Shown piece after piece: positions 1-64,000 of a DNA stretch of 64,000 bases. Every line of letters starts with the position of its first letter. Within the stretch, counting starts at the first letter, position 1. This stretch comes from Halorubrum sp. CBA1229. GTDB lineage: Archaea; Halobacteriota; Halobacteria; Halobacteriales; Haloferacaceae. Location: NCBI RefSeq assembly GCF_003721435.2, contig NZ_CP054585.1, forward strand, positions 310,001 through 374,000, given 5' to 3'. The position numbers and the translations under genes were made by a program. The notes under the pieces are model-generated. The model was not told where the DNA came from and did not search any database. It worked only from the letters and a program-made list of their open reading frames with translations.

Positions 1-195
1 GTTGAGTACGAGGTCACACTCGAGGAGGACACGGTGCGGGTACGCCTGCTTGAATACGATTCCGTCGACCCCGGCGATTGCGTCGATATCGCCGTCGACA
101 GCGGACAGGTCCGGATGTACGCGACCCCGGAGAGCGAGGAAGCGCCAGAGCCGGGGTGCGAAAGCCTCAGTGCCGGCCGGCCGGGGTCGTCATAA
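1..195 (+). CDS. ABC transporter ATP-binding protein, C-terminal fragment
   Basis: The reading frame is open from the first base and stops with TAA at 193-195, so only the last 64 residues are in the window. The residues around VRVRLLEYDSVDPGDCVDI resemble the TOBE (OB-fold) tail of iron- or spermidine-type ABC ATPases. The fold is inferred from this pattern; no Walker motif is in view. The gene converges on the permease gene, whose stop lies about 40 bases away. It is probably the ATPase of the same importer, although it is on the opposite strand. Confidence 0.6.
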   Translation, partial: VEYEVTLEEDTVRVRLLEYDSVDPGDCVDIAVDSGQVRMYATPESEEAPEPGCESLSAGRPGSS

Positions 196-233
196 CCGCC
201 ACAGTGCGTCGACCAGGAAATCGACAGTGCCCG

Positions 234-1928
234 CTATATGTCTGTGACGGCGACGTCCGTGAGGAGGTACGTCCCCACGTAGACGACGAGGATCAGCGCG
301 ACGATGATCGTGGCGATCGCTGCCGACTGCTCGGCGTTCCCGTTGGCGATGCGACGCCACATGAGCACCTGGATTACCTCGGCGTTCCCGGCACCGAGTA
401 ACAACGGGATAGAGAGACTCTTCATGTAGTCGATAAAGAGCAACAGATATCCCGAGACCAAGCCGGGCTTGAGGAGCGGAATGAACACCCGCTTGAATGT
501 TCCAAACAGGCCCGCGCCGGCGATGTTCGCGGCGTCTTCGAGTTCCTGCCCGATCGACCGAAACGAGGAGTTCGACGCCCGGACGCCGTAAACGATGAAC
601 TTCGCGGTAAAGGCGATCATCACGAGCCAGATCGTCCCGTACAGGCCGAAGACGTTGAAATTCAGGAAAAACCACAGGTACGCTGTTGAGAGGACGAGCC
701 CCGGGATGACGATCGGAACGAACGTGAGGAAGTCGAGTACGTCACCGACGACCGACTCCGTTTTGATGACGATATACGAGACCAGCGCCGCCAGCACCAT
801 CCCGACGACCCCACCGACCCCGCTGAGGAGCAGCGTATTTTTCAAAGCGAGTCGGAACGTCTCGGCGGAGCTGCCGACAAAAAAGTGCAGGTAGTTTTCG
901 AGCGTCCACTCGACGTGTTCGAGGTCGAACCCAAGGAACGTCTGCTGGAACGAAGAGGCGACGAGAGTCACCACCGGGAGCAAGTAGAGAAAGACGATCA
1001 GGGCGAGAAACACGGCCGACAGCACGTGGCCGTAGCGGCCGAGGTCATACTCGGCAGTGGTGACGTTGCCCTGGCCGGCAATCGTCTCGTATTTTTCGCG
1101 GGCGCCCGAGAGGCGGCGTTGAGCGGCGACGCCGAACACAGCGATAAGGAGGAGGATCATCCCGAGGGCGGCGGCGAACGTAAAGTCGTAGGGGTAGCCC
1201 CGCAGGGCCAGATACATCTGCGTCGCGAGGACGAAGACGCCGCCGCGGATACCGAGGATGAGCGGTGTCCCGAACGACTGGAGGAGGCGGGTAAACACGA
1301 TCACAGTCGCGATGAGCAGTGACGGACTCGCCAGCGGGAGCGTGATCTTCCGTAGCGTCATCAGAAGCCCTGCACCGGAGATCTCTGCCGCCTCCTCTAA
1401 TGACGCGGGCACTGACTCGATAGCCCCTTTCGTGAGCAGATAGACGATACCGGCGTAGTGTGACCCCGACACCAGTGCAATACCCCACACACTGAAGATG
1501 TCGACTGGCGGGGCGTCGAACATCGGCAGCGCCAGGAGAACCTGATTGACCGGGCCCTTCGGACCGGCGTAGAACTGCCAGGAGAGCGCCAGGATGTACG
1601 ACGGCAGGAAGTACTGCACGAGGAAGGCAGGCGCGATGAGGCGTCTCCCAACAATATCGGTTTTCGTCGTCACGACAACGCCTCCGACGCCGAGCACGAG
1701 CGCGATCGCTGTGCCCGAGACGGCGACCGCGACCGTGTTCCCGAGCGTGCTGTACACCTGGGGCGAAAACAGTTCCTGGTATCCGCGCAGCGTAGCTGTG
1801 CCACCGAGGCCGGGGGCGGTCGTCCAGAACGATCCCCAGATGAAAAAGGCGATCGGACAGCCGATGATCACCAGCAACACCGACAGCACGCCCCACCGGA
1901 ACAGCACGTTCGGTAGCTGGCGGGTCAC
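234..1928 (-). CDS. ABC transporter permease, fused two-domain (iron/FbpB type)
   Basis: A 564-residue inner-membrane permease made of two tandem binding-protein-dependent transport domains, so one chain supplies both halves of the channel. Each half has about six hydrophobic segments and one cytoplasmic coupling loop of the EAA type. These are EEAAEISGAGLLMTLRKI near residue 180 and EDAANIAGAGLFGTFKRV near residue 465; they dock on the ATPase. This double-length layout is typical of Fe(III) permeases of the FbpB/SfuB group and of some thiamine and polyamine permeases. It lies about 30 bases downstream of the binding-protein gene on the same strand, so the two are probably co-transcribed. The substrate is not certain from sequence. 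Confidence 0.85.
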   Translation of the reverse strand: MTRQLPNVLFRWGVLSVLLVIIGCPIAFFIWGSFWTTAPGLGGTATLRGYQELFSPQVYSTLGNTVAVAVSGTAIALVLGVGGVVVTTKTDIVGRRLIAPAFLVQYFLPSYILALSWQFYAGPKGPVNQVLLALPMFDAPPVDIFSVWGIALVSGSHYAGIVYLLTKGAIESVPASLEEAAEISGAGLLMTLRKITLPLASPSLLIATVIVFTRLLQSFGTPLILGIRGGVFVLATQMYLALRGYPYDFTFAAALGMILLLIAVFGVAAQRRLSGAREKYETIAGQGNVTTAEYDLGRYGHVLSAVFLALIVFLYLLPVVTLVASSFQQTFLGFDLEHVEWTLENYLHFFVGSSAETFRLALKNTLLLSGVGGVVGMVLAALVSYIVIKTESVVGDVLDFLTFVPIVIPGLVLSTAYLWFFLNFNVFGLYGTIWLVMIAFTAKFIVYGVRASNSSFRSIGQELEDAANIAGAGLFGTFKRVFIPLLKPGLVSGYLLLFIDYMKSLSIPLLLGAGNAEVIQVLMWRRIANGNAEQSAAIATIIVALILVVYVGTYLLTDVAVTDI

Positions 1929-1958
1929 GGCTCTGGAGCTGTATGGCTGACCGCGTGT

Positions 1959-3128
1959 TCAGTTCGTCGGGGCACCGATGGCGTTCTGGTAGGTCGTCTC
2001 GTAGCTCTCGATGGAGTTCTCAAACTGGAAAAACGCCGGTATCGTCTTCCCTTCGACCAACTCGAGTAGCTTGGAAGGTTTTGCCGCCGACCGGTCGGCC
2101 GCGACGGCACCCTCAACCAGCACTTGCATATCCGTCCACTGGAAGTACTTGTCGAGGAAGAGGTACGACGCCCATGGATGCTGGGGTTTGGCGGCCATTC
2201 CCATGGGAGCAACCGTCGGCGTCGACGCCTCGCGGCTCCAGACCGGTTCGGTTGGGAGCCCTTCGCGCTTGAACTTGAGGGGGTGTTTGTAGTTGGCCAG
2301 GTAGCCCACGCCGTAGTTGCCCTGTGCGACCTGCTTGGGGACGCCGTACGTCGATTTGATGAGCGTCGGATTCTGGTCGGCGAGATCCTGTAACCAGCTC
2401 TCGCCTTTGATGTCAAGCATGACCGGCATCATGATCGTCTTCGGCGTCCAGTCGAGGACGATGGTGCCGTCGTCGAATCGGTCGGCCATGAGTTCGTCCC
2501 ACGACTGGGGCGGGGCCGACACCATTTCGGTGTTGTACGAGAGCCCGTAGACGACCTGGTTTTTGATCCCGAACTGCGGGTGGATCTTGACGTCCTCGGG
2601 CAGGTCTTGGTAGGCCGGGATGTGGGTCAAGTCCCCGAAGGGGACGCCGGCTTTGATCAGCGCGTCGATGTTGCTGAGGTCGGTGACGTCGATATTGCGC
2701 TTGTCGGCTTGGACCTCGCGCTGGTAGCGCTGAGTCAGCGTGTCACCCGACTGTTTGACCACATTAATGCTGTTGGTCAGCGGTTCGTAGACGCCCTCGT
2801 AGTCGTGGTCGCGAATCCCCTCGATGAATTTCGGATTCTTGCTTACCGCGTAGAACTGTAGGTTCTCCTCTTTCAGTTCCTTCTCGGCCTGTCGTGAGAC
2901 CGTCTTGCGCCACTCTTCGGCCGACAGCTCTTTCAGTTGCTCAACCTCGCCTGCTTGGATCCCGCCGCTGGTGGTCGCCGAAGCATCGCCACCCCCGGAA
3001 CAGCCGGCCACGCCGACCCCGACACCGACGCTTGCGACCGTCTTCAGCATCCTGCGGCGTCCCTGGCTGGTCACTTTGCCCGCCGCGCTCTCTGCGTGCG
3101 CACCGTCCCGTTCACGTTTGGAAACCAT
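1959..3128 (-). CDS. ABC transporter substrate-binding lipoprotein (extracellular solute-binding family 1 type)
   Basis: A 389-residue secreted lipoprotein. The start at 3128 (MVSKRERDG) was preferred over the longer frame because it puts a twin-arginine signal (RRRMLKTV) just before a hydrophobic stretch and a lipobox ending in AGC. Haloarchaea usually export binding proteins by the Tat route and anchor them by the lipobox cysteine. The mature part resembles periplasmic iron- or spermidine-binding proteins. It precedes the permease gene in the same direction and supplies its ligand. The upstream region carries four AACGTGAT-like repeats that may be regulator sites. The substrate is unresolved; iron or another small ligand is plausible. 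Confidence 0.82.
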   Translation of the reverse strand: MVSKRERDGAHAESAAGKVTSQGRRRMLKTVASVGVGVGVAGCSGGGDASATTSGGIQAGEVEQLKELSAEEWRKTVSRQAEKELKEENLQFYAVSKNPKFIEGIRDHDYEGVYEPLTNSINVVKQSGDTLTQRYQREVQADKRNIDVTDLSNIDALIKAGVPFGDLTHIPAYQDLPEDVKIHPQFGIKNQVVYGLSYNTEMVSAPPQSWDELMADRFDDGTIVLDWTPKTIMMPVMLDIKGESWLQDLADQNPTLIKSTYGVPKQVAQGNYGVGYLANYKHPLKFKREGLPTEPVWSREASTPTVAPMGMAAKPQHPWASYLFLDKYFQWTDMQVLVEGAVAADRSAAKPSKLLELVEGKTIPAFFQFENSIESYETTYQNAIGAPTN

Positions 3129-3216
3129 TGTCCGAACCCATTGCTGAGATGTAGTGTAACGGTTTATATTCTTTAGGGAGATATTTATACAGTGAGAGCG
3201 AAAAATTGCGAATAAC

Positions 3217-3343
3217 AACGTGATACAAGGGGACGTAAGATAGAATAGTAACGTGATTTTAGGATAATAATGATAACGTGATTTTTAGACAGATTAGCCC
3301 GAACGCAGAGGTGTAGGGGTTACCGTAGAATGATGACGTGAAT
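3217..3343. repeat. Four copies of an AACGTGAT-type motif upstream of the ABC operon
   Basis: AACGTGAT occurs at 3217-3224, 3250-3257 and 3275-3282, with a variant GACGTGAAT at 3335. The second and third copies continue into TTTTA runs. All have the same orientation and lie in an AT-rich stretch upstream of the substrate-binding gene. This looks like a repeated operator or the residue of a duplicated regulatory unit. No regulator can be named. Confidence 0.5.
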
Positions 3344-3374
3344 ACTATTCACCGGCCTGTTCGAACGTGCGGGT

Positions 3375-3563
3375 ATGCGCGGTCCGGCAGCGAAGCTGTT
3401 CTATCCTGTCGTGTCACCGCTGTTCCTCAACGCGATCCACGAAGAACTCAGTGACGGACTCGGCGACGCCGAGAGCGCTCCGCTCGATATCCAGTGGAGC
3501 GAACTGGGGATGTATTCGCCATTCAAAAACCGTATTGAGAAAGTTAATCGACCACTACTATGA
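3375..3563 (+). CDS. Small hypothetical protein (62 aa)
   Basis: A 62-codon frame from ATG at 3375 to TGA at 3561. The composition is balanced, with no long Arg/Pro runs, and G/C is favoured at third positions, as in real haloarchaeal genes. There is no recognisable domain and no signal peptide. The internal section SAPLDIQWSELGMYSPFKN looks like folded-protein sequence rather than shadow translation. It may be the leftover C-terminal part of a larger gene damaged during rearrangement of this accessory region. Confidence is low. Confidence 0.3.
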   Translation: MRGPAAKLFYPVVSPLFLNAIHEELSDGLGDAESAPLDIQWSELGMYSPFKNRIEKVNRPLL

Positions 3564-3587
3564 GTGTGGGTATCACAGACTGACTAA

Positions 3588-3598
3588 TTTTAATATAA
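3588..3598 (+). promoter_or_regulatory. Putative TATA box for the RNA array
   Basis: The string TTTTAATATAA is the only strong AT-rich TATA-like box between the small ORF and the structured RNA region. It sits at the left edge of about 2.4 kb of + strand RNA-like elements. It could be the promoter of a polycistronic precursor; this is inferred from position and composition only. Confidence 0.3.
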
Positions 3599-3599
3599 T

Positions 3600-4066
3600 T
3601 GCCACGATATGCGAGAGTGACGCCCGAAACAGCTCTCAAACTGGGAGGATTCAACACGATGATCACCACTTGCCTCACCACGCGGCGTACTCGTTTTCCC
3701 ATAGCCGTGGGTCTCGTGTTCGGCGAGTGCCTCCAACACCAGTGTGCAAAGAGACCGGGCGCACCCCGCCGGATTCACGTCAACCTCGAATACAAGAGTT
3801 CGACGCACTCCGGCGACGGCCGGACACGCTCTCCCGCATAACTCGACCCCCATACGGACTACCCGTCAGGGGTCGGGGAACACGGGATTGCCGCCTGCCT
3901 TTGCCCAGTACTCGCTCAGTACACAGCGTGATGCGAGTGCGGGGTGCCCGGCTCGCGGCAGATTGGTCTCCGTTCGTTTCGAGAGTGAGACGAACGGACT
4001 CCGTCCGCGCTGAGCGCACGGAGGTCGCAAGCCAATAACCCCGCAGCGAGAGCTGCGGATACGTCG
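3600..4066 (+). ncRNA. Structured leader region without protein gene, upstream of the tRNA-like array
   Basis: No convincing protein is encoded here, but strong hairpins are. CGACCCC (3844-3850) pairs with GGGGTCG (3869-3875) and encloses ACGG/CCGT. An 11-bp stem, 3970-3980 with 3987-3997, has one G-U pair and a GAGAGT loop. CCGCAGC-GAGA-GCTGCGG at 4041-4058 is a perfect 7-bp stem closed by a GNRA-type tetraloop. The hairpins continue without a break into the tRNA-like elements, so this stretch is probably part of the same transcript or holds more diverged RNA units. The assignment rests on visible complementarity, not on a known family. Confidence 0.4.
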
Positions 4067-4141
4067 AGCCCCGGAGTCTCCGCTGGCGAGGGACGCCGGA
4101 CTTTGAATCCGGAGGTCGCCGGTTCGATTCCGGCCGGGGCG
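4067..4141 (+). ncRNA. tRNA-like RNA 1, Gln(TTG)-type anticodon, deviant core
   Basis: A cloverleaf can be drawn. The acceptor is GCCCCG (4068-4073) with CGGGGC (4135-4140). A 5-bp D-stem has GTCTC opposite GGGAC. The anticodon arm is CCGGA-CTTTGAA-TCCGG with TTG at positions 34-36. The T-arm is GCCGG-TTCGATT-CCGGC. Odd points are G instead of the near-universal U at position 8, a 5-bp D-stem with loop CGCTGGCGA, and an A/G mismatch at the top of the acceptor. It shares its unusual D-arm with the element at 5490, which suggests duplication. It could be a diverged tRNA-Gln or a tRNA mimic. Confidence 0.55.
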
Positions 4142-4145
4142 ACAT

Positions 4146-4219
4146 GCCGACGTGGTGTAATCCGGCGAGCATACGGTCCTGTCACGGCCGTGATCCGGGT
4201 TCAAACCCCGGCGTCGGCG
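4146..4219 (+). tRNA. tRNA-Asp(GTC)
   Basis: A complete canonical cloverleaf. The 7-bp acceptor is GCCGACG/CGTCGGC and U8 is present. The D-arm has GG in the loop, the anticodon arm is CGGTC-CTGTCAC-GGCCG, and the T-arm is CCGGG-TTCAAAC-CCCGG. The anticodon GTC at 4181-4183 reads Asp codons. The D and anticodon arms resemble ordinary haloarchaeal tRNA-Asp. CCA is not encoded. It begins only four bases after the preceding tRNA-like element, as in processed arrays. Confidence 0.85.
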
Positions 4220-4248
4220 TAGATGCGTGGCCCGGCCACGTGGGGATA

Positions 4249-4333
4249 CTCATCGAGGTAGGCAGCCCGTTGGTGCGATCAGCTGGATCGTTCCGACGAT
4301 GCTGGGCCCAGCAGGGTCTGCAACCTACATGAG
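4249..4333 (+). ncRNA. Y-RNA-like long hairpin 1
   Basis: The ends of this 85-base segment pair over about 20 positions. CTCAT (4249-4253) pairs with ATGAG (4329-4333), C4254 is bulged, and then GA, GGT, GCAG and CC pair with their partners down to 4315. The distal part folds again: ATCGT-TCCG-ACGAT at 4287-4300 is flanked by CAGC/GCTG. Vertebrate Y RNAs also have end-paired stems with a bulged C followed by GA and GGTAG, and the 5' strand here (TCGAGGTAGG) is similar. Next to a Ro60-like gene this is a good Y RNA candidate. A 6-bp CGTGGC/GCCACG hairpin lies just upstream at 4226-4240. Confidence 0.5.
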
Positions 4334-4382
4334 CCGGTGTGGTATTCCCGGGAACACCCGAAGTACGCCCCCGCGATGAGAC

Positions 4383-4414
4383 GCGCAACCACGACTACTC
4401 GGTCGGGGTTGCGC
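4383..4414 (+). ncRNA. Strong hairpin between Y-like RNA and tRNA-Pro-like element
   Basis: GCGCAACC (4383-4390) pairs perfectly with GGTTGCGC (4407-4414). Across a single A/G mismatch, CGAC (4392-4395) pairs with GTCG (4402-4405), closing the loop TACTCG. A stem this long between tRNA-like units suggests a structured spacer, a processing signal or a separate small RNA. Confidence 0.4.
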
Positions 4415-4467
4415 AGTTGGAAAGTCGTACAGATAGATAATCAACTGCCAAACGCTCGGCAGTCCAG

Positions 4468-4541
4468 TGAGCCGATGGTCCAGCGGACGACGATCTGTGC
4501 CTTGGGCGCACAGGACCGAGGTTCGAATCCTCGCGGCGACA
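4468..4541 (+). ncRNA. tRNA-like RNA, Pro(TGG)-type anticodon, weak acceptor
   Basis: The anticodon arm TGTGC-CTTGGGC-GCACA (4496-4512) and the T-arm CGAGG-TTCGAAT-CCTCG (4517-4533) are perfect. The anticodon is TGG, with T at 33 and G at 37. The D-arm resembles that of the neighbouring tRNA-Tyr. The acceptor is poor: GCCG/CGGC pairs, but the outer three positions do not. It is either a decaying tRNA-Pro or an RNA that keeps the tRNA elbow and anticodon arm for recognition only. Confidence 0.5.
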
Positions 4542-4545
4542 TTTT

Positions 4546-4617
4546 CTCCCTGTGGTCTAACGGCTACGATGCCTCCCTGTAGAGGAGGAGACGCACGTTC
4601 GAGTCGTGCCGGGGAGA
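4546..4617 (+). tRNA. tRNA-Tyr(GTA)
   Basis: A full cloverleaf with acceptor CTCCCTG/CGGGGAG (one U-G pair), anticodon arm CCTCC-CTGTAGA-GGAGG with GTA at 4579-4581, and T-arm GCACG-TTCGAGT-CGTGC. The first pair is C1-G72, which archaeal tyrosyl-tRNA synthetase uses for recognition, and the discriminator is A, so it could be charged with Tyr. It lies four bases from both its neighbours. Its D-stem is weak (G-U and a mismatch), and it does not look like the usual chromosomal haloarchaeal tRNA-Tyr. Confidence 0.75.
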
Positions 4618-4621
4618 CTGC

Positions 4622-4748
4622 GGGACGGTGGAAGAGCCTGGCATTCACACACTCTCGCCGAATTTTCACCGGAGATCCGGTGCGACGGTGAGAGTTCCTT
4701 CATCTCACTTGTAACGAGAACACGCAGGTTCGAATCCTGCCCGTCCCA
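4622..4748 (+). tRNA. tRNA-Thr(TGT)-like gene with a folded insertion
   Basis: The outer parts are tRNA. The acceptor is GGGACGG (4622-4628) with CCGTCCC (4741-4747), then a GAA/TTC D-stem, a TCTCA-CTTGTAA-CGAGA anticodon arm with TGT, and T-arm GCAGG-TTCGAAT-CCTGC. Between the D-arm and the anticodon arm lie about 55 extra bases. These form a 10-bp stem (4651-4660 with 4686-4695) enclosing the perfect hairpin CACCGG-AGAT-CCGGTG (4667-4682). An intron is possible, but the position is not the canonical 37/38 site and TCTC is repeated 50 bases apart at both edges. A tRNA-based scaffold with an extra arm is the alternative. Confidence 0.55.
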
Positions 4749-4782
4749 CTGACCGATGACCCGTTCCAGACGAGGCCACCCC

Positions 4783-4855
4783 GCTCCAGTAGAGTAGCGG
4801 CCAAACTCACGGCCCTCTCACGGCCGAGCCCCCGGTTCGAATCCGGGCTGGAGCA
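4783..4855 (+). tRNA. tRNA-Glu(CTC)
   Basis: A canonical 73-base cloverleaf. The acceptor GCTCCAG/CTGGAGC is perfect, U8-A9 are present, and the D-stem is GAG/CTC with GG in the loop. The anticodon arm is CGGCC-CTCTCAC-GGCCG and the T-arm is CCCGG-TTCGAAT-CCGGG. The anticodon CTC reads GAG. No CCA is encoded. It is one of the best-formed members of the array. Confidence 0.82.
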
Positions 4856-4920
4856 TTCTCCAACAGTCCGAGACCGCTACTTCCAGCCGACGAGACTGAG
4901 GGACGGACAGCTGTGGAGAA
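4856..4920 (+). ncRNA. Y-RNA-like long hairpin 2
   Basis: It starts directly after the tRNA-Glu discriminator. TTCTCCA (4856-4862) pairs with TGGAGAA (4914-4920). After an unpaired A, CAG pairs with CTG, and TCCG (4867-4870) pairs with CGGA (4904-4907) across a bulged CAG on the 3' side. The result is an end-paired stem of about 14 bp with small bulges and a 33-base internal region. The 5' strand includes TCCGA, a string also found in vertebrate Y RNA stems. The role is inferred from shape and context. Confidence 0.42.
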
Positions 4921-4957
4921 CTGAGAGATGCCCATGAGTGAGTTCCGAATTGTGTGC

Positions 4958-5028
4958 TGCGGGATAGGATAATGGCAGTCCACGGGGCTCATATCCCCGA
5001 GGTCCAGGTTCGACTCCTGGTCCCGTAA
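4958..5028 (+). tRNA. tRNA-Met(CAT) or Ile-type CAT tRNA
   Basis: Acceptor TGCGGGA/TCCCGTA has one G-U pair. The D-stem has GGAT opposite GTCC, the anticodon arm is CGGGG-CTCATAT-CCCCG, and the T-arm is CCAGG-TTCGACT-CCTGG. The CAT anticodon suits Met, or Ile if C34 is modified. The U1-A72 start recalls tRNAs carried by viruses rather than the cell's own initiator. It ends 12 bases before the GTG start of the small protein gene. Confidence 0.78.
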
Positions 5029-5040
5029 TGGAGGACAACA

Positions 5041-5445
5041 GTGGGACTATTCGATACAGTCGAACTCTACGACGACGTCCACCTACCGGAGTACCCCGAA
5101 GGGATTACTCCTGCCGAGGACGTCGACTGGCAGACGAAAGGCATCGATCGACCGACTATGACCACATTTCGGATTACGGCGGACGGTCGGCTCCTTGAAG
5201 AGGAGTGGCACACCGAAGCGGTCCCGCCGGAAGATCGACCATACGCGAGCCGAGACGACGTCGACGAGGAAGATCTCCTCTACATGGCCGGCAGTCTGAA
5301 TCGAGTCCACGACGGGTGGATCGAACGAGACGACTACCACGGCCGTTTCGAGCTCACACACTCCGTCGAGGATCTCGATACACTCGTCACGTATCAAGTG
5401 ACGTTCACGCACGGGCAACTCGAGGGCTTCGAACGGCTGCGTTGA
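5041..5445 (+). CDS. Conserved-type small protein embedded in the RNA array (134 aa)
   Basis: The frame begins with GTG at 5041, immediately after the Met tRNA, and ends at TGA 5443. The protein is acidic and apparently soluble. It opens MGLFDTVELYDDVHL and has WQTKGID near residue 37 and FRITADGRLLEEEW near residue 48. I recall an uncharacterised family in prokaryotes and phages with this layout: MG-x-FDT start, a QTK segment, then an ITxDGRL strand. No catalytic motif is visible. Its placement between tRNA-like units on the same strand suggests it belongs to the same transcript and perhaps to the same RNA-protein system. Confidence 0.7.
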   Translation: MGLFDTVELYDDVHLPEYPEGITPAEDVDWQTKGIDRPTMTTFRITADGRLLEEEWHTEAVPPEDRPYASRDDVDEEDLLYMAGSLNRVHDGWIERDDYHGRFELTHSVEDLDTLVTYQVTFTHGQLEGFERLR

Positions 5446-5489
5446 CCCGTGCGTGCCTACAACTCGACACTTGATTTACCCCTTCCAAG

Positions 5490-5565
5490 GCTCCCGGAGT
5501 CTCCGTTGGCGAGAGACGCCACCTCTTCAAGGTGGAGGCCAGGGGTTCGATTCCCCTCGGGAGCA
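5490..5565 (+). ncRNA. tRNA-like RNA 2, Glu(TTC)-type anticodon with altered position 33
   Basis: The acceptor GCTCCCG/CGGGAGC is perfect. The D-stem GTCTC/GAGAC is 5 bp with loop CGTTGGCGA, and the T-arm is AGGGG-TTCGATT-CCCCT. The anticodon arm is CCACC-TCTTCAA-GGTGG, which places TTC at 34-36 but C, not U, at 33. Position 8 is G rather than U. The acceptor end, D-arm and linker closely match the element at 4067. Loss of both U8 and U33 argues against normal ribosomal use and for a tRNA mimic or a diverged viral-type tRNA. Confidence 0.55.
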
Positions 5566-5568
5566 CTC

Positions 5569-5651
5569 GGGGAGCTGGCTCTGACAGCGTTTTCCCGTGT
5601 CTGATATAGCGGGCAGCCACGGGTCCGTGGCGCTGTCACAGTCGGCTCCCC
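5569..5651 (+). ncRNA. Y-RNA-like long hairpin 3 (21-bp end stem)
   Basis: Bases 5569-5589 pair with 5631-5651 over 21 positions with only two G-U wobbles and one C/C mismatch: GGGGAGC, then TGGC opposite its wobble partners, then TGACAGCG. The 41-base loop has further folding, including CCACG-GGTC-CGTGG at 5617-5630. It starts four bases after the Glu-like RNA. A long end-paired stem with a structured loop is the general shape of Y RNAs. Confidence 0.5.
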
Positions 5652-5667
5652 TGCGTGGGGTCGTCAA

Positions 5668-5727
5668 GGTGGTGCGTTCCTTCGCCCGCAAAGCACACCA
5701 ACGGGAGTCATAGCCCGTCGCACCACC
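5668..5727 (+). ncRNA. Reduced tRNA-like element: acceptor-type stem plus anticodon-like hairpin
   Basis: GGTGGTGCG (5668-5676) pairs perfectly with CGCACCACC (5719-5727). Stacked directly on its 3' strand is ACGGG-AGTCATAG-CCCGT (5701-5718), whose loop contains T-CAT-A like a Met anticodon loop but is 8 bases long. The other 24 bases (5677-5700) form no clear arm and there is no T-arm. It looks like a tRNA derivative lacking the T-arm, or a different RNA of convergent shape. Confidence 0.38.
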
Positions 5728-5746
5728 GGTTTCCCGACCGCACGTG

Positions 5747-5809
5747 GCGACCGTCGAGTCGGAGCGTTGCTTCGCCAGGAACTCGCAGGTTCAAATCCTG
5801 TCGGTGGCG
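5747..5809 (+). ncRNA. Reduced tRNA-like element with T-arm but one merged arm
   Basis: Acceptor GCGACCG (5747-5753) pairs with CGGTGGC (5802-5808), with one G/G mismatch. A T-arm GCAGG-TTCAAAT-CCTGT is present. The roughly 31 bases between them can form only one arm, closed by CGAGT/ACTCG and containing GGAGC-GTT-GCTTC, instead of separate D and anticodon arms. A competing hairpin TGGCGA/TCGCCA spans 5745-5777. At 63 bases it is too short for an ordinary archaeal tRNA. Confidence 0.4.
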
Positions 5810-5836
5810 CAGTCCATCGAGAACATCCCGGACAAA

Positions 5837-5897
5837 GAGCGTACGAGAGGACGCTCGACACCGGTCCCGCTCCGACGGTTTTCCGGTCGCCGTGTCG
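5837..5897 (+). ncRNA. Structured spacer with two hairpins
   Basis: GAGCGT-ACGAGAGG-ACGCTC (5837-5856) is a perfect 6-bp hairpin. CGACAC (5856-5861) pairs with GTGTCG (5892-5897), with CGACGG/CCG-type pairing around TTTT inside. There is no tRNA signature. It may be a processing element or another array unit. Confidence 0.3.
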
Positions 5898-5912
5898 CCA
5901 GTGGCCGTCGAT

Positions 5913-5967
5913 CTGGAGCGCTACGTCGATAGCACGCTACGGGGTCGAATCCCGTCTGTCGCTCCAG
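5913..5967 (+). ncRNA. Minimal tRNA-like element (acceptor, mini-arm, T-arm)
   Basis: CTGGAGCG (5913-5920) pairs perfectly with CGCTCCAG (5960-5967). Inside are a small hairpin GCTA-CGTCGA-TAGC (5920-5933) and a T-arm-like hairpin ACGGG-GTCGAAT-CCCGT (5939-5955), where the first loop base is G rather than T. No anticodon arm exists. This 55-base unit resembles the acceptor/T-arm half of a tRNA, which is the part mimicked by bacterial Y RNA tRNA-like modules. Confidence 0.42.
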
Positions 5968-5986
5968 GAATTGTCCGGCCACTTGT

Positions 5987-6061
5987 GTTCCCGTAGCTCA
6001 GTCAGGACAGAGCACCGGCCTTCGAAGCTGGGTGTCGCACGTTCGAATCGTGCCGGGACCC
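5987..6061 (+). tRNA. tRNA-Arg(TCG)
   Basis: A complete cloverleaf with canonical U8-A9, D-arm GCTC/GAGC with GG in the loop, anticodon arm CCGGC-CTTCGAA-GCTGG (anticodon TCG) and T-arm GCACG-TTCGAAT-CGTGC. Acceptor GTTCCCG/CGGGACC has one mismatch at the second pair. The overall sequence recalls bacterial or viral Arg tRNAs. It is the last tRNA of the array, about 115 bases before the TROVE gene. Confidence 0.78.
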
Positions 6062-6062
6062 T

Positions 6063-6165
6063 CCAGCCAAGCGACGCGAGGCTGGGATCGGGGAGTTTCC
6101 CCGTGATACTCGCTGCTCACAGAGCGTGTGGGCATCTGCGGTCGGAGTCGCCTGTTGCGGCTCCG
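6063..6165 (+). promoter_or_regulatory. Hairpin-rich leader of the TROVE gene
   Basis: Three hairpins lie between the Arg tRNA and the TROVE start codon. They are CCAGCC/GGCTGG (6063-6085), CGGGGA-GTT-TCCCCG (6089-6103), and GGAG-t-CGC with GCG-g-CTCC (6144-6165), the last ending nine bases before the ATG. They may separate the RNA array from the mRNA or let the Ro-like protein bind its own message. This function is a guess from position. Confidence 0.35.
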
Positions 6166-6174
6166 GGTGATAGG

Positions 6175-7704
6175 ATGGAATTCAACACGCCAAAGCAAAC
6201 GGTCGCGGAGGCAACGCGGACCACCAACTACGAAGGTGGGGAAGCGTTCGAGCCTGCCGACCCTCGACTGGCATTGTACAAGCGCACGATTAATCAGCTG
6301 CTGGAAGGGTCGTTCTATGAGTCCGATGACGAGCAGTTGGCTGCTGTCGTTCACCGGTTCGACGCCGCCGCAGACGACGACCCGGTGTTCGTCCTGAAGC
6401 TCGCGGCCTACGCGCGGCAAGAGCTCTACTTACGGGACATCCCACAAGTACTGCTCGTGCTGGCAGCCAACGACGACCGGTTCAAAGATGAGTCCGATGA
6501 GTCGGTCATCCGCGAGTGGGCACCGGCGATCATCCAGCGGATGGACGAAACAGCGACCGCGCTGGCTGTCCACGATCAGCTGTTCGGCGGAACTGCGCCG
6601 TGGCCGCTTCGACGCGGGGTCGAGGACGCGCTCGTTGAGATGGCTGACGCCTACACGCTGAGCAAGTACGACCTATCGCGGCGTGAGGTGACGCTGTACG
6701 ACGTCTTCAACCGCGTTCATCCCACGCCCGTCGACGACGAACAGGAAACGCTCTTCGAGCGGTTCATGTACGGCGACCTCGACGACTATCCCGACGTCGA
6801 CTCGTTGCCAGCGCCGAACACGTGGGAGACGGTCATTTCTGAACGTGGCAACACCCGAGACGCCTGGGAACTGCTCATCGAGGACGACGAGTACACGCTA
6901 CCCATCTTCGCGTCGATCCGGAACCTCCGGAATATGCTCGAAGCCGGCGTTCCGGAGGACACCGTCGTGGATCACCTCGACCTGGAGGCCGTCCGACACG
7001 CGCCGCTGTACCCGTTCCGGTACTACCAGGCCTACACCGCGCTGCAAGACGCGGATGTCCAGGCACCGACGGTCGAGCAGTGGCTCGAAGAGGCAATTGA
7101 TGTCGCAGTCGAGACGGTGCCCAACGGATTCGGCGATACCTTCGTCGCGGTCGACCTGTCGGGATCGATGGATCATCCACTGTCCGCGAACAGCACGCTC
7201 CGATTGAAGGAGGTCGGTGCGTTGTTCGGTGCGATCCTAGCCGACCAAGGTGCCGAGGTCGGCGGGTTCGGTGACGACTTCCAGACCGTTCCGATGCACG
7301 TTGACGAACCAGTACTACAGCGTCAAGCGGCGGTGTTGGCCATCGACGATGACGTCGGGAACTCGACAAACGGTTGGAAGGCGATCAAGCACCTCCACGA
7401 CAGCGGTGATACTGTTGAACGGATCGTCGTGTTTACCGATATGCAGATCTGGGACAGCACGCCGTTCACAGCGCGCGATACCCAAACAATCAAGGACGCA
7501 TTCGATGCGTATCGAGACGAGGTGGCTGCGGATACCGCGCTGTATCTCGTCGATCTCGCGGCCTATGGCGACCTCGTGACGCCAGAAGGCTACGAGAACG
7601 TCTACAACATCTCGGGGTGGTCTGAGAACGTCCTCTCGTTCATCGAACACGCCGAGAATCCGACACAGGTCATCGATGAGATCGAGACGTTCGAGCCCTC
7701 GTAA
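6175..7704 (+). CDS. rsr: TROVE-domain / vWA protein, archaeal Ro60 (Rsr) homologue
   Basis: A 509-residue protein. The first 310 residues match the HEAT-like TROVE fold of Ro60: TNYEGGEAF near residue 17, then repeats such as VFVLKLAAYARQELYLRDIPQ. Ro60 is a ring that binds single-stranded ends of misfolded RNA in its hole and Y RNAs on its rim. The C-terminal third is a von Willebrand A domain with a full MIDAS set: DLSGS at 327-331, T398 and D422. Human Ro60 and Deinococcus Rsr are slightly longer. The ATG at 6175 was chosen because longer in-frame starts run through the upstream tRNAs. The gene follows the RNA array on the same strand. It is probably a cytosolic RNA-binding chaperone or RNase adaptor. 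Confidence 0.9.
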   Translation: MEFNTPKQTVAEATRTTNYEGGEAFEPADPRLALYKRTINQLLEGSFYESDDEQLAAVVHRFDAAADDDPVFVLKLAAYARQELYLRDIPQVLLVLAANDDRFKDESDESVIREWAPAIIQRMDETATALAVHDQLFGGTAPWPLRRGVEDALVEMADAYTLSKYDLSRREVTLYDVFNRVHPTPVDDEQETLFERFMYGDLDDYPDVDSLPAPNTWETVISERGNTRDAWELLIEDDEYTLPIFASIRNLRNMLEAGVPEDTVVDHLDLEAVRHAPLYPFRYYQAYTALQDADVQAPTVEQWLEEAIDVAVETVPNGFGDTFVAVDLSGSMDHPLSANSTLRLKEVGALFGAILADQGAEVGGFGDDFQTVPMHVDEPVLQRQAAVLAIDDDVGNSTNGWKAIKHLHDSGDTVERIVVFTDMQIWDSTPFTARDTQTIKDAFDAYRDEVAADTALYLVDLAAYGDLVTPEGYENVYNISGWSENVLSFIEHAENPTQVIDEIETFEPS

Positions 7705-7824
7705 CTGTCCAGTGGCCCACGACGAGTAGCGGGGGAGAGATCAGAGACAGACTCGCTGGTGTCTCGGATCTTGAGTCGATCAGACGAATCAACTAAGCCG
7801 TTCAGAATTGTACTCGCCTCGGAT

Positions 7825-8547
7825 ATGCCCTACAGCGACGAGGAGTTGCTTGAGGATATCCGTGCCGTCGCAGCGATCGTCGAGCGAGCGCCCTCCCTGC
7901 AGGATTACCGTGACCACGGCGAGTACGCCGCAACGACGATCACGCGCCGGTTCGACTCGTGGCAGGACGCCGTCGCCCGCGCCGGCTTCGAGCCGCATGC
8001 CGCTGAGAGTGAACTCCCAACGGAAGAGTTGCTCGCCGAACTGCGGCGGCTCGCCGATGACCATGACCAACGCCCGACAGCCGAGCTCATGAACGATGAG
8101 GGCCAGTACTGAGTGTCGACATATCGTCGGCGGTTTGGATCGTGGGCAAACGCGCTTGCCGAAGCCGGCTTTGAGCCCGCAGACGCCCGGACGGCTGCAC
8201 AGATTTCCGAAGCCGACCTCTTGGCAGAACTGGACCGGATGGCCACCGCCAAAGGTGAGACCCCAACGTTCCAGGAGATGGAGACTGACGGCGCGTACAG
8301 TCCACGGACGTATGTCGACCGATTTGGCTCGTGGACCGACGCGCTTGACGCTGCCGGCCTCGAACCCCGCGAGTCCGGCAGAGTGAGCGACGCGGACCTG
8401 CTCACGGAGCTTCGTCGGTTGCGCGATGCGCTCGGTACAGAACCAGTCGCCGATGATGTGCGTGAGCGGGGCGAGTATAGCCTCGCAACGTATCAACGCA
8501 GATTCGGATCCTGGTCAGACGCCAAAGACGCCGCGTTCGACGAGTGA
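7825..8547 (+). pseudogene. Helix-repeat protein (homing-endonuclease-associated repeat type), interrupted by TGA
   Basis: Four repeats of about 55 residues share the pattern LLxELRRL...G-x-Y-S-x-x-TY-x-RRFGSW-x-x-A-x-x-AGFEP, as in the repeats linked to homing endonucleases and found in many haloarchaeal DNA-binding proteins. The first frame stops with TGA at 8110-8112. The same frame resumes at once with VSTYRRRFGSW and runs to 8547. The TGA falls where the sister repeats have Ser (GAYS, GEYS), so a single TCA-to-TGA change explains it. The likely start is ATG 7825. It is either a recent pseudogene, two half-proteins, or a read-through case. Confidence 0.7.
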
Positions 8548-8735
8548 TCCCAACGCGACAACGCACGAGGTGGCTGGCCGGAAACGCTGAAATCGCCTTC
8601 GAAAACGGTCTAGCTAGTGTGTCGACAGTAGCTAAATGCGTCTTGCTGGAGAGAGTCGACAAATGACTTCATAGCTTTCTCGCTACGGGACCGCGAGTTC
8701 AATACTGATCGCCCACTGCCAGGCGTTTGTTACCT

Positions 8736-8993
8736 CTACTTAGCCCGAGAATCTCCAAGAATCCCATAAAATTGCCCAACACGATACGCGGCAAAGGCAC
8801 TAAATACAATCGGAGTCGCGATAAAGAAAATCAGGAGAACCTCTTCACGCGTCAACAATCCGGTGATCGCATTTTTGCTGACACTAGGTAATCCCGCGAG
8901 GATAATGGGGACGAACAAGAGGATACTGAACATTAACGCAGCCGTCAAGCGCGTGTATGGCCAGATTCTGTCACCACTATCTGTAGATGACAT
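8736..8993 (-). CDS. Small membrane protein linked to the ATP-grasp fusion
   Basis: An 85-residue protein with two hydrophobic segments, around residues 15-35 and 50-72, and no signal-peptide cleavage motif. The start at 8993 (MSSTDSGDR) is fixed by a one-base TAATG overlap with the stop codon of the upstream ATP-grasp gene, a sign of translational coupling. No family is recognised. It probably forms a complex with the membrane part of its neighbour. Confidence 0.7.
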   Translation of the reverse strand: MSSTDSGDRIWPYTRLTAALMFSILLFVPIILAGLPSVSKNAITGLLTREEVLLIFFIATPIVFSAFAAYRVGQFYGILGDSRAK

Positions 8994-10690
8994 TAGGCCT
9001 TCACCTCGGAACGGATTTCGCTTTCTGCCGAGGTTTGTGTGAACGTCTCCCAATCCTGTTTCGCCCATTCTTGAGCGCGCCGGACGCGATCGGGTGCAGA
9101 TTGGAATTGGCCGTGATCGCCGTGTTCTTCGACATAGCGAAGACGACGAAGCAAGCCGTCCATATTCGCGTTTTGGATGCCCAGGCCAGGACGCCGGTTC
9201 ACTTCGAGCACCATCGGCCCGTTGGCCTCATCAAAGACAATATCAACACCAGCGAATCCAAGCCCGCTGGAGATCGCAGCGCGAGAGGCCATCGCAAGCA
9301 CCGCTTCCCACTCCGGAATGGCGAACTCGAGGTCGGCCCCCGTATCAGGATGAGACTGGATGAACGCATCGCGAGTCTGCTGGTAGCCACCGGACGCTTC
9401 GCCAGTGAGAATATCGATAGCGACGGCGACAGCACCGGTATGGATGTTGGCGGTCCCGTTTGATTCGTTGGTAGGAAGTCGGACCATCGACATCACAGGG
9501 AACCCCTGGAGGGTGATGACTCGAAGGTCGGGCACTCCACCCGTCGTTCGGTCTGCAAGCAGGCCATCGGGTGTGATGAAACCCTCGACAAGCGCCACCC
9601 TCCGAGCACCGTAGTCACCGACACCACCAACGCAGATCTTCCGAGTGTGAGCCACAATCTCCTCAGCCGTCAGCCGCCCACGATTCGTGAGGAACTCGTT
9701 GGTCGCTTCGTCTCGACCACGAACGACGAGTATGTCGCGGCCACCATACCCGTCGATCGGCTTGATAGCGAAGGTCGGTTGCGTCTCGATAAGGGTCCGT
9801 AACTCATCAAAATCGGATTCGTCTTCAGCGATAAGATACGTAGCCGTTGTGGGGATCGAGAGCCCGTGAAGGGTCTTTTTCATCTCGCCTTTATTGAACT
9901 GCGCCATAATCGGCGCGGGATTGTATTTGTTGATGAACTCCCGATTCCTGACTCGCATCGTGAGGACATCACCAGTGTTGTCTTTTCCGAGAGAGCGTCG
10001 TAACTCTCTGAATCGGAGATATTCGCCAAGCCGGACGTCAGTGAGCGTCCCGAGAGCAATATTGATGGCGACGAGCGCGACCCAAAGCTCCGGCGAGTGG
10101 ATGACGAGTGTGACGAGGGGTTCGAAGGTGATAATCACGAACGCCGCAGCGATTCCAATAAGGGTAGCAGCGAGGCGCCGCGTCGCGGGCACCCACCCAG
10201 TTTCGGTGAGGCTCCCGACAAAGCGCTCGGCGTACCACGTCGTCAACACGACTGGGAAGAGAATAACCGCTTGAAGCGACGGGATATCTTGGAGTTGCCC
10301 AGCGGCTTCGATAACAAATAAGCCAATAGCTGCGACGACAAGGAGTGACGCCACCCGGTGAGGTGTTCCGAGGTTCAAATCACTAATCGCAACACGGGCG
10401 AGTGCCGTGAGAACGAAGATGTACGCGATAACGAGAAAGCCCCAGAATGGCCCAACAACGACCCACGAAAAGGCCAGAATAACGGGACCGAATACACCAA
10501 AGGTGCTCATTCCAATTTCGTTCCGGAAGACGGCGATAACTGTCCCAGCGATCATCAACCGGAAGGCAAAGTCGAGATCTTCGGCTACCGGAACGAACAG
10601 CGCAGAGTTGCTCCGTAGGAACACAGCAACAACCATTAAGCCGAACAGAAGCACCACACTGGGGAGGTGCTGTTTAACATTCAGATCCAT
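8993..10690 (-). CDS. 7-TM membrane domain fused to RimK/alpha-L-glutamate-ligase-like ATP-grasp
   Basis: A 565-residue protein. Residues 1-220 hold about seven hydrophobic helices, like the 7TM module that is found fused to inactive transglutaminases. Residues 240-560 form an ATP-grasp ligase domain with AIKPIDGYGGRDILVV (nucleotide-binding lysine and glycine loop) and a metal-binding E-x-N in VLEVNRRPGLGIQN. In bacteria I recall the 7TM protein and the alpha-L-glutamate-ligase homologue as separate neighbouring genes; here they are one chain. The expected chemistry is ATP-dependent ligation of an amino acid or peptide at the cytoplasmic face of the membrane. The substrate is unknown. Confidence 0.8.
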   Translation of the reverse strand: MDLNVKQHLPSVVLLFGLMVVAVFLRSNSALFVPVAEDLDFAFRLMIAGTVIAVFRNEIGMSTFGVFGPVILAFSWVVVGPFWGFLVIAYIFVLTALARVAISDLNLGTPHRVASLLVVAAIGLFVIEAAGQLQDIPSLQAVILFPVVLTTWYAERFVGSLTETGWVPATRRLAATLIGIAAAFVIITFEPLVTLVIHSPELWVALVAINIALGTLTDVRLGEYLRFRELRRSLGKDNTGDVLTMRVRNREFINKYNPAPIMAQFNKGEMKKTLHGLSIPTTATYLIAEDESDFDELRTLIETQPTFAIKPIDGYGGRDILVVRGRDEATNEFLTNRGRLTAEEIVAHTRKICVGGVGDYGARRVALVEGFITPDGLLADRTTGGVPDLRVITLQGFPVMSMVRLPTNESNGTANIHTGAVAVAIDILTGEASGGYQQTRDAFIQSHPDTGADLEFAIPEWEAVLAMASRAAISSGLGFAGVDIVFDEANGPMVLEVNRRPGLGIQNANMDGLLRRLRYVEEHGDHGQFQSAPDRVRRAQEWAKQDWETFTQTSAESEIRSEVKA

Positions 10691-11088
10691 GAGTTCCCTC
10701 GTGAATTCCAGAGTATGAGATGGTTAATTGCCCCACCGCCCGAGGAGAGAACGCTCAGACATCGATCTGTTTGATAGCACTGAATAGACATTATCTACTG
10801 TCGTAATGCGATTTGAGTACTTAAATTAGCCTTTTGTATACAGAGGTCAGAGAAGCATAATCTCTCTCGAGTAACCGGAACTGCAACCTTCACAATTGTC
10901 AGCCGGCGGACGGTGTACCGAGCCGAATCGTGGCCCGTGGACTGCCGTGAGATGACTAATTAGCGGTCCGTCATAAGCCCATAATATTATCTTGTCGAGG
11001 TAATTCTCTGGGTCGTGTCGAAGTCGTCAGCAAACGAATTGACTAAGCGCAAGTTTTTCGCTGTAGTGAGGGAACACTGTCCGCACAC
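10691..11088. other. Intergenic region, divergent promoters expected
   Basis: About 400 bases between two divergent genes. AT-rich patches occur around 10795-10850 and 10975-11000 and may hold the promoters. No ORF, repeat or convincing RNA structure was seen. Confidence 0.4.
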
Positions 11089-11910
11089 ATGGACGTGACC
11101 GAAGACGCGGTCCAAGACATCTGCACGGACGCGGTCTTCGAGCGCGGCGAGACCTACCTCGCAGAGAACCGCATCCGCGAGATCCACCGCGTCGACGCCA
11201 CCGTAACCGCCGTCGTGAGTGGAAGCCACCAGTACAATATTCGCGTCGATCTCGCGGCCGATAGGTTCGATCCGTGGTGTGAGTGCCCCTACGACGGACC
11301 GGGAGCGTGCAAGCACGTCGTTGCCGTGCTGCTTCGGTGTGTCGACGAGGTTCCGACCGACGAGGGCGACCGACTCGACGCCGCGCTTGACGCTGCCGAC
11401 GCGGACGATTTGCGAGCGTTCCTCCGTGAGACGCTAGCGACCGACGCCGCCCTCCGCGAGCAGTTCTTTGCCCGGTTCGGCGAATCCTCGACACGCTCGG
11501 TCGACGAGCTACGCGCCGCCATCGACCGGCGGTTTGAGGAGACCAACCCGGAGTATTACGTCGTCTTCGAGCCGATCGACTTCTCGGAGTGGTTCAATCT
11601 CGCGACCGAGTACCGCGAGCAGGGCCGAGACGCGCCGGCAGCCGCAGTCTATCGGGCGCTCGTCGAGGCACTCGACGGCAACATGGAGCGCGTCGACGGC
11701 GCGTACGATCACTTCTCACAAGCGTTCACACGAGCGCTCGACGGCTACGTCGACTGTGCCACAACTGTAGACCGAGAGACCGACGGAGCCACAGACGCCG
11801 TCGCCTTCCTCGAGGAACGAGTGGAGTCGGGAACGCCGTTTCTCGCTGATCAGTTCGAGCGTGCGGCGACCGAACTTCGAGAGAAACTGGCGGAGAGATC
11901 TGACGGCTGA
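11089..11910 (+). CDS. SWIM zinc-finger protein
   Basis: A 273-residue acidic protein. Near residue 64 it has the SWIM metal-binding signature C-x-C-x(n)-C-x-H in WCECPYDGPGACKHVVAVLL. SWIM fingers bind DNA or proteins and occur with SWI2/SNF2 ATPases and Rad51-paralogue partners. No helicase gene is adjacent here. The remainder, residues 95-273, is helical and probably TPR-like, with FNLATEYREQGRDAPAAAVYRALVEAL in the middle. The function is unknown beyond a likely regulatory or adaptor role. Confidence 0.8.
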   Translation: MDVTEDAVQDICTDAVFERGETYLAENRIREIHRVDATVTAVVSGSHQYNIRVDLAADRFDPWCECPYDGPGACKHVVAVLLRCVDEVPTDEGDRLDAALDAADADDLRAFLRETLATDAALREQFFARFGESSTRSVDELRAAIDRRFEETNPEYYVVFEPIDFSEWFNLATEYREQGRDAPAAAVYRALVEALDGNMERVDGAYDHFSQAFTRALDGYVDCATTVDRETDGATDAVAFLEERVESGTPFLADQFERAATELREKLAERSDG

Positions 11911-11963
11911 GTGGGCTCGACAGGGCAACACAGTCGGTGCCAGTCCGCATCCGGCCGCATTTC

Positions 11964-13823
11964 CTACTCAACCGTCACACTCTTCGCCAGATTTCGCGGC
12001 TTGTCGATCGGCCGGCCCTTCTCGTTGGCGACGTGGTACGCGAACAACTGAAGATACACGTTCGCCACCAGCGGCTCGACGATTCCCACGTCAGGCACGT
12101 CAAAGGACACATCGAGCGTGTCGTACTCGTCGCCTTCCGAGACACAGCCCAGCGCGGGCGCCCCACGCGTCTGCGCTTCGGTGACGTTGTTCATCGTCTC
12201 GGCGGCGCGTGCACCCTCTGTCAACACCGCCAACACGGGCGTGTCGGGTGTCACCAGCGCCAGCGGCCCGTGCTTGAGCTCGCCGGCGGCGAACCCCTCA
12301 GCGTGGTCATACGAGATCTCTTTGAGCTTCAACGCGCCCTCCAGTGCCACGGGCACACCGAGCGCCCGCCCGACGAAGAAGAACGCCTCGCTGTCCTGGT
12401 ACTCGCGAGCAGCCTCCCGCACCTGCGTCTCCTCGTCGAGCACCTGCTGGACCGCGCCGGGTAACCCCTGCAGATCCTCTAACACGGAGCGCGCGTCCGC
12501 GGCCCCGAGCGCCCCCCGATCGCGGCCGACGGCCACCGCGAGCATCGCGAGCGTCGCCACCTGCGAGGCGAACGTCTTCGTCGCGGCCACACCGATCTCC
12601 GGGCCGGCCCGGATGAACGCGGTGCCATCCACTTCGCGTGTCACCGTACTCCCCAAGGTGTTCGTCACGGCGAAGGTCCGCGCGCCGGCAGCGTTCGCCC
12701 GCCGGACCGCGCCGAGTGTATCGGCCGTCTCCCCGCTTTGGGTGACCGCGACGACGAGCGTGCGGTCGGGCGTCCGGCCCGCGCCGAACTCGTACTCGCT
12801 GGCGATCTCGACGGTCGCACGCACCCCCGCGAGCTCCTCGAACAGCTGGGCAGCGTACCGGCCCGCATAGTATGAGGTCCCACAGGCGACGACCCGAATC
12901 TCCTCGAGATCGGCGAGGAAGCCCGGCGGGAACGAGACGTCGAGATCCACGTCGCCAGCGTCGACATCCAAGCGTCCGGTAAGCGTCTGGCGAAGCGCGG
13001 AGGGCTGCTCGTGGATCTCCTTGCGCATGTAGTGGTCGTAGCCGCCCTTCTCGGCGGCGTCGGCCTCCCACGTCACGGTCTCGATCTCACGGTCGACCGG
13101 CTCCCCACTGGCGTAGATGTCGACGCCGTCGGCTGAGAGCGCCGCCACGTCGCCGTCTTCGAGATACGTCACGTCGCGGGTGTGATCGAGGAACGCCGTC
13201 ACGTCGCTGGCGACGAACGCCGCGTCCTCGCCCCGGCCCAACACCAGGGGGCTCCCGCGACGCGCGACGACGATCCGGTCGTCGTCTTCCCGCACGGCAC
13301 AGATCGCGTAGCTTCCCTCCAACCGGTCCTCGACGCGCTGGACCGCGGCCAACAGATCGGCGTCGGGGTCAGCGGCCAGCGCCTCCTCGATGAGGTGCGG
13401 GATGACCTCGGTGTCAGTGTCACTTGTGAACCCGTGATCCGCCAGCTCCGCTTTGAGCGTCTCGTGGTTCTCGACAATCCCGTTGTGGACGACAGCGACG
13501 TCGCCTACACAGTCGGTGTGGGGGTGCGCGTTCGCGTCTGTCGGCGGCCCGTGCGTGCTCCAGCGCGTGTGGCCGACGCCGTGGGTCGCGTCGGGCACCT
13601 CGGGCACTGTTAGCCCGTCGACCTCGCCGGAGCGTTTCGCGACGGTGAGCCCGCTGGAGTCGCCCACGAGCGCGACGCCCGCAGAATCGTACCCACGGTA
13701 CTCGAGATTCTTGAGCCCGCGGTGCACGATATCGCCGACACTGTCAGCGCGACCACCGTCGCCGGCCGTCTCGTCCTCACCCGCAGCGACGCCAGCACCG
13801 ACGTATCCGATAATGCCACACAT
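11964..13823 (-). CDS. glmS: Glutamine-fructose-6-phosphate aminotransferase (isomerizing)
   Basis: At 619 residues it has the normal length for GlmS. It starts MCGIIGYVGA, so Cys2 becomes the N-terminal glutaminase nucleophile that releases ammonia. The C-terminal half has two SIS sugar-isomerase domains with TQSGETADTLGAVR (phosphate binding) and ends KSVTVE, the usual GlmS tail. It makes glucosamine-6-phosphate from fructose-6-phosphate and glutamine, the entry step to UDP-GlcNAc. Three bases separate it from the upstream nucleotidyltransferase gene on the same strand, so the two form an operon. Confidence 0.95.
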   Translation of the reverse strand: MCGIIGYVGAGVAAGEDETAGDGGRADSVGDIVHRGLKNLEYRGYDSAGVALVGDSSGLTVAKRSGEVDGLTVPEVPDATHGVGHTRWSTHGPPTDANAHPHTDCVGDVAVVHNGIVENHETLKAELADHGFTSDTDTEVIPHLIEEALAADPDADLLAAVQRVEDRLEGSYAICAVREDDDRIVVARRGSPLVLGRGEDAAFVASDVTAFLDHTRDVTYLEDGDVAALSADGVDIYASGEPVDREIETVTWEADAAEKGGYDHYMRKEIHEQPSALRQTLTGRLDVDAGDVDLDVSFPPGFLADLEEIRVVACGTSYYAGRYAAQLFEELAGVRATVEIASEYEFGAGRTPDRTLVVAVTQSGETADTLGAVRRANAAGARTFAVTNTLGSTVTREVDGTAFIRAGPEIGVAATKTFASQVATLAMLAVAVGRDRGALGAADARSVLEDLQGLPGAVQQVLDEETQVREAAREYQDSEAFFFVGRALGVPVALEGALKLKEISYDHAEGFAAGELKHGPLALVTPDTPVLAVLTEGARAAETMNNVTEAQTRGAPALGCVSEGDEYDTLDVSFDVPDVGIVEPLVANVYLQLFAYHVANEKGRPIDKPRNLAKSVTVE

Positions 13824-13825
13824 AG

Positions 13826-15004
13826 TTACCCCCTCCTGACGACCGCATCCGCTGTAATCCGGCCGTCGATCACGACCCCCGCGTCGGCCTGCACACCGTC
13901 ACCGACGACCGCGCCCTCGGTGAGCGTCGCCCCCCCACCGATCGACGCGTTGTCACCGACCACGCCGCTGAGTTCGATATCGCGGTGCACCGCGTCGCCG
14001 ACAACCATCTCCGCGGCGCCGCCGGCGATCGTCGTGTTTGGCCCGATGCGGGCGTTGCCGGCGACGACGGCGTCGCGCACGACCGCCCCCGCACCGATGA
14101 CGGCATCGGGGAAGATCACCGCGTTCTCGATGACCGCGTTCGCCTCGATCGTCGCGTTGCTCCCGATTGCCGTACTCCCGCCGATCGTGACGTTCGCGCC
14201 CACCCGGATGTTGCCCGCGAGTGCCACATCAGCAGCAGTACTCACCGAGTCGCCGAGCGCCGGGTCGCCGCGTTGCGATTCGTCACCCTCGTCGATCAGG
14301 CCTGCATTAACCGTCAGCAGATCCCAGAGGTTCGAGACGTCGAGCCACCGGCCGTCGTACGGCACCGCTGTCACGCCGCGGTCGGTGGCAATTTCGTTCA
14401 GCGTCGCCGTCAGCGTCAGCTCACCAGTCACGTGGGTCTCGCGGATTGCGTCGAAGATTCCCGGCGAGAAGCCGTAGACGCCGGCGTTGATCCGGTTGGT
14501 GTCAACTGGGCCCTCAGGTTTCTCTTCGATCCGTGTCACTCGGCCGTCGCCGTCGCTGGTCACGACGCCGTACTCGCGCGGATGTTCGACGGTCGTGACC
14601 GCCATCGCCGGCGCCGCGCCGTCACGGACGCGGTCACAGACCCGCGAGACGAGCGACGGGTCGACGATCCGATCGCCGTTGAGCACGAGAAAATCGTCAT
14701 CAATCGCCGATTCAGCGTGTAACACGGCGTGACCGGTGCCGAGCTGCGTCGACTGCTCGACGTACTCGATCGTCACGCCCCAATCGTCGCCGTCGCCGAA
14801 GTGATTCCGGATGCGTTCTTGACGGTAGCCGACGACGAGGACGATCCGCTCGATGCCGGCCGCGGCGACCGCCTCGACGACGTGTTCGAGCAACGGCCGG
14901 TTCGCGACGGGGATCATCGGCTTGGGCCGCCGGTTCGTCAGCGGCTGGAGCCGGCGCCCCTCACCGGCTGCGAGGATCACCGCAGTCACGGGGTCTTCGC
15001 TCAT
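13826..15004 (-). CDS. glmU: Sugar-1-phosphate nucleotidyltransferase / acyltransferase (GlmU-like)
   Basis: A 392-residue two-domain enzyme. The N-terminal domain is a Rossmann-like nucleotidyltransferase with the signature AAGEGRRLQPLTNRRPKPMIPV. The C-terminal domain, after about residue 240, is a left-handed beta-helix with hexapeptide repeats (IGANVTI-, IGSNATI-, IGPNTTI-like). This matches archaeal bifunctional proteins that acetylate glucosamine-1-phosphate and then make UDP-GlcNAc. It lies just upstream of glmS in the same operon. It could also accept other sugars, as archaeal Sacci/ST0452-type enzymes do. Confidence 0.85.
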   Translation of the reverse strand: MSEDPVTAVILAAGEGRRLQPLTNRRPKPMIPVANRPLLEHVVEAVAAAGIERIVLVVGYRQERIRNHFGDGDDWGVTIEYVEQSTQLGTGHAVLHAESAIDDDFLVLNGDRIVDPSLVSRVCDRVRDGAAPAMAVTTVEHPREYGVVTSDGDGRVTRIEEKPEGPVDTNRINAGVYGFSPGIFDAIRETHVTGELTLTATLNEIATDRGVTAVPYDGRWLDVSNLWDLLTVNAGLIDEGDESQRGDPALGDSVSTAADVALAGNIRVGANVTIGGSTAIGSNATIEANAVIENAVIFPDAVIGAGAVVRDAVVAGNARIGPNTTIAGGAAEMVVGDAVHRDIELSGVVGDNASIGGGATLTEGAVVGDGVQADAGVVIDGRITADAVVRRG

Positions 15005-15138
15005 ACCCTGCCATCAGCCGCCTGACTGTTAAAACGCTCGTGCCCGGCGAGAAGTCAGATCGCGGTATGTGATGGCGATTCGCATGCAATTTGCGGAGAA
15101 TCGAAGAGACGCCCTCGCGCTTCAGCGCGGGGTAGATG

Positions 15139-16347
15139 TCATTCCGAGAGCCGGTCGCGCGTCAGCGCCTCGCCGGGAGCGGTCGTCTCACCTGCGCCCA
15201 GTTTGACGCCGGCGTTCAGCGACGTGTTGATCCCGGTCTTCGCGTCGTCGCCGACGATCGCACCGAGCTTTCGCCGGCCGGTATCCACACGGTCGCCTTT
15301 CACCGTCAGCCGGACATTTGCGTCATCGTGCCGCAGGTTCGCCACGTTCGTGCCCGCGCCGACGTTCACGCCACGTCCGAGCACGGAGTCACCAACATAC
15401 GAGAGATGGCCCACCGACGCGTCGGCCATGAGCACGCTGTTTTTGATCTCAACACTGTGACCGACGTGTGCGTTCGGCCCGACAACCGTGGCGCCCCGAA
15501 TGTACGCGTTTGGCCCCACCTCGGCGCCCGATCGGATCAGCGCCGGCCCCTCGACGTACGCGCCGGATTGTAGTTTTGCGCCCGCTTCGATGACAACCGG
15601 ACCGTGCAGCTGGACGCCGTCTTCGACGGTGCCGTCGGTCTCGACACCGTCGTCCAGCTCCCCGAGCGCCAGTTCGTTCGCTTCCAACAGCTCCCACGGC
15701 CGCCCGACGTCGAGCCACGTCCCCTCGTAGGGCGCCACGTCGATCTGGTGGCCGTCGTCGAGCAATAGCTCGATCGTCGTCGTGATCTCGTACTCGCCGC
15801 GTTCGCTCTCGGGCGTCCGATCGATGTACTCGAACACGTCGGGCTCGAAGGCGTAGCAGCCGACGTTCGCGAGGGTGGTCGGCGGATCGTCGGGCTTCTC
15901 GACGATCTCCGCAAGCGAGCCATCGTCACTCGTCGAGAGCACGCCGTACGCCCGCGGATCCGCGACGTCGGTGGCCGCGACAGCCGTCCCCTCCGCGTCG
16001 GCGAGCGCCCGCGGGAGCGAGGCGTCGACGACCACGTCGCCGTTGAGCACGAGGAAGTCGTCGTCGACGACGGGTTCGACCTGCGCGACGGCGTGAGCCG
16101 TCCCCAGCGCCTCCGCCTGCTCGACGTAGTGGACCGGATAGCCTCGGTACGACTCACCGATCGTCTCGCGGATCGCGTCGCCGCGGTAGCCGGTGACGAC
16201 GACGAACTCGTCGACGACGTCGATCGCGGTATCGAACACGCGTTCGAGCAGCGAGCGATCTCCGACCGGGAGGAGCGGTTTCGGGCGGCGGTCCGTCAGC
16301 GGTCGCATCCGGGTCCCGCGGCCGGCCGCGAGCACGACTCCGTACAT
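15139..16347 (-). CDS. Second sugar nucleotidyltransferase of GlmU type
   Basis: A 402-residue paralogue of the preceding enzyme, with start MYGVVLAAGRGTRMRPLTDRRPKPL and a C-terminal beta-helix with hexapeptides such as IRSGAEVGPNAYIRG. The longer in-frame N-terminus was rejected because the domain begins at this Met and the extension is not conserved-looking. It has the same direction as glmU and glmS, with a gap of 134 bases that shows nothing notable. It may act on a different sugar-1-phosphate (glucose- or GalNAc-type), or split the acetyl- and uridyltransferase work with its neighbour. Confidence 0.82.
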   Translation of the reverse strand: MYGVVLAAGRGTRMRPLTDRRPKPLLPVGDRSLLERVFDTAIDVVDEFVVVTGYRGDAIRETIGESYRGYPVHYVEQAEALGTAHAVAQVEPVVDDDFLVLNGDVVVDASLPRALADAEGTAVAATDVADPRAYGVLSTSDDGSLAEIVEKPDDPPTTLANVGCYAFEPDVFEYIDRTPESERGEYEITTTIELLLDDGHQIDVAPYEGTWLDVGRPWELLEANELALGELDDGVETDGTVEDGVQLHGPVVIEAGAKLQSGAYVEGPALIRSGAEVGPNAYIRGATVVGPNAHVGHSVEIKNSVLMADASVGHLSYVGDSVLGRGVNVGAGTNVANLRHDDANVRLTVKGDRVDTGRRKLGAIVGDDAKTGINTSLNAGVKLGAGETTAPGEALTRDRLSE

Positions 16348-16453
16348 ATCCAGAGTCGACGAGGGGGTGTGGTTTAGCCGCTGTGATCGGTGTTCGAGCG
16401 CCAGTCCCGAATACGAGAACGAATGCGTGTGTAGATATATTTCGTGTACCAAA

Positions 16454-16462
16454 GATATATAT
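16454..16462 (+). promoter_or_regulatory. TATA box of the HTH/TumE-like operon
   Basis: GATATATAT is centred about 28 bases upstream of the ATG at 16486, the spacing expected for a leaderless haloarchaeal transcript. Confidence 0.55.
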
Positions 16463-16485
16463 CTCTCACACCGCTATCAGATCAC

Positions 16486-17043
16486 ATGTCTGACGACAAT
16501 ACTAGGAGCTCGTCGTCGGGCAGTCCCTCGGAGGCGCGGCGTCGGTGGAAGAGCGAACGAACCACGTTTCAGCGAGTGTACGACGTGATCACCGGCATCA
16601 CCGATTACGCGTCGGCCAGCGCCATCGCCGAGCGTGCGGACTGCTCTCCCGACGGCGCACGAAACGCGCTCACCCAACTGTCCGAGATGGGAATCGTCGA
16701 TCAGCGCGGGAGTCGTCCCGCAGAGTACCGACGCAACGAGTCGTACTTCCGATGGAAGCGCGTCGAAACGCTGGCTGGCGAACATACGCCGGCTGAACTC
16801 CGTGAGCGCTTGGATGACCTGCTCGAGGAGGATACGGATCTCCAGCAATCATTCGGTGTGCCCGCCCCCAACGGCGTCTCAGTCGCTCGGATCGAAGATG
16901 GCGACCACGCGGCGGTCCATGATCGGCTTGCGTCGCTGTCGCGGTGGCGCACGGTCCGACGCGACATCGAGCTGCTGCAACGGGCGCTCTCGCGAGCCGA
17001 CGCGCAACGGCGCGACAGTGGCGACCTCGGGGCGTCGGCCTGA
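16486..17043 (+). CDS. Winged-helix regulator / antitoxin candidate
   Basis: A 185-residue protein from ATG 16486, chosen because of the TATA box 28 bases upstream. Residues 22-85 form a winged HTH (VYDVITGITDYASASAIAERADCSPDGARNALTQLSEMGIVDQRG), and the C-terminal half is helical, probably for dimerisation. It resembles a large haloarchaeal family of small HTH proteins that pair with a downstream partner. The next gene starts 15 bases after its stop and encodes a TumE-like protein, so an autoregulating antitoxin role is plausible. Confidence 0.7.
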   Translation: MSDDNTRSSSSGSPSEARRRWKSERTTFQRVYDVITGITDYASASAIAERADCSPDGARNALTQLSEMGIVDQRGSRPAEYRRNESYFRWKRVETLAGEHTPAELRERLDDLLEEDTDLQQSFGVPAPNGVSVARIEDGDHAAVHDRLASLSRWRTVRRDIELLQRALSRADAQRRDSGDLGASA

Positions 17044-17058
17044 CGCGGACAGAGACCC

Positions 17059-17511
17059 ATGTCGGACGACGATCCTACTGATGTGGCAGAGGGTGGCCGG
17101 CTCGATCGGACGACGATACAGACGCTCGGACGGCGAGCGGAGACACACCCGCTGGTCGACTCGTGGCGGTTCGCGCCGGATCGCCTCTCTCCGCGTTCGC
17201 TCGTGATCTCGCTGGAGTCAACCCCATATCCCGACGCGGTCGACACCGCACGGATCGACGTCCACTGGTTCGTGACCGGCGACTGCTATATTCACTACGT
17301 CGAGAAACGCGGAGGGTCACCCTTCCAGTGTCGATGGGATCGGCATCCGAAGACAGACACCCCGCGGAGCCATTTCCATCCGCCACCGGACGCAAGTGGT
17401 GTGGAACCGTCACCGCTCGACGACCATCACCTCGAGATGCTGTTCGCCGTTCTCGACTGGGTCACCGAGCGCGTCGAACGCCTCCATGACGAGTCGAGTC
17501 GTTCTGGTTAG
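17059..17511 (+). CDS. TumE-like (DUF6516-type) toxin candidate
   Basis: A 150-residue soluble protein. The core has ARIDVHWFVTGDCYIHYVE, then CRWDRHPK and HFHPPPD. The TumE/DUF6516 toxin family has the same order: a beta-strand core, a RWD/RYD-x-x-H/P motif, then a His/Pro-rich segment. It is co-oriented with the HTH gene 15 bases upstream, matching the two-gene antitoxin-toxin layout. Family assignment rests on this motif pattern only. An alternative is a haloarchaeal protein of unknown function that travels with the HTH gene. Confidence 0.5.
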   Translation: MSDDDPTDVAEGGRLDRTTIQTLGRRAETHPLVDSWRFAPDRLSPRSLVISLESTPYPDAVDTARIDVHWFVTGDCYIHYVEKRGGSPFQCRWDRHPKTDTPRSHFHPPPDASGVEPSPLDDHHLEMLFAVLDWVTERVERLHDESSRSG

Positions 17512-18830
17512 ACGGTCTCGCTCGCACGCTCGATAAGCTCCCGCGCCGTCTCGAACAGCTCCTCGGCGTCGCGTTCGTCGCGCGCCTCAGCAGTGATCCG
17601 CACCAGCGACTCGGTCCCGCTCGCGCGCACGAGGAACCAGCCGGCGTCCGTCTCCACCCGGATCCCGTCGAGCGTCGACACGTCGTCGTACTCGGCCGTC
17701 GCGAGGTCGGCGACACGCTCGATGATCGCCGATTTCGCGTCCGTCTGCACGGACTCCCGGCGGATCGGGTACTCGGGGAGGTCGTCGACCATGGCGGCCA
17801 GCGAGCCCTCGGCGCCGACCAGCGCGGCCAGCGTGCAGGCCGCGAGCGGGCCATCTGGACAGCGGATCTGCGTGGGCCAGATCCATGCACCGCTCGGCTC
17901 GCCGCCGAACACCACATCCGGCGTCGTCGTTTCGGCGGCGACGTACGCGTCGCCGACGGGCGTGTACGTCACGTCGGCGCCGACCTCGGCGAGCGCATCC
18001 GCGACGAGGAGGCTGGTGTCGACCGGGACCGCAACGCGGTCGCCCGTCTCGGCCTCACGTCGGGCGAACAGCGCCAGCAGCGCGTCGCCGGCGACGAACC
18101 GCCCGCGCTCGTCGATCGCCATCAGCCGGTCGGCGTCACCGTCGTGGACGACCCCGAGATCTGCACCGGTCGCGTCGACGACCTCGCAGGCGGTTTCGCA
18201 GTTCGCGGCGGTCGGCTCACTCGGCCGCCCCGGGAACCGGCCGTCCCGCTGGGCGTTGAGCGTCTCCACGTCGCAGCCGGCCGCGTGAAGCGCGTCCGCG
18301 GTAACGCGCGCGACGCCGTTCCCGAGGTCGACGACGACGGAGAGATCGGCCGGGATCGCGACCGACTCGCGGAGCGCTTGTTCGTGATGGCTGCGGGCGC
18401 CCTCCAGCTGGCGGTGCTCGCCGAGTGCGTCCCACGCCGCAAGCTCGAACGTCTCCTCGCGAACGATCTCGGCGATCCGTGCGTTCGCCTCGTCACCGAA
18501 CGCCCGCCCGTCGGCCGCCCAGAGCTTGATCCCGTTGTCGGGCGCCGGATTATGCGAGGCGGTGACGACGACGCCGGCGTCAGCACCTTCGCGGACGACG
18601 CTTCTGGCGACGGTCGGCGTCGGCTGGACGCCCACGTCGATCACGTCTGCGCCGCATTCCGTGACGCCGGCCGAGAGAGCGCGGCTCAGCGTCCGGCCGC
18701 TGTCCCGCGCGTCACGGCCGAGAACGACCGTCTCGGCGCCGTCCGTCGCGAGGGCACGGCCGATATCAAGCGCCAGATCGGCCGTGACCTCCTCGCCGAC
18801 GCGGCCGCGTACGCCGCTGGTTCCGAACAT
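17508..18830 (-). CDS. glmM: Phosphoglucosamine mutase / phosphomannomutase
   Basis: A 440-residue alpha-D-phosphohexomutase with the four domains of the family. The phosphoserine loop VVTASHNPAPDNGIK is near residue 93, the metal loop DGDADRLM near residue 235, the sugar-specificity loop GGEPSGAW near 315, and the phosphate-binding RASGTESLVRI near 405. It converts GlcN-6-P to GlcN-1-P, linking GlmS to GlmU. The context favours GlmM over a mannose-specific mutase, though archaeal enzymes are often dual. Its stop overlaps the end of the TumE-like gene by four bases in tail-to-tail orientation. Confidence 0.88.
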   Translation of the reverse strand: MFGTSGVRGRVGEEVTADLALDIGRALATDGAETVVLGRDARDSGRTLSRALSAGVTECGADVIDVGVQPTPTVARSVVREGADAGVVVTASHNPAPDNGIKLWAADGRAFGDEANARIAEIVREETFELAAWDALGEHRQLEGARSHHEQALRESVAIPADLSVVVDLGNGVARVTADALHAAGCDVETLNAQRDGRFPGRPSEPTAANCETACEVVDATGADLGVVHDGDADRLMAIDERGRFVAGDALLALFARREAETGDRVAVPVDTSLLVADALAEVGADVTYTPVGDAYVAAETTTPDVVFGGEPSGAWIWPTQIRCPDGPLAACTLAALVGAEGSLAAMVDDLPEYPIRRESVQTDAKSAIIERVADLATAEYDDVSTLDGIRVETDAGWFLVRASGTESLVRITAEARDERDAEELFETARELIERASETV

Positions 18831-19030
18831 ACCGCCGCTTCTCTGTCGGTCGAAAAGACGTTTCGGGTCGCAGCCGAGACAGTAGACGCGAGATGGTGTC
18901 CCCGCCCCTAACCGTCCTCCCGTACCATCCCGTCCAACCCACGGTCAACGGCGAGTGCGAACTTCCGTGGATTCGATCTGGTTCTCGCGTGAAGCGCGCG
19001 TGCAGTCGGCGTGTGGCAGCCGACTCAACG

Positions 19031-19486
19031 CTACCAATTCACCGTCGAGGCGGCGTCGACGTACGCGCGGACGTACTCATGACACGGCTCCGGCGCCGAT
19101 CGGAACACCCGGAACTCGTCGTGTTGGTCGTCCGGATCAAGTTGTCCATCGACCACGTCGACCACGTACCCGTTCGCGAGATAGTGCTTCGAGTCGACGC
19201 CCGCGACATCGGAACTCTCGTACCGATGCTCGAACGCGCCGAGCGATTCGACGATCTCGACGGCGATGTCCAACTCGTCGTCGGCGACCCGATGGACCGC
19301 TTCGCGACGCGTTTCCCCTTTCAGGACGCGCCCACCTGGCACGAACCAGTACCCCTTCGCGGGCTCGTTCGTCCGTCGACCGAGCAGGACGCCGCCGTCA
19401 CGCCTGATCACCAAGTCGACGGAGACGATCGGAACGTTGGCGACGATCGTTCGCCACTCGTCGTCCGGAATCCAGTGGTCGTCCAT
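19031..19486 (-). CDS. Nudix hydrolase, GDP-mannose mannosyl hydrolase (Gmm) type
   Basis: A 151-residue protein from ATG 19486 (MDDHWIPDDEW). The Nudix region reads PGGRVLKGETRREAVHRVADDELD. The usual RE-U-x-EE part is replaced by R-V-A-D-D-E, as in GDP-mannose mannosyl hydrolases, which have a divergent Nudix box and hydrolyse the glycosyl rather than the pyrophosphate bond. W47/F48 before the box and the HRYESSDVAG stretch also fit. It lies beside sugar-nucleotide genes. Its substrate in this organism is not established. Confidence 0.78.
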   Translation of the reverse strand: MDDHWIPDDEWRTIVANVPIVSVDLVIRRDGGVLLGRRTNEPAKGYWFVPGGRVLKGETRREAVHRVADDELDIAVEIVESLGAFEHRYESSDVAGVDSKHYLANGYVVDVVDGQLDPDDQHDEFRVFRSAPEPCHEYVRAYVDAASTVNW

Positions 19487-19624
19487 GGTCGATCGAGAGC
19501 GAACAACGGGATAGTGTTGTGGCAAGCGGGATCGAGTGAGGAACAACGACTCGCAGTAGCCTCAATACGATCGCTACACTTCTCAGTGTAAACATTAACT
19601 ACGTTGTCGACACTACTAACTCGT

Positions 19625-19900
19625 ATGTCAACGGCGGTAAAAATAGACGAAGCGGCGAAATCCAAACTTGAGGAGCTTCAGGCAGAGATCAGGCTGAAGA
19701 CCGGGAAGAAGGTCACACAACAGGATATCCTCACGCAGCTGATCGAATCAGCCGTCGAGTCCCGAACGAAATTCGTCGACTCGTTTCGCGACGGGAAGAC
19801 GAGTCTGAGGGAGACGGAGATTCGAACGTTCAACGAGGGGACGATCGCGTCCGGCGTGGAGACGGACGAAGAGGATATCGACGACGTACTATACGGATGA
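19625..19900 (+). CDS. VapB-type antitoxin
   Basis: A 91-residue acidic protein from ATG 19625 (MSTAVKIDEAAKSKLEELQAEI). The first 45 residues have the ribbon-helix-helix spacing of haloarchaeal VapB-like antitoxins. The tail, rich in Asp/Glu, is typical of the toxin-wrapping segment. Its stop overlaps the start of a very short downstream frame in ATGA, the usual overlap between vapB and vapC, but the downstream gene is almost entirely deleted. Confidence 0.7.
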   Translation: MSTAVKIDEAAKSKLEELQAEIRLKTGKKVTQQDILTQLIESAVESRTKFVDSFRDGKTSLRETEIRTFNEGTIASGVETDEEDIDDVLYG

Positions 19901-20010
19901 CCGTGGCCCACATCGAACACCACGATATCGACTCCGTGTTGAGTTTCGACGACGATTTTGACGGTATCGTTTCGCGACTCGTGCCGAGCACGCTCTCTTC
20001 CGGAGAGTGA
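19897..20010 (+). pseudogene. Remnant of a VapC PIN-domain toxin
   Basis: A 37-codon frame that begins in the ATGA overlap with the antitoxin gene. It reads MTV and then AHIEHHDIDSVLSFDDDFD, the typical last third of a PIN-domain ribonuclease, including the late acidic residues. Intact VapC proteins are about 130 residues. The start and the C-terminus are both recognisable and the middle is missing, so an internal in-frame deletion is likely, leaving an orphan antitoxin. Confidence 0.6.
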
Positions 20011-20092
20011 TCGCTGGTGACCGCCGGATGAGAGGACCTATCGGCGACAGCGAACCGAAGCCATAATCCTCCCGCCCTGACGACACAAACCT

Positions 20093-21004
20093 ATGCAAGA
20101 CAAACGCGTCCTCGTCACGGGCGGCGCGGGCTTCATCGGCTCGAACCTCGCCAACCGCCTCGCGGCCGACAACGACGTGATCGCCGTCGACGACTGCTAC
20201 CTCGGCACGCCCGAGAACCTCAACGACAACGTCGAGTTCGTCGAAAGCTCGGTGCTGGACGACGACTACCCCGCCGACGTCGACGTGCTCTTCCATCTGG
20301 CCGCGCTCTCCTCGCGGAACATGCACGAGACCGACCCCCAGCGCGGCTGCCGCGTCAACGTCGAGGGGTTCGTCAACGCCGTCGAGCGTGCCCGGCAGGA
20401 GGGGTGTGAGACCGTCGTCTACGCCTCCACTTCGTCGATCTACGGCAGCCGGACCGAACCCTCCCCCGTCGACATGGACGTGGAGGCCCACACCGCCTAC
20501 GAGGCCTCCAAGCTCGCCCGCGAGCGCTACGCCGAGTACTACGCCAACCACCACGAGATGAACGTGGCCGGCCTCCGCTTCTTCTCGGTGTACCAGGGCT
20601 TCGGCGGCAACGAGGAGCATAAAGGCGAGTACGCGAACACGGTCGCGCAGTTCGCGGACAAAATCGCGAACGGCGAGGCGCCCGAGCTGTTCGGCGACGG
20701 CAGCCAGACGCGCGACTTCACGCACGTCTCCGACGTCGCCCGCGCCTGCGAGCTCGCCGCCGACCACGCGATCACCGGCGTCTACAACGTCGGCACCGAG
20801 GAGGCGTACACGTTCAACGAGATGGTCGCGATGATCAACGACGCGCTCGGCACCGACATCGATCCGGAGTACATCGAGTGCCCCTTCGACGGCTACGTCC
20901 ACGACACGATGGCCGACTACTCGACATTCCACGAGGCCACTGGCTGGGAGCCCCAGATCAGCTTCGAGGAGGGCGTGAAGCTGGTGTGCGAGCCGTACCA
21001 ATAA
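20093..21004 (+). CDS. NAD-dependent sugar epimerase/dehydratase (SDR, GalE-like)
   Basis: A 303-residue extended SDR protein. NAD-binding GGAGFIGSNL is at residues 10-19, DDC is near 38, ST-SSIYG with catalytic Ser is near 118-123, and the YEASK Tyr/Lys pair is near 144. The C-terminal substrate domain has the FGDGSQTRDFTHVSDVA segment common to UDP-glucose 4-epimerases and related enzymes. It probably acts on a UDP-sugar used for glycoprotein glycans, in line with the nearby glm genes. The exact substrate is undetermined. Confidence 0.87.
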   Translation: MQDKRVLVTGGAGFIGSNLANRLAADNDVIAVDDCYLGTPENLNDNVEFVESSVLDDDYPADVDVLFHLAALSSRNMHETDPQRGCRVNVEGFVNAVERARQEGCETVVYASTSSIYGSRTEPSPVDMDVEAHTAYEASKLARERYAEYYANHHEMNVAGLRFFSVYQGFGGNEEHKGEYANTVAQFADKIANGEAPELFGDGSQTRDFTHVSDVARACELAADHAITGVYNVGTEEAYTFNEMVAMINDALGTDIDPEYIECPFDGYVHDTMADYSTFHEATGWEPQISFEEGVKLVCEPYQ

Positions 21005-21059
21005 GAACGAACGATTCGGAAGTCAGTACCTATACACCGCTGGCACGGAACGGGCAGAC

Positions 21060-21413
21060 GTGCCAATACCACTCATCGGATCGCTCGTCGCGTTCGTCGT
21101 CGCGCTGCTCGTCGGCGGCCTCGCCATCTACGTCAGCGCGCGGTTCGTCGCGGACGTCGACGACTACAGTCACGCCGTCGTCACCGCGCTGCTCGGCGCC
21201 CTCGGGTGGGCGCTCACCTCGTGGATCCCGCTCGTCGGCCCGCTTATCGCGTTGGTCGTCTGGGTCGGCGTCATCAACTGGCGGTACCCCGGCGGGTGGA
21301 TCAAGGCCCTCATCATCGGCGCGGGAGCGTGGGTGTCCGCGCTCGTCATCCTCTTCGTCGTCAACACCGTCTTCGGGCTCGGAATCGGCGCGTTCGGCGT
21401 GCCGGGAGCTTAA
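21060..21413 (+). CDS. Small integral membrane protein
   Basis: A 117-residue protein starting with GTG at 21060. At least four hydrophobic helices fill nearly the whole length: VAFVVALLVGGLAIYV, VVTALLGALGWAL, LIALVVWVGVINW, and a last one at WVSALVILFVVNTVF. It has no signal peptide and no catalytic motif. It follows the epimerase on the same strand by 55 bases and may be co-transcribed. It belongs to a type of conserved haloarchaeal membrane protein without known function. Confidence 0.7.
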   Translation: MPIPLIGSLVAFVVALLVGGLAIYVSARFVADVDDYSHAVVTALLGALGWALTSWIPLVGPLIALVVWVGVINWRYPGGWIKALIIGAGAWVSALVILFVVNTVFGLGIGAFGVPGA

Positions 21414-21447
21414 GCGCCCGCGCCGAGCCTCCGGACGGCAGAGTCGG

Positions 21448-23541
21448 TCACAGCGTCGACGCCGCCAGCGCCTGCTCGGACCGCCGCCGCAGCTGGTCGA
21501 GCCGCCGGTCGATGGCGGTCGCGAGCTCGGTCGGCAGATCGCCGCGCGCATCGGTGAGCCGCGTCTCGACGCGGCCGAGCCGGTCGCTGACGGTCCCCAG
21601 GCTCTCGTCGGCCCGCGACCGGGATCCGGCGTCGGCCCGGTCGGCCGCGCGGCGGGCGGCGTCGGCGACCGCGGTCAACACCCGAGCGAGCTCCTGCACT
21701 GGGCTCGCGGCGCCGTCGTCGGTCCCGCCGTCCGAGCCGTCGTCGTCGCTCCCGTCGGAAACGGCGTCGACCGCCGCGCTCGTCTCCGCGGCCACGTCTG
21801 CCAGATACGCCGCGAGGGGGGCCTTGCCGGTCCGCGGGTCGTCGATTCGGACGCCGTCCTCGTCGTCGGGATTGACCCGGTACGCGCCGATCTCGTCGTC
21901 GCTGTCCCGGAGCTCGGTCGTGTACGCGCCGCCCCGGTGGAGGTAGACCGCGTCGGACCCGTCGAGCGGCGCGTCGTAGATCCGCCCGGCGAAATCGTCT
22001 TCGACCGCGAGGTCGGTGAGGTCGGCGTCGGCGCCCTCGCCGTCGATTTCGAGCTTCAGCGAGCTCTCGCGGGCGACCACGGGGATCTCGCCCTCGACGC
22101 CGGCCGGGGTCACGCCACCGTCGGCCGCGCTCACTGAGACCGACTCGCTGTGAGGTTCCACACCGGCGCCGTTCACCGTCAGTCGATGGTCCCCGTCCGG
22201 AACGCCGCGGAGGACGGCGACGCCGCCGAACGTCGGGACGGCCTCGGGCTCGCTCTGCAAGAGCGCGACCGTCTCGACCGAGAGCGCCCGCGTGGTCAGT
22301 CCCTCGTCCTCGGGCGCGTCGTCCGACGTGATCGCCTCCGTGACGGCGGCGACAACGGAGTTGATCGACGAGGGGGAAGCGATGGCGTCATACCGGTCCG
22401 CCAGCGCGGCGCGGTGGTTCGGCTCGGAGACGTCGGCGGCCGGATCCCCGTATCGCGGCTGGTCCCACGGGACGCCCGTGGTCGTGATGTGACCGGCGAT
22501 GGCGTCCTCCGCGACCGCCGGGACCGAGAACTCGAAGCTGAGCTGCGGCCCGGTGAACGCCGTGATGTACTCAAGTTCCTCGGTCGAAACGAGGTCGTAC
22601 GCGACGTCGGCGTCCGTCTCGCGGCTGGCGTACCCGAATCGTAGGCCCGTGGCTCGTTCGGGCAGGTCGGTCGGCGGTGACGTGAGCTCGGCGAACGACC
22701 GGACCGTCAGCTCGTCGGCGACGAGGTCCGCCCGTTCGACCGAGGGGAGTCGGTCGTGGTCGTACAGCGGGGCGCCGTCTAACTCGGGGATCACGTAGGG
22801 GAGCCGCGACCCCTCGTCCCGGGGGAGGCCGTACGCGATCGGGATGTCGGCGACGTCCTCGAACCCCTCGATCGCGCTGTTGGTAATGTCCGCGACCGTC
22901 CCGTCACCGGGCAGTCGCTGGAACCGGTCCGCGACGTCGTTGACAGAGAGCGCGCTCGAGTGCGACCCCAACTCGGAGAGGATCCGCGGGGGCCGCTCCG
23001 CGTCCGGGTCGAGGAACTCGTTGTTGGGGACGCGCCCGGAGTGAGAGCTGGCGACGTACAGCTGCGGGTCGCCCGACTCGGTGTCGACAAAGACGTGGAG
23101 GACCTCCCAGTCGTGCCAGTGGAAGTTCGTCGTGAACTGGTCGAACGCGAAGTAGTACCAGAACTGGACGACCGCCAGCGGGGAGTCCGCGTACTCGACG
23201 CCGTGGTAGAACACGGTCGGGTCGGGCGGGCCGTCGGCTTCTCGAGCCCGCTCGGTGTACCCGTCGAACGCGGCGAACCCGTCGACGATCGGCTCCCCGT
23301 CCCGCTCGACCTCGTAGGGGCGCGGGTCGGTCGGGAACCACGTCTCCTGTTCATCGAAGTACAGGGTCGGCGCGAACCGCTCGGCGAGGTCGCGGGCGCG
23401 TTCATCGCTCAACGCCGTCGTTGTTCCGTCGTCGTCGCGGTCGAGCGCCGAACAGCCCGCGAGCGACGCCCCGCCCGCGACCGCGCCGAGCGTCGCCAAG
23501 ACGTCGCGGCGCCGCAGGCCGACCGCGTCCTTATCGGTCAT
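21448..23541 (-). CDS. Tat lipoprotein with Vps62-like domain
   Basis: A 697-residue exported protein. It has a twin-arginine signal RRRDVLATLGAVAGG and lipobox LAGC. Residues 40-170 (FAPTLYFDEQETWFPTDPRPYE; FYHGVEYADSPLAVVQFWYYFAFDQ; HWHDWEVLHVFVD) match the Vps62/DUF946 fold seen in eukaryotic and bacterial surface proteins. The middle, about residues 400-520, includes beta-sandwich carboxypeptidase-regulatory-like stretches (LRGVPDGDHRLTVNGAG). The C-terminus after a Ser/Asp/Gly linker is a predicted coiled coil (DRLGRVETRLTDARGDLP). It is probably anchored on the outer face of the membrane. No enzymatic role is known. Confidence 0.75.
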   Translation of the reverse strand: MTDKDAVGLRRRDVLATLGAVAGGASLAGCSALDRDDDGTTTALSDERARDLAERFAPTLYFDEQETWFPTDPRPYEVERDGEPIVDGFAAFDGYTERAREADGPPDPTVFYHGVEYADSPLAVVQFWYYFAFDQFTTNFHWHDWEVLHVFVDTESGDPQLYVASSHSGRVPNNEFLDPDAERPPRILSELGSHSSALSVNDVADRFQRLPGDGTVADITNSAIEGFEDVADIPIAYGLPRDEGSRLPYVIPELDGAPLYDHDRLPSVERADLVADELTVRSFAELTSPPTDLPERATGLRFGYASRETDADVAYDLVSTEELEYITAFTGPQLSFEFSVPAVAEDAIAGHITTTGVPWDQPRYGDPAADVSEPNHRAALADRYDAIASPSSINSVVAAVTEAITSDDAPEDEGLTTRALSVETVALLQSEPEAVPTFGGVAVLRGVPDGDHRLTVNGAGVEPHSESVSVSAADGGVTPAGVEGEIPVVARESSLKLEIDGEGADADLTDLAVEDDFAGRIYDAPLDGSDAVYLHRGGAYTTELRDSDDEIGAYRVNPDDEDGVRIDDPRTGKAPLAAYLADVAAETSAAVDAVSDGSDDDGSDGGTDDGAASPVQELARVLTAVADAARRAADRADAGSRSRADESLGTVSDRLGRVETRLTDARGDLPTELATAIDRRLDQLRRRSEQALAASTL

Positions 23542-24144
23542 TTCACCGCCTCTCGTGAACGCCGGCTCCGCGGGCGCGAGCGGTCGGCGAGACGGTGAGC
23601 GAGCGGGTCACGGACGGACGAGCCGCCGGGACGCGTCGTGCGGGACGCCCGGCCGAGTGATCGGAGTCGGAGTAGGGGGTCATCGGTAGCGAGCCGTTCG
23701 GTCCCCACCGGGATATACCGGTGAGACGTTCAGTCCGGTTTGTCACGAGTCAAGCCGCTTTCGCGCCCAGACCGTCGTCGACCGCCGATTCGACCCGCCC
23801 GATGGCGGCGCGCGCGGTCGCCGGCTCGGCTCGCGTCGGACGACGCGTCGGTCCTCTCTGATCTCGGTCGAGCGCGCTCCCGGCTCGCGGGGCGTCCCCG
23901 GCGAGGCGCGACTCGCGACAAGTGGGTCGCAGGTGCATCCGGTCGACCGCTCGATGATGTCGTCCGCAGTGCCACTCTCGTCGCGCGCGACGGTCCGCCC
24001 GCTCTGTCTACCGTCGGCGACGGGGTCGGCGGCCGCGACTGCGGTGCGATCCGGATTATTCGGCTTAATTTGGCCTAAAAGGCGCTCAAACGGGTGAATC
24101 CGAATTCACGGTTTTACCCTCTTATGTGGCCTGCTGTCCGAGCG
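23542..24144. other. Non-coding or degenerate 0.6-kb stretch
   Basis: High-GC sequence with only Arg/Pro-rich frames on both strands, which look like shadows. TTAATTTGGCCTAAAAGG near 24064 may include the promoter of the following surface-protein gene. No repeat, tRNA or conserved ORF was recognised. Confidence 0.4.
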
Positions 24145-24708
24145 ATGAGTGTAATGAACGCGAAACGACTCATCACGATCGCTATCGCAGTGACGTTCCT
24201 GATCGGCGGCCTGGCGGCGGTCGGTGCCGCCAGTCCGGCCGACACGGCGGCACAGAACGCGACGAACGTATCGGACGACCCCGCGCCGGACGAGGCGACG
24301 GCCGACGACGATACACCGGACGAGGCGGGTGCGGACGACGGTGAGAACGCGAGCGAGGAGCGCGCCGGAAACGCCGATGACCGCGCTGGCGACGCAGACG
24401 GTGTCGGGCCGAGCGACGGCCTCCCCGAACAGGTGCCCGATCGAGTGAGCGAGATTCACGAGACCATCGATTCGTTCCTCAGCGGTTCGGAAGATGGGCT
24501 CGGAAGTTCGTTGAGCGACCTGCTGTCGGGCGATAACGCGGCCGACGGAAACGCTGACGACGCCGACGGAAACGCTGACGACGCCGACGGAAACGCTGAC
24601 GACGCCGACGGAAACGCTGACGACGCCGACGGAAACGCTGACGACGCCGACGGAAACGCTGACGACGCCGACGAGACCAACGACGCTGACGACGAGATGA
24701 TGTCGTAG
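24145..24708 (+). CDS. Secreted acidic protein with NADDADG repeats
   Basis: A 187-residue protein. The start at 24145 (MSVMNAKRLITIAIAV) gives a Sec-type signal peptide with hydrophobic core and AxA site. The mature chain is extremely acidic, Asp/Asn/Ala-rich and probably disordered. Six tandem 7-residue units of NADDADG type, encoded by 21-bp repeats at 24550-24675, lie near the C-terminus. A short helical island at VPDRVSEIHETIDSF precedes them. Such Asp/Asn repeats may bind calcium or act as a surface spacer. Repeat number is likely to vary between strains. Confidence 0.65.
   Translation: MSVMNAKRLITIAIAVTFLIGGLAAVGAASPADTAAQNATNVSDDPAPDEATADDDTPDEAGADDGENASEERAGNADDRAGDADGVGPSDGLPEQVPDRVSEIHETIDSFLSGSEDGLGSSLSDLLSGDNAADGNADDADGNADDADGNADDADGNADDADGNADDADGNADDADETNDADDEMMS
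24550..24675 (+). repeat. 21-bp tandem repeat, six units, inside the acidic protein gene
   Basis: The unit AACGCTGACGACGCCGACGG plus A is repeated almost without change and encodes NADDADG; the last unit changes to NADDADE. The near-identity of the units points to recent expansion by slippage. Confidence 0.85.
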
Positions 24709-24750
24709 TCCCTTATAATCCTAGTTAATACAATAACACAGATAATACCC

Positions 24751-25329
24751 ATGAGTGATTTAATAGTAGATAGACGGACGTATCTGGCAGGCACAGCAAT
24801 AGCAGGGACGGTCGGGTTCGCGGGCTGTCTCGGCGGCGGCGAGACCGGGACGCTCGCGACGCAGGTGACCGACCAGCCGGGCGATATCGCCGACTTCGAG
24901 TCGTGTGTCGTCACGATCGTCGGCATGTGGCTCGGTCCCGAGGGCGCCGAGGCCGGCGACGAGGAGGGCGAGGAGCCCGCCGACCGCGAGTACCACGAGT
25001 ACGACGAGCCGCAGGAGGCTGACCTCGTCGACCTCCAAGGCGACAACACGCAGCTGGTCGACGAGCGCGAGCTCGACGTCGCGACGTACCAGTTCCTGCA
25101 GCTGGACGTCGACGGCATCGACGCGACGCTCGAGGGCGGCGACTCGGCAACTGTCGGGGTTCCGGGGGACGCGCCGCTCACGTTCAACCAGGAGTTCGAG
25201 GTCCGCGCGGACGCTCGCACGACGTTCACCGCCGACTTCACTCCCGTCCTCCGCGGACAGACCGACGAGTACCTCCTCCAGCCCGTTCCCGACGGAATCA
25301 CCGTCGAGTACGAGGGCGACGAGGAGTAG
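24751..25329 (+). CDS. DUF4382-type lipoprotein
   Basis: A 192-residue protein with a Tat-type signal (DRRTYLAGTAIAGTVG) and lipobox FAGC. The mature part begins GTLATQVTDQPGDIADFESCVVTIVGMWL, the typical opening of DUF4382 proteins, which predict a beta-sandwich exposed on the cell surface. An acidic loop (EAGDEEGEEPADREYHEYD) sits in the first third. The gene is followed within 25 bases by another exported protein gene, suggesting a two-gene unit. Confidence 0.78.
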   Translation: MSDLIVDRRTYLAGTAIAGTVGFAGCLGGGETGTLATQVTDQPGDIADFESCVVTIVGMWLGPEGAEAGDEEGEEPADREYHEYDEPQEADLVDLQGDNTQLVDERELDVATYQFLQLDVDGIDATLEGGDSATVGVPGDAPLTFNQEFEVRADARTTFTADFTPVLRGQTDEYLLQPVPDGITVEYEGDEE

Positions 25330-25350
25330 CGCCCGGAGCGTGAGTCCCAT

Positions 25351-25887
25351 ATGAACCGAAAATACGTTGCCGGCGGCGTGCTCGTCGTGATCGTTCTCGC
25401 CGCCGCGGTCGGCGCGATGGCGTACACCGGCGTGGGTCCCGCCCCCGGCGGCGACTCGGGCGGTTCGGACATCAAGGAGTTCCCCACTGAGAACGCAACG
25501 GACGACGACGGGTCGGGGACAGCGTCGTCCACTGACTCGGAGCCGTTCACGTTCACGGTCGACGAGACCACGGAGTGCGGGACGACCTGCCGGGACGTCA
25601 CCGCGACGCTGAACAACGAGCAGAACGAGACCGCGACCGGCGTCACCACGTACATCCGGATCTACGCCGGCGAGAACAACACCGACACGGACGACATCGT
25701 CTGGGAGGGGACGGTGGACGTCGGCACGCTCGAGGCCGGCGCGTCCCACACGACGACCGAGCGCGTCGAGCTCTCGCTGCGAGAGGCGCGGACGGTCGAC
25801 CAGAACGGCGGCTGGATCACCATCCAGACCACCGTGGAGTCTGACGACACGACCGTCACGTTCCGAGAGAGCGAACAGGTCGCGTGA
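25351..25887 (+). CDS. Single-pass exported protein, unknown function
   Basis: A 178-residue protein with an N-terminal membrane segment VAGGVLVVIVLAAAVGAMAY and a short lysine/arginine head, so it is either anchored or cleaved. After a Ser/Asp/Gly linker the remainder forms a beta-rich domain with one cysteine pair (TECGTTCRDVTATLNN) and a pattern like CARDB or FxLYD adhesive folds. It lies directly downstream of the DUF4382 lipoprotein gene. Confidence 0.65.
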   Translation: MNRKYVAGGVLVVIVLAAAVGAMAYTGVGPAPGGDSGGSDIKEFPTENATDDDGSGTASSTDSEPFTFTVDETTECGTTCRDVTATLNNEQNETATGVTTYIRIYAGENNTDTDDIVWEGTVDVGTLEAGASHTTTERVELSLREARTVDQNGGWITIQTTVESDDTTVTFRESEQVA

Positions 25888-25987
25888 CCTGACGAGGGGA
25901 CGCGGCTCAGGGTATTGTTCCGTTCGATTGCGATAGGGGGAGCGTCGCCGACGTCGATGAAACGAAACGGAGCCGTTTCGCCGACCG

Positions 25988-26959
25988 CTACATGTAGCCG
26001 AGGTCGCGCAGCCGCTCCATCAGGTCCTCTTTGTCCTGGGCGCGGCCGGCGCGCTCGGTCGTCCCCTCGAGGTCCTGCAGCCACGCGGGCTCTTCGGTCG
26101 TCTTGTCCGTCGAGACCTCGCTGCCGAGCGAGCGGAAGCCGGCGAAGTACTTCGGCGAGATGGGGATGTCTTCTTGGCTCACGCCCTCGGGCAGATCGTC
26201 GTCGGCCTGCGGGACGTACCCCTCGTCGGGGAACGCCTCGACCGTGTCCGGGACGACGTAGTTCCAGAACGCCTCCCACACGTCGGCCTCGGCGAACTGC
26301 AGGATGGGCTGGATGCGGTCGTGCGGCGGGAACAGGTCGGGGTCGTGGCGCGGCGAGAAGAACGTCTCGTCGGCGCGGGCCTCCTGCTCGTCCCAGCGGA
26401 CGCCCGAGATGACGCCGTCGATGTCGTGGGCCTCGAGGGCGTTGTTGAGCGCGACCGTCTTCAGCAGGTGGTTCCCGACGTACGTGTCCAAGAGGAACGG
26501 GAACGTGTCTTCCTCGTACTCGAGGATGTCACGGATGTGGTGCTGATTCTGCTCGTTCAGCTCGGCGACCGGGATGTCGTCGCCCGGCTCTAACCCGTTC
26601 GCGTCGACGTACGCGCCAACGTCGTCGTTGCGGGCGTAGACGAGGTCGATCTCCCACTCGTCGGCCCAGTGCTCGACGAAGTCGGTGATGTTGTCGAAGT
26701 GCTGGAAGTGGTCGATGAAGACGGCGGTCGGCTTCTCGTAGCCGTACTCCTCGGCCACCTGGTTGATGAAGTACAGCGTCAGCGTGGAGTCCTTCCCGCC
26801 CGTCCACATCACCGCGGGGGTGTCGTACTGCTCTAACCCCTGCCGGGTGACCTCGATCGCCTTCTCGATCTTGTGTTGCAGCGACGGGTAGTCCGCCGGA
26901 TCCTCGCCCTCGCCGTCGGCGTAGTCGACGTCGACGCCCGCCGGGAAGTCGTCGGTCAT
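25988..26959 (-). CDS. PAPS reductase-like adenine-nucleotide alpha-hydrolase
   Basis: A 323-residue PP-loop enzyme from ATG 26959 (MTDDFPAGVDVDYAD). The pyrophosphate loop reads VMWTGGKDSTLTLYF near residue 49, the SGGKDS-type motif that binds the ATP or PAPS phosphates. It continues with a typical PAPS-reductase core (SGVRWDEQEARADETFFSPRHDP). The C-terminal ECGLH cysteine motif of classical assimilatory reductases is not visible, so sulfate reduction cannot be assumed. It may be a sulfotransferase-like or tRNA/sulfur-transfer enzyme. Confidence 0.8.
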   Translation of the reverse strand: MTDDFPAGVDVDYADGEGEDPADYPSLQHKIEKAIEVTRQGLEQYDTPAVMWTGGKDSTLTLYFINQVAEEYGYEKPTAVFIDHFQHFDNITDFVEHWADEWEIDLVYARNDDVGAYVDANGLEPGDDIPVAELNEQNQHHIRDILEYEEDTFPFLLDTYVGNHLLKTVALNNALEAHDIDGVISGVRWDEQEARADETFFSPRHDPDLFPPHDRIQPILQFAEADVWEAFWNYVVPDTVEAFPDEGYVPQADDDLPEGVSQEDIPISPKYFAGFRSLGSEVSTDKTTEEPAWLQDLEGTTERAGRAQDKEDLMERLRDLGYM

Positions 26960-27116
26960 ACGCCGGATCTGTCCCCGCGGAACGGAATAGGCCTTCTGAA
27001 TCTTCCCCGCGCTCGCAGTCGGCGCGAACCCGCGCCAACCCGCACGCTCCGCGGCGCGAACGCGCTCCGCTCGCCGGAACGCAAGGGATATGTCGGCGGC
27101 ACCGGACGTTCCGCCC

Positions 27117-28463
27117 ATGGGACTGTTCGACCGGCTGCGCGGCGACGACGACGAGCGCGTGGTCTTCCTCGGCATCGACGGCGTACCGTACGACCTCGTC
27201 CAAGACCACCCCGAGGTCTTCGAGACCCTCACCGACATCGCCGAAAGCGGGTCGGCCGGGCGCTTGGAGAGTATCGTCCCGCCCGAGTCGAGCGCGTGCT
27301 GGCCGAGTCTCACCACCGGCGTCAACCCCGGCGAGACGGGCGTGTACGGCTTTCAGGACCGCGAGGTCGACTCCTACGAGACGTACGTCCCGATGGGCCG
27401 CCACGTGAAGGCGACGCGGCTGTGGGACCGCGTCACCGACGCGGGCCGGGACGCGACCGTGCTCAACGTCCCCGTCACGTTCCCGCCGTCGACGCGGATC
27501 CAGCGACAGGTCTCCGGCTTCCTCTCGCCCGGGCTCGACGCCGCCGCGAGCGACGACGCGGTCGAGCAAGTGCTCCAGGAGCACGACTACCGCATCGACG
27601 TGAACGCGAAGCTCGGCCACGACGACGACAAAAGCGAGTTCATCGAGAACGCCCACGCCACCCTCGACGCCCGCCATGACGTGTTCACGCACTACCTCGC
27701 CGAGGACGACTGGGACCTCTTCTTCGGCGTGTTCATGACCACGGACCGCGTCAATCACTTCCTGTTCCGCGACTACGCGACCGACGGGGAGTACGCCGAG
27801 GAGTTCCTCGACTTTTACGCGAAGCTCGACGAGTACATCGGCGAGATCCGCGACTCGCTCGACGACGACACGACCCTCGTCGTCGCCTCCGACCACGGGT
27901 TCACCGAGCTGGAGTGGGAGGTGAACTGCAACGAGTTCCTCGCCGACGAGGGGTGGCTCTCCTACGCGGACGACGACCACGACTCGCTCGAGGACATCGA
28001 CGACGAGACCAGAGCCTACTCGCTCATCCCCGGGCGTTTCTACCTCAACCTGGAGGGCCGCGAACCCGAGGGGGTCGTCCCCGAGTCGGAGTACGAGGCG
28101 GTCCGCGAGGAGCTCATCGCCGACCTCGAGGGGCTCACCGGCCCCGACGGCCGGCAGGTGTGCAAGCGGATTGTAAAAGGCGAGGACGCCTTCGACGGCG
28201 CCCACGACGAGATCGCGCCGGACCTCGTGGTCATCCCGGCGGACGGCTTCGACCTGAAGTCCGGCTTCGGCGGGAAGGAGGCCGTCTTCACCGAGGGGCC
28301 GCGCAACGGAATGCACAAGTTCGAGAACTCGCTGTTATACGCCACCGACCCCGCTCTCAACGTCGACGGATCGAACCTCTTCGACGTGACGCCGACGATC
28401 CTCGATCTCATGGACGTCGACGTCGACGCCGACTTCGACGGCGAGAGCCTCCTCGCCGAGTGA
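27117..28463 (+). CDS. Alkaline-phosphatase superfamily phosphodiesterase/nucleotide pyrophosphatase
   Basis: A 448-residue protein starting MGLFDRLRG. It has the metal-site aspartate in VVFLGIDGVPYDLV, then the nucleophile segment PPESSACWPSLTTG, a second metal motif VASDHGF near residue 260, and a late His in GPRNGMHKFEN. This order is diagnostic of type I phosphodiesterases of the alkaline phosphatase fold. There is no signal peptide, so it is probably cytoplasmic. The ATG at 27117 was preferred to one at 27090 because the family begins at MGLF. The substrate is unknown. Confidence 0.8.
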   Translation: MGLFDRLRGDDDERVVFLGIDGVPYDLVQDHPEVFETLTDIAESGSAGRLESIVPPESSACWPSLTTGVNPGETGVYGFQDREVDSYETYVPMGRHVKATRLWDRVTDAGRDATVLNVPVTFPPSTRIQRQVSGFLSPGLDAAASDDAVEQVLQEHDYRIDVNAKLGHDDDKSEFIENAHATLDARHDVFTHYLAEDDWDLFFGVFMTTDRVNHFLFRDYATDGEYAEEFLDFYAKLDEYIGEIRDSLDDDTTLVVASDHGFTELEWEVNCNEFLADEGWLSYADDDHDSLEDIDDETRAYSLIPGRFYLNLEGREPEGVVPESEYEAVREELIADLEGLTGPDGRQVCKRIVKGEDAFDGAHDEIAPDLVVIPADGFDLKSGFGGKEAVFTEGPRNGMHKFENSLLYATDPALNVDGSNLFDVTPTILDLMDVDVDADFDGESLLAE

Positions 28464-28473
28464 CCGTCGTCGG

Positions 28474-28533
28474 CTGAGCGGTCCCCTGGCCTCCTGAGCG
28501 GTCCCCTGGCCTCCTGAGCGGTCCCCTGACCGC
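28474..28533 (+). repeat. 20-bp tandem repeat, three units, between convergent genes
   Basis: CTGAGCGGTCCCCTGGCCTC is repeated three times (28474, 28494, 28514), the third copy diverging at its end. It lies between the stop codons of two convergent genes. Confidence 0.8.
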
Positions 28534-28549
28534 CAGTTTCAGCACTCTA

Positions 28550-29935
28550 TCAGAGCAGCGACCACCGCTCGCCCGGCGCGGCCCGAAATCCGTACAGCTC
28601 CTCCCCGTCGACGACGAGCAGCCGGTCCCCGACCGCGAACAGCGCCTCGACGCGGACGCCATCCGGGAGGGGGGCGCTCCAGCGCTCGCCCCCGCCCACG
28701 CCGACCGCGACGATCACCGGCCGGGTCTCCCGGCTCCCCTCTCGCACCGCCTCCCGGCCGACCGCGTAGATCCCCCGCTCGTCGGCGGCGAACGGGCGCG
28801 AGGCGGGCAGACCGTCGCGCTCCCACGCGATCTCGCCGGCCGCGACGTCGAGCGCCCGGGCGGTCTCGCCGCGGCGGAGGTAGACGCAGGCTCCCGCGGC
28901 GTCGTCGCTTCCGCCACCCTCGACGAGCGGCGGCCGCTCCCGCGGTGTCGGGACATCCAGCGCGAACAGACGGTCGAGGTCGCGATCGAACCCCCGCACC
29001 GAGTCTCCCGACGTGTTTCCGACTACCACGGTGTCGTCGACGACGACGAGCCAGTCGGCGCCGCTCGAAAGCGGTCGGATGACGCGTCGCTCCCCGGTCG
29101 GATCGAAGCGGGCGAGAACGGCGTCGGCGTCGGATCCGCTCGCCGCGTCGAGTCCGGTGACGACGACCCAGACGTCCTCGCCGTCGATCGCGACGCGGTC
29201 GGGAGCGACGGCCCCCGGACCCAATTCGGTCACGCCGGGCCACGCCGCCGCGAGGTCGAAGGCCCGGTCGCCCGTCTCCGCGTCGAGGACGACCGTGTCA
29301 TCCGGAAGGACGGCGGCCACAACCCGATCGCTGGCGCGGACGGCGTCGACGCTCGCGGGGGGACCGTCGTCCGTCGCACCGTCGTCGCTCTCAGTCGAGC
29401 CATCGCTCCCGGACGACTCGTCGGCAGTTGCGGCGCCGATGTCGACCTGCCAGCGGATCGGGTCGGGCTCGTCCGTACCGCTCCCGCCATCGTCGACCCC
29501 CGGGTCGTCAAGGTCGAACGCGGCCGTCTCGCGATCGATGGCGGTCACGCGGTCGCCCGCGACCGGCACGACGACCGCCCCCTCGGTGACGGCCGGGGGG
29601 CCTGCGGCCTGCCGCTCGGTCTCGGCCTCGAGCCGCGTCTCGCCGGTCGGGTCGAGCGCGGTGACTCCCGCGTTCTCGTAGTCGCGCCACGCGTCGTCCT
29701 CGAAGTCGTACGTCCGGCCGGACCGGTTCCGCACGACGAACAGCCGGTCGCCGACCGGTCGGAACCAGCGGTCGCCCGGCCCGAACAGCCCTCCGCCGCC
29801 GAGCGACGACTCCCACGCGAGGTCGCCGCCGCCCGGACGGTAGCCGCAGCCGGCGAGCGCGCCCGCGAGGCCGACACCGGCCGCCGCGAGAACGCGTCGC
29901 CGCGAGGGCTCTGTTGGCGCGTCGCGCTCCGTCAC
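28550..29935 (-). CDS. Tat lipoprotein with PQQ-like beta-propeller
   Basis: A 461-residue protein with SRRRVLAAAGVGLAGALAGC, a twin-arginine signal and lipobox. The mature chain has repeated beta-blades with hydrophobic W/V-G-D patterns (VTALDPTG, VTAIDRE, VVLDAETGDRAF, LFAVGDRLLVVDGEELYG), as in the BamB/PQQ-dehydrogenase-like propeller, with an acidic Ser/Asp insertion near residue 165. It overlaps the htpX-like gene by four bases (ATGA), so the two are translated together. A surface scaffold or quality-control partner is inferred. Confidence 0.75.
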   Translation of the reverse strand: MTERDAPTEPSRRRVLAAAGVGLAGALAGCGYRPGGGDLAWESSLGGGGLFGPGDRWFRPVGDRLFVVRNRSGRTYDFEDDAWRDYENAGVTALDPTGETRLEAETERQAAGPPAVTEGAVVVPVAGDRVTAIDRETAAFDLDDPGVDDGGSGTDEPDPIRWQVDIGAATADESSGSDGSTESDDGATDDGPPASVDAVRASDRVVAAVLPDDTVVLDAETGDRAFDLAAAWPGVTELGPGAVAPDRVAIDGEDVWVVVTGLDAASGSDADAVLARFDPTGERRVIRPLSSGADWLVVVDDTVVVGNTSGDSVRGFDRDLDRLFALDVPTPRERPPLVEGGGSDDAAGACVYLRRGETARALDVAAGEIAWERDGLPASRPFAADERGIYAVGREAVREGSRETRPVIVAVGVGGGERWSAPLPDGVRVEALFAVGDRLLVVDGEELYGFRAAPGERWSLL

Positions 29936-31011
29936 TCCGTCTCACCCGCGAGTTCGCCAAGTCGCCGGACCCGCTCGCGGGTCGGCGGGTGCGTCTCCGG
30001 GAACACGTCGGTGCTCACCAGCTCCTTGTCGCCGAACGCGCGGCTCTCTAAGGGCGCGACGTACAGCGCCTCGGCGCCGCCGTCGAACGCGCGGAGGTCG
30101 CGCTCCGGCACTTCGGGCATCGTCTCGTCGAGCGTCTCCAGCGCGCTCGCGAGCGCCGCCGGCGACCCCGTGATCTCGGCGGCCGCCTGGTCGGCCGCGT
30201 ACTCGCGGTACCGCGAGAGCACCCGGTGGATCAGCACGCTCCCGGCCCAGAACATCGCCGAGACGGTGAGCGTGAGGACCGCGCTCACCGTGATCACGAC
30301 GATCCCGACCGCGAGCGCCCGGCCGTCGCGGTTCCCGCCCGACCCGCCGCCGCCGAAGCTGAGGAACCGGAACAGCCCGTAGAGGACGTAGAAGGCGAGC
30401 ACAGCGAGGTAGTAGGTGACGGTCGGGAGCACCCACGCGACGGTCATCAGGCTGGCGTCGCGGTTGGCGAGGTGCGCGACCTCGTGGGCGAGCACGGCGT
30501 CGCGCTCGGCGTCGTCCAGCGTCTCCAACAGCGCGGTCGTGACGACGACGGTACCGTTGCCCGGCGTCCCGACCGCGAAGGCGTTCGGCAGCTCCGTGTG
30601 CGCGACCGCCACGTCGGGCTTCGGGACGTCGGCCTGCGCGGCCACCCGCGTGACGGCGGCGTGCAGCTCCGGGTACTCGTCGGCCGACACTCGCCGCCCG
30701 CCGACGGAGCGGAGGACGGTCCGGGAGCCGTATCGGTACTGGACCGCGAGCCCGCCGAGGACGACGACGGCGAGCAGGATCGGGTCGACGTACACCTCCC
30801 CGGTGTAGGGGCGCTTGTTCGCCCACTCCAAGAGAGGGAGCCCGACGGTGTTTATCAGGAAGACGAACGCGTAGACGAACGCGAACGGGAGCGCGACCAC
30901 CAGTCCGGTCGCGATCGCCATCCGGAGGCGGAGCCGCTGGTCTCGGTCGAGCCGGTTCGACGGGGCGAGCGCGCGGAGGGGACGGAGGAGGTCGGCGATG
31001 GAGGGCGACAT
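29932..31011 (-). CDS. htpX: Membrane zinc metalloprotease, M48 family
   Basis: A 359-residue protein. It has two hydrophobic segments near the N-terminus (residues 30-52 and 72-88), the zinc motif HEVAH near residue 176, further membrane segments at 190-250, and the third ligand in YREYAADQAA near residue 270. This is the HtpX layout. HtpX degrades damaged membrane proteins with its active site facing the cytoplasm. The downstream lipoprotein gene overlaps its stop in ATGA. Confidence 0.87.
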   Translation of the reverse strand: MSPSIADLLRPLRALAPSNRLDRDQRLRLRMAIATGLVVALPFAFVYAFVFLINTVGLPLLEWANKRPYTGEVYVDPILLAVVVLGGLAVQYRYGSRTVLRSVGGRRVSADEYPELHAAVTRVAAQADVPKPDVAVAHTELPNAFAVGTPGNGTVVVTTALLETLDDAERDAVLAHEVAHLANRDASLMTVAWVLPTVTYYLAVLAFYVLYGLFRFLSFGGGGSGGNRDGRALAVGIVVITVSAVLTLTVSAMFWAGSVLIHRVLSRYREYAADQAAAEITGSPAALASALETLDETMPEVPERDLRAFDGGAEALYVAPLESRAFGDKELVSTDVFPETHPPTRERVRRLGELAGETE

Positions 31012-31044
31012 CGTATGCGACGGCCGCGTAGGACTGCCGCCGGC

Positions 31045-31812
31045 TTAAATCTGCTCGGTCGGCGTCGAACACCGCATACAGAGCACGTCGGTGCCGGCCC
31101 AGTTGACGTCGGTCGACCCGCAGTTCGGGCACCGATGCGTCTCGTTGCCGTACTCCGTCGTCCCGCGCGGCGCCGCGAGGTGGCCGTCCGCGACCGCCTT
31201 CTCAACGAGCCCCGCGAAGCGCTGCCGCTTAAACCGGGCGCGGTGCGCGAGGAAGTCGCCCGCCCTGGCGGGGTCCGACCCGTGGAGGTCCTCCCACTGG
31301 ATCGCGATCTCGCCGTTCGCCTGCCCGCGAGCGACCTGTTTGATCGTCGCGGCCGCGGCGCCGAACAGGGGCGTCGTCGCGAGCGCCTGCGGCGAGTCGA
31401 TCGCGTCGGCGGCGGCCGCGTACCGCGCCGCGGCGTCGTCGTACGCCGCCTCGGCGCCGTCGAGTCCGCCGGCGACCCGGAAGTCGGCGACGAACTCCGC
31501 GAGGCAGGCGCCCTGTCCGGGCGCGTCGAGGACGCGCTGGAAGTCGCGCGTCGCAGCGATCCCCTCGACCGCGCGCTGGGTGGCGCGGCCGTCGACGCCG
31601 GCGACGCGGTACGCGACGGTCGCCGCGAGCAGCTGTTGGAGCCCCTGCCCGATCCATCCCTTCTCGTCGGGCGCGAACGGATCGAGGCCCTCGCGCGGGT
31701 CGGCGAGCACCCGGCGCCCGCCACGGGTGTAGCGGTTCCCGGCCGTCTCGTACTCGCGGGCCGCGAGCGCGTCGACCGCGGCGTCGTGGTGGCCCCCGTC
31801 TTGCGTGTTCAT
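31045..31812 (-). CDS. Helical protein with C-terminal zinc ribbon
   Basis: A 255-residue protein. Residues 1-200 are helical and alanine-rich with no recognised enzyme motif (TPR- or ferritin-like). The C-terminus carries a four-cysteine zinc ribbon CPNCGSTDVNWAGTDVLCMRC. Its stop lies just upstream of the htpX start on the same strand, suggesting an operon. Comparable haloarchaeal proteins are unannotated. Confidence 0.7.
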   Translation of the reverse strand: MNTQDGGHHDAAVDALAAREYETAGNRYTRGGRRVLADPREGLDPFAPDEKGWIGQGLQQLLAATVAYRVAGVDGRATQRAVEGIAATRDFQRVLDAPGQGACLAEFVADFRVAGGLDGAEAAYDDAAARYAAAADAIDSPQALATTPLFGAAAATIKQVARGQANGEIAIQWEDLHGSDPARAGDFLAHRARFKRQRFAGLVEKAVADGHLAAPRGTTEYGNETHRCPNCGSTDVNWAGTDVLCMRCSTPTEQI

Positions 31813-31881
31813 ACCGATTGAAAGGGAGCGAACGGATTATCGGTGACGGTCACCGAGGCGCCGCGCGCGGCGCGGTCGGCC

Positions 31882-32727
31882 TCACAGCGACGGGGCGTCC
31901 CGGCCGATCGACTCGTAGAACGCGACCGAGTAGGTCGCGTAGAACGCGGCGAACGCGCTCGTCAGTAAGAGGTAGCCGACGCCGGCGACGACGAGGACCG
32001 GCAGGGTCGGCTCGATCGACGCGAGATCTGCAAATGGCGTTCCGGACATCCCCGTGGGCTGGGGATTGAGGAGCAGGGAGGCGGCCGCGGCCAGCGTCCC
32101 GAGGACGACGCTCCCGACGAGGAGGATCAGCGAGTACCCGACGACGCTCAGGAGGTTCGACCGGACGAGCCCGACGCTGCGCCGGAACCCGTCGACGAGG
32201 TCGGTATCATCAAGGACGATCGCGTGGGCGTAAAACTGGACGGCGAAGGTGACGAGGAGGTACGCGAGCAGGAATCCGCCCCCCACGATCGCGAGGAGCG
32301 CGAGCAGCGTCGGGTCGATTCCGACCCCCGGTGCCTCCGCGGGCATCGACGCCGCGCCGCCGACGATGACGATCAGACCGCCCATGAACGCGACGAAGCC
32401 GAAGACGAGGTTGATCGCGAGCAGGACGAAGTAGCCGAGCAGCAGCGACACGTAGTTCGCCTTCCCCTCCGCGACCAGCGTCCCGAGGCCGGTCCGGCCC
32501 GCGATCGCCTCGCTCGCCATCCCGAGCAGCCCGCCCTGGAAGAACGGCAGCGCGAGAACGAACACGCCGAACGTGGCGAGCGAGACGACCGCCGTCAGGA
32601 TCGGCTGTGTCGGCGGCACGAAGAAGTTCGGGACCTGTGCGAGCCCGTACAGCGCCGTGACGAGCAGGAGGATCGGGTTGCGAACGATGCCACCGACTGC
32701 CGGACGGAGAGCGTGGAGGGCCGCCAT
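31882..32727 (-). CDS. Multi-pass membrane protein (DUF7847-like)
   Basis: A 281-residue protein with six or so hydrophobic segments (for example GGIVRNPILLLVTALYGLA, LGYFVLLAINLVFGFV, SVVGYSLILLVGSVVLG) and an amphipathic ending. The start was set at ATG 32727, not the GTG at 32745, because the TATA box at 32748-32759 is centred 26 bases upstream, giving a leaderless message. It resembles haloarchaeal proteins related to bacterial glycerophosphoryl-diester-type membrane domains. The function is unknown. Confidence 0.7.
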   Translation of the reverse strand: MAALHALRPAVGGIVRNPILLLVTALYGLAQVPNFFVPPTQPILTAVVSLATFGVFVLALPFFQGGLLGMASEAIAGRTGLGTLVAEGKANYVSLLLGYFVLLAINLVFGFVAFMGGLIVIVGGAASMPAEAPGVGIDPTLLALLAIVGGGFLLAYLLVTFAVQFYAHAIVLDDTDLVDGFRRSVGLVRSNLLSVVGYSLILLVGSVVLGTLAAAASLLLNPQPTGMSGTPFADLASIEPTLPVLVVAGVGYLLLTSAFAAFYATYSVAFYESIGRDAPSL

Positions 32728-32747
32728 AGGCGCATATTCCGCCACCG

Positions 32748-32759
32748 ATATATAAATTA
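32748..32759 (-). promoter_or_regulatory. TATA box for the DUF7847-like gene
   Basis: ATATATAAATTA on the + strand reads as TAATTTATATAT on the coding strand. It is centred 26 bases upstream of the chosen ATG at 32727, typical for leaderless haloarchaeal promoters. Confidence 0.55.
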
Positions 32760-32817
32760 GACTGTATGTCGCCCGGGAGTCGTCAATTGTCGCGGAGGGC
32801 GGGAGGCGTCGCCGGCG

Positions 32818-34116
32818 CTACCAGGTGAGCCCCTCGTACGTCAGGCCGTCGCGCCGCTCGACGATCCGGCGGCCGTCGATCACGACGGGCTCGGCCATGG
32901 CGTCGAAGGCGTCGTCGAGCGCCGCGAACTCGTCCCAGTCGGTGACGACGAGCGCGGCGGTCGCGCCCGCCAGCGCGGCGGCGGCGGAGTCGGCGTAGTC
33001 GACGTCGGGGAAGCGCTCGCGCATGTTGTCCGTCGCGACCGGGTCGTAGCCCACGACGTCGGCGCCGCGCGCCTGCAGTCCCTCGATGGCCGGGATCGCC
33101 CGCGAGTTCCGGACGTCGTCGGTGCCGGGTTTAAAAGCGAGTCCGAGCACGGCGACGCGCTCGCCCGCGACGTCGACGTGCGAATCGAGGAGTTCGAGCA
33201 TGCGCTCCGGCTGGCCGTCGTTCACCGCGACCGCGGCGTCGAGCAGGGCGGGTTCGTAGCCGGCCTCGCGGGCCGCCGCCCTAATTGCATCCACATCTTT
33301 GGGAAAACAACTCCCGCCCCACCCCACCCCCGAGCGCAGGAATTTCGCCCCGATCCGGTCGTCGAGCCCGACCGCGTCCATCACCTCGTAGGCGTCGATG
33401 TCGAACCGCTTGCAGATGTTCCCGAGGTCGTTCGCCAGCGAGATCTTCGACGCGAGGAAGGCGTTGTTCGCGTACTTGATCATCACCGCGGTCTCGGGGC
33501 CGGTCCGGATGACCGGGACGGCGCCGTCGGTCGCGGCGACCAGCGGCTCGTAGAGCGTCTCCAACCGCTCGGTGGCCCAGTCGGAGTCGGTGCCGAAGAC
33601 GAGCTTGTCCGGGTGTTGGAAGTCGTCGACGGCGGTGCCCTCGCGGAGGAACTCGGGATTGGTCGCGAGCTCGACGCGGTCGGCGGCGTCGCCGGCGCCG
33701 GCGCGGAGCGCCTCGCGGACCTCGCGGACGCCCGGCGGCGTGATCGTGCTCTTGACGACGACGAGGTGGCGGTCGTCGCCTCCCGCCCCCGCCAGCGCCT
33801 CGCCCGTCATCTCAGCGGCCGCCGTGAGTGGACCGAGGTCGATGCTGCCGTCCTCGCGGGAGGGGGTGCCGATCGCGAGGAACGTCACGTCGGCGTCGGG
33901 GACGCCGTCGTACTCGGTCGTCGCGCGGAGCCGGTCGCCCGCGTGTTCGGCCAGCAGGTCGTCGAGGCCCGGCTCGTGGATCGCCGCGCGGCCGTCGTTG
34001 AGCGCGGCGACGACGTCCGGGTCGATGTCGATCGCGGTGACGTCGTGGCCCGCGTCCGCGAGGCAGGCCGCGAGGGTCGTTCCGACGTATCCGCTGCCGA
34101 CGACGGTGACTCGCAT
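32818..34116 (-). CDS. aglM: UDP-glucose 6-dehydrogenase family (AglM-like)
   Basis: A 432-residue nucleotide-sugar dehydrogenase starting [23 protein letters not shown] (NAD-binding Rossmann). The central domain has [16 protein letters not shown] with the catalytic Cys near residue 262. The C-terminal domain follows with [17 protein letters not shown]. Two successive oxidations turn UDP-glucose into UDP-glucuronate, used in haloarchaeal S-layer N-glycosylation. AglM of Haloferax is the closest match I know. A UDP-ManNAc dehydrogenase cannot be excluded from the sequence alone. Confidence 0.88.
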
Positions 34117-34244
34117 ATCGGACCGAGCGACCGCCGTCACAAAGAGCGTTGCGCGTTTCCCCCGTCGGTGCGTTCGCCGCGGGAGCAGTGAACGGACGCG
34201 CCGGTCCCGCACGACTCTTCCCGACGCGACTCCGAGAGGCCGGT

Positions 34245-34775
34245 ATGTCAGAGGTCGACCGAGCCGCGAACGCCGCGAATGACACGAACGCACGCGGGCC
34301 GGTCGCGCGAATCGGGTGGGCGCTCGCCTTCGTCCTCCTCGCGGTTCCGATGGCGGTCATTCCGGCCGGCGGTGAGCTCACGGTCGTGAGCCTCTGGGGA
34401 TTCCTCAACACGGCGCCGTCCGGCTCGAGCCTCGGCGGGTATCCGGTCTGGGCGTACTTCCTCGACCAGTCGCGGCCGTTCGCGGCGCTTCCCGCGTCGA
34501 TCCGCGCGTGGCCGCTCGCGATCGGGTTCCATCTCCTCGCGGCGGCGAGCGCGGCGGCCGGCGTCGCGTTCGGTCGCGAGGACCGCCGCGTCACGGGCGG
34601 ACTGCTCGTGTTAGCGGCGGCCGCGAGCCTGTGGGTCGCCGTCGGGCTCGCGACCCGGTTCGGGGTCGGAGCCACGTCCGGCCCCTTCACCGTGCTCCCG
34701 GTCGGCGCGATCGCGACGATCGCGGTCGCCGTCGCCGCGTACGGGAGCGACCTTCGGAACGTCGTCGTGCAGTAA
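34245..34775 (+). CDS. Four-helix membrane protein, unknown
   Basis: A 176-residue protein from ATG 34245 ([13 protein letters not shown]). It has a short polar head and then four hydrophobic segments ([70 protein letters not shown]). It belongs to a type of haloarchaeal TIGR/DUF membrane proteins without known role. It is divergent from the dehydrogenase gene. Confidence 0.7.
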
Positions 34776-34870
34776 CCCAGCCTCGCCGCTCCGAGCCGGC
34801 GACCGCAACGCCGCGAGATTCCACCCGTGCATCGCCCGTCTTTATCAACGCAGCCCCGGAAGCACGCGCC

Positions 34871-35794
34871 ATGACCACGCTGCCGACCGTCGTGGCCGTC
34901 ACCGGGATCGCGGGGCTCGCGACGGGACTCGGCGCGCTGCCGGTGTTCGTCCGGGCGCGGGTGACCCACCGCGCCTACGACGCCGCGCTCGGGCTCGCCG
35001 CCGGGCTGATGGTCGCCGCCAGCGTCTTCGGGCTGATCCTCCCCGGGATGGAGGCGGGGACGCTCGCGGCGGTGACGACGGGCGTGCTCGTCGGGGGCGC
35101 CGCGCTGCTCGGCGGGAACTACGCGATCCCGCACCTCCACGCGCAGTACCGCGAGTGGCTCCCCGAGGGCGGCGCGACCAGCGACGACGTGGCGGCGATG
35201 CCGACGGGCGACGAGCGGCGCGGGATGACCGCCGACGACCCGCCGGGGGCGGCCACGGACGCGGCGGGCGGGGGCGAGTCCACGGCGACGGCCGGCGAAA
35301 CGACGGCGACGACGGTCGAAGCCGACGAGACCGCCCGCGAGGTGACCCTCCGCAAGGCGCTGTTGATCGGCGGGGCGATCACCCTCCACAACGCGCCGGA
35401 GGGGCTGGCGATCGGCGTCGCCTTCGCGTCGGGGTTCGAGGAGGTGGCGCTGCTGCTCGCGGTCGTCATCGGCCTCCAGAACGTTCCCGACGGATTCGCG
35501 TTCGCGGTGCCGATGGCGGACACCGGGATGTCGAACCTCCGGGTGCTGTGGTACACAACCCTCTCGGGGCTGATCCCGCAGGTCGTCGCGGCCGTCTTCG
35601 GCTTCTCGCTTGTCGGGCTCGCCGCCGGGCTGTTCCCCGTCTCCGCCGGGTTCGCCGCGGGCGCGATGCTCGCGGTCGTCTTCCGGGAGCTGATCCCCTC
35701 CTCGCACGGCCACGGCCACGCCGACGCCGCGACCGGGGCGTTCCTCCTCGGATTCGTCCTGCTTGTCGTCGTCGACGCGGTCGTCGTGGTGTGA
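34871..35794 (+). CDS. ZIP family metal transporter
   Basis: A 307-residue protein with eight hydrophobic segments. TM4 carries HNAPEGLAIGVAF and TM5 carries QNVPDGFAFAVP, the two ZIP metal-site motifs (H-N-x-P-E-G and Q-N-x-P-E/D-G). A cytoplasmic loop rich in Asp/Thr/Ala lies between TM3 and TM4. It probably imports Zn(II) or another divalent cation. The His-rich segment SSHGHGHADAATG near the C-terminus may also bind metal. Confidence 0.87.
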   Translation: MTTLPTVVAVTGIAGLATGLGALPVFVRARVTHRAYDAALGLAAGLMVAASVFGLILPGMEAGTLAAVTTGVLVGGAALLGGNYAIPHLHAQYREWLPEGGATSDDVAAMPTGDERRGMTADDPPGAATDAAGGGESTATAGETTATTVEADETAREVTLRKALLIGGAITLHNAPEGLAIGVAFASGFEEVALLLAVVIGLQNVPDGFAFAVPMADTGMSNLRVLWYTTLSGLIPQVVAAVFGFSLVGLAAGLFPVSAGFAAGAMLAVVFRELIPSSHGHGHADAATGAFLLGFVLLVVVDAVVVV

Positions 35795-35843
35795 GCCGCA
35801 CTCGGCGATAGACATTACCGGGTCGCCCGCGTCAGGCCGGCGT

Positions 35844-36389
35844 ATGCTGGGCGGGATGGCCGGCGGACTCAGCGTCGAGGTGACCAGCGCGCTCATCGGC
35901 GGCGGCGCGGGCGTGCTCGCGTACGGAGTCCTGAACTGGAACGAGCGGCGGATCCGCCGCGATCGGTTCCGCCGGTCGCTGATCTTCGAGATCCGACACG
36001 TCGGGGCAGCGATCGAGCGACTGGAGCGGGCGCTCCCCGATTCCGAAGCGGCCGACCCCGAAACGGCGGCCGACCCCGAAACGGCGGCCGACCTCGACGT
36101 CGATCTCGACGACCTCCGCTCGCGGCTGTCGACGGACCTGCTCGACGCCGAGTTCCGGTCGATCGGGAAGCTGACGACCGTCGAGATACGCCACGTCTAC
36201 CGGTTCCACGAGGCCGCCCGCGTGATCGCCCGGCGGGCCGAAACGGGCGCGCTCGATCCGGGCGATTCGACGCTCCGGGAGCAGATCGCCGTCGCGCTCG
36301 AGACGCGCGACGACGCGCTCGACAGCATCAGACGCAGCCGGCTCTCCCGGCTGACGGAGTGGTACAAAGACGTCGAGGCGAGGCGCTGA
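35844..36389 (+). CDS. Membrane-tethered helical protein, unknown
   Basis: A 181-residue protein with one N-terminal hydrophobic helix (VEVTSALIGGGAGVLAYGVL) followed by a charged helical, probably coiled-coil, body. A 21-bp duplication encodes EAADPETAADPETAAD in the middle. The stop overlaps the next gene's ATG by one base (TGATG), so the two are coupled. Confidence 0.65.
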   Translation: MLGGMAGGLSVEVTSALIGGGAGVLAYGVLNWNERRIRRDRFRRSLIFEIRHVGAAIERLERALPDSEAADPETAADPETAADLDVDLDDLRSRLSTDLLDAEFRSIGKLTTVEIRHVYRFHEAARVIARRAETGALDPGDSTLREQIAVALETRDDALDSIRRSRLSRLTEWYKDVEARR

Positions 36390-36988
36390 TGACGAGCGCC
36401 ACGTCGCGGCCGCTGACGCGCGCGGTCACCGCCCTCGGCGCGACGCTCGGGCTCCTCCTCCAATACGCGCCGCCGTTTCGCTGGGCGATGGGGCCGCGGT
36501 CGCGGTGGTGGGAGCCGCTGCGCGCGCGGATCTCGCGGCTCGCCGGCGCCGTCTTCGACGACCGGGCGGGGCCGCGGCCCGTCACCGAGGCCGAGTACGC
36601 CGGCACGGTTCGCCGGTCGCTCGACGAGACCGAGGCGCTGCTGTGGGCCCGCGGGTTCCGGCGGAACCCCCTCTCGCGGCTCAAGACCCGAGACGGTGAC
36701 CCGGAGGTCGGCTCGTGGGTCTTCCGCGCGGTCCCGCTCGCGGAGCGACAGCTCCATCTCATCCTGTTTCCGGTCGAGTCGGCCGACGGGGGTCCCGGCG
36801 CCGGCGCGGTCGACGTCTACGCGCACGCGGAGCCGTCGAGCGTCAACCCGCTCGTGGCCGCGGCCCACTTCGACGCGACCGGACAGAACGTCGCCGAGGG
36901 CGTCGAGCAGGCGCGCGACCGTCTCCCGCTGGAGGTCGTCCGCGAGACGCCCGATCCCCCGGACGGGCCGTGGTCATCGCGAGAGTGA
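36389..36988 (+). CDS. Conserved haloarchaeal protein, unknown (199 aa)
   Basis: Starts in the TGATG overlap with the previous gene (MTSATSRPL). It has one hydrophobic stretch near residue 15-35, then a soluble alpha/beta region with FRAVPLAERQLHLILFPVES and DVYAHAEPSSVNPLVAAAHF. No catalytic motif is visible. The overlap suggests it works with the upstream coiled-coil protein. Confidence 0.6.
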   Translation: MTSATSRPLTRAVTALGATLGLLLQYAPPFRWAMGPRSRWWEPLRARISRLAGAVFDDRAGPRPVTEAEYAGTVRRSLDETEALLWARGFRRNPLSRLKTRDGDPEVGSWVFRAVPLAERQLHLILFPVESADGGPGAGAVDVYAHAEPSSVNPLVAAAHFDATGQNVAEGVEQARDRLPLEVVRETPDPPDGPWSSRE

Positions 36989-37124
36989 CGGGAGCCCACG
37001 CCGCGGCCGGAGTCCACGTCTCTGCCTCCGGACCCCATACCGCGGCGGACGAGCGCGCGGCGTCCGTCCCTCGCGCACACACGACCGCGAAACGCTTTCG
37101 ACGGCCCGACGCGTGACTCAAGCC

Positions 37125-37337
37125 ATGTCGACCACGACCGTGTCAACGCCCGACGCCGACGAGGCGTGCGCCTACTGCGGCTCGCGGATCTTCGAGCACG
37201 ACCCGATCTGCGTGCGCGACTGCGAGGCGGACTGCGGCTCGCCCGGGTACTTTTGTAACTACGCCTGCCTCGCGGCGCACGTCGACGAGGAGGACCTCAC
37301 CGCGGGGAACGCCTGCGAGTGGTCGCCGGGGGAGTAG
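37125..37337 (+). CDS. Small zinc-binding protein (70 aa)
   Basis: A 70-residue acidic protein with seven cysteines and a histidine in two clusters: CAYCGSRIFEHDPICVRDC and DCGSPGYFCNYACLAAHV. The C-x2-C and C-x3-C spacings suggest one or two zinc sites, like treble-clef or MYM/TRASH-type fingers. Many haloarchaea have small zinc-finger proteins of this size with regulatory roles. The target is unknown. Confidence 0.7.
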   Translation: MSTTTVSTPDADEACAYCGSRIFEHDPICVRDCEADCGSPGYFCNYACLAAHVDEEDLTAGNACEWSPGE

Positions 37338-37342
37338 CCCGG

Positions 37343-37672
37343 TCACCGAACGCCCAAGTAGCCTGCGGTCGCCCTCGCGATCGCCTCGGTCGTTTCGTCG
37401 GTCAGTTGTCCCTCCTCACCGCGGATATCCGCGTGTCGAATCGTCACGACGGTCCACGGGTTGACGTACGTCTCGCGTGGGAGTCCACCGGCGACAAAAT
37501 CGCTCTCCGTGAGCGGGATTGCGGCTGACCGACGCGTCGTCGTCGCGGCAACGTAGACGGCCTCCTCGTCCGCGAACGGATGCGTGTCGTCGCTGAGCCG
37601 GACGTACGGCCGGAACTCGTTGTCCGCGAACAGATCCGGTCCCTTGACTACCGCGCCGCGTTCGTCGGTCAC
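37343..37672 (-). CDS. PemK/MazF-like toxin candidate
   Basis: A 109-residue protein with GTG start at 37672, in a GTGA overlap with the stop of the HTH gene. The core VKGPDLFADNEFRPYVRLSDD, then AVYVAATTT and SFVAGGLP/YVNPWTVVTIRH-type strands, matches haloarchaeal MazF-like ribonuclease toxins. These have a PYVVLSD and YVNPWTV pattern. The order (HTH antitoxin then toxin) and overlap support a toxin-antitoxin pair. Confidence 0.72.
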   Translation of the reverse strand: MTDERGAVVKGPDLFADNEFRPYVRLSDDTHPFADEEAVYVAATTTRRSAAIPLTESDFVAGGLPRETYVNPWTVVTIRHADIRGEEGQLTDETTEAIARATAGYLGVR

Positions 37673-37992
37673 GCCTCGTCCTCGCCATAGTAGTCGTCCG
37701 TCGTCGACGCCGAGCTCGCCGCCTGTTGCGCGGCGAAGGATGCGAGCCGATCGTCCTCGGCGATCGCCCAGTACCGCCCGCGATGGCGGACGAGCCCGCG
37801 GTCCTCGAGCCGAGACAGGACTGCGCCGACGCTGCCGCGCTTGATCCCCGTTCGCTCGTGGAGTTCGGTCTGCGTGAACGCCTGATCGTCGTGGTCGGCG
37901 AGGAACGCGAGGATGCGATACGGTTGCGTTCCGGGAGCGACGTCGAGCGCCGCCTCCGGCTCGTCGTCGAACGCGTCGATACCGATCGGCAT
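37669..37992 (-). CDS. HTH regulator / antitoxin paired with MazF-like protein
   Basis: A 107-residue MarR-like winged helix: PYRILAFLADHDDQAFTQTELHERTGIKRGSVGAVLSRLEDRGLVRHRGRYW. The Asp/Glu-rich tail DDYYGEDEA may contact the toxin. The gene starts MPIGIDAFDDEPEA at 37992. Two direct copies of TGTAATA, 10 bp apart at 38004-38020, overlap its promoter and may be the operator for autorepression. Confidence 0.75.
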   Translation of the reverse strand: MPIGIDAFDDEPEAALDVAPGTQPYRILAFLADHDDQAFTQTELHERTGIKRGSVGAVLSRLEDRGLVRHRGRYWAIAEDDRLASFAAQQAASSASTTDDYYGEDEA

Positions 37993-38003
37993 GTGTCATA
38001 AGA

Positions 38004-38020
38004 TGTAATACTCTGTAATA
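38004..38020 (-). promoter_or_regulatory. Direct-repeat operator candidate (TGTAATA x2)
   Basis: TGTAATA at 38004-38010 and 38014-38020 are spaced by one helical turn and lie in the promoter area of the HTH/MazF pair. A HTH dimer bound to two half-sites on one face is a simple model. No footprint data are available here. Confidence 0.4.
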
Positions 38021-38104
38021 AATATGACGACGGATTCACGGCTACACGAGTATGAGGAACTCGACATCGTCAGAAAAGACGCTCCTCAAAGAATCGAGCG
38101 TCCG

Positions 38105-39292
38105 TTACTCGTTCCGCGGACTGCTCGGATGGTAGTCGGTATCGTACTCGCCCGGGTTATCGTCCACGCGGTCGGGGTTGATCCGGCCGGCGAGCAGCAT
38201 GAAGTCGAGGACGGTGCAGTACAGCATCGCCTCGACGACGGGGACCGCCCGCGGCGGGAGCACGGGGTCGTGGCGGCCGACGACCTGGATCTCCTTCTCC
38301 TCGCCCGTCTCCCAGTCGGCGGAGCGCTGCTTCTTGGGGATCGAGGTGGGCGCGTGCCACGTCGCCTCGCCGTAGATCGGCTCCCCGGTCGTGATCCCGC
38401 CCTGGAGCCCGCCGTGGTCGTTGCCGACGGGGACCGGGTCGCCCTCCTCGCTCTCGACGTGGTCGAACGACTCGCCGTCGTCGAACGTCCAGTCCTCGTT
38501 GCGGTCGCTGCCGGCGACGCCGACGGCGTCGTTGCCGAGCCCGAACTCGACGCCGGTCGTCGCCGGGATGGAGAACATCGCCTGCCCGAGCCGGGACGGG
38601 AAGCCGTCGAACCGCGGCGCGCCGAGCCCGCGCGGGACGCCGCGGCACTCGAAGTAGATGGAGCCGCCGATGGAGTCGCCCTCCTCCTGGTACTGTTCGA
38701 TCAGCTCCTGCATCTCGGCGGCCGCCTCGGGGTCGGCACAGCGCACGTCGTTCTCCTCGCTGTTCGCGAGGAGCTGCTCGAAGCTCACCTTGTCGGCCTC
38801 GACGTCGCCGATCCGGTTGACGTGCGCTTTGATCTCCACGTCGTACTCGGAGGCGTCGAGGATCTGCTCGGCGACCGCGCCGGCCGCGACCCAGTTCACC
38901 GTCTCGCGCGCGGAGGAGCGCCCGCCGCCGCCCCAGTTGCGCGTGCCGAACTTCGCGGAGTAGGTGTAGTCGCCGTGCGAGGGGCGCGGCGCCGTGACGT
39001 ACGGCTCGTACTTCCCCGAGCGCGCGTCCTTGTTCTGGATCACCATGCCGATCGGCGTCCCGGTGGTGTAGCCGTCCTGGACGCCGGAGTTGACGACGAC
39101 CTCGTCGGGTTCGCCCCGGGAGGTGGTGATCATCGACTGGCCCGGCTTGCGCCGGTCGAGCTGCGCCTGGATCGCCTCCTCGTCGAGCTCGACCCCCGCG
39201 GGCACGCCCGAGACCGTCACGCCCATCGCGTCGCCGTGGCTCTCGCCGTACGTCGTCACCTGGAAGAGCCGACCGAACCGGTTCCCGTTCAT
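38105..39292 (-). CDS. aroC: Chorismate synthase
   Basis: A 395-residue protein from ATG 39292 (MNGNRFGRLFQVTTYGESHG). GESHG, GDYTYSAKFGTRNWGGGGRSSARET and SQDGG-like regions (NDHGGLQGGITTGEPI) are the three classical AroC signatures that hold FMN and EPSP. It eliminates phosphate from EPSP to give chorismate, the last common step to aromatic amino acids. A TATA-like CATATAG sits about 25 bases upstream of the start. Confidence 0.96.
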   Translation of the reverse strand: MNGNRFGRLFQVTTYGESHGDAMGVTVSGVPAGVELDEEAIQAQLDRRKPGQSMITTSRGEPDEVVVNSGVQDGYTTGTPIGMVIQNKDARSGKYEPYVTAPRPSHGDYTYSAKFGTRNWGGGGRSSARETVNWVAAGAVAEQILDASEYDVEIKAHVNRIGDVEADKVSFEQLLANSEENDVRCADPEAAAEMQELIEQYQEEGDSIGGSIYFECRGVPRGLGAPRFDGFPSRLGQAMFSIPATTGVEFGLGNDAVGVAGSDRNEDWTFDDGESFDHVESEEGDPVPVGNDHGGLQGGITTGEPIYGEATWHAPTSIPKKQRSADWETGEEKEIQVVGRHDPVLPPRAVPVVEAMLYCTVLDFMLLAGRINPDRVDDNPGEYDTDYHPSSPRNE

Positions 39293-39414
39293 ACCCGACC
39301 GTACGGCCGAGGGCATATAGGGGTTGCAATCCGCGCAACCGACCGGGCGGACGGGCGGCCGCGGCCCCACGGTCGAACTCGCGTCGATCCCGCCCCCTCG
39401 CCGCGACCGACGGG

Positions 39415-39423
39415 CGTTTATAA
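39415..39423 (+). promoter_or_regulatory. TATA box for the 73-aa membrane protein
   Basis: GTTTATAAG is centred about 26 bases upstream of the GTG at 39445, the spacing of a leaderless haloarchaeal promoter, and supports that start. Confidence 0.5.
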
Positions 39424-39444
39424 GTTGATCCCGTTGGTGGGGGC

Positions 39445-39666
39445 GTGCGCGAACGTCTCACCTCCGACCTGGGCGTGTACGCCCTCTCGGGCCTGTTCTC
39501 GCTGGTCGTCTTCGCCGTGGCGCTCGGGATCCTCTCGCGGACGCTGCCGGGGGGGCTCGGCTCTCGCCAGCTCGTCGGGCTCGTGGTCGGCTACCTGCTG
39601 TTCATCGGCGCGTACACCAGCGCGTGGTTCATCTACAGCGAGATCGACAGCCGCGAGGAGATCTGA
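39445..39666 (+). CDS. Small two-helix membrane protein (73 aa)
   Basis: GTG start 26 bases after a clear TATA box. It has two hydrophobic helices, YALSGLFSLVVFAVALGIL and LVGLVVGYLLFIGAYTSAWF, joined by a short RTLPGG loop, and a charged tail. The function is unknown. Confidence 0.65.
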   Translation: MRERLTSDLGVYALSGLFSLVVFAVALGILSRTLPGGLGSRQLVGLVVGYLLFIGAYTSAWFIYSEIDSREEI

Positions 39667-39747
39667 GCGCGCGGCGACCGAGCGACCGGTCGACCCCCGC
39701 GGTGCCGCCTGCCGAACGGTTTTCACGCCGCCCCGCGACGGGCCGGT

Positions 39748-40527
39748 ATGACCTGGGACACCATCACGCTCGATGTCGACACCGAGAGCGACGTGGCGAC
39801 GCTCACCGTCGACCGCCCGGAGCAGCTCAACGCGCTCACCGTAGACACCCTCGAAGCGATCGAGGAGGCGCTCGCCGAGGCCGAAGCGGCGGGCGCCCGC
39901 GCGCTGGTGGTGGCCGGCGCGGGCGACGAGGCGTTCGTCGCGGGCGCGGACATCTCGTACATGGTCGAGCTGTCGACGCCGGAGGCGCAGGCGTACGCCG
40001 AGCTCGGCCACCGCGTCGCCGACGCGATCGAGTCGTTCCCGGCGCCGACGGTCGCCGCGATCGACGGCTACGCGTTCGGTGGCGGGTGCGAGCTGGCGCT
40101 CGCGTGTGACCTCCGGGTGGCCGCCGAGAGCGCCGTCCTCGGCCAGACCGAGATCGACCTCGGCATCATTCCGGGATGGGGCGGCACCCAGCGGCTCGCG
40201 CGGCTCGTCGGCGACGAGACGGCGAAGCGACTCGTCTTCCTCGGCGAGCGGATCGACGCGACCGAGGCGGCCGAGGTCGGCTTCGTCGGCGAGGTCGTCG
40301 CCGACGACGCGTTCGACGACCGGATCGACGAGCTTGCCGGCGAGCTGGCCGCGAAGCCGGCGTTCGCGACCCGCGCCGCGAAGGAGGCGCTCAACGCGGT
40401 CCACGACGGCACCCAGCGAGGCGGGCTCGCCTTGGAGCGCCGGGCGTGGTCCGGCCTGTTCGGCACCCACGACCAGCGCGAGGGAATGCGGGCGTTCTTA
40501 GAGAAGCGCGAGCCGGAGTTCGAGTAG
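39748..40527 (+). CDS. Enoyl-CoA hydratase/isomerase family protein
   Basis: At 259 residues it has the typical crotonase length. VDRPEQLNALT is near residue 30, the oxyanion-hole segment AGADISYM near residue 67, and IDGYAFGGGCELALACDLR near residue 107. TEIDLGIIPGWGGTQRL contains Glu at the catalytic position near 134. It hydrates trans-2-enoyl-CoA in beta-oxidation or a related pathway. No acyl-CoA dehydrogenase is adjacent, so the pathway role is open. Confidence 0.88.
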   Translation: MTWDTITLDVDTESDVATLTVDRPEQLNALTVDTLEAIEEALAEAEAAGARALVVAGAGDEAFVAGADISYMVELSTPEAQAYAELGHRVADAIESFPAPTVAAIDGYAFGGGCELALACDLRVAAESAVLGQTEIDLGIIPGWGGTQRLARLVGDETAKRLVFLGERIDATEAAEVGFVGEVVADDAFDDRIDELAGELAAKPAFATRAAKEALNAVHDGTQRGGLALERRAWSGLFGTHDQREGMRAFLEKREPEFE

Positions 40528-41056
40528 ACCCGAGTTCGGGGGACAGACTGGATGGGAATTTGTGCGATGGCGCGCCTCCGAGCGGTCGCCGTCGGCGACC
40601 GCGAGGTGCCCGCGAGGGACGCGGTGAGCGCTCGAAGAGCGCGAACCGCGAGGCTGGGGAGGTGTGAGGCTGCGGTGCCGTGCGGTCGGGTGTGGGACTC
40701 AAAGGGGCAGCCGGGAGGCGGGCGCAGGCGACGAAAGCACTGCAGGGAGCGAGCACCGCGAGCGACTGAAGCGCGCAGCGAGCGTGCGCCCGCCTCCCGG
40801 CTGGGGCTTTGGAGGTGGTCACCGCAGAGTCGTTGATTACGTATCGCCGAGTGGCTGGGGAGTTGGAGGGGTTCTCCGTCGATCCGCAGTCGGCTAGTTA
40901 TAAATGAGCGGCAGGCGGTTCGGCGGTCGGCGCACCCGACCACCCCTCGTTTCGAGACGAGTCGCAACAGCACACGCACCCGACCGCTGCGTGGTATCGG
41001 CCCGCATCGAGCGACGTAACCGCCACGCTTTATTAATCCGCCCGAGTACCGGCGAC
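40528..41056. other. Intergenic region holding structured repeat element A
   Basis: No protein gene is supported here. It contains a long structured repeat (40645-40900) described separately, and CTTTATTAA at 41028-41036, a TATA box centred 25 bases before the hpt start codon. Confidence 0.6.
40645..40900 (+). repeat. Structured interspersed element, copy A
   Basis: Shares with a region at 59155-59365 (reverse strand) the blocks GAGGCTGGGGAGGTGTGAGG, GTGGGACTCAAAGGGGCAG and CTGGGGCTTTGGAGG. Bases 40708-40726 pair perfectly with 40785-40803 (19 bp). They are capped outward by a GGG/GGG internal loop (40705-40707 and 40804-40806) and AAAG/CTTT. The stem sequences differ between copies while pairing is kept. 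It ends near TTATAA at 40899. Confidence 0.7.
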
Positions 41057-41626
41057 ATGGACCAGTTGCGGCAGTCGCTCCTCGACGCGCCGATCATCGA
41101 GAAAGGCGAGTACCAGTACTTCGTCCACCCGATCAGCGACGGCGTCCCGATGCTCGAACCGGAGCTGCTCCGGGAGATCGTCATCCGGATCATCCGGAAG
41201 GCGGAGCTGGAGAACGTCGACAAGATCGTCACCCCCGCGGCGATGGGGATCCACATCTCCACCGCGCTCTCGCTGATGACCGACATCCCCCTCGTGGTCA
41301 TCCGCAAGCGCCAGTACGGCCTCGACGGCGAGGTCCCGCTGTTCCAAGAGACCGGGTACTCCGAGTCGGAGATGTACATCAACGACGTCGAGGAGGGCGA
41401 CCGCGTGCTCGTGCTCGACGACGTGCTCTCGACGGGCGGCACGATGAAGGCGATCTTAGACGCGCTGACGAACGAGGTCGGCGCCGAGGTCGTCGACGTC
41501 GTCGCCGTGATCAAGAAGGCCGGCGACAACGAGCTCGACGGGACCGACTACAACGTGAAGACGCTGATCAACGTCACCGTCGAGGACGGCGAGGTCGTGA
41601 TCGTCGACGCGCAGGGCGACGAGTAG
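41057..41626 (+). CDS. hpt: Hypoxanthine/guanine-type phosphoribosyltransferase
   Basis: A 189-residue type I PRTase. The PRPP-binding motif is [21 protein letters not shown] near residue 118, and the N-terminal flexible loop is in [15 protein letters not shown]. The family matches archaeal HGPRTase-like proteins used in purine salvage. The start at 41057 is supported by TATA box CTTTATTAA 25 bases upstream. Base specificity (adenine versus hypoxanthine/guanine) cannot be read from the sequence with certainty. Confidence 0.88.
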
Positions 41627-41852
41627 GGACCTGTTCGGGTTTAGCTACTCCGTCACTTGAGTTCCGTTGACCTCTCTATCAACGGATCTAACAGACCTGC
41701 TGCATACAGCGGGTAGACGCATCAAAGCGGTACCGGGAGACCGAGGCGGTACCGGCACGAAACGCAGATCAGGGAACAGACGCCCTACCAAAGGGGGGGT
41801 CTGGGTGCGAAGTGGAAGAACTAACGTTACTCGACAGCGTCAACACCGACAA

Positions 41853-42725
41853 ATGGGGTACGAGTACACCGGCGACGTCCACGAAGAACTCGTCGAGTCC
41901 TATCGAGCAGACGAATCGTCTCTCCCGAAGGACGCCTCGCGGGGCTATCCGCCCCGCGATTCGCTGCGCGATGAACCACCGCTCCTCAAACAGCTCCTGT
42001 TTCCCAGATGCTGGAACGCGACGGAACTGTTGGACGACCCCGACGAAACCCGTGCCCGGCTGACCGAACTCGGCAGCTGCATACACACAGGTATCACGGC
42101 CTATTCGAGCCGTGACGCAGACGATTTGACCCCGATCGTCGACAGGACGCTCGACCGGCTGCCGGCGATTCGACGGGCCCTCGAAAAGGACGTCGAGGCC
42201 GCGTACAAGGGCGATCCCGCAGCGAAGAGCAAGTGTGAGATCATCCGGTCGTATCCCGGTTTTCACGCGATCATGACCCACAGGGTGGCGCACAGCCTCT
42301 ATGCGGAGGACAGCTTCGAGTACGCCCGCGAACTCGCCGAGTACTCGAAGGTCGAGACGGGCATCGACATCCATCCAGGTGCGGAGATTGGTGAGTATTT
42401 CTTCATCGATCACGGGACCGGGGTCGTCATCGGCGAGACGGCGACAGTCGGCGACTGGGTCCGGATCTACCAGAACGTCACTCTCGGCGCACTCCACTTC
42501 GAGGAGGAAGAGGGTGCAGACCACATGCTGGCGAAGGATTATAAGCGTCATCCCGATATCGGCGATCACGTCGTCATCGGTGCCGGGAGCAACATACTCG
42601 GGACGGTAGAAATCGGCGACCACGTGAGCATCGGTGCGAACGCCTGGGTGACCGACGACGTCCCGGACGACACGAGCGTGTTCATTTCGGATCACCCCGA
42701 TCAGGAGCAGAAATCGAACAGGTAG
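41853..42725 (+). CDS. cysE: Serine O-acetyltransferase
   Basis: A 290-residue protein from ATG 41853 (MGYEYTGDVHEELV). The N-terminal helical domain holds DPAAKSKCEIIRSYPGFHAIMTHRVAH. The C-terminal left-handed beta-helix has hexapeptides (IDIHPGAEIGEYFFIDHGTGVVIGETATVGD and DHVVIGAGSNILGTVEIGDHVSIGANAWV). This is the layout of bacterial EpsC/CysE-type enzymes, which make O-acetylserine for cysteine synthesis. Codon use is slightly less GC-biased than its neighbours, hinting at acquisition from bacteria; this is a visual impression, not a calculation. Confidence 0.9.
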   Translation: MGYEYTGDVHEELVESYRADESSLPKDASRGYPPRDSLRDEPPLLKQLLFPRCWNATELLDDPDETRARLTELGSCIHTGITAYSSRDADDLTPIVDRTLDRLPAIRRALEKDVEAAYKGDPAAKSKCEIIRSYPGFHAIMTHRVAHSLYAEDSFEYARELAEYSKVETGIDIHPGAEIGEYFFIDHGTGVVIGETATVGDWVRIYQNVTLGALHFEEEEGADHMLAKDYKRHPDIGDHVVIGAGSNILGTVEIGDHVSIGANAWVTDDVPDDTSVFISDHPDQEQKSNR

Positions 42726-43029
42726 TGGCTTCGGAGTTCACGGGCAGTACTCGACACAGCCCAGTTACGAAACGACATCTCTGTAACGGCGGTCTCGTAG
42801 CGACCGTCTTGCAAGATACGCGCTCTGTATTCGGCACAGCTGCTGACACCTGTTGTTAGCGACGGGTTTCGACAAAGCCGTCTCGTCAACGAACGGGCAC
42901 CGATCCGACGGCTCCCTCGGAGACGCGCGCCACCGGCCTGAAACGTCGACTGATAAACCCCGCGTCCGCCCGGCGTCGCTGCCGGGCGCGGGCGCCTTTT
43001 ATGTCGCGGTCGTGAAGAGGGGGGTACAC
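42726..43029. other. Intergenic region
   Basis: About 300 bases with no supported ORF. CTTTTAT at 42996-43002 lies about 30 bases upstream of the DJ-1 family start codon and may be its TATA box. No repeat was noticed. Confidence 0.45.
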
Positions 43030-43707
43030 ATGAGTAGCGCGTTATTCGTCGTGAGCGAGGAAGGGTACTGGGCCGAGGAGTGCATCGAACCGCTGACGAC
43101 GCTCGAAGCGGAAGGCGTCGACGTGACGATCGCGACGCCGTCGGGCTCGCCGCCGGTCGTCGACGAGCGGTCGCTGGACCCGGAGGCGGCGGGCGGCGAG
43201 GAGCGCGTCGCGGAGTTCCGCGAGGTCGACGAGGAGCACCCGAAGCTCAACGACCCGGAACCGATCGCGACCGTCGACGCCGACGGCTACGACGCGGTCG
43301 TCTTCCCCGGCGGCCACGGCACCGTCTGGGACGTGAACCAGGACCGGCACGCGCGCCAGCTGCTGCTGGACGCGGTCGCGGGCGACGACGGCGTCGCGCT
43401 CGTCGTCTGCCACGCGGTCGGCATCCTGGCGTTCACCCGCGAGGCCGACGGGACGCCCCTCGTCGAGGGCCGCTCCGTCACGGGCTTCCCGAACGAGTGG
43501 GAGGACGGCATCGTCGACGACGAGGACGTGATGCCGGACGGCCGGAAGCTCCCGTACTGGGTGGAAGACGAGGTCGTCCTCGCCGGCGCCGACTGGGACG
43601 CCGAGCTCGACGCCGACACCAGCGTCACGGTCGACGGCGACCTGATCACCGCCCGCGGCCCGGGCTCTTCGGCCGACGCCGCGGCGACGCTGCTGGACGA
43701 GCTGTAG
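43030..43707 (+). CDS. DJ-1/PfpI family protein (type 1 glutamine amidotransferase fold)
   Basis: A 225-residue protein starting MSSALFVVSEEGYW. The nucleophile elbow has the reactive Cys in VALVVCHAVGILAF near residue 125, with VVFPGGHGTVWD near residue 92. It resembles Hsp31-like deglycase/glyoxalase III proteins of the DJ-1 superfamily. A stress-related activity on glyoxals or protein repair is plausible. Exact chemistry is unproven. Confidence 0.85.
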   Translation: MSSALFVVSEEGYWAEECIEPLTTLEAEGVDVTIATPSGSPPVVDERSLDPEAAGGEERVAEFREVDEEHPKLNDPEPIATVDADGYDAVVFPGGHGTVWDVNQDRHARQLLLDAVAGDDGVALVVCHAVGILAFTREADGTPLVEGRSVTGFPNEWEDGIVDDEDVMPDGRKLPYWVEDEVVLAGADWDAELDADTSVTVDGDLITARGPGSSADAAATLLDEL

Positions 43708-43733
43708 ACGGTTTTAAATAGGGTCGCGGGCGC

Positions 43734-44018
43734 TCACCGGATCACGAACGCCGGCTCCCCGATCCGCTCGCTTTTGCACTCCGGGCACCGCGACGGCTCG
43801 TTGACCGGGTCGTCGAAGCCGTCGAAGCCGCAGTCGCGGCACTCGGGCGGCGCGACGAGGAACTCCTCGTCGGCGGCGGCGTCGGCGACCGACCGCGAGA
43901 CGTGCTCCAGGTGCTCGTACACGACCGGCGTCGGCAGCGACAGCGACTCGCTGAGGTCGCTCGCGGTCGCCGGGCCCTCGCGGAGCGTCTCGGCGATCCG
44001 CTTGCGCGTCGTCTCCAT
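43734..44018 (-). CDS. HTH / zinc-ribbon transcriptional regulator (94 aa)
   Basis: Residues 1-50 form a winged helix (RIAETLREGPATASDLSESLSLPTPVVYEHLEHV). The C-terminus holds a four-Cys zinc ribbon CRDCGFDGFDDPVNEPSRCPEC. This fusion of HTH and zinc ribbon is a known archaeal regulator type. It faces the DJ-1 gene tail-to-tail. Confidence 0.82.
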   Translation of the reverse strand: METTRKRIAETLREGPATASDLSESLSLPTPVVYEHLEHVSRSVADAAADEEFLVAPPECRDCGFDGFDDPVNEPSRCPECKSERIGEPAFVIR

Positions 44019-44103
44019 GGCTGGCGTTCGCGGGCGGCGAATAAAACGGCGACGGCGCGGCGACGCCGTGACGATTCCGACGCCCGGTCCCGCGCCCGCG
44101 GCC

Positions 44104-44709
44104 TCACGCCTCGGCTCGCGGCGCCAACACCACCAGCGCGACGCTGTCCTCGCGCGCGGTCGGCTCGACGGCCGACTCCCCCTCGAACCGGAGGATCTCC
44201 CCGGCCTCGACCGGGTGGGAGTCGCCGTCGAGCGCGACGTCGACGGCGCCCTCCAGCACGTGGAACAGCACTGTTCGATCGGGGTGCTCGTGCTCGGGCA
44301 CGCGCTCGCCCGCCGCCAGCGACAGCCGGATCGTCTTCGGCTCCTTCCCGGGGAAGGCGTCCGCGTGCGGCTCGCCGTCGAGGTCGGCGACCCGAGCCCG
44401 GTCGGCCGGCGCGGAGTCGTCGTTCGCCGCGTCGCCGCTGGGGTCGTCGTCGACGGAGTCGTCGCCGCCGGACTCGTCGCCCGCGGCCTTCGGGAGTTCG
44501 GCGATGAACTTGGACGGTCCCTCCCGCGTCACGGCGTAGCCGTCCGCGTCGAACGCGGGCAGCTCGGCGGCCATCTCGTGGTAGAGCGGTTTCGGGTCGT
44601 GGTCGTTGACGATCGTCAGCGTCTCGCCCGGCGCCAGCTCCGCGAAGGCGTCGTGGATCCGCCCGTGTCGCTCGCTCGGCGGGAGCTCTCGCACGTCGAG
44701 TTCGGTCAT
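44104..44709 (-). CDS. DUF2249-cupin fusion protein
   Basis: A 201-residue protein from ATG 44709 (MTELDVRELPPSERHGRIH). The first 75 residues match DUF2249 (FAELAPGETLTIVNDHDPKPLYHEM), a domain linked to nitrogen-oxide or redox sensing in some haloarchaea. After an acidic linker, a cupin barrel follows (GERVPEHEHPDRTVLFHVLEGAVDVALDG) with the H-x-H-x(n)-E-x(n)-H-like metal pattern partly conserved. It is probably a cytoplasmic sensor or small-molecule binding protein. Confidence 0.75.
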   Translation of the reverse strand: MTELDVRELPPSERHGRIHDAFAELAPGETLTIVNDHDPKPLYHEMAAELPAFDADGYAVTREGPSKFIAELPKAAGDESGGDDSVDDDPSGDAANDDSAPADRARVADLDGEPHADAFPGKEPKTIRLSLAAGERVPEHEHPDRTVLFHVLEGAVDVALDGDSHPVEAGEILRFEGESAVEPTAREDSVALVVLAPRAEA

Positions 44710-44926
44710 CGTGGGTGCCGTTGCGCCCGGAACCCTCATGTGCGGTGTCGCGAACACGTTCGGGGCGCGGACCGCGCACGTCCCCGACGATCCCCGTGAC
44801 GTGGTGGAGCCCGGGCGTGTCAGCGAGCATGCCCTCGCGGCGGGGGCGCATCCCAAACCAATATCGGTCGGGTGGAGCTGGGCGGGGTCGGATTGGACCG
44901 AGACGGGCGGGACCGAGCCGAGGCGC

Positions 44927-45292
44927 TTAGGAGAGCCACAGCAGCCGGACGTTGCTCGCGGTGAGGTAGGTGCCGACGAGCGTCAGGAGGACAGGCGGGA
45001 AGTAGTAGAGGAGCGCGTCGCCGTCGCGGGCGCCCGAGACGCTGATCCACAACATCACGAGGTAGACGGCGATCTTCAGGAGGACGAGCCCGGAGAGCCC
45101 GAAGGAGTCGAGCGCGAGCGCGACGACCGGGTTCGCCTCGTCGATCGTCGGGACGTACTCCAGAAAGGCGACCGTCGAGACGATGTCCCCGACGCCGTAC
45201 GTCGCCGTCGCGGCGATCCACAGCCAGTAGAACTCCTGCGGCCGGCGGCTGTACGCCGGGCGACGTCGCCGTCGATCGCGGGACCGGGACAC
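44927..45292 (-). CDS. Membrane protein, unknown (about 121 aa)
   Basis: The frame from GTG 45292 gives a basic head (SRSRDRRRRRPAYSRRPQ) and then four hydrophobic helices (YWLWIAATATYGVGDIVSTVAF, VALALDSFGLSGLVLLKIAVYLV, ALLYYFPPVLLTLVGTYL). It ends NVRLLWLS. The start is uncertain because the frame is open far upstream, antisense to endonuclease III, which is a shadow. It is conserved in type across haloarchaea but of unknown function. Confidence 0.65.
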   Translation of the reverse strand: MSRSRDRRRRRPAYSRRPQEFYWLWIAATATYGVGDIVSTVAFLEYVPTIDEANPVVALALDSFGLSGLVLLKIAVYLVMLWISVSGARDGDALLYYFPPVLLTLVGTYLTASNVRLLWLS

Positions 45293-45463
45293 GTCCCGAC
45301 GTGTCCGGCGGCCGACCTGAATCTGTCGGTCGGGCGTCGGCGATCGGGTGTCGACGGTCGGCAGTCGGTGATCGGCCGTCGACGATCGGCCGTCGGTCCC
45401 CGCTGCGGAACGCGGGGGCGCCGCTTCCGGATCGTTCAATGTCGGTCGGCCGGAGGGATCCCC

Positions 45464-46147
45464 ATGGGCACGCCACTGGAGCCGCGTGAGGAACAGGTCG
45501 CGGAGGTCCTCGACCGGCTGTACGAGGAGTATCCGGACTCGACGATCTCGCTGAACTACTCGAACCGGTTGGAGCTGCTCATCGCCGTGATCCTCTCGGC
45601 GCAGTGCACCGACGAGCGCGTGAACGCGGTGTGTGCCGACCTCTTCGAGACGTACGAGACGCCCGAGGAGTACGCGAACGCGCCCCAAGAGGAGCTCGCC
45701 GAGGCGATCAACTCCATCACCTACTACAACAACAAGGCGAAGTACATCCGGTCGGCGTGCGCGGACATCGCGGAGGAACACGACGGCGAGGTGCCGGACA
45801 CGATGTCCGAGCTGACGGATCTGGCGGGCGTCGGGCGCAAGACCGCCAACGTCGTCCTCCAGCACGGCCACGACGTCGTCGAGGGGATCGTCGTCGACAC
45901 CCACGTCCAGCGGCTCACCCGCCGGCTCGGAATCACGGAAGAGGAGCGCCCAGAGGCGATCGAGCAGGACCTCCTCGACGTCGTTCCCGAAGCGGACTGG
46001 CAGCAGTTCACGCACCTCATGATCGACCACGGGCGCGCCACGTGTACCGCGATCAACCCGGACTGCGCCGACTGCGCGCTCGCGGACATCTGTCCCTCCG
46101 AGAAGGGCGACGGCGGCGTCGACCTCGCGAGCGGCGAGGCGTGGTAA
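45464..46147 (+). CDS. nth: Endonuclease III
   Basis: A 227-residue DNA glycosylase/AP lyase. The helix-hairpin-helix is LTDLAGVGRKTANVVLQHG, preceded by the catalytic Lys in YYNNKAKYI. The Asp is in VVDTHVQRLTRRLG and the iron-sulfur cluster is C-x6-C-x2-C-x5-C at the end (CTAINPDCADCALADIC). It removes oxidised pyrimidines in base excision repair. The start MGTPLEPREEQ at 45464 gives the usual family length. Confidence 0.95.
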   Translation: MGTPLEPREEQVAEVLDRLYEEYPDSTISLNYSNRLELLIAVILSAQCTDERVNAVCADLFETYETPEEYANAPQEELAEAINSITYYNNKAKYIRSACADIAEEHDGEVPDTMSELTDLAGVGRKTANVVLQHGHDVVEGIVVDTHVQRLTRRLGITEEERPEAIEQDLLDVVPEADWQQFTHLMIDHGRATCTAINPDCADCALADICPSEKGDGGVDLASGEAW

Positions 46148-46304
46148 CGGGTTCGCGCGACCGACGGGAGCGATGAGCGAGTGTCGCACGCGTGTTTAAA
46201 CACCCCTTCGAACGGGGGTCCTCCCCGAATGCTTCCACGCGAGAGGGAACTCGCTTCGTAGTTTATCTTCCATACCAACGTACTCGCAAGTGAGGAGAGA
46301 CACT

Positions 46305-46862
46305 ATGTCAACCAAAACCACAAACGAGTTCGGCGGGGAGATCGGCGGCGTCACGCTCCTGGGGAAGGCGCACTCGCTGTCGGCGCTGTTCATCGTCATG
46401 CTCCGGGCGACGATCGGGGGGATGATCCTGTTTGCCGGGCTCGGGAAAGTGACCGGCGAGCCGTTCGACGCCAGCGGGTACCTCGTCCACGCGCCCGACG
46501 CGGCGAGTCCGGTCAGCGGGCTGTACGCCGCGATGGGCTCGACGCCGTGGTTCGTCGAGTTCGCGAACGTGTTCGTGCCCGCGACGCAGCTGCTCATCGG
46601 GACGGCGCTCATCCTGGGCGCGTTCGTCCGCCTAGCCGCGCTCGGCGGCGCGATGCAGATGCTGCTGTTCTACCTCGGCGGGTGGAGCGGCGACGCGCTC
46701 GCGCTGTTCGACTCGACGCTGGTGTACGCGGTCGTGTTCCTCACGGTCGCGGCGTTCGGCGCGGGTCGCGTCCTCGGGCTGGACGCCTACATCGAGCGGA
46801 TCGAGGTCGGCGGCGAGGCGCTGACCGAGCGGTTCCCGAAGCTCCGCTACGTCCTCGGGTGA
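46305..46862 (+). CDS. DoxX family membrane protein
   Basis: A 185-residue protein with four hydrophobic helices. LRATIGGMILFAGLGKVTGEPF near residue 30 and a FVEFANVFVPATQLLIGTALILG segment are typical of DoxX/DoxD proteins. These were named from a thiosulfate:quinone oxidoreductase, but most members lack an assigned activity. The start at 46305 follows GTTTATC, a possible TATA box about 40 bases upstream. Confidence 0.82.
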   Translation: MSTKTTNEFGGEIGGVTLLGKAHSLSALFIVMLRATIGGMILFAGLGKVTGEPFDASGYLVHAPDAASPVSGLYAAMGSTPWFVEFANVFVPATQLLIGTALILGAFVRLAALGGAMQMLLFYLGGWSGDALALFDSTLVYAVVFLTVAAFGAGRVLGLDAYIERIEVGGEALTERFPKLRYVLG

Positions 46863-47112
46863 ACGAGGACGAGCGCGGCGCGGGGTGCATCGGTCAGGTG
46901 AGCGCGTACTGCCGACTCGATTTCCGCCGATTCGGTTCCTCGGTCCGTCTCATCGCCGAGCGTCGGTGCGGGGGCGCGAAATGAATCCGATGACGCCCGC
47001 GGCGCTGATCCGACAAACCGGACCGACAGCGTATCGCAGGGCGCCCTCCCAAGGGAACGCCCCCTCACACGGAACGACTCGCGTCGGCCGGGAGCAACGG
47101 CAGTGGCGTCGT

Positions 47113-48021
47113 TCAGTCGCGAGCACCCGCACCGAGATGTTCCAGAAGGAGTGCGGCGACGCGGTCGGGATACTCGTGTGGCACCCAGTGAGTCGCGTCC
47201 GGGAATCGCTCTAAGCGCCCGTCCGAACAGTATTGGACGCTTTCCTCGGCCATCCGCGGAATCAGAGCTTGGTCGTTCTCGCCCCAGACAACGAGCGTGG
47301 GAGCGTCGACCCGTTCGCGGGGCGGCTCTCTCTGCCGTCGAAACAGGGCGCGGTACCAGTCGATCATCGAGCCGACGGCGTCCTCGCGGCCCCAAGCCAG
47401 TCGGTAGCGTTCGAAGTCCTGTTCGTCGAACGTCCCCGCCCGCGAGCCGCCCTCCATCGCGTTCACGAAGAAGGCGAACCGGTTCCGGCTGGTTACCCAC
47501 TCAGGGAGCAGCGGCAACTGAAAGAAGAACATGTACCAGCTGTTCCGCAGCTGAGCGAAGTCGGAGGTGAGCGTCCGCTGGAAGACGGTCGGGTGTGGGA
47601 CGTTGACGATACCGAGCCGGTCGACGACTTCGGGATGACGCAGCGCCAGGTCCCAAGCCACGGCCGCCCCCCAGTCGTGTCCCACGACGTGGGCGCTCTC
47701 GCGGCCCGCCGTCTCGATGAGGCCGACGACATCGGCCGAGAGCGTGTCGACGCTGTACGCGTCGAACCCGTCGGGTTTCTCGCTCCGGTTGTAGCCGCGC
47801 TGGTCCGGGACGACGACGCGGTAGCCGGCCTCCACGAGCGGGTCTAGGAATTCGCGCCACTCGTACCAGAACTCGGGGAACCCGTGTAGCAGGACGACCA
47901 GCGGATCGTCGGGGTCGCCGGCGCTGACAGCGTGGAGTTCGACGCCGTTGACCTCCCGGTACGTGCGTTCGACGCCGGGAACGTCGGGAAGCGGCGCCGA
48001 CGCCCTGTCCGAGCCGCTCAT
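47113..48021 (-). CDS. Alpha/beta hydrolase (epoxide hydrolase-like)
   Basis: A 302-residue protein. HGFPEFWYEW near residue 45 supplies the oxyanion hole, and GHDWGAAVAWD near residue 113 has the nucleophile Asp, as in soluble epoxide hydrolases and haloalkane dehalogenases. A cap region contains Tyr residues (FFVNAMEGGSRAG...). The final His is in DATHWVPHEYPDRVA. The gene overlaps the flavoprotein gene upstream by four bases (ATGA), so the two are one operon and may act on the same compound. Confidence 0.87.
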   Translation of the reverse strand: MSGSDRASAPLPDVPGVERTYREVNGVELHAVSAGDPDDPLVVLLHGFPEFWYEWREFLDPLVEAGYRVVVPDQRGYNRSEKPDGFDAYSVDTLSADVVGLIETAGRESAHVVGHDWGAAVAWDLALRHPEVVDRLGIVNVPHPTVFQRTLTSDFAQLRNSWYMFFFQLPLLPEWVTSRNRFAFFVNAMEGGSRAGTFDEQDFERYRLAWGREDAVGSMIDWYRALFRRQREPPRERVDAPTLVVWGENDQALIPRMAEESVQYCSDGRLERFPDATHWVPHEYPDRVAALLLEHLGAGARD

Positions 48022-49361
48022 GGCGTCACCGTCCGCCAGACGGTGCCCGGCCGGAGCAGATCAGTGGGCGCGACTTCCATCCCGACGACGCGGTAGAAGG
48101 CCTCCGAGAGATGCGGGTCGGTGTGGGCCTGACGGACCAGCCGCGAGAGGTAGGTGTCGAACATCGAAGCGCCCGGCGGCGTCGGTCCGGTGGTCTCCTC
48201 GAATGCGGCGTCGGACCCGACGGCCATCTGCCACGCGATGTCGACGACGTCCGCCGTCCGCTCGGCGAACCGTTCGCCGATGGGTCTGCCGCCGCTCGCG
48301 GCGAGCGTTTCGTGGAGCGTTAACGCCACTAAGGCGGCGACTGACATCCCTTGGCCGTAGATCGGGTTGAAGCTCGCGACCGCGTCGCCCACGACGACCA
48401 GGCCGCCGGGGAACCGGTCCAGCTCCTCGTAGCGAACTCGCCGGTTCGACGGGAAGGGGTACCGTTCGACGCCGGCGGACACCACCTCGTGCGAGGCGAG
48501 GATCGCTTCGATCTCCTCGATGGGGAGCTCCCGGGCGTACGGGAGGAACTCCTCGACGGTGGCGGGCGGGTCCATCTCGTGCATCCCACCGAGGGTCACA
48601 ACCCACTCGCCGCCTTCGACAGGGAAGGCAGCGCCCCCGCGGGTTCTGGGCGCCGACTGGGGGACGAACGGCATCCGGCGGTCCCCCTCCGGACGGTCGA
48701 CCCGAACGGTGCTGTAGACCATGTCGATCTCGACCTCTTCGACCGGGGGCTCACCGTAGCCGTTCTCGGCCAGCCAGGCCGGCGTTCGACTGGTCCGACC
48801 CGTCGCGTCGACGACCAGATCCGCATCCAGCGTCTCGAGTCCGTCGTCGCCCCTGACACGGACCCCGTCGATCCGGTCGCCGGCGGCGTCGGTCCGGTAG
48901 GCCGCGAACTGCGTCTCGTCCCGGACCGTCACCCCGTCCAAGTCGGCGAGGCGCCGGCGGACGACCGTCTCCAGGAGGGGCCTGCTCGCGCAGTACATCT
49001 CCATCCGCGTCGCCGGCGGAGTGAGGTAGCCGCCTTCGTCGTAGTGGCGCAGTTCTTGGCCCACGTCGATGATCAGCGCCCCGGCGTCGACGAGGTCCTC
49101 CCCGTATCCCGGGAAGAGGTCGCTGATGGTCGAACGGCCGGCCTCCAGAAGCACGTGTACGTGTTTCCCCTGAGGAACGCCGGCCCTCGTCTCGGGAGCC
49201 GTCGGCAGGGCGTCTCGTTCGACGACCGTGACCCGCTCGTAGGCGTCGTCGAGGACGCGGGCGGCCAGCAGCCCGGCCATGCTCGCTCCCAAGACCACTG
49301 CTCGTTCGCCCTTGGTCGATACCCGCTCTCCGTCGTATCTGAGGGTCTCGTCCAGCGTCAT
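48018..49361 (-). CDS. FAD-dependent monooxygenase/halogenase-like protein
   Basis: A 447-residue flavoprotein. It has AVVLGASMAGLLAARVLDDAYERVTVVERD (GxGxxG-type FAD motif) near residue 20, VVDATGRTSRTPAWL near residue 190, and GDAVASFNPIYGQGMSVAA near residue 345, the second FAD motif of the p-hydroxybenzoate hydroxylase/tryptophan halogenase class. It is translationally coupled to the downstream epoxide-hydrolase-like gene, suggesting oxidation followed by hydrolysis of an unsaturated or aromatic substrate. The substrate is unknown. Confidence 0.85.
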   Translation of the reverse strand: MTLDETLRYDGERVSTKGERAVVLGASMAGLLAARVLDDAYERVTVVERDALPTAPETRAGVPQGKHVHVLLEAGRSTISDLFPGYGEDLVDAGALIIDVGQELRHYDEGGYLTPPATRMEMYCASRPLLETVVRRRLADLDGVTVRDETQFAAYRTDAAGDRIDGVRVRGDDGLETLDADLVVDATGRTSRTPAWLAENGYGEPPVEEVEIDMVYSTVRVDRPEGDRRMPFVPQSAPRTRGGAAFPVEGGEWVVTLGGMHEMDPPATVEEFLPYARELPIEEIEAILASHEVVSAGVERYPFPSNRRVRYEELDRFPGGLVVVGDAVASFNPIYGQGMSVAALVALTLHETLAASGGRPIGERFAERTADVVDIAWQMAVGSDAAFEETTGPTPPGASMFDTYLSRLVRQAHTDPHLSEAFYRVVGMEVAPTDLLRPGTVWRTVTP

Positions 49362-49799
49362 AGCTCGATCGTCGGATGGTCCAGCTCTCCGGTGGGCGGC
49401 CCGATCTTGGTAACAGCTAACGCTTCTGTAGGATAATAAAGTCAACCCATAGAGACGATCGCCGGGGCGGCGAACGATCCGACGCCGGTCTCGGACGGTC
49501 CGAGGAGCGGCCGCGACCGTACCGCGGTACGAACCGCGCTCCGTCACGACTCTAACTGTCGTCGCTGCCGCTGACGCGGGAGGAAGCTCCGAACTCCGGC
49601 CGCGAGAACTCGCACGGGGCGCTCGCGTTCTGACGGGCGCTCGGAGGCGTGTGCCGGCGGCGTCGGTGCTCGCCCGTCGGTGTTCGCACAGTCGAACGTC
49701 ACGACGCCGTCGGCCGGAATTCACACGCTCGCTGTCGACACCGGCGCTGCGTTTCGGGTTCCAATTCATATAAGAACGCGGGGGCGGAACGGAGGGGTA
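49362..49799. other. Divergent intergenic region with promoters
   Basis: AT-rich TTTATTATCC on the - strand near 49425-49440 may be the promoter of the flavoprotein operon. TTCATATAA at 49765-49773 is centred 30 bases before the gshA start. The rest has no supported ORF or repeat. Confidence 0.5.
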
Positions 49800-50879
49800 A
49801 TGGATCTCGGTTCGCGGGACGCGTTCGCCAGCATGGGGACGCTCGGCATCGAGGAGGAGTTCTACATCGTGGATGCCGACGGTCGCCCGACGTCCGGAAC
49901 CGACGACCTCGTCTACGGCCGCGACCCGCCGAGCGAGGTGCCCGAGGGGTTCGACCACGAGCTGTTCCAGTGCACCATCGAGGCCCAGACGGAGCGCATC
50001 GAGGACCCCGCCGACGCCGAGGCCGCCCTGTCGACGGTGCGGGAGGCGCTTGTCGACCACGCCGCCGCGGACGGCTATCGGATCGCCGCCGCAGGGCTCC
50101 ACCCGGCGGCGAAGTGGCGGGAGCTGGACCACGTCGAGAAGCCGCGGTACACGGCGCAGCTCGACCGGATACAGTACCCGCAACACCGCAACACCACGGC
50201 CGGCCTCCACGTCCACGTCGGCGTCGACGACGCGGACAAGGCCGTGTGGATCGCCAATCGCCTCCGCTGGCACTGCCCCGTGCTGCTCGCCCTGTCCGCG
50301 AACTCGCCGTTCTGGAACGGCTTCGACACCGGGCTCGCGTCGGCCCGCGCGAAGGTCTTCGAGAACCTCCCGAACACCGGGATCCCCTCGGCGTTCGACG
50401 ACTTCGACGCCTTCCAGCGCTACGAGCGCCGCATGGTCGAACAGGGCTCTATCGCCGACCGCGGCGAGCTCTGGTTCGACGTCCGCCCGCACACCGGCCA
50501 CGGCACGGTCGAGGTGCGCGCCCCCGACGCCCAGCGCGACCCCGCGGTCACCCTCGCGCTGGTCGAGTACGTCCACGCGCTCGTGCTCGACTACGCCGAG
50601 CGCTACGCGGACGGCGAGTCCGCGCCGGCGCTCCGCCGCGAGCTCTTAGACGAGAACAAGTGGCGCGCGATCCGCCACGGCCACGACGCCTCGTTCGTCG
50701 CCCGGAGCGGCGAGGAGACGATCGCGCTCGGCGAGGTCGTCGACCGCGAGTGCGACCGCCTCGGCGTCTCGGGGATCCGCGACGTGTACGACGCCGAGAG
50801 CGGCGCGAAGCGCCAGCGACGGCTCCGCGAGGAGTCCGGCCTCGACGCGCTGTGCGAGGACCTGACCCTGTCGCCGTGA
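49800..50879 (+). CDS. gshA: Glutamate-cysteine ligase, archaeal carboxylate-amine ligase type
   Basis: A 359-residue protein from ATG 49800. [17 protein letters not shown] near residue 13 is the GCS2 metal/ATP-binding start, followed by [17 protein letters not shown] and HVHVGVDD near residue 140. Haloarchaea make gamma-glutamylcysteine, not glutathione, as their main thiol; a Haloferax GshA of this family is known. A TATA box lies 30 bases upstream. A second, longer member of the superfamily occurs at 59480. Confidence 0.88.
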
Positions 50880-50984
50880 GGAACTGATCGACGAGGGGAC
50901 GGAGCCGTCGCATCGTCCCGTCGCGTTCCGTCGGAACGAAAGCGACGAGAAACGCTTTTGGGCGCGCGGACCCCACTCTCGGAC

Positions 50985-51626
50985 ATGACAAGCGACGAGT
51001 TCGACGGCGATCCCGTCCCGGATCCGGACGACGACGACCTCGGGGCGGCGGAGGGCGGTGACGAGTCGCCGACCGAGCGGACCCGAGAGGAGCTCCGCAA
51101 GACCAAAGAGCGGCTCGGCGAGGGCGCCGACAAGGCGGTCAAGGGGTTCGACGACAACGTCGTCGACCTGCTGGCGTGGCTGCTCGACACCGAGACCCGG
51201 GCGCGGATCTACGTCTACCTGCGGGACAACCCGAACAGCACCAGCGATGAGGTCGCCGACGGCACCGGGCTCTACCCCAGCACGGTCCGCGAGGCGCTCG
51301 CGGAGCTCCACGACGAGGAGAAGGTCGAGCGCGACAAGCGCGAGGCGAGCGGCGCCGGCAACAACCCCTACGAGTACGAGGCGATCGCGCCGAGCGAGCT
51401 GGTCCGGGGCGTCGTCGGCGACGTCCAGCGCGAGCTGAACGCCGTCTTCAACCTCGACCGCCGGCTCGGCGGCGAGTCCCCGGACGGCGACGCGGAGCCG
51501 GTCCAAATCTCCGTCGGCGGCGACGGGGAGAGCGGCGACGGAGGAGTCGACGAGGACGACGACGCCGGAGTCGGCGAGGACGACGACGCCGATGCGGACG
51601 GCACTGGCGACGACGACGACCGATAG
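50985..51626 (+). CDS. Winged-helix transcriptional regulator
   Basis: A 213-residue protein from ATG 50985. Acidic low-complexity ends flank a central winged helix (DTETRARIYVYLRDNPNSTSDEVADGTGLYPSTVREALAELHDEEKVERDKREA). This pattern is a frequent haloarchaeal regulator of the ArsR/MarR-like type. The C-terminal tail is almost pure Asp/Glu/Gly. The target is unknown. Confidence 0.8.
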   Translation: MTSDEFDGDPVPDPDDDDLGAAEGGDESPTERTREELRKTKERLGEGADKAVKGFDDNVVDLLAWLLDTETRARIYVYLRDNPNSTSDEVADGTGLYPSTVREALAELHDEEKVERDKREASGAGNNPYEYEAIAPSELVRGVVGDVQRELNAVFNLDRRLGGESPDGDAEPVQISVGGDGESGDGGVDEDDDAGVGEDDDADADGTGDDDDR

Positions 51627-51729
51627 CGACGACGACGACCGAGCGGCCGGGGGCGGCGCGCGCCGGTGCTGCCCGCGAACCGAGTCCGGCTTCGGGACAA
51701 TTTAAGTTCCGGCCGCGCAACCGACGGAC

Positions 51730-52224
51730 ATGAACGTCGCGCTTGGTGGCACCTTCGACCCCGTTCACGACGGCCACCGGAAGCTGTTCGAACGGGCGTT
51801 CGAGTTGGGGGACGTCACCGTCGGCCTCACGTCCGACGAGCTCGCGCCGAAGACCCGACACGTCGAGCGCTACGTCCGCCCGTACGACCGCCGCAAGCGC
51901 GACCTGGAGGCCGAGCTGGAGCCGCGGGCCGAGAAGCACGACCGCGAGTTCGCGGTCCGCGAGCTCACCGAGCCGACCGGCATCGCCGTCGAGCCCGAGT
52001 TCGACGCGCTGATCGTCTCGCCCGAGACGAAGGCCGGCGGCGAGCGGATCAACGAGATCCGCCGCGAACACGGCCACGACCCGCTCGAGCTGGTCGTCGT
52101 CGACCACGTCCAAGCCGAGGACGGCGAACGCATCTCCTCGACGCGGATCGTCGCGGGCGAGATCGACGAGCACGGCAACCGCACGCCCGACCGCGAGGGC
52201 CGCGGCGCGACCCGACCGGAATGA
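51730..52224 (+). CDS. coaD: Phosphopantetheine adenylyltransferase, archaeal type
   Basis: A 164-residue cytidylyltransferase-fold enzyme. MNVALGGTFDPVHDGHRKLFERAF carries the T/HxGH-type nucleotide-binding motif, and ISSTRI near residue 137 is the second signature. It transfers AMP to 4'-phosphopantetheine, giving dephospho-CoA. CAATTTAAG at 51698-51706 is a TATA-like box 28 bases upstream. The stop overlaps the next ATG (ATGA). Confidence 0.93.
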   Translation: MNVALGGTFDPVHDGHRKLFERAFELGDVTVGLTSDELAPKTRHVERYVRPYDRRKRDLEAELEPRAEKHDREFAVRELTEPTGIAVEPEFDALIVSPETKAGGERINEIRREHGHDPLELVVVDHVQAEDGERISSTRIVAGEIDEHGNRTPDREGRGATRPE

Positions 52225-52793
52225 CCCCGGACGACGACCCCGGACATCTCGCCCGCGTCGCCCTCGGCGAGACCGGGTTCGAGCGCGCGGCCGTCTGGAG
52301 CGCGGTCGGCTTCGCGGTCTCGTACGTCGCCTTCGACGCGGCCGCGATCGCCGGCGCGCTCGCGGGCCTGACTCCCGCCGCCTCCGCCGTCCCCGTCGGC
52401 CCCGCGGTCTCCGCGGGATCGGTCCTCGCCGCGTCGGGCGTCGTCGCGGCGGTCGCCGCGGTCCTCGCCGCGCTGACCGCCGTCGGGGCGGTCGCGTTCG
52501 CCGCGGTCGGCGCCGGCGCGCTCCCCGCGGTGCTGCTCGCGTACGGCCCCCTCGCCGCCGTGCTCCTCCGCACGGTCGGCCCCGCCCCCTACGCGATCGA
52601 CCTCACCGGCCCGCTCTCCTTCGGAGCCGCGGTCGCCGTCCCACTCGGGCTCGCCCTCGCGGCCGCGGTCGCGATCGGCCTCGCGGGCTACGCGATCGGA
52701 CGCGTCGTCGCCGGTATCGGTCGCGGTGGCGAGGGAGAGAGCGATACGGCCGCCACAGAGGACGAAGACGCGAACGCGAGCGCGAGCGACTGA
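52221..52793 (+). CDS. Alanine/valine-rich membrane protein
   Basis: A 190-residue protein with start in the ATGA overlap with coaD. At least five hydrophobic, very Ala/Val/Gly-rich helices are followed by an acidic tail (GGEGESDTAATEDEDANASASD). It is co-translated with coaD but has no visible link to CoA synthesis. The function is unknown. Confidence 0.65.
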   Translation: MTPDDDPGHLARVALGETGFERAAVWSAVGFAVSYVAFDAAAIAGALAGLTPAASAVPVGPAVSAGSVLAASGVVAAVAAVLAALTAVGAVAFAAVGAGALPAVLLAYGPLAAVLLRTVGPAPYAIDLTGPLSFGAAVAVPLGLALAAAVAIGLAGYAIGRVVAGIGRGGEGESDTAATEDEDANASASD

Positions 52794-52815
52794 CGCGAAC
52801 GACTCGTCCGGGCGA

Positions 52816-54246
52816 TTACTCTGCGTCGAGCGTCCCGTTGAGCACCTTCGCCGCGACGAGGATCGGATCCCACACCGGGCTGAACGGCGGCGCGTACGCC
52901 AAGTCGAGTCGCTCGACCTCCGGGACGGTCATGTCGGCCTCCAGCGCGGTCGCGAGCGTGTCGATCCGGACCGCGGCGCGGTCGGGCCCGACGATGCTTC
53001 CGCCGAGCAGGCGACCGGAGTCGCGGTCGGCGACGAGCGTCACGTCGGTCGGCGCCGCGCCCGGGTAGTAGCCCGACCGCGAGCCGGCGGTGACGGTCTC
53101 GCGGACCGGGTCGAAGCCGGCATCGCGGGCGGCTTCCTCCTCGACGAGGCCGACGCGGCCGGCCTCCATGTCGAACGCCTTCACGACGGCGGTGCCTGCG
53201 ATGTCACCCACGGGAGAGGGGTCGCCCGCGACGGTGGCGCCGATCGCCCGCCCGGCGCGGTTCGCGGTGAGGCCGAGCGGCATCCACGCCGGCTCGCCGG
53301 TGACGGCGTGTCTCGCGGTCGCGCAGTCGCCGGCGGCGTACACGTCCGGCAGGCTCGTCCGGCCGTGCTCGTCGGTCAGTATCGCGCCCCCCTCGCCGAG
53401 CTCGACGCCGGTCCCGTCGAGCAGCTCCGTGTTCGGTTCGATTCCGACGCCGACGACCGCCATGTCGACGGGGAACACCTCTCCGTCGAAGCCGACGGCC
53501 TCGATCCGGTCGTCGCCGACGAGCCGGTCGACGGGGCTCCCCGTGTGGACCGTCACGCCCCGTTCGACCAGTTCCGCCGCGACGCGCTCGCCGACCGCCT
53601 CGCCGAACGGCGGGAGCAGGTGGTCGGAGCGCTGGAAGAGGTGGACGTCGAGGTCGCGACCGGAGAGCGCCTCCGCCATCTCGACGCCGACGTAGCCGCC
53701 GCCGACGATCGCCGCCGTCTCGGGGGCCGGCATCGCGGCGTTGCGCTCGACGCGCTCGCGGTCGACCGCGCTCACGTCGGCGCGGTTCGGGTCGTACGCG
53801 TCCGGCTCGGCGACGTACGCGTCGATCGCGGCCGCGGCGTCCATGTTGTGGAGGGTGAAGGCGCCGTCGACGCCGCGCACGTCGAACGGCCCGGTCGACG
53901 CGCGCCCGCCGGTCGCGACGAGGAGGTCGCCGTAGGACTGCTTGAAGGCGTCGCCGTCGGCGGTCTCGACCGCGACGGTCTTCTCGTCCGGGTCGACGCC
54001 GACGACCTCGTGGCCGCGCCGGAGGTCGATCCCCCGCTCGTCGACGTCGCTCGGGGACAGCGACAGGAGGTTCGACAGCCGTTCGATCCGGCCTTCGATG
54101 AAGTACGGCATCCCGCAGTAGGCGTACGAGATCCACCGCCCCTTCTCGAAGACGAGTACCTCGCGGTCGGGCGCCTCGCGGCGGAACTTGCTGGCGGCGC
54201 TCAGCCCGGCGGCGTCGGCGCCGACCACGACGAAGGGATCGCTCAT
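52816..54246 (-). CDS. CoA-disulfide reductase / NADH oxidase-like flavoenzyme
   Basis: A 476-residue FAD- and NAD(P)-binding protein. The N-terminal FAD motif is VVVGADAAGLSAASKFR, with the single redox Cys in ISYAYCGMPYFIEG near residue 44, as in CoA-disulfide reductases and NADH oxidases. A second Rossmann motif is AAIVGGGYVGVEMAEAL near residue 183, and the C-terminal dimer domain has GSIVGPDRAAVRIDTLATA. It probably reduces CoA disulfide or a similar thiol dimer, or oxygen. It fits the thiol-related genes in this part of the window. Confidence 0.86.
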   Translation of the reverse strand: MSDPFVVVGADAAGLSAASKFRREAPDREVLVFEKGRWISYAYCGMPYFIEGRIERLSNLLSLSPSDVDERGIDLRRGHEVVGVDPDEKTVAVETADGDAFKQSYGDLLVATGGRASTGPFDVRGVDGAFTLHNMDAAAAIDAYVAEPDAYDPNRADVSAVDRERVERNAAMPAPETAAIVGGGYVGVEMAEALSGRDLDVHLFQRSDHLLPPFGEAVGERVAAELVERGVTVHTGSPVDRLVGDDRIEAVGFDGEVFPVDMAVVGVGIEPNTELLDGTGVELGEGGAILTDEHGRTSLPDVYAAGDCATARHAVTGEPAWMPLGLTANRAGRAIGATVAGDPSPVGDIAGTAVVKAFDMEAGRVGLVEEEAARDAGFDPVRETVTAGSRSGYYPGAAPTDVTLVADRDSGRLLGGSIVGPDRAAVRIDTLATALEADMTVPEVERLDLAYAPPFSPVWDPILVAAKVLNGTLDAE

Positions 54247-54361
54247 GAATCCGACGACGGCGGGACCGCACAAAAAGCCATGCCGCGGGTGCGGCGCGCG
54301 CGCCGCTCCGTGGTCGGCGGGTTAGGCGTGGTCCGCGCCCTCCGTTGCGGGCTCGGACCGA

Positions 54362-54847
54362 TTACGCCGCGTCGTCGTCGCCAGCGGCCGCGTCGTCGTC
54401 GCCAGCGGCCGCATCGTCGTCGGCCAGCCGGGATAGCGTTTCGCGGGCGTTCTCGACGGCCGCCTCCTGCTTCGCCGGGTACGCCTCCACCTTCGCGCGG
54501 ACGGTGATCCCGGGCCCGAGCCGAACGTCGCCGCGGAACGCGGCCTGCTTGTCGACGCGGAGGAACAGCGCGCAGTTGTCGTCGACGCGCTGGTCGAGCT
54601 CGTCGATCACGCGGTCGACGTCGTCGAGGTCGGCCAAGGCGTCGAGGACGTGGCGCATCCCGTCGGCGTTCTCGATCCGGGCGGAGAGGACGACGATCCG
54701 GTCGCCGTGGTGACCGACGTTCTCGACGCGGTCGATCTCGGCGTCCTCGGGGAGGAACGTGCGGAGGGCGTCTTCGACCCGCTTCTCGTCCTCGGTGGCG
54801 TACGAGAACGCCCGGAGGTCGACGTAGTGGAAGGGGACTTTGGCCAT
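54362..54847 (-). CDS. RNA-binding protein (COG1325-like, exosome-associated)
   Basis: A 161-residue protein starting MAKVPFHYVDLRAFSYATEDEKRVEDALRTFLPEDAEI. This opening is typical of the archaeal RNA_binding family (PF01877), often linked to ribosomal or exosome genes. The core LRTFLPEDAEIDRVENVGHHGDRIVVLSARIEN is an alpha/beta RNA-binding fold. The C-terminus has a duplicated GDDDAAA, from an 18- to 21-bp repeat near 54370-54420. A role in RNA processing is inferred. Confidence 0.78.
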   Translation of the reverse strand: MAKVPFHYVDLRAFSYATEDEKRVEDALRTFLPEDAEIDRVENVGHHGDRIVVLSARIENADGMRHVLDALADLDDVDRVIDELDQRVDDNCALFLRVDKQAAFRGDVRLGPGITVRAKVEAYPAKQEAAVENARETLSRLADDDAAAGDDDAAAGDDDAA

Positions 54848-54869
54848 GCGGGTCGGGAAAGGGGGGCGG

Positions 54870-55058
54870 TTACTCCTCGCTCTCGACGGCGTCGAGCGCG
54901 TCCTCGGGGACGCCCGTCTCCTGACCGTCCTCGAAGCTGACCGTGTAGGTCGCGTCGCCGAACATCGTCTCCATCACCTGCGTGATCGTGCCCGTCTCGC
55001 CGTCGTACTCGCTGTGCTTGTCGTGGAGCACGACCTCGTCTTCCTTCTCGAAGCTCAT
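54870..55058 (-). CDS. Small SH3-like/KOW-type protein (62 aa)
   Basis: A 62-residue acidic protein (MSFEKEDEVVLHDKHSEYDGETGTITQVMETMFGD...). The pattern hydrophobic-D-GETGTI-x-QV resembles KOW/SH3-like beta-barrels, or DUF1918-type stress proteins. It is co-oriented with the RNA-binding protein gene and 22 bases upstream of it, so the two probably form an operon. Confidence 0.7.
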   Translation of the reverse strand: MSFEKEDEVVLHDKHSEYDGETGTITQVMETMFGDATYTVSFEDGQETGVPEDALDAVESEE

Positions 55059-55246
55059 GGCGTTCAGTTCCGGTGGGACGGTTAAAAGCGCGCGGATCCG
55101 GAGCGGCGGAGCGCGGTCGTGGGGGTGAGCGAACGGCGGTCGCGGGGGTGCGGGCGGCGCGCGAGCCACGCGGGGCCGCGAGGAGCACAGCGGGACCCGG
55201 CCGCGAGCAACACGGGAAGCCACACGGCCGCGAGCAACACGGGAAG

Positions 55247-55828
55247 TCACACGGCCGCGAGCAACACGGCGGCCAGCGACACCGCCAGGACAACGCCGAC
55301 GACGACCGAGACGACCACGCTGTCGATCGTGAGCGCGAGGGCGACGCCGGCGACGACGGCGAGGAAGCCGAGGGCGGCCGCCGGCAGCCCGCCGCGCTCC
55401 ACGAGGCCGACGACCGCGTTCGCGGCGCGCTGCCGCGGCGGTGGGTCCGGCGGCCGCTCCGGCGGCTTCGCGAGCGTCTCGTCGACGGCGACCTCGTCGG
55501 CCCCGGCGTCCGGCGGCGGCTCGATCCGGACGTCGACGTACCGGGTGTTCGAGCCGTAGCCGGTGACGATCTTCAGCTTCCCCGTGACCGGCTCGTCGAC
55601 CTCGTCGACGGTGACGTGGACCCGTCTGGTCGACTCGTCGTCGACGAAGTGGTTCGTCTCGCCGATCGAACAGGCGCGGTCGAGCTCGTCGGCGAAGTGC
55701 AGGTGGACGTGCGTCGACCGACCGAGGTTCTCGAAGGCGATCGAGAAGTGACCGGTCGTCTCGAACCGGTCCGGTGCCCGGATCGAGTGGACGGCGTCCC
55801 CGTTCAGTTCGACGGCGAGTGTCGGCAC
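55247..55828 (-). CDS. Haloarchaeal protein with C-terminal membrane helices (DUF7524-like)
   Basis: A 193-residue protein. A beta-rich N-terminal domain (SIAFENLGRSTHVHLHFADELDRA) is followed by a proline-rich linker (PPERPPDPPPRQ) and then two membrane segments at the C-terminus (AALGFLAVVAGVALALTIDS, VVVSVVVGVVLAVSLAAVLLA). This tail-anchored layout occurs across haloarchaea. The function is unknown. Confidence 0.7.
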   Translation of the reverse strand: MPTLAVELNGDAVHSIRAPDRFETTGHFSIAFENLGRSTHVHLHFADELDRACSIGETNHFVDDESTRRVHVTVDEVDEPVTGKLKIVTGYGSNTRYVDVRIEPPPDAGADEVAVDETLAKPPERPPDPPPRQRAANAVVGLVERGGLPAAALGFLAVVAGVALALTIDSVVVSVVVGVVLAVSLAAVLLAAV

Positions 55829-55876
55829 GTACGGGTCGACGAACTCACACTAAAAAAAGATGCAGTACGATTCGGA

Positions 55877-56071
55877 CTACGCGGCCGCTTCCTCGCGCAT
55901 GTCCGGCGGGAGGAGGTTCGGGATCCCGTCCTCGATGGGGTACGTCTCCCCGCACTCGGCGCAGGTGAGCGTGCCGGCGAGGATCTCCTCCTCGTCTCGG
56001 TCGTCGACGTCGAGTTCGAGGTCGGCCTTGTCAAGCGGGCAGCAGACGACGTCCATCAGGGACTCTTTCAT
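55877..56071 (-). CDS. trm112: Trm112-family zinc-ribbon protein
   Basis: A 64-residue protein: MDVVCCPLDKADLELDV at the start, CAECGETYPIEDGIPNLLPPDMR at the end. The two Cys pairs and the Y-P-I-x-D-GIP-x-LLP ending define the Trm112/UPF0434 group. In Haloferax, Trm112 activates several SAM-dependent methyltransferases that modify tRNA, rRNA and release factors. The start at 56071 gives the normal length. Confidence 0.88.
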   Translation of the reverse strand: MKESLMDVVCCPLDKADLELDVDDRDEEEILAGTLTCAECGETYPIEDGIPNLLPPDMREEAAA

Positions 56072-56145
56072 ACCACCTCGTTCGCGTGGACCGATAAAAA
56101 AGCGTGCGGGTCGGGCGCGCCGGGACGAGCGCAACCGCGGTCGAC

Positions 56146-56225
56146 GCACCGAGGGGTCGCTGTCCCGACCCTCGATGGCAACGACGCGCCGAGAGGTCGC
56201 CGTCCCGACCCTCGATGGCAACGAC
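56146..56225. repeat. 40-bp tandem duplication
   Basis: Two units of about 40 bp, each ending GTCCCGACCCTCGATGGCAA, run end to end between trm112 and rnp4. They differ at about four positions. They may have arisen by slippage; no regulatory meaning is evident. Confidence 0.75.
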
Positions 56226-56253
56226 TTTGCCGGTCCGACACGCCCGGCGAGAC

Positions 56254-56532
56254 ATGGGGATCCCGTCGGAACGGATCGAGCGCCTGTTGACGCTCGCCCG
56301 CGAGGCGGTCGTCGACGGCGAGTACGACCGCTCCCGGGAGTACGTCGCGCTCGCGCGCCGGATCGCGGAGCGGAACCGCTGCGGCCTCCCGGCCGACTTC
56401 TCCCGGCGGACCTGCGACGACTGCGACGTCTACCTCCGGCCCGGGAAGACGGGCCGCGTCCGGCTCCGGCCCGGCCGCGTCGTGGTCCGCTGCCGCGAGT
56501 GCGGGTCGACGGCGCGGTACCCGTTCGACTGA
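56254..56532 (+). CDS. rnp4: Ribonuclease P protein component 4
   Basis: A 92-residue protein homologous to Rpp21/Rpr2. A helical N-terminus (RIERLLTLAREAVVDGEYDRSREYVALARRIAERNRCGLP) is followed by the zinc-binding pairs C-D-D-C and C-R-E-C. The arginine-rich RPGKTGRVRLRPGRVVV contacts RNA. It helps RNase P cut the 5' leader of pre-tRNAs, and would be one of the enzymes processing the array at 4-6 kb. Confidence 0.92.
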   Translation: MGIPSERIERLLTLAREAVVDGEYDRSREYVALARRIAERNRCGLPADFSRRTCDDCDVYLRPGKTGRVRLRPGRVVVRCRECGSTARYPFD

Positions 56533-56564
56533 CCGCGACGCCGCATTCCGCCGCTGTCGTTACG

Positions 56565-56573
56565 CTTTATAAA
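56565..56573 (+). promoter_or_regulatory. TATA box for the aldo/keto reductase
   Basis: CTTTATAAA is centred about 26 bases before the ATG at 56595, the spacing of a leaderless haloarchaeal promoter. Confidence 0.6.
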
Positions 56574-56594
56574 CCGCCGCCGAGAGAGTCGGGT

Positions 56595-57620
56595 ATGGAC
56601 TACCGACGGCTCGGGAACACCGGACTCAGCGTCTCGGAGCTTTGCTTCGGGACGTGGCGCTTCGGGCGGGAGACCAACGGCGTCGTGGAGACGGGCCGTG
56701 AGGAGGCCCACGAGCTGCTCGACGCGGCCGCGGACCACGGGATCAACTTCATCGACACCGCCAACGTGTACGGGAACCCGAACGGGACGAGCGAGCAGTA
56801 CGTCGGCGAGTGGCTCGCGGACCGCGACCGCGAGGACTACGTGGTCGCTTCGAAGGTGTACTTCCCGTTCGACGGGCGCGGCGAGCCCGGCCCCAACGAC
56901 TCCGGGCTCGGGCGCAAGCACATCCGGGCGCAGGTCGAGGGGACGCTCGACCGGCTCGACACCGACTACCTCGACATCTACTACATCCACCGCTGGGACG
57001 AGGAGACGCCGATCGAGGAGACGATGCGCGTCCTCGACGAGCTCGTCTCGGAGGGGAAGGTCCACTACCTCGGCGCGTCGACGATGGCGGCGTGGCAGCT
57101 GACGAAGGCGCTGTGGACCGCCGACGCCAACGACTACGCCTCCTTCGACGTGGTCCAGCCGCTCCACCACGCGGGCTACTACGAGGACGTGAGCGAGTAC
57201 CTCGACGTCTGTATCGACCAGGAGATCGCCGTCTGCCCGTACTCCCCGCTCGCGGGCGGATTCCTCACCGGCAAGTACGAGCGCGCGGACCCGGACGACC
57301 CCGAGCAGGTGATCGCGCCGGACGGCTCGCGCGCGAGCTTCGACGATCGGTTCGAGCGCTTCTACCTCTCCGAGCGGGGCTGGAAGGTCCTCGACGCGGT
57401 GCGCGAGGTGGCCGCCGAGCTCGACGCCACCCCGGCGCAGGTCGCGCTCGCGTGGCTGACGGAGTGGGACGAGTTCACCTGCGTGCCAATCGTCGGCGCG
57501 CGGACGACCGAGCAGCTGGAAGAGAACGTCGCCGCGACCGACCTCGACCTCTCGGACGCGCAGTGGGACCGGATCATGGACGCGCGGTACGCCCCGGACG
57601 GGACGCTCTGGGGACACTGA
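56595..57620 (+). CDS. Aldo/keto reductase
   Basis: At 341 residues it has the length of potassium-channel-beta-like AKRs. The catalytic set is D in INFIDTANVYGNPNG, Tyr in that same segment, Lys in VVASKVYFPF, and His in DIYYIHRWD. The C-terminal NADPH loop is VPIVGARTTEQLEENV. It reduces carbonyl compounds with NADPH. A promoter TATA box sits 26 bases upstream. Confidence 0.9.
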   Translation: MDYRRLGNTGLSVSELCFGTWRFGRETNGVVETGREEAHELLDAAADHGINFIDTANVYGNPNGTSEQYVGEWLADRDREDYVVASKVYFPFDGRGEPGPNDSGLGRKHIRAQVEGTLDRLDTDYLDIYYIHRWDEETPIEETMRVLDELVSEGKVHYLGASTMAAWQLTKALWTADANDYASFDVVQPLHHAGYYEDVSEYLDVCIDQEIAVCPYSPLAGGFLTGKYERADPDDPEQVIAPDGSRASFDDRFERFYLSERGWKVLDAVREVAAELDATPAQVALAWLTEWDEFTCVPIVGARTTEQLEENVAATDLDLSDAQWDRIMDARYAPDGTLWGH

Positions 57621-57653
57621 GCGGTCGAGAGAGGGAGAGACGAACGCGCCGCG

Positions 57654-58112
57654 CTATTCGTCGAAGTCGGGCAGGTCGTCGGGGGCCTCGAACTCCGCCT
57701 CCCAGTCGATGTACTCCTCTTTGAGCGTCTCGCAGACGATCTGGCCGAGCTCCGTGAGCCCCGCGTTGATCGCGGAGACGGTCCCCCACGAGTCGAGGTC
57801 GGGGTGGAGGTCGCGCTCCTTCCAGTCCTCCGGCAGCCCGGGCGCGTGGTAGCCGACGCGGTCGGCGAAGTCGTCCCAGAAGAAGTCGAACCGGGAGACG
57901 AGGCCCAGATCGACGGCGATCCGCCAGTCCGACTCGTCCATGTCGCTGCCGGCGGCCCACTCCGCGAACGCCTCCTCCCACGCCCCCTCGCGGAGGAGCG
58001 CCTCCAGGTCGTCGCGGCGGTACTCGCCGCCGGCGACCTCGGCGTCCTCGTACTCGTTCGGGTCCACGGCGGCGAGCTCGGGCGGCTCCGGCGGGTCGAC
58101 GTCGAGACTCAT
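57654..58112 (-). CDS. Conserved haloarchaeal acidic protein (152 aa)
   Basis: From ATG 58112 (MSLDVDPPEPPELAAVDPNEYEDAE). It is soluble, very acidic and tryptophan-rich: WAAGSDMDESDWRIAVDLGLVSRFDFFWDDFADRVGY. No known domain is recognised. It is tail-to-tail with the aldo/keto reductase gene. A role in replication, division or stress cannot be assigned. Confidence 0.65.
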   Translation of the reverse strand: MSLDVDPPEPPELAAVDPNEYEDAEVAGGEYRRDDLEALLREGAWEEAFAEWAAGSDMDESDWRIAVDLGLVSRFDFFWDDFADRVGYHAPGLPEDWKERDLHPDLDSWGTVSAINAGLTELGQIVCETLKEEYIDWEAEFEAPDDLPDFDE

Positions 58113-58158
58113 GCGTCCCCCTCCGCGCCGGCGACTCAAAACGGTACGGGGGTCGGCG

Positions 58159-58238
58159 CGGCGGTGCGGTGGCGCGGCGGTGCGGTGGCCCGGCGGTGCG
58201 GTGGCCCGGCGGTGCGGTGGCGCGGCGGTGCGGTGGCG
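58159..58238. repeat. 16-bp GC-rich tandem repeat, five units
   Basis: CGGCGGTGCGGTGGC plus G or C is repeated five times in the gap between divergent genes. Units vary only at the last base. Slippage is the likely origin. Confidence 0.85.
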
Positions 58239-58321
58239 GTCGGCCCGAGCGAAGCGCGCGCCGCCGCGACTCCCGCCGCCGATCCGGTCCTTTTACCGCG
58301 GTCCCGGACCGACCGAAAGGC

Positions 58322-58735
58322 ATGGACCTCCGTGACGTCTCGCGCCGGGCGGGGATCGCCGCCGCCGTCGCCACCGTACTCGTGCTCGGGGCCCCCTACG
58401 CGCTCATCTCGGGGCCGGAGTACGCGTCACAGCTCGCTGACTACTACGCGTCCGGAGTCGTCGGCGCCGGCGGGATCGCGCTGTTCGCGCTGCTGAGTGC
58501 GGTCGTCGTCGCCTCGGTCGAACAGGGGAACCTCGACCCCGGAACGCTCGTCGGCGTGGCCGTCGTCCTCGGGGTCGCGACGACCCTGAGCGCGGCGACG
58601 TGGGCGCTGGCGATCGAGCCGAGCCCCGTCTTCCGCGACCACCTCTGGCTGGTGTGGCACGCGCGCGTCGTCGTCGCGCTGACGGTTCCCGTGCCGCTCG
58701 CCGCCGCGGCGTACGCCCGGGCCCTGTTGTCGTAG
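58322..58735 (+). CDS. Four-helix membrane protein, unknown
   Basis: A 137-residue protein starting MDLRDVSRRAGIAAAVATVLVLGAPYAL. It has hydrophobic segments at about residues 10-28, 45-65, 75-95 and 110-135. The DHLWLVWHARVVVALTVPVPLAAAAYAR end is typical of small haloarchaeal membrane proteins. The function is unknown. Confidence 0.68.
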   Translation: MDLRDVSRRAGIAAAVATVLVLGAPYALISGPEYASQLADYYASGVVGAGGIALFALLSAVVVASVEQGNLDPGTLVGVAVVLGVATTLSAATWALAIEPSPVFRDHLWLVWHARVVVALTVPVPLAAAAYARALLS

Positions 58736-59479
58736 GGAGCGAGCCGCCGAACGAAAGGCCCTTATGCCGGAACCGAGTATCGACAAACGGACTAGGTCGG
58801 GCGGTTAGGCCCCGCTCGTCACCCGTGAGGTAGTCTTTAGCGGGGACCGAACAGCGGGCGCGTCCGGTCTGACCGGCGCGGGCCCCGAGAGCCAACGTGG
58901 AAGCCTCGTCCGCCGGGGACAGCGGTCCGTGGCGCCCGCTCGCAGGAGCGGTCCGTCGCGGTTCGTCGGCGACACCGGGTCAGGCGCGGAAGCGAGCAGC
59001 CCATCGCCGAACGCCAGTCGCTCGTCGGGTCGCGGGGTGGAGAAGGCAACCGGGATACCCCGCGCCGGAACGCCGGGCCACCCCGCCTGTCCGCCATTCA
59101 TACGCGTTTTAATCCGGTGAGCGTGGGCTATACTCGATTGGCGAGGCAGCATCTTGCTTATAAATAATTGGCTCGAAATTGACGGTGAACGCCTCCAAAG
59201 CCCCAGCCGCGAGGACTCGATGGGCTCGCTGCGGTCCTCGTCGCTCACTACGTTCGCTCCTGCGGTCCTTGCGTCGCCCGTCTTCGTCCTCGCGACTGCC
59301 CCTTTGAGTCCCACCCCGCACAGCCACCGCACCTCACACCTCCCCAGCCTCGTCAGTCGCCCTCCGCGTTGCTCCGGGCGACTGACTCCCTCGCGCCGTC
59401 CGCTCGCGGCCCTCCGGGCCGCTCGCCGGGGCGCGCCAGATCGGTTGATGCGGTCTTCGGCCGTCGCCTTTTATAAACG
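58736..59479. other. Intergenic region holding structured repeat element B
   Basis: Only Arg/Pro-rich shadow frames are present. The right two-thirds contain copy B of the structured element, on the - strand. The left third shows short inverted stretches but no recognised feature. Confidence 0.5.
59155..59365 (-). repeat. Structured interspersed element, copy B
   Basis: The reverse-strand counterpart of the element at 40645. Its stem pairs 59286-59298 with 59204-59216 (13 bp). On the - strand there is one U-G pair, which on the + strand would be a C-A mismatch, so the - strand is the likely RNA. The flanking GGG/GGG internal loop and AAAG/CTTT pairing are kept exactly, while the stem bases differ from copy A. 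TTATAA borders it at 59158-59164. Confidence 0.7.
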
Positions 59480-61045
59480 CTACTCAGCCTCGCCGCTGTC
59501 CTTCCACGCGGAGAAGCCGCCCTCGACGAGCGTCTCGGACTGCCGATCGATGTACTCGCGCTGGGTGTCGTGGACCGCGGTCTCGAAGTCGTCGCCGGCG
59601 TCGAGGCGCGCGCGGACTCGGTCGCGCTTCCAGCTCGCCGGCGTGGTCCGGTTCGCGACGCGCCATCGGAGCGGCGCGAGCCACGAGGCCGCCTCCTCCT
59701 CCGGACAGCCGGCGGTCCGCAGTCCCGCCTCGGCGTGGTCGAGGAGGTCCCCGTACACCGCGTCGGTGTCGGTCGTGGGCTCGCCGTCGTGACCGATCCA
59801 TTCGATGTCGGCGTCGAGCCCGTCGGCGACGGCGGCGTAGAAGTTCTCGCGGGCGGTCTCCCAGTCGAGCCCGATGACCGGGTGGTCGCGCTGCGGGAGC
59901 GCCTCCATCAGCCCGGCGAACGCCGCTTGGAAGGCGATCGAGTCGCGGACCGTGGGCTGGGCCGCGATGGGGCGGAACTCGATCCGGGCGTTCGCGCTCG
60001 ACCGGCTCGCCCCCTCGAAGACGGGGCGGACCCACCGCCAGTAGCTGCCGTGTTTCGTCCGGAACGTCGCGAACGCGTCGTCGAAGCGGTCGGTCCCTTC
60101 GGGCTCGGGCATCGGGATGAGCGTCTCGTCGCCGGCGATCCGGTCGACGGCGGTCTCGACGTCGTGTACGTCGCGCGGGAACCGGACCTTGTCCTCGTCG
60201 GTCCGCTCGTTGAGCACCGACTCGAACACGTGGATCCGGTTCTCGGCGGCGCCCTCGCTCAGGACGCGCTCGCCGTCCCAGCCGTCGTCGTACAGCTCCG
60301 GCGGGAAGAAGGGGGAGTTGACCCCGAGCGCGAGCAGGGGGCCCGCGATCCGGAGCCCGTAGCGGAAGTGTCGCGGGAGCGTCTCCGCGTGGGCGACCTG
60401 GTAGTGCGGCTGGATGGAGGTGATGAGGCTCTCCGGCATCACGGTGTCCGCCGCGAGCGACACCCCCGGCGCCTCGACGACCGTCCCCTGCTCGTCGTCG
60501 CCCGTGTTCGCCATCGCGTGGTACCGGACCGAGTCGCTCATGTTGACCGCGACGGTGACGCCGTCGACGTCGACGCAGTCGGTGAGGTACCCTCGGGCCG
60601 TCTCGCCGGTCGGCGGGATGGTCCAGATCCCGTCGGAGACGAGCCGCATCCCCTCGACGCCCGCGGTGTTCTCCGCGGCCTCCAGCCGGGCGCGCACCTC
60701 CGCGAGCTGCGCCCGGAGCCCGTGGTCGGAGAGCGGCTGCGGGCTCGTCGACATCTCGGCGTTGTGGAGGCCGAGCTCCTTCTCGAACCCCATCAGCTCC
60801 AGAAGTCGTCGCGGGACGCGCATCAGGGCGTACTCGCCCGCCCGCGACTCCTCGCTCCAGCGCCCGTCGGCGACCGCGTAGAACTCGTACTCGAAGCCGA
60901 CGATCGACTGGTGGTTGTCGAAGGAGCCGTCGCGGAGCTCCTGTTTGACGATCTCCGCCTCCTCCTCGGCGCGCGCGGCGAACTCGTCCGGGTCGACGGC
61001 GAGTGCCTCGCGGACGCCGTCTGCGAGGGCGGACTCCGTGCTCAT
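59480..61045 (-). CDS. Glutamate-cysteine-ligase-like carboxylate-amine ligase
   Basis: A 521-residue protein. The N-terminal core SIVGFEYEFYAVADGRW near residue 47, HNAEMSTSPQPLSDHGLRAQLAEVR, and ARIEFRPIAAQPTVRDSIAF near residue 355 fit the GCS2 superfamily of ATP-dependent amide-forming ligases. It is much longer than the GshA at 49800 and diverged from it. It may make a different gamma-glutamyl or peptide bond. The actual substrates are unknown. Confidence 0.78.
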   Translation of the reverse strand: MSTESALADGVREALAVDPDEFAARAEEEAEIVKQELRDGSFDNHQSIVGFEYEFYAVADGRWSEESRAGEYALMRVPRRLLELMGFEKELGLHNAEMSTSPQPLSDHGLRAQLAEVRARLEAAENTAGVEGMRLVSDGIWTIPPTGETARGYLTDCVDVDGVTVAVNMSDSVRYHAMANTGDDEQGTVVEAPGVSLAADTVMPESLITSIQPHYQVAHAETLPRHFRYGLRIAGPLLALGVNSPFFPPELYDDGWDGERVLSEGAAENRIHVFESVLNERTDEDKVRFPRDVHDVETAVDRIAGDETLIPMPEPEGTDRFDDAFATFRTKHGSYWRWVRPVFEGASRSSANARIEFRPIAAQPTVRDSIAFQAAFAGLMEALPQRDHPVIGLDWETARENFYAAVADGLDADIEWIGHDGEPTTDTDAVYGDLLDHAEAGLRTAGCPEEEAASWLAPLRWRVANRTTPASWKRDRVRARLDAGDDFETAVHDTQREYIDRQSETLVEGGFSAWKDSGEAE

Positions 61046-61192
61046 GCGACGGTCGACGTGTCGGCCTCGTAAAAAGGCCTACGGCCGATCGGCGGCGTGG
61101 GGACGGTCGGCACGGTGAGCGGTTGGGGGGGACGGAGGCCGATACGGCGGCCGGACCGGCGCGCTTTTGCCCGCCGATCGCCGACTCCGCCC

Positions 61193-63052
61193 ATGGAGTT
61201 CGCCACGTTCGCCGCGCGCGCCGAGGAGCTCGCGGCCGAGCCGGGCGACATCGGGACGACGCTCGCGGTCGCCGACCTGCTCCGTGCGACCGACGGCGAC
61301 GACCTCGCGACTGTCACCCGGTTCCTGCTCGGCCGCGTCTTCCCGGCGCACGACACCCGGACCCTCGATATCGGCCCGGCGCTGTGCCGGGAATCGATCG
61401 CCCGCGCCGCGGGCCCCAACGTGACCGCCGCCGACGTCGAAGACCGGCTCGCGTCGGCGGGCGAGATCGGCGCGGTCGCCGCGGGCTTCGACTTCGGCGG
61501 CCAGCGCGGGCTCGCCGCCTTCGGTGAGGGCCGCGACGTGCTCACGGTCGCCGAACTCGACGGGGCGCTGCGGGAGCTGGCGGCCGCGTCGGGCGACGGC
61601 AGCGAGTCGCGCAAGCTCGACGCGCTGTTCGGCCTGTTCAATCGCTGTGACCCCGCCGAGGCGACGTTCCTCGCGCGGCTGGTGCTCGGCGAGATGCGGA
61701 TCGGCGTCGGCGAGGGGACCGTCCGGGACGCGGTCGCCGAGGCGTTCCTCGCGGTGTCGGCGGGGGGCGACGGCGACGAAGAAGAGGGCGACGGCGACGA
61801 AGAAGAGGGCGACGGCGACGAAGAAGAACAGCCCGACGGCGACGACACAGATCCTGCCCTCCGCGCCGACGACGAGGCGGTCGCGACCATCGAGCGCGCG
61901 CTGCAGGTGACGAACGACTACGGCCGCGTCGCGGCGCTCGCGCGCGACGAGGGGCTCACCGGTCTCCGCGCGGAGGGGCTCGAGGTCGGGCGCCCCGTGC
62001 AGGCGATGCTCGCGCAGGCGGGGACGGCGACCGACGCGGTCGAGTCGTTCGGCGAGGTCGCCGTCGAGACCAAGTTCGACGGGGCGCGCGTGCAGATTCA
62101 CTACGTGCCCGAGGGCGACGGCGACGAGGCCGACGGCGGAGCGCTCGGGCCCGAACTCTACTCCCGCAACATGGACGACGTGACCGACGCGCTCCCGGAG
62201 ATCGCTGAGCGCGTCGCGGACCGCGCCGACGTCCCGGTCATCCTCGACGGCGAGGTCGTCGCGGTCGACGACGGCGGCGACCCGCTCCCGTTCCAGGAGG
62301 TGCTGCGGCGCTTCCGCCGGAAACACGACGTCGACCGGATGCGCGACGAGGTGTCGCTCCGGCTCCACGCCTTCGACTGCCTCCACGCCGACGGCGCGGA
62401 CTTCCTCGACGAGCCGCTCCGGGCCCGCCACGATCGCCTCGTCGACGTCCTGCCGGGCGCGGCCGCGGAGTTGGAGACCGCGAGCGACGTCGAGGCGATC
62501 GAGGCGGCCGAGGCGGCCGCGCTCGACGCGGGCCACGAGGGCGTCATGCTGAAGGACCCGGACGCGGCCTACACCCCGGGCGACCGGGGCCGGGAGTGGC
62601 TGAAGCGCAAGCCCGACGTGGAGACGCTCGACGCGGTCGTCGTCGGCGCGGAGTGGGGCGAGGGGCGCCGCGCCGACCTGTTCGGGACGTTCCTGCTCGG
62701 CGTGCGGGCGGGGGCGGACGGGGTGTCGGCCGAGGCGGACTCGAGGAGGGCCGAGACGGGAGACGACGAGTTCGCGACCATCGGCAAGGTCGCGACCGGC
62801 CTCACCGACGAGGAGCTCGCCGACCTCACCGAGCGGCTGGAGCCCCACGTGGTGAGCGAGGACGGGACCGAGCTCGCGATCCGGCCCGCGGTCGTCCTGG
62901 AGGTCGGCTACGAGGAGATCCAGACGTCCCCGACGTACTCGTCGGGCTACGCGCTGCGGTTCCCGCGGTTCGTCGGCGTCCGCGAGGACAAGTCGGTCGC
63001 GGACGCCGACTCGCTGGAGCGGGTCGCGCGCCTCGCCGGCGACGCGGCGTAG
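61193..63052 (+). CDS. ligA: ATP-dependent DNA ligase
   Basis: A 619-residue protein from ATG 61193 (MEFATFAARAEEL). The N-terminal DNA-binding domain (FNRCDPAEATFLARLVLGEMRIGVGEG) contains an insertion with three GDGDEEE units coded by 21-bp repeats. The adenylylation site is VAVETKFDGARVQIH (Lys near 280), followed by ILDGEVVAV, EGVMLKDPDAAY and REWLKRKPD motifs. The OB-fold ends with YSSGYALRFPRFVGVREDKS. It joins Okazaki fragments and repair nicks with ATP. Confidence 0.95.
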   Translation: MEFATFAARAEELAAEPGDIGTTLAVADLLRATDGDDLATVTRFLLGRVFPAHDTRTLDIGPALCRESIARAAGPNVTAADVEDRLASAGEIGAVAAGFDFGGQRGLAAFGEGRDVLTVAELDGALRELAAASGDGSESRKLDALFGLFNRCDPAEATFLARLVLGEMRIGVGEGTVRDAVAEAFLAVSAGGDGDEEEGDGDEEEGDGDEEEQPDGDDTDPALRADDEAVATIERALQVTNDYGRVAALARDEGLTGLRAEGLEVGRPVQAMLAQAGTATDAVESFGEVAVETKFDGARVQIHYVPEGDGDEADGGALGPELYSRNMDDVTDALPEIAERVADRADVPVILDGEVVAVDDGGDPLPFQEVLRRFRRKHDVDRMRDEVSLRLHAFDCLHADGADFLDEPLRARHDRLVDVLPGAAAELETASDVEAIEAAEAAALDAGHEGVMLKDPDAAYTPGDRGREWLKRKPDVETLDAVVVGAEWGEGRRADLFGTFLLGVRAGADGVSAEADSRRAETGDDEFATIGKVATGLTDEELADLTERLEPHVVSEDGTELAIRPAVVLEVGYEEIQTSPTYSSGYALRFPRFVGVREDKSVADADSLERVARLAGDAA

Positions 63053-63135
63053 TCTTTTATAAGAGGGTCCGGCACCCGGCCGAACGCGGACCGACCACGC
63101 GAAACTCCTTCACCCTCGGGTTCTTACGAACTCCC

Positions 63136-64000
63136 ATGCCAGGCCCGCTCGGGGACGCGACGCGACAGCGGCTGACGGACGCGGCCGCGACCCGGCTCGC
63201 CGACGACGGATACGAGGTTTCCCACCCGGAGACGCGGGCCGAGCCCCCGGCGGTGGCGACCCGTTCGGAGGGGGAGGCGTCCCTCGCGGTCGAGCCGCTC
63301 ACGCCTGACGACGCGACGGCGACGGTGATCGGCTCTCGGCTCGCGCACGCGATCGACCGCGACCGGCGCGTCTGCTTCGTCGTTGAGGACGATGCGACGG
63401 CCGAAACGGTGCGGTCGCTGCTCGCCGACCCCCCGCTGCTCGTCGCCGAGCGCGACGGGCGCCGGACGTTCCACGCCGGGCCCGACCGGATCCCCGTCGC
63501 CGGCGGCGGGTACGCCTGCGTCCGCTTCGAGGGGCTCGGGGAGCCGACGTTCGCGTGGCGCGAGACCGACACGCCGGCCGGGCCGGTCCCCGCGGGGGCG
63601 GGCGTCGACGCCGCGGCCGTCGACGAGGCGGGTCGCCCGGCCGTCCCGCGGCTGGTCTGCGAGGTCGACGGGCGGGTCGTCGCGGTGCTCGCGGGCGTCG
63701 AAAGCCTCCGCGAGCCGCCGGCCGAGGCGTTCCCGTACGCGTACAGCCGCCACCCGGACGACAAGCGGTTCCGGGTGCGCCGGGGCGCCGACGGCGCGGT
63801 CGTCGAGAGCGCCAGCGGCTTCGCGCCGATGAAATCGGCGGGCTACGTCCCAATCCCGATGCCAATCGTCCCGGAACACGTGCTCGGCCCGGCGTACGGG
63901 CCCGATCGGGGCGTCGGGAGTGGGGGCGGCCGCGAGGGTGACGGCGAGGACGGCGCCGGACCCGGCCTCGACGACGCCTGGGAGCTGATCCGCGTCGACG
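63136..64000 (+). CDS. Hypothetical haloarchaeal protein, C-terminus beyond the window
   Basis: The frame begins ATG at 63136 (MPGPLGDATRQRLTDAAATRLADDGYEV) and is open to the last base, giving 288 residues with no stop. The composition is acidic and G/C-rich at third positions, as in true genes here. Sections such as VIGSRLAHAIDRDRRVCFVVEDDATAETVRSLLADPP suggest an alpha/beta N-terminal domain. No known motif is seen. It is 84 bases downstream of the DNA ligase gene on the same strand. Confidence 0.7.
   Translation, partial: MPGPLGDATRQRLTDAAATRLADDGYEVSHPETRAEPPAVATRSEGEASLAVEPLTPDDATATVIGSRLAHAIDRDRRVCFVVEDDATAETVRSLLADPPLLVAERDGRRTFHAGPDRIPVAGGGYACVRFEGLGEPTFAWRETDTPAGPVPAGAGVDAAAVDEAGRPAVPRLVCEVDGRVVAVLAGVESLREPPAEAFPYAYSRHPDDKRFRVRRGADGAVVESASGFAPMKSAGYVPIPMPIVPEHVLGPAYGPDRGVGSGGGREGDGEDGAGPGLDDAWELIRVD

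What the first reader, a model, noticed from the sequence alone, without database searches (positions are those of the whole stretch)
5569..5651. 21-bp end-paired hairpin RNA inside the array
Bases 5569-5589 and 5631-5651 are complementary at 20 of 21 positions (two wobbles). The hairpin begins four bases after a tRNA-like unit. Such a stem by chance in 83 bases is very unlikely. It has the gross form of a Y RNA and may be a second class of ligand.
Basis: seen in the sequence. Interest (0 to 1): 0.68.

Follow-up and report, generated by a model that had tools for sequence, protein, structure and literature searches.

The report
Motif-less hairpin in archaeal Ro60 array
The hairpin is a real, evolutionarily conserved RNA structure inside a salt-loving archaeon's tRNA array beside a Ro60-type RNA quality-control gene; it is not itself a Y RNA, but it lies right beside units that look like the first archaeal Y RNAs and probably derives from one of them.

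Summary
Confirmed: 5569-5589 and 5631-5651 pair at 20/21 positions (two wobbles, one C·C). The hairpin (U1) folds at -53.6 kcal/mol (z -6.0). It sits 2-3 bases after a tRNA-Glu-like unit, just before the next unit. It is a + strand RNA structure conserved in many haloarchaeal genera: 94% of cells paired, 10/16 pairs with compensatory changes. One copy per array; 28/43 TROVE-positive and 0/348 TROVE-negative genomes.

The gene beside it (6175-7704) is Ro60 (TROVE + vWA). The three units after U1 (5657-5741, 5747-5890, 5901-5982) share an end-paired stem with a GUCGA/RRUUUUCC internal loop. Some, here and in relatives, carry a circularly permuted tRNA module, the architecture of bacterial YrlA Y RNAs. 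A tRNA-Thr-like unit (4622-4748) carries the same stem joined the other way round. That stem occurs in 42/43 TROVE genomes and in none without TROVE (>=35 bits).

U1 lacks the motif. One relative has a motif-bearing unit with the same arms at U1's position, and the earliest branches of the U1 clade have 35-nt mini-hairpins. U1 is probably a Y-like unit that lost its Ro60 site. I favour a processing or insulating role over a second ligand. Transcription and binding are untested.

The parts
5569..5651 (+). U1: the hairpin of the finding, motif-less end-paired RNA
   Evidence: folds, covaries, single copy per array
5490..5566 (+). tRNA-Glu(UUC)-like unit directly upstream
   Evidence: ARAGORN; Rfam tRNA 32.5 bits at 5499-5565
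5657..5741 (+). U2: Ro-motif (Y-RNA-like) unit without tRNA module; outer pairing extends to about 5654-5744
   Evidence: R1 55.4 bits, E 3.7e-12 (in training set A1)
5747..5890 (+). U3: Ro-motif unit with T-arm, capped acceptor-like helix and D-arm-like part (permuted tRNA)
   Evidence: motif script; T-arm GCAGGTTCAAATCCTGT and CGGTGG/CCATCG read directly; not recovered full-length by R1
5901..5982 (+). U4: Ro-motif unit with T-arm only in this genome; relatives have a full permuted tRNA
   Evidence: R1 46.3 bits; relatives in A5
4622..4748 (+). tRNA-Thr-like unit with the Ro stem inserted after the D-arm, in permuted order (5' and 3' strands swapped, ends joined)
   Evidence: R2 hit 4651-4702, 31.3 bits, not in training; conserved in 21 loci incl. 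window
5987..6061 (+). tRNA-Arg-like unit closing the array
6175..7704 (+). Ro60/Rsr orthologue: TROVE + vWA (VDLSGSM MIDAS)
   Evidence: PF05731 E 6.5e-19, PF25045 E 5.8e-6, just under its cut-off; phmmer 9l5y/9kop E 3e-32; Foldseek 9kop, 9l5y, 2nvo, 1yvp

Best explanation
U1 is a conserved + strand RNA hairpin in a haloarchaeal Ro60 locus whose array mixes tRNA-like genes with Y-RNA-like units. It occupies the slot of a former Y-RNA-like unit, has lost the Ro60-type internal loop, and was rebuilt as a long near-perfect stem. Most likely it works in the precursor transcript as a structural insulator and processing boundary: it folds on its own between the tRNA-Glu-like unit and the Y-like cluster, keeps the two from misfolding into each other, and blocks 3'-5' trimming past the tRNA while the Y-like RNAs are released. 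Shown by sequence: conservation, strand, structure, position, association with Ro60, absence of the motif. Inferred: descent from a Y-like unit (one intermediate locus plus the tree). Purely inferred: transcription and the insulating role.
For: Stem covariation: 94.1% of cells paired, 10/16 pairs with compensatory changes, slid controls 24-44% (arms aligned by hand). The + strand pairs at 94.1% against 73.9% for the - strand because 55 of 272 cells are G-U, so the transcript in the tRNA direction is what folds. Fixed position: linker CTC before it in 27/30 distinct sequences, (A)GCGT after it. One copy per array, single copy in the genome. Present in 28 of 391 genomes, all TROVE-positive. No match to Ro-stem models R1/R2. 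L045 has, after the same tRNA-Glu end, GGAATC-GATGCC-GTCGA...AGTTTTCC-GGCGTC-GATTCC: the U1 arms with the motif inside (R1 53.9 bits), and L031 has the identical 5' arm GGAATCGATGCC closing a 35-nt hairpin. In the Ro60 tree all U1 loci form one clade (98/94), mini-hairpins L031 and L030 branch first, long forms later. Loops and interior differ between types A-E while the closing stem is kept, as expected if only a stable duplex matters.
Against: No RNA data: transcription, processing sites and function are unmeasured. Descent from a Y-like unit rests on one intermediate (L045), which is outside the U1 clade, and on weakly supported inner forks. L033 has both a different hairpin after a tRNA-Glu (5131-5203, z -5.5) and motif-bearing units, so hairpins may arise there independently. 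Within type A the interior (CCGUGUCUGACAUAGCGGGCAGCCACGG) is nearly constant, which could mean a protein- or RNA-binding role beyond the duplex.
Confidence: 0.5

Rival explanations
1. U1 is a discrete RNA bound by the neighbouring Ro60, a second ligand class that uses the long helix rather than the Y internal loop (for example on the outer surface, as misfolded RNAs do).
For: Strict association with TROVE genomes (28/28), end-paired form, position among Y-like units, near-constant interior within type A.
Against: Lacks the motif; in vertebrate Y RNAs removing either bulge abolishes Ro60 binding, and the Ro60 channel takes single- but not double-stranded RNA (PMC4726728). Not matched in 15 of 43 TROVE genomes, whereas Ro-motif stems are missing at threshold from only one. 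Interior sequence not conserved across types.
Confidence: 0.25
2. U1 is an independent small RNA or a folded hairpin bound by another protein, merely co-transmitted with the cassette.
For: Near-constant type A interior; the whole cassette travels between genera and plasmids.
Against: Never found away from a Ro60 array in 391 genomes; sequence differs widely between types.
Confidence: 0.12
3. U1 is a decaying relic of a Y-like unit with no present function.
For: Motif lost; L045 keeps the motif at the same site; short forms in L030 and L031.
Against: Compensatory changes and a stem that is longer and stronger in later branches are not what decay gives.
Confidence: 0.07
4. U1 is a DNA-level inverted repeat (recombination site, cruciform or protein-binding palindrome).
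For: Long inverted repeat in a mobile, patchy cassette.
Against: G-U wobbles are common and are a leading pair type at four of 16 pairs, making the other strand pair only 73.9%; only one copy per array.
Confidence: 0.04

Closest known systems
Bacterial Y RNA YrlA (Rfam RF02553)
   Same: For the neighbours U2-U4: end-paired basal stem with a 5-nt/8-nt asymmetric internal loop (YrlA consensus shown), then in U3 and in relatives' U4 a permuted tRNA module of T-arm, capped acceptor and D-arm; next to an Rsr/Ro60 gene. U1 shares only the end-paired long stem.
   Different: Loop sequence GUCGA/RRUUUUCC; far below Rfam gathering score (28.7 against 69 bits); several units per locus inside a tRNA array; archaeal. 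U1 has neither the internal loop nor the tRNA module.
Vertebrate Y RNAs (Rfam RF00019)
   Same: About 83 nt, 5' and 3' ends paired, variable interior.
   Different: No GGUCCGA with bulged C and opposing 3-nt bulge; no Rfam match.
Archaeal tRNA gene clusters with a TROVE gene (Morgado & Vicente 2019, PMC6333295)
   Same: Same arrays: 20 of 29 archaeal tRNA clusters held a TROVE gene, including some species found here.
   Different: In the passages read (a term search of the main text; supplements not seen) no Y-like RNAs or hairpins are mentioned between the tRNAs.
Ro60 of Thermus phage phiLo (PDB 9l5y) and D. radiodurans Rsr (PDB 2nvo)
   Same: Fold of the protein encoded beside U1.
   Different: Only 17-24% sequence identity; RNA partners of the haloarchaeal protein unknown.

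Membership tests
Y RNA (U1 itself) | 5' and 3' ends paired into a long basal stem | tested here: met
Y RNA (U1 itself) | Ro60-binding internal loop/bulges in the basal stem | tested here: not met
   R1 and R2 with filters off give no match over U1 beyond a trivial 16-nt inner loop and a U1/U2 junction; only a C-C mismatch interrupts the stem
Y RNA (U1 itself) | Encoded next to a Ro60 orthologue | tested here: met
   28/28 U1 genomes are TROVE-positive
Y RNA (U1 itself) | Bound by Ro60 in the cell | not testable with these tools
   needs co-purification
YrlA-type Y RNA (neighbours U2-U4 and relatives) | Basal stem with conserved asymmetric internal loop | tested here: met
   42 non-redundant units, 98.2% paired, 13/16 pairs with compensatory changes (units were picked by a script that required pairing, so the percentage is partly circular); 5x8 loop as in the YrlA consensus
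YrlA-type Y RNA (neighbours U2-U4 and relatives) | tRNA-mimic module: T-arm, acceptor, D-arm in permuted order | tested here: met
   14 U4 units of relatives: 98.4% paired, 14/32 pairs with compensatory changes. In the window: U3 has it by eye, U4 only a T-arm, U2 none
YrlA-type Y RNA (neighbours U2-U4 and relatives) | Reaches the Rfam RF02553 gathering score | tested here: not met
   best 28.7 bits against 69, though E 1.7e-4 over the full model; window units not matched
YrlA-type Y RNA (neighbours U2-U4 and relatives) | Ro60 binding and expression | not testable with these tools
   no RNA or binding data; only co-occurrence, 42/43 TROVE+ against 0/348 TROVE- genomes at >=35 bits
Ro60/Rsr protein (6175-7704) | TROVE ring plus vWA domain | tested here: met
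   Pfam TROVE, vWA_Ro60 just below cut-off, model mean pLDDT 73, Foldseek to 9kop, 9l5y, 2nvo, 1yvp

The most novel reading that the evidence does not exclude
Haloarchaea run a complete Ro60-Y RNA system in which one tRNA array encodes permuted, unpermuted and tRNA-less Y RNAs, and U1 is a separate motif-less ligand or gate that Ro60 binds by helix shape alone.
Probability: 0.2. Interest if true: 0.85.

Novelty: new variant of a known kind. Interest (0 to 1): 0.62.

Why it matters
I found no report of archaeal Y RNAs in the searchable papers. The units beside this hairpin are candidates, linked to Ro60 by near-perfect co-occurrence over 391 genomes. The array holds the same Ro stem in permuted and unpermuted tRNA mimics, which bears on how Y RNAs relate to tRNAs and on why archaeal plasmids carry tRNA arrays beside a TROVE gene. 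U1 is a natural control: a unit in the same locus with the form but not the motif, so Ro60 binding to U1 against U2-U4 directly tests what the protein recognises.

Tried and rejected
Rfam at gathering score over the window: only tRNAs and SRP RNA. U1 as a permuted Ro stem: rejected by R2. U1 as a repeated unit: no second copy in the arrays or genome. Virus origin: one distant TROVE (30% id, L088) in IMG/VR, without tRNAs or Ro stem. Annotated function on plasmids: 10 records cover >=80% of 5480-6174, none with an annotated feature under it in the listed rows. U1 as simply the decayed counterpart of the motif unit in all arrays: not held, because L033 has a different hairpin and motif units side by side. 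NCBIfam gave no family for the Ro60 protein. Chen et al. 2014, the main bacterial Y RNA paper, is not in the library.

Full report
Observation. The two arms pair at 20 of 21 positions with two wobbles and one C-C mismatch, and RNAfold closes one hairpin over all 83 bases at -53.6 kcal/mol, z -6.0. Chance gives about 0.08 such hairpins per 64 kb. The tRNA-Glu-like unit ends at 5566.

Setting. The window is haloarchaeal. ARAGORN and Rfam find tRNA genes from 4067 to 6061, all +. The reading frame at 6175-7704 matches TROVE (E 6.5e-19) and, just below its cut-off, the Ro60 vWA model. Its nearest solved relatives are TROVE proteins 9l5y and 9kop (E 3e-32). An AlphaFold model (mean pLDDT 73) matches Ro60 of Thermus phage phiLo, D. 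radiodurans Rsr and Ro autoantigen complexed with RNAs (1yvp). It is a Ro60 orthologue. A TROVE gene in archaeal tRNA clusters was reported in 20 of 29 clusters (PMC6333295).

Relatives. The protein brought in 41 loci from many haloarchaeal genera at 74-93% identity, some on plasmids. Among 391 Halobacteria genomes 43 have TROVE, so the cassette is patchy and mobile.

U1 is conserved. An end-paired hairpin follows the same tRNA-Glu end in nearly all loci of the near clade. There are several sequence types: A (window), B, C, D and mini-hairpins E. On 17 distinct outer stems, 94.1% of cells pair and 10 of 16 pairs show compensatory changes; sliding the partner drops pairing to 24-44%. I chose the arm register by hand, and one row (L045) is the motif-bearing homologue. 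RNAalifold on 18 full-length hairpins independently predicts the same stem, with 7 of 19 pairs compensatory. Because 55 of 272 cells are G-U, the - strand would pair at only 73.9%, so the RNA of the tRNA direction is the selected form. A covariance model (R3) finds it once per array, only at this place, once in this genome (the same place also scores weakly on the - strand), and in 28 of 391 genomes, all of them TROVE-positive.

What lies beside it. Units after U1 share a stem: outer helix of 6-7 bp, GUCGA on the 5' side, inner helix of 8-9 bp, NNCUUC, and RRUUUUCC on the 3' side. Forty-two non-redundant units give 98.2% pairing and 13 of 16 pairs with compensatory changes; the finding script demanded pairing, so the percentage is partly circular, but the variety of pair types is not. 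Rfam's YrlA consensus has the same layout, a 6-bp helix, 5-nt loop, 7-bp helix and 8-nt opposing loop, and aligns end to end with the L034 unit (28.7 bits, E 1.7e-4, below the gathering score of 69). In 14 relatives the last unit holds T-arm, capped 7-bp acceptor and D-arm with tRNA invariants, 98.4% paired: a circularly permuted tRNA, in line with the tRNA-like domain described for YrlA (PMC8394870). In the window U3 keeps such a module (read by eye), U4 only a T-arm, U2 none.

Association with Ro60. Model R1 of this stem hits 42 of 43 TROVE genomes at 35 bits or more and none of 348 TROVE-negative genomes; four TROVE-negative genomes give about 29 bits. The one exception, G240, has U3 by the script. 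R1 was trained on Ro60-linked loci, so hits in close relatives are expected; the informative parts are the absence elsewhere and the hits at the three divergent TROVE genes (G022, G234, G329), which were not in training and carry the stem directly upstream.

The hybrid tRNA. The tRNA-Thr-like unit 4622-4748 contains the stem with its two strands in swapped order, inserted after the D-arm. Model R2, made by permuting the stem, finds it (31.3 bits) and its counterparts in six other loci although none was in training. R2 also matches across neighbouring units (3' strand of one with 5' strand of the next), which is expected from its construction. The anticodon of the hybrid differs among loci, so decoding is unlikely to be its purpose.

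U1 is not one of them. Neither R1 nor R2, run with filters off, matches U1. In known Y RNAs, removing either bulge of the lower stem abolishes Ro60 binding (PMC4726728). Yet L045 has, at the same place after the same tRNA-Glu end, a motif-bearing unit (53.9 bits) whose 5' arm GGAATCGATGCC is identical to the arm of the L031 mini-hairpin. In the Ro60 tree, U1 loci form one clade (98/94) with L031 and L030 branching first and long forms later; inner forks are partly weak. The simplest history is: Y-like unit, loss of the motif to a mini-hairpin, regrowth into a long stem. The regrowth speaks against plain decay.

Mechanism. What is conserved is a stable duplex, its place and its single copy, not a loop sequence across types. 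That suits an element acting in the precursor RNA: an insulator and processing boundary between the tRNA-Glu-like unit and the Y-like cluster. This step is inference. A Ro60 ligand of another type stays possible (0.25). Limits: no expression or binding data; one intermediate locus; L033 shows that another hairpin can follow a tRNA-Glu while motif units remain.

Noticed in passing
   Followed up: yes
window 4622-4748: tRNA-Thr-like unit with the Ro stem inserted after the D-arm in permuted order; anticodon not conserved among relatives.
   Followed up: partly
window 3964-4027: Two stacked hairpins just before the first tRNA (Gln) that recur before the array in many relatives (z -3.2); possibly a leader element.
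   Followed up: no
L089, L090, L091: Divergent TROVE genes with a Ro-motif hairpin (GGGG-CGAG-GGGAGCG ... GGUUUUCCCC) directly upstream.
   Followed up: partly
L093, L095-L100: A tRNA-Gly(gcc) follows the Ro60 gene within a few tens of bases in many relatives but was not found in the window; possible attachment site.
   Followed up: no
window 7825-8547: HNH_repeat (homing-endonuclease-associated repeat) open frames right after Ro60, apparently split by a stop.
   Followed up: no
L019, L021, L029, L039, L047 (tRNA-Arg before Ro60): tRNA-Arg-like unit carries an insertion of about 55-60 nt (intron-like) that the window copy lacks.
   Followed up: no
L099 3385-4960: U2 appears interrupted by an insertion of about 1.5 kb between its two strands, while U1 and U3 are intact.
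   Followed up: no
window 40708-40803: Another long inverted repeat (20/21 pairs), G+C rich, outside the array.
   Followed up: no
L033 5131-5203: A different end-paired hairpin (z -5.5) after another tRNA-Glu, in an array that also has Ro-motif units.
   Followed up: partly
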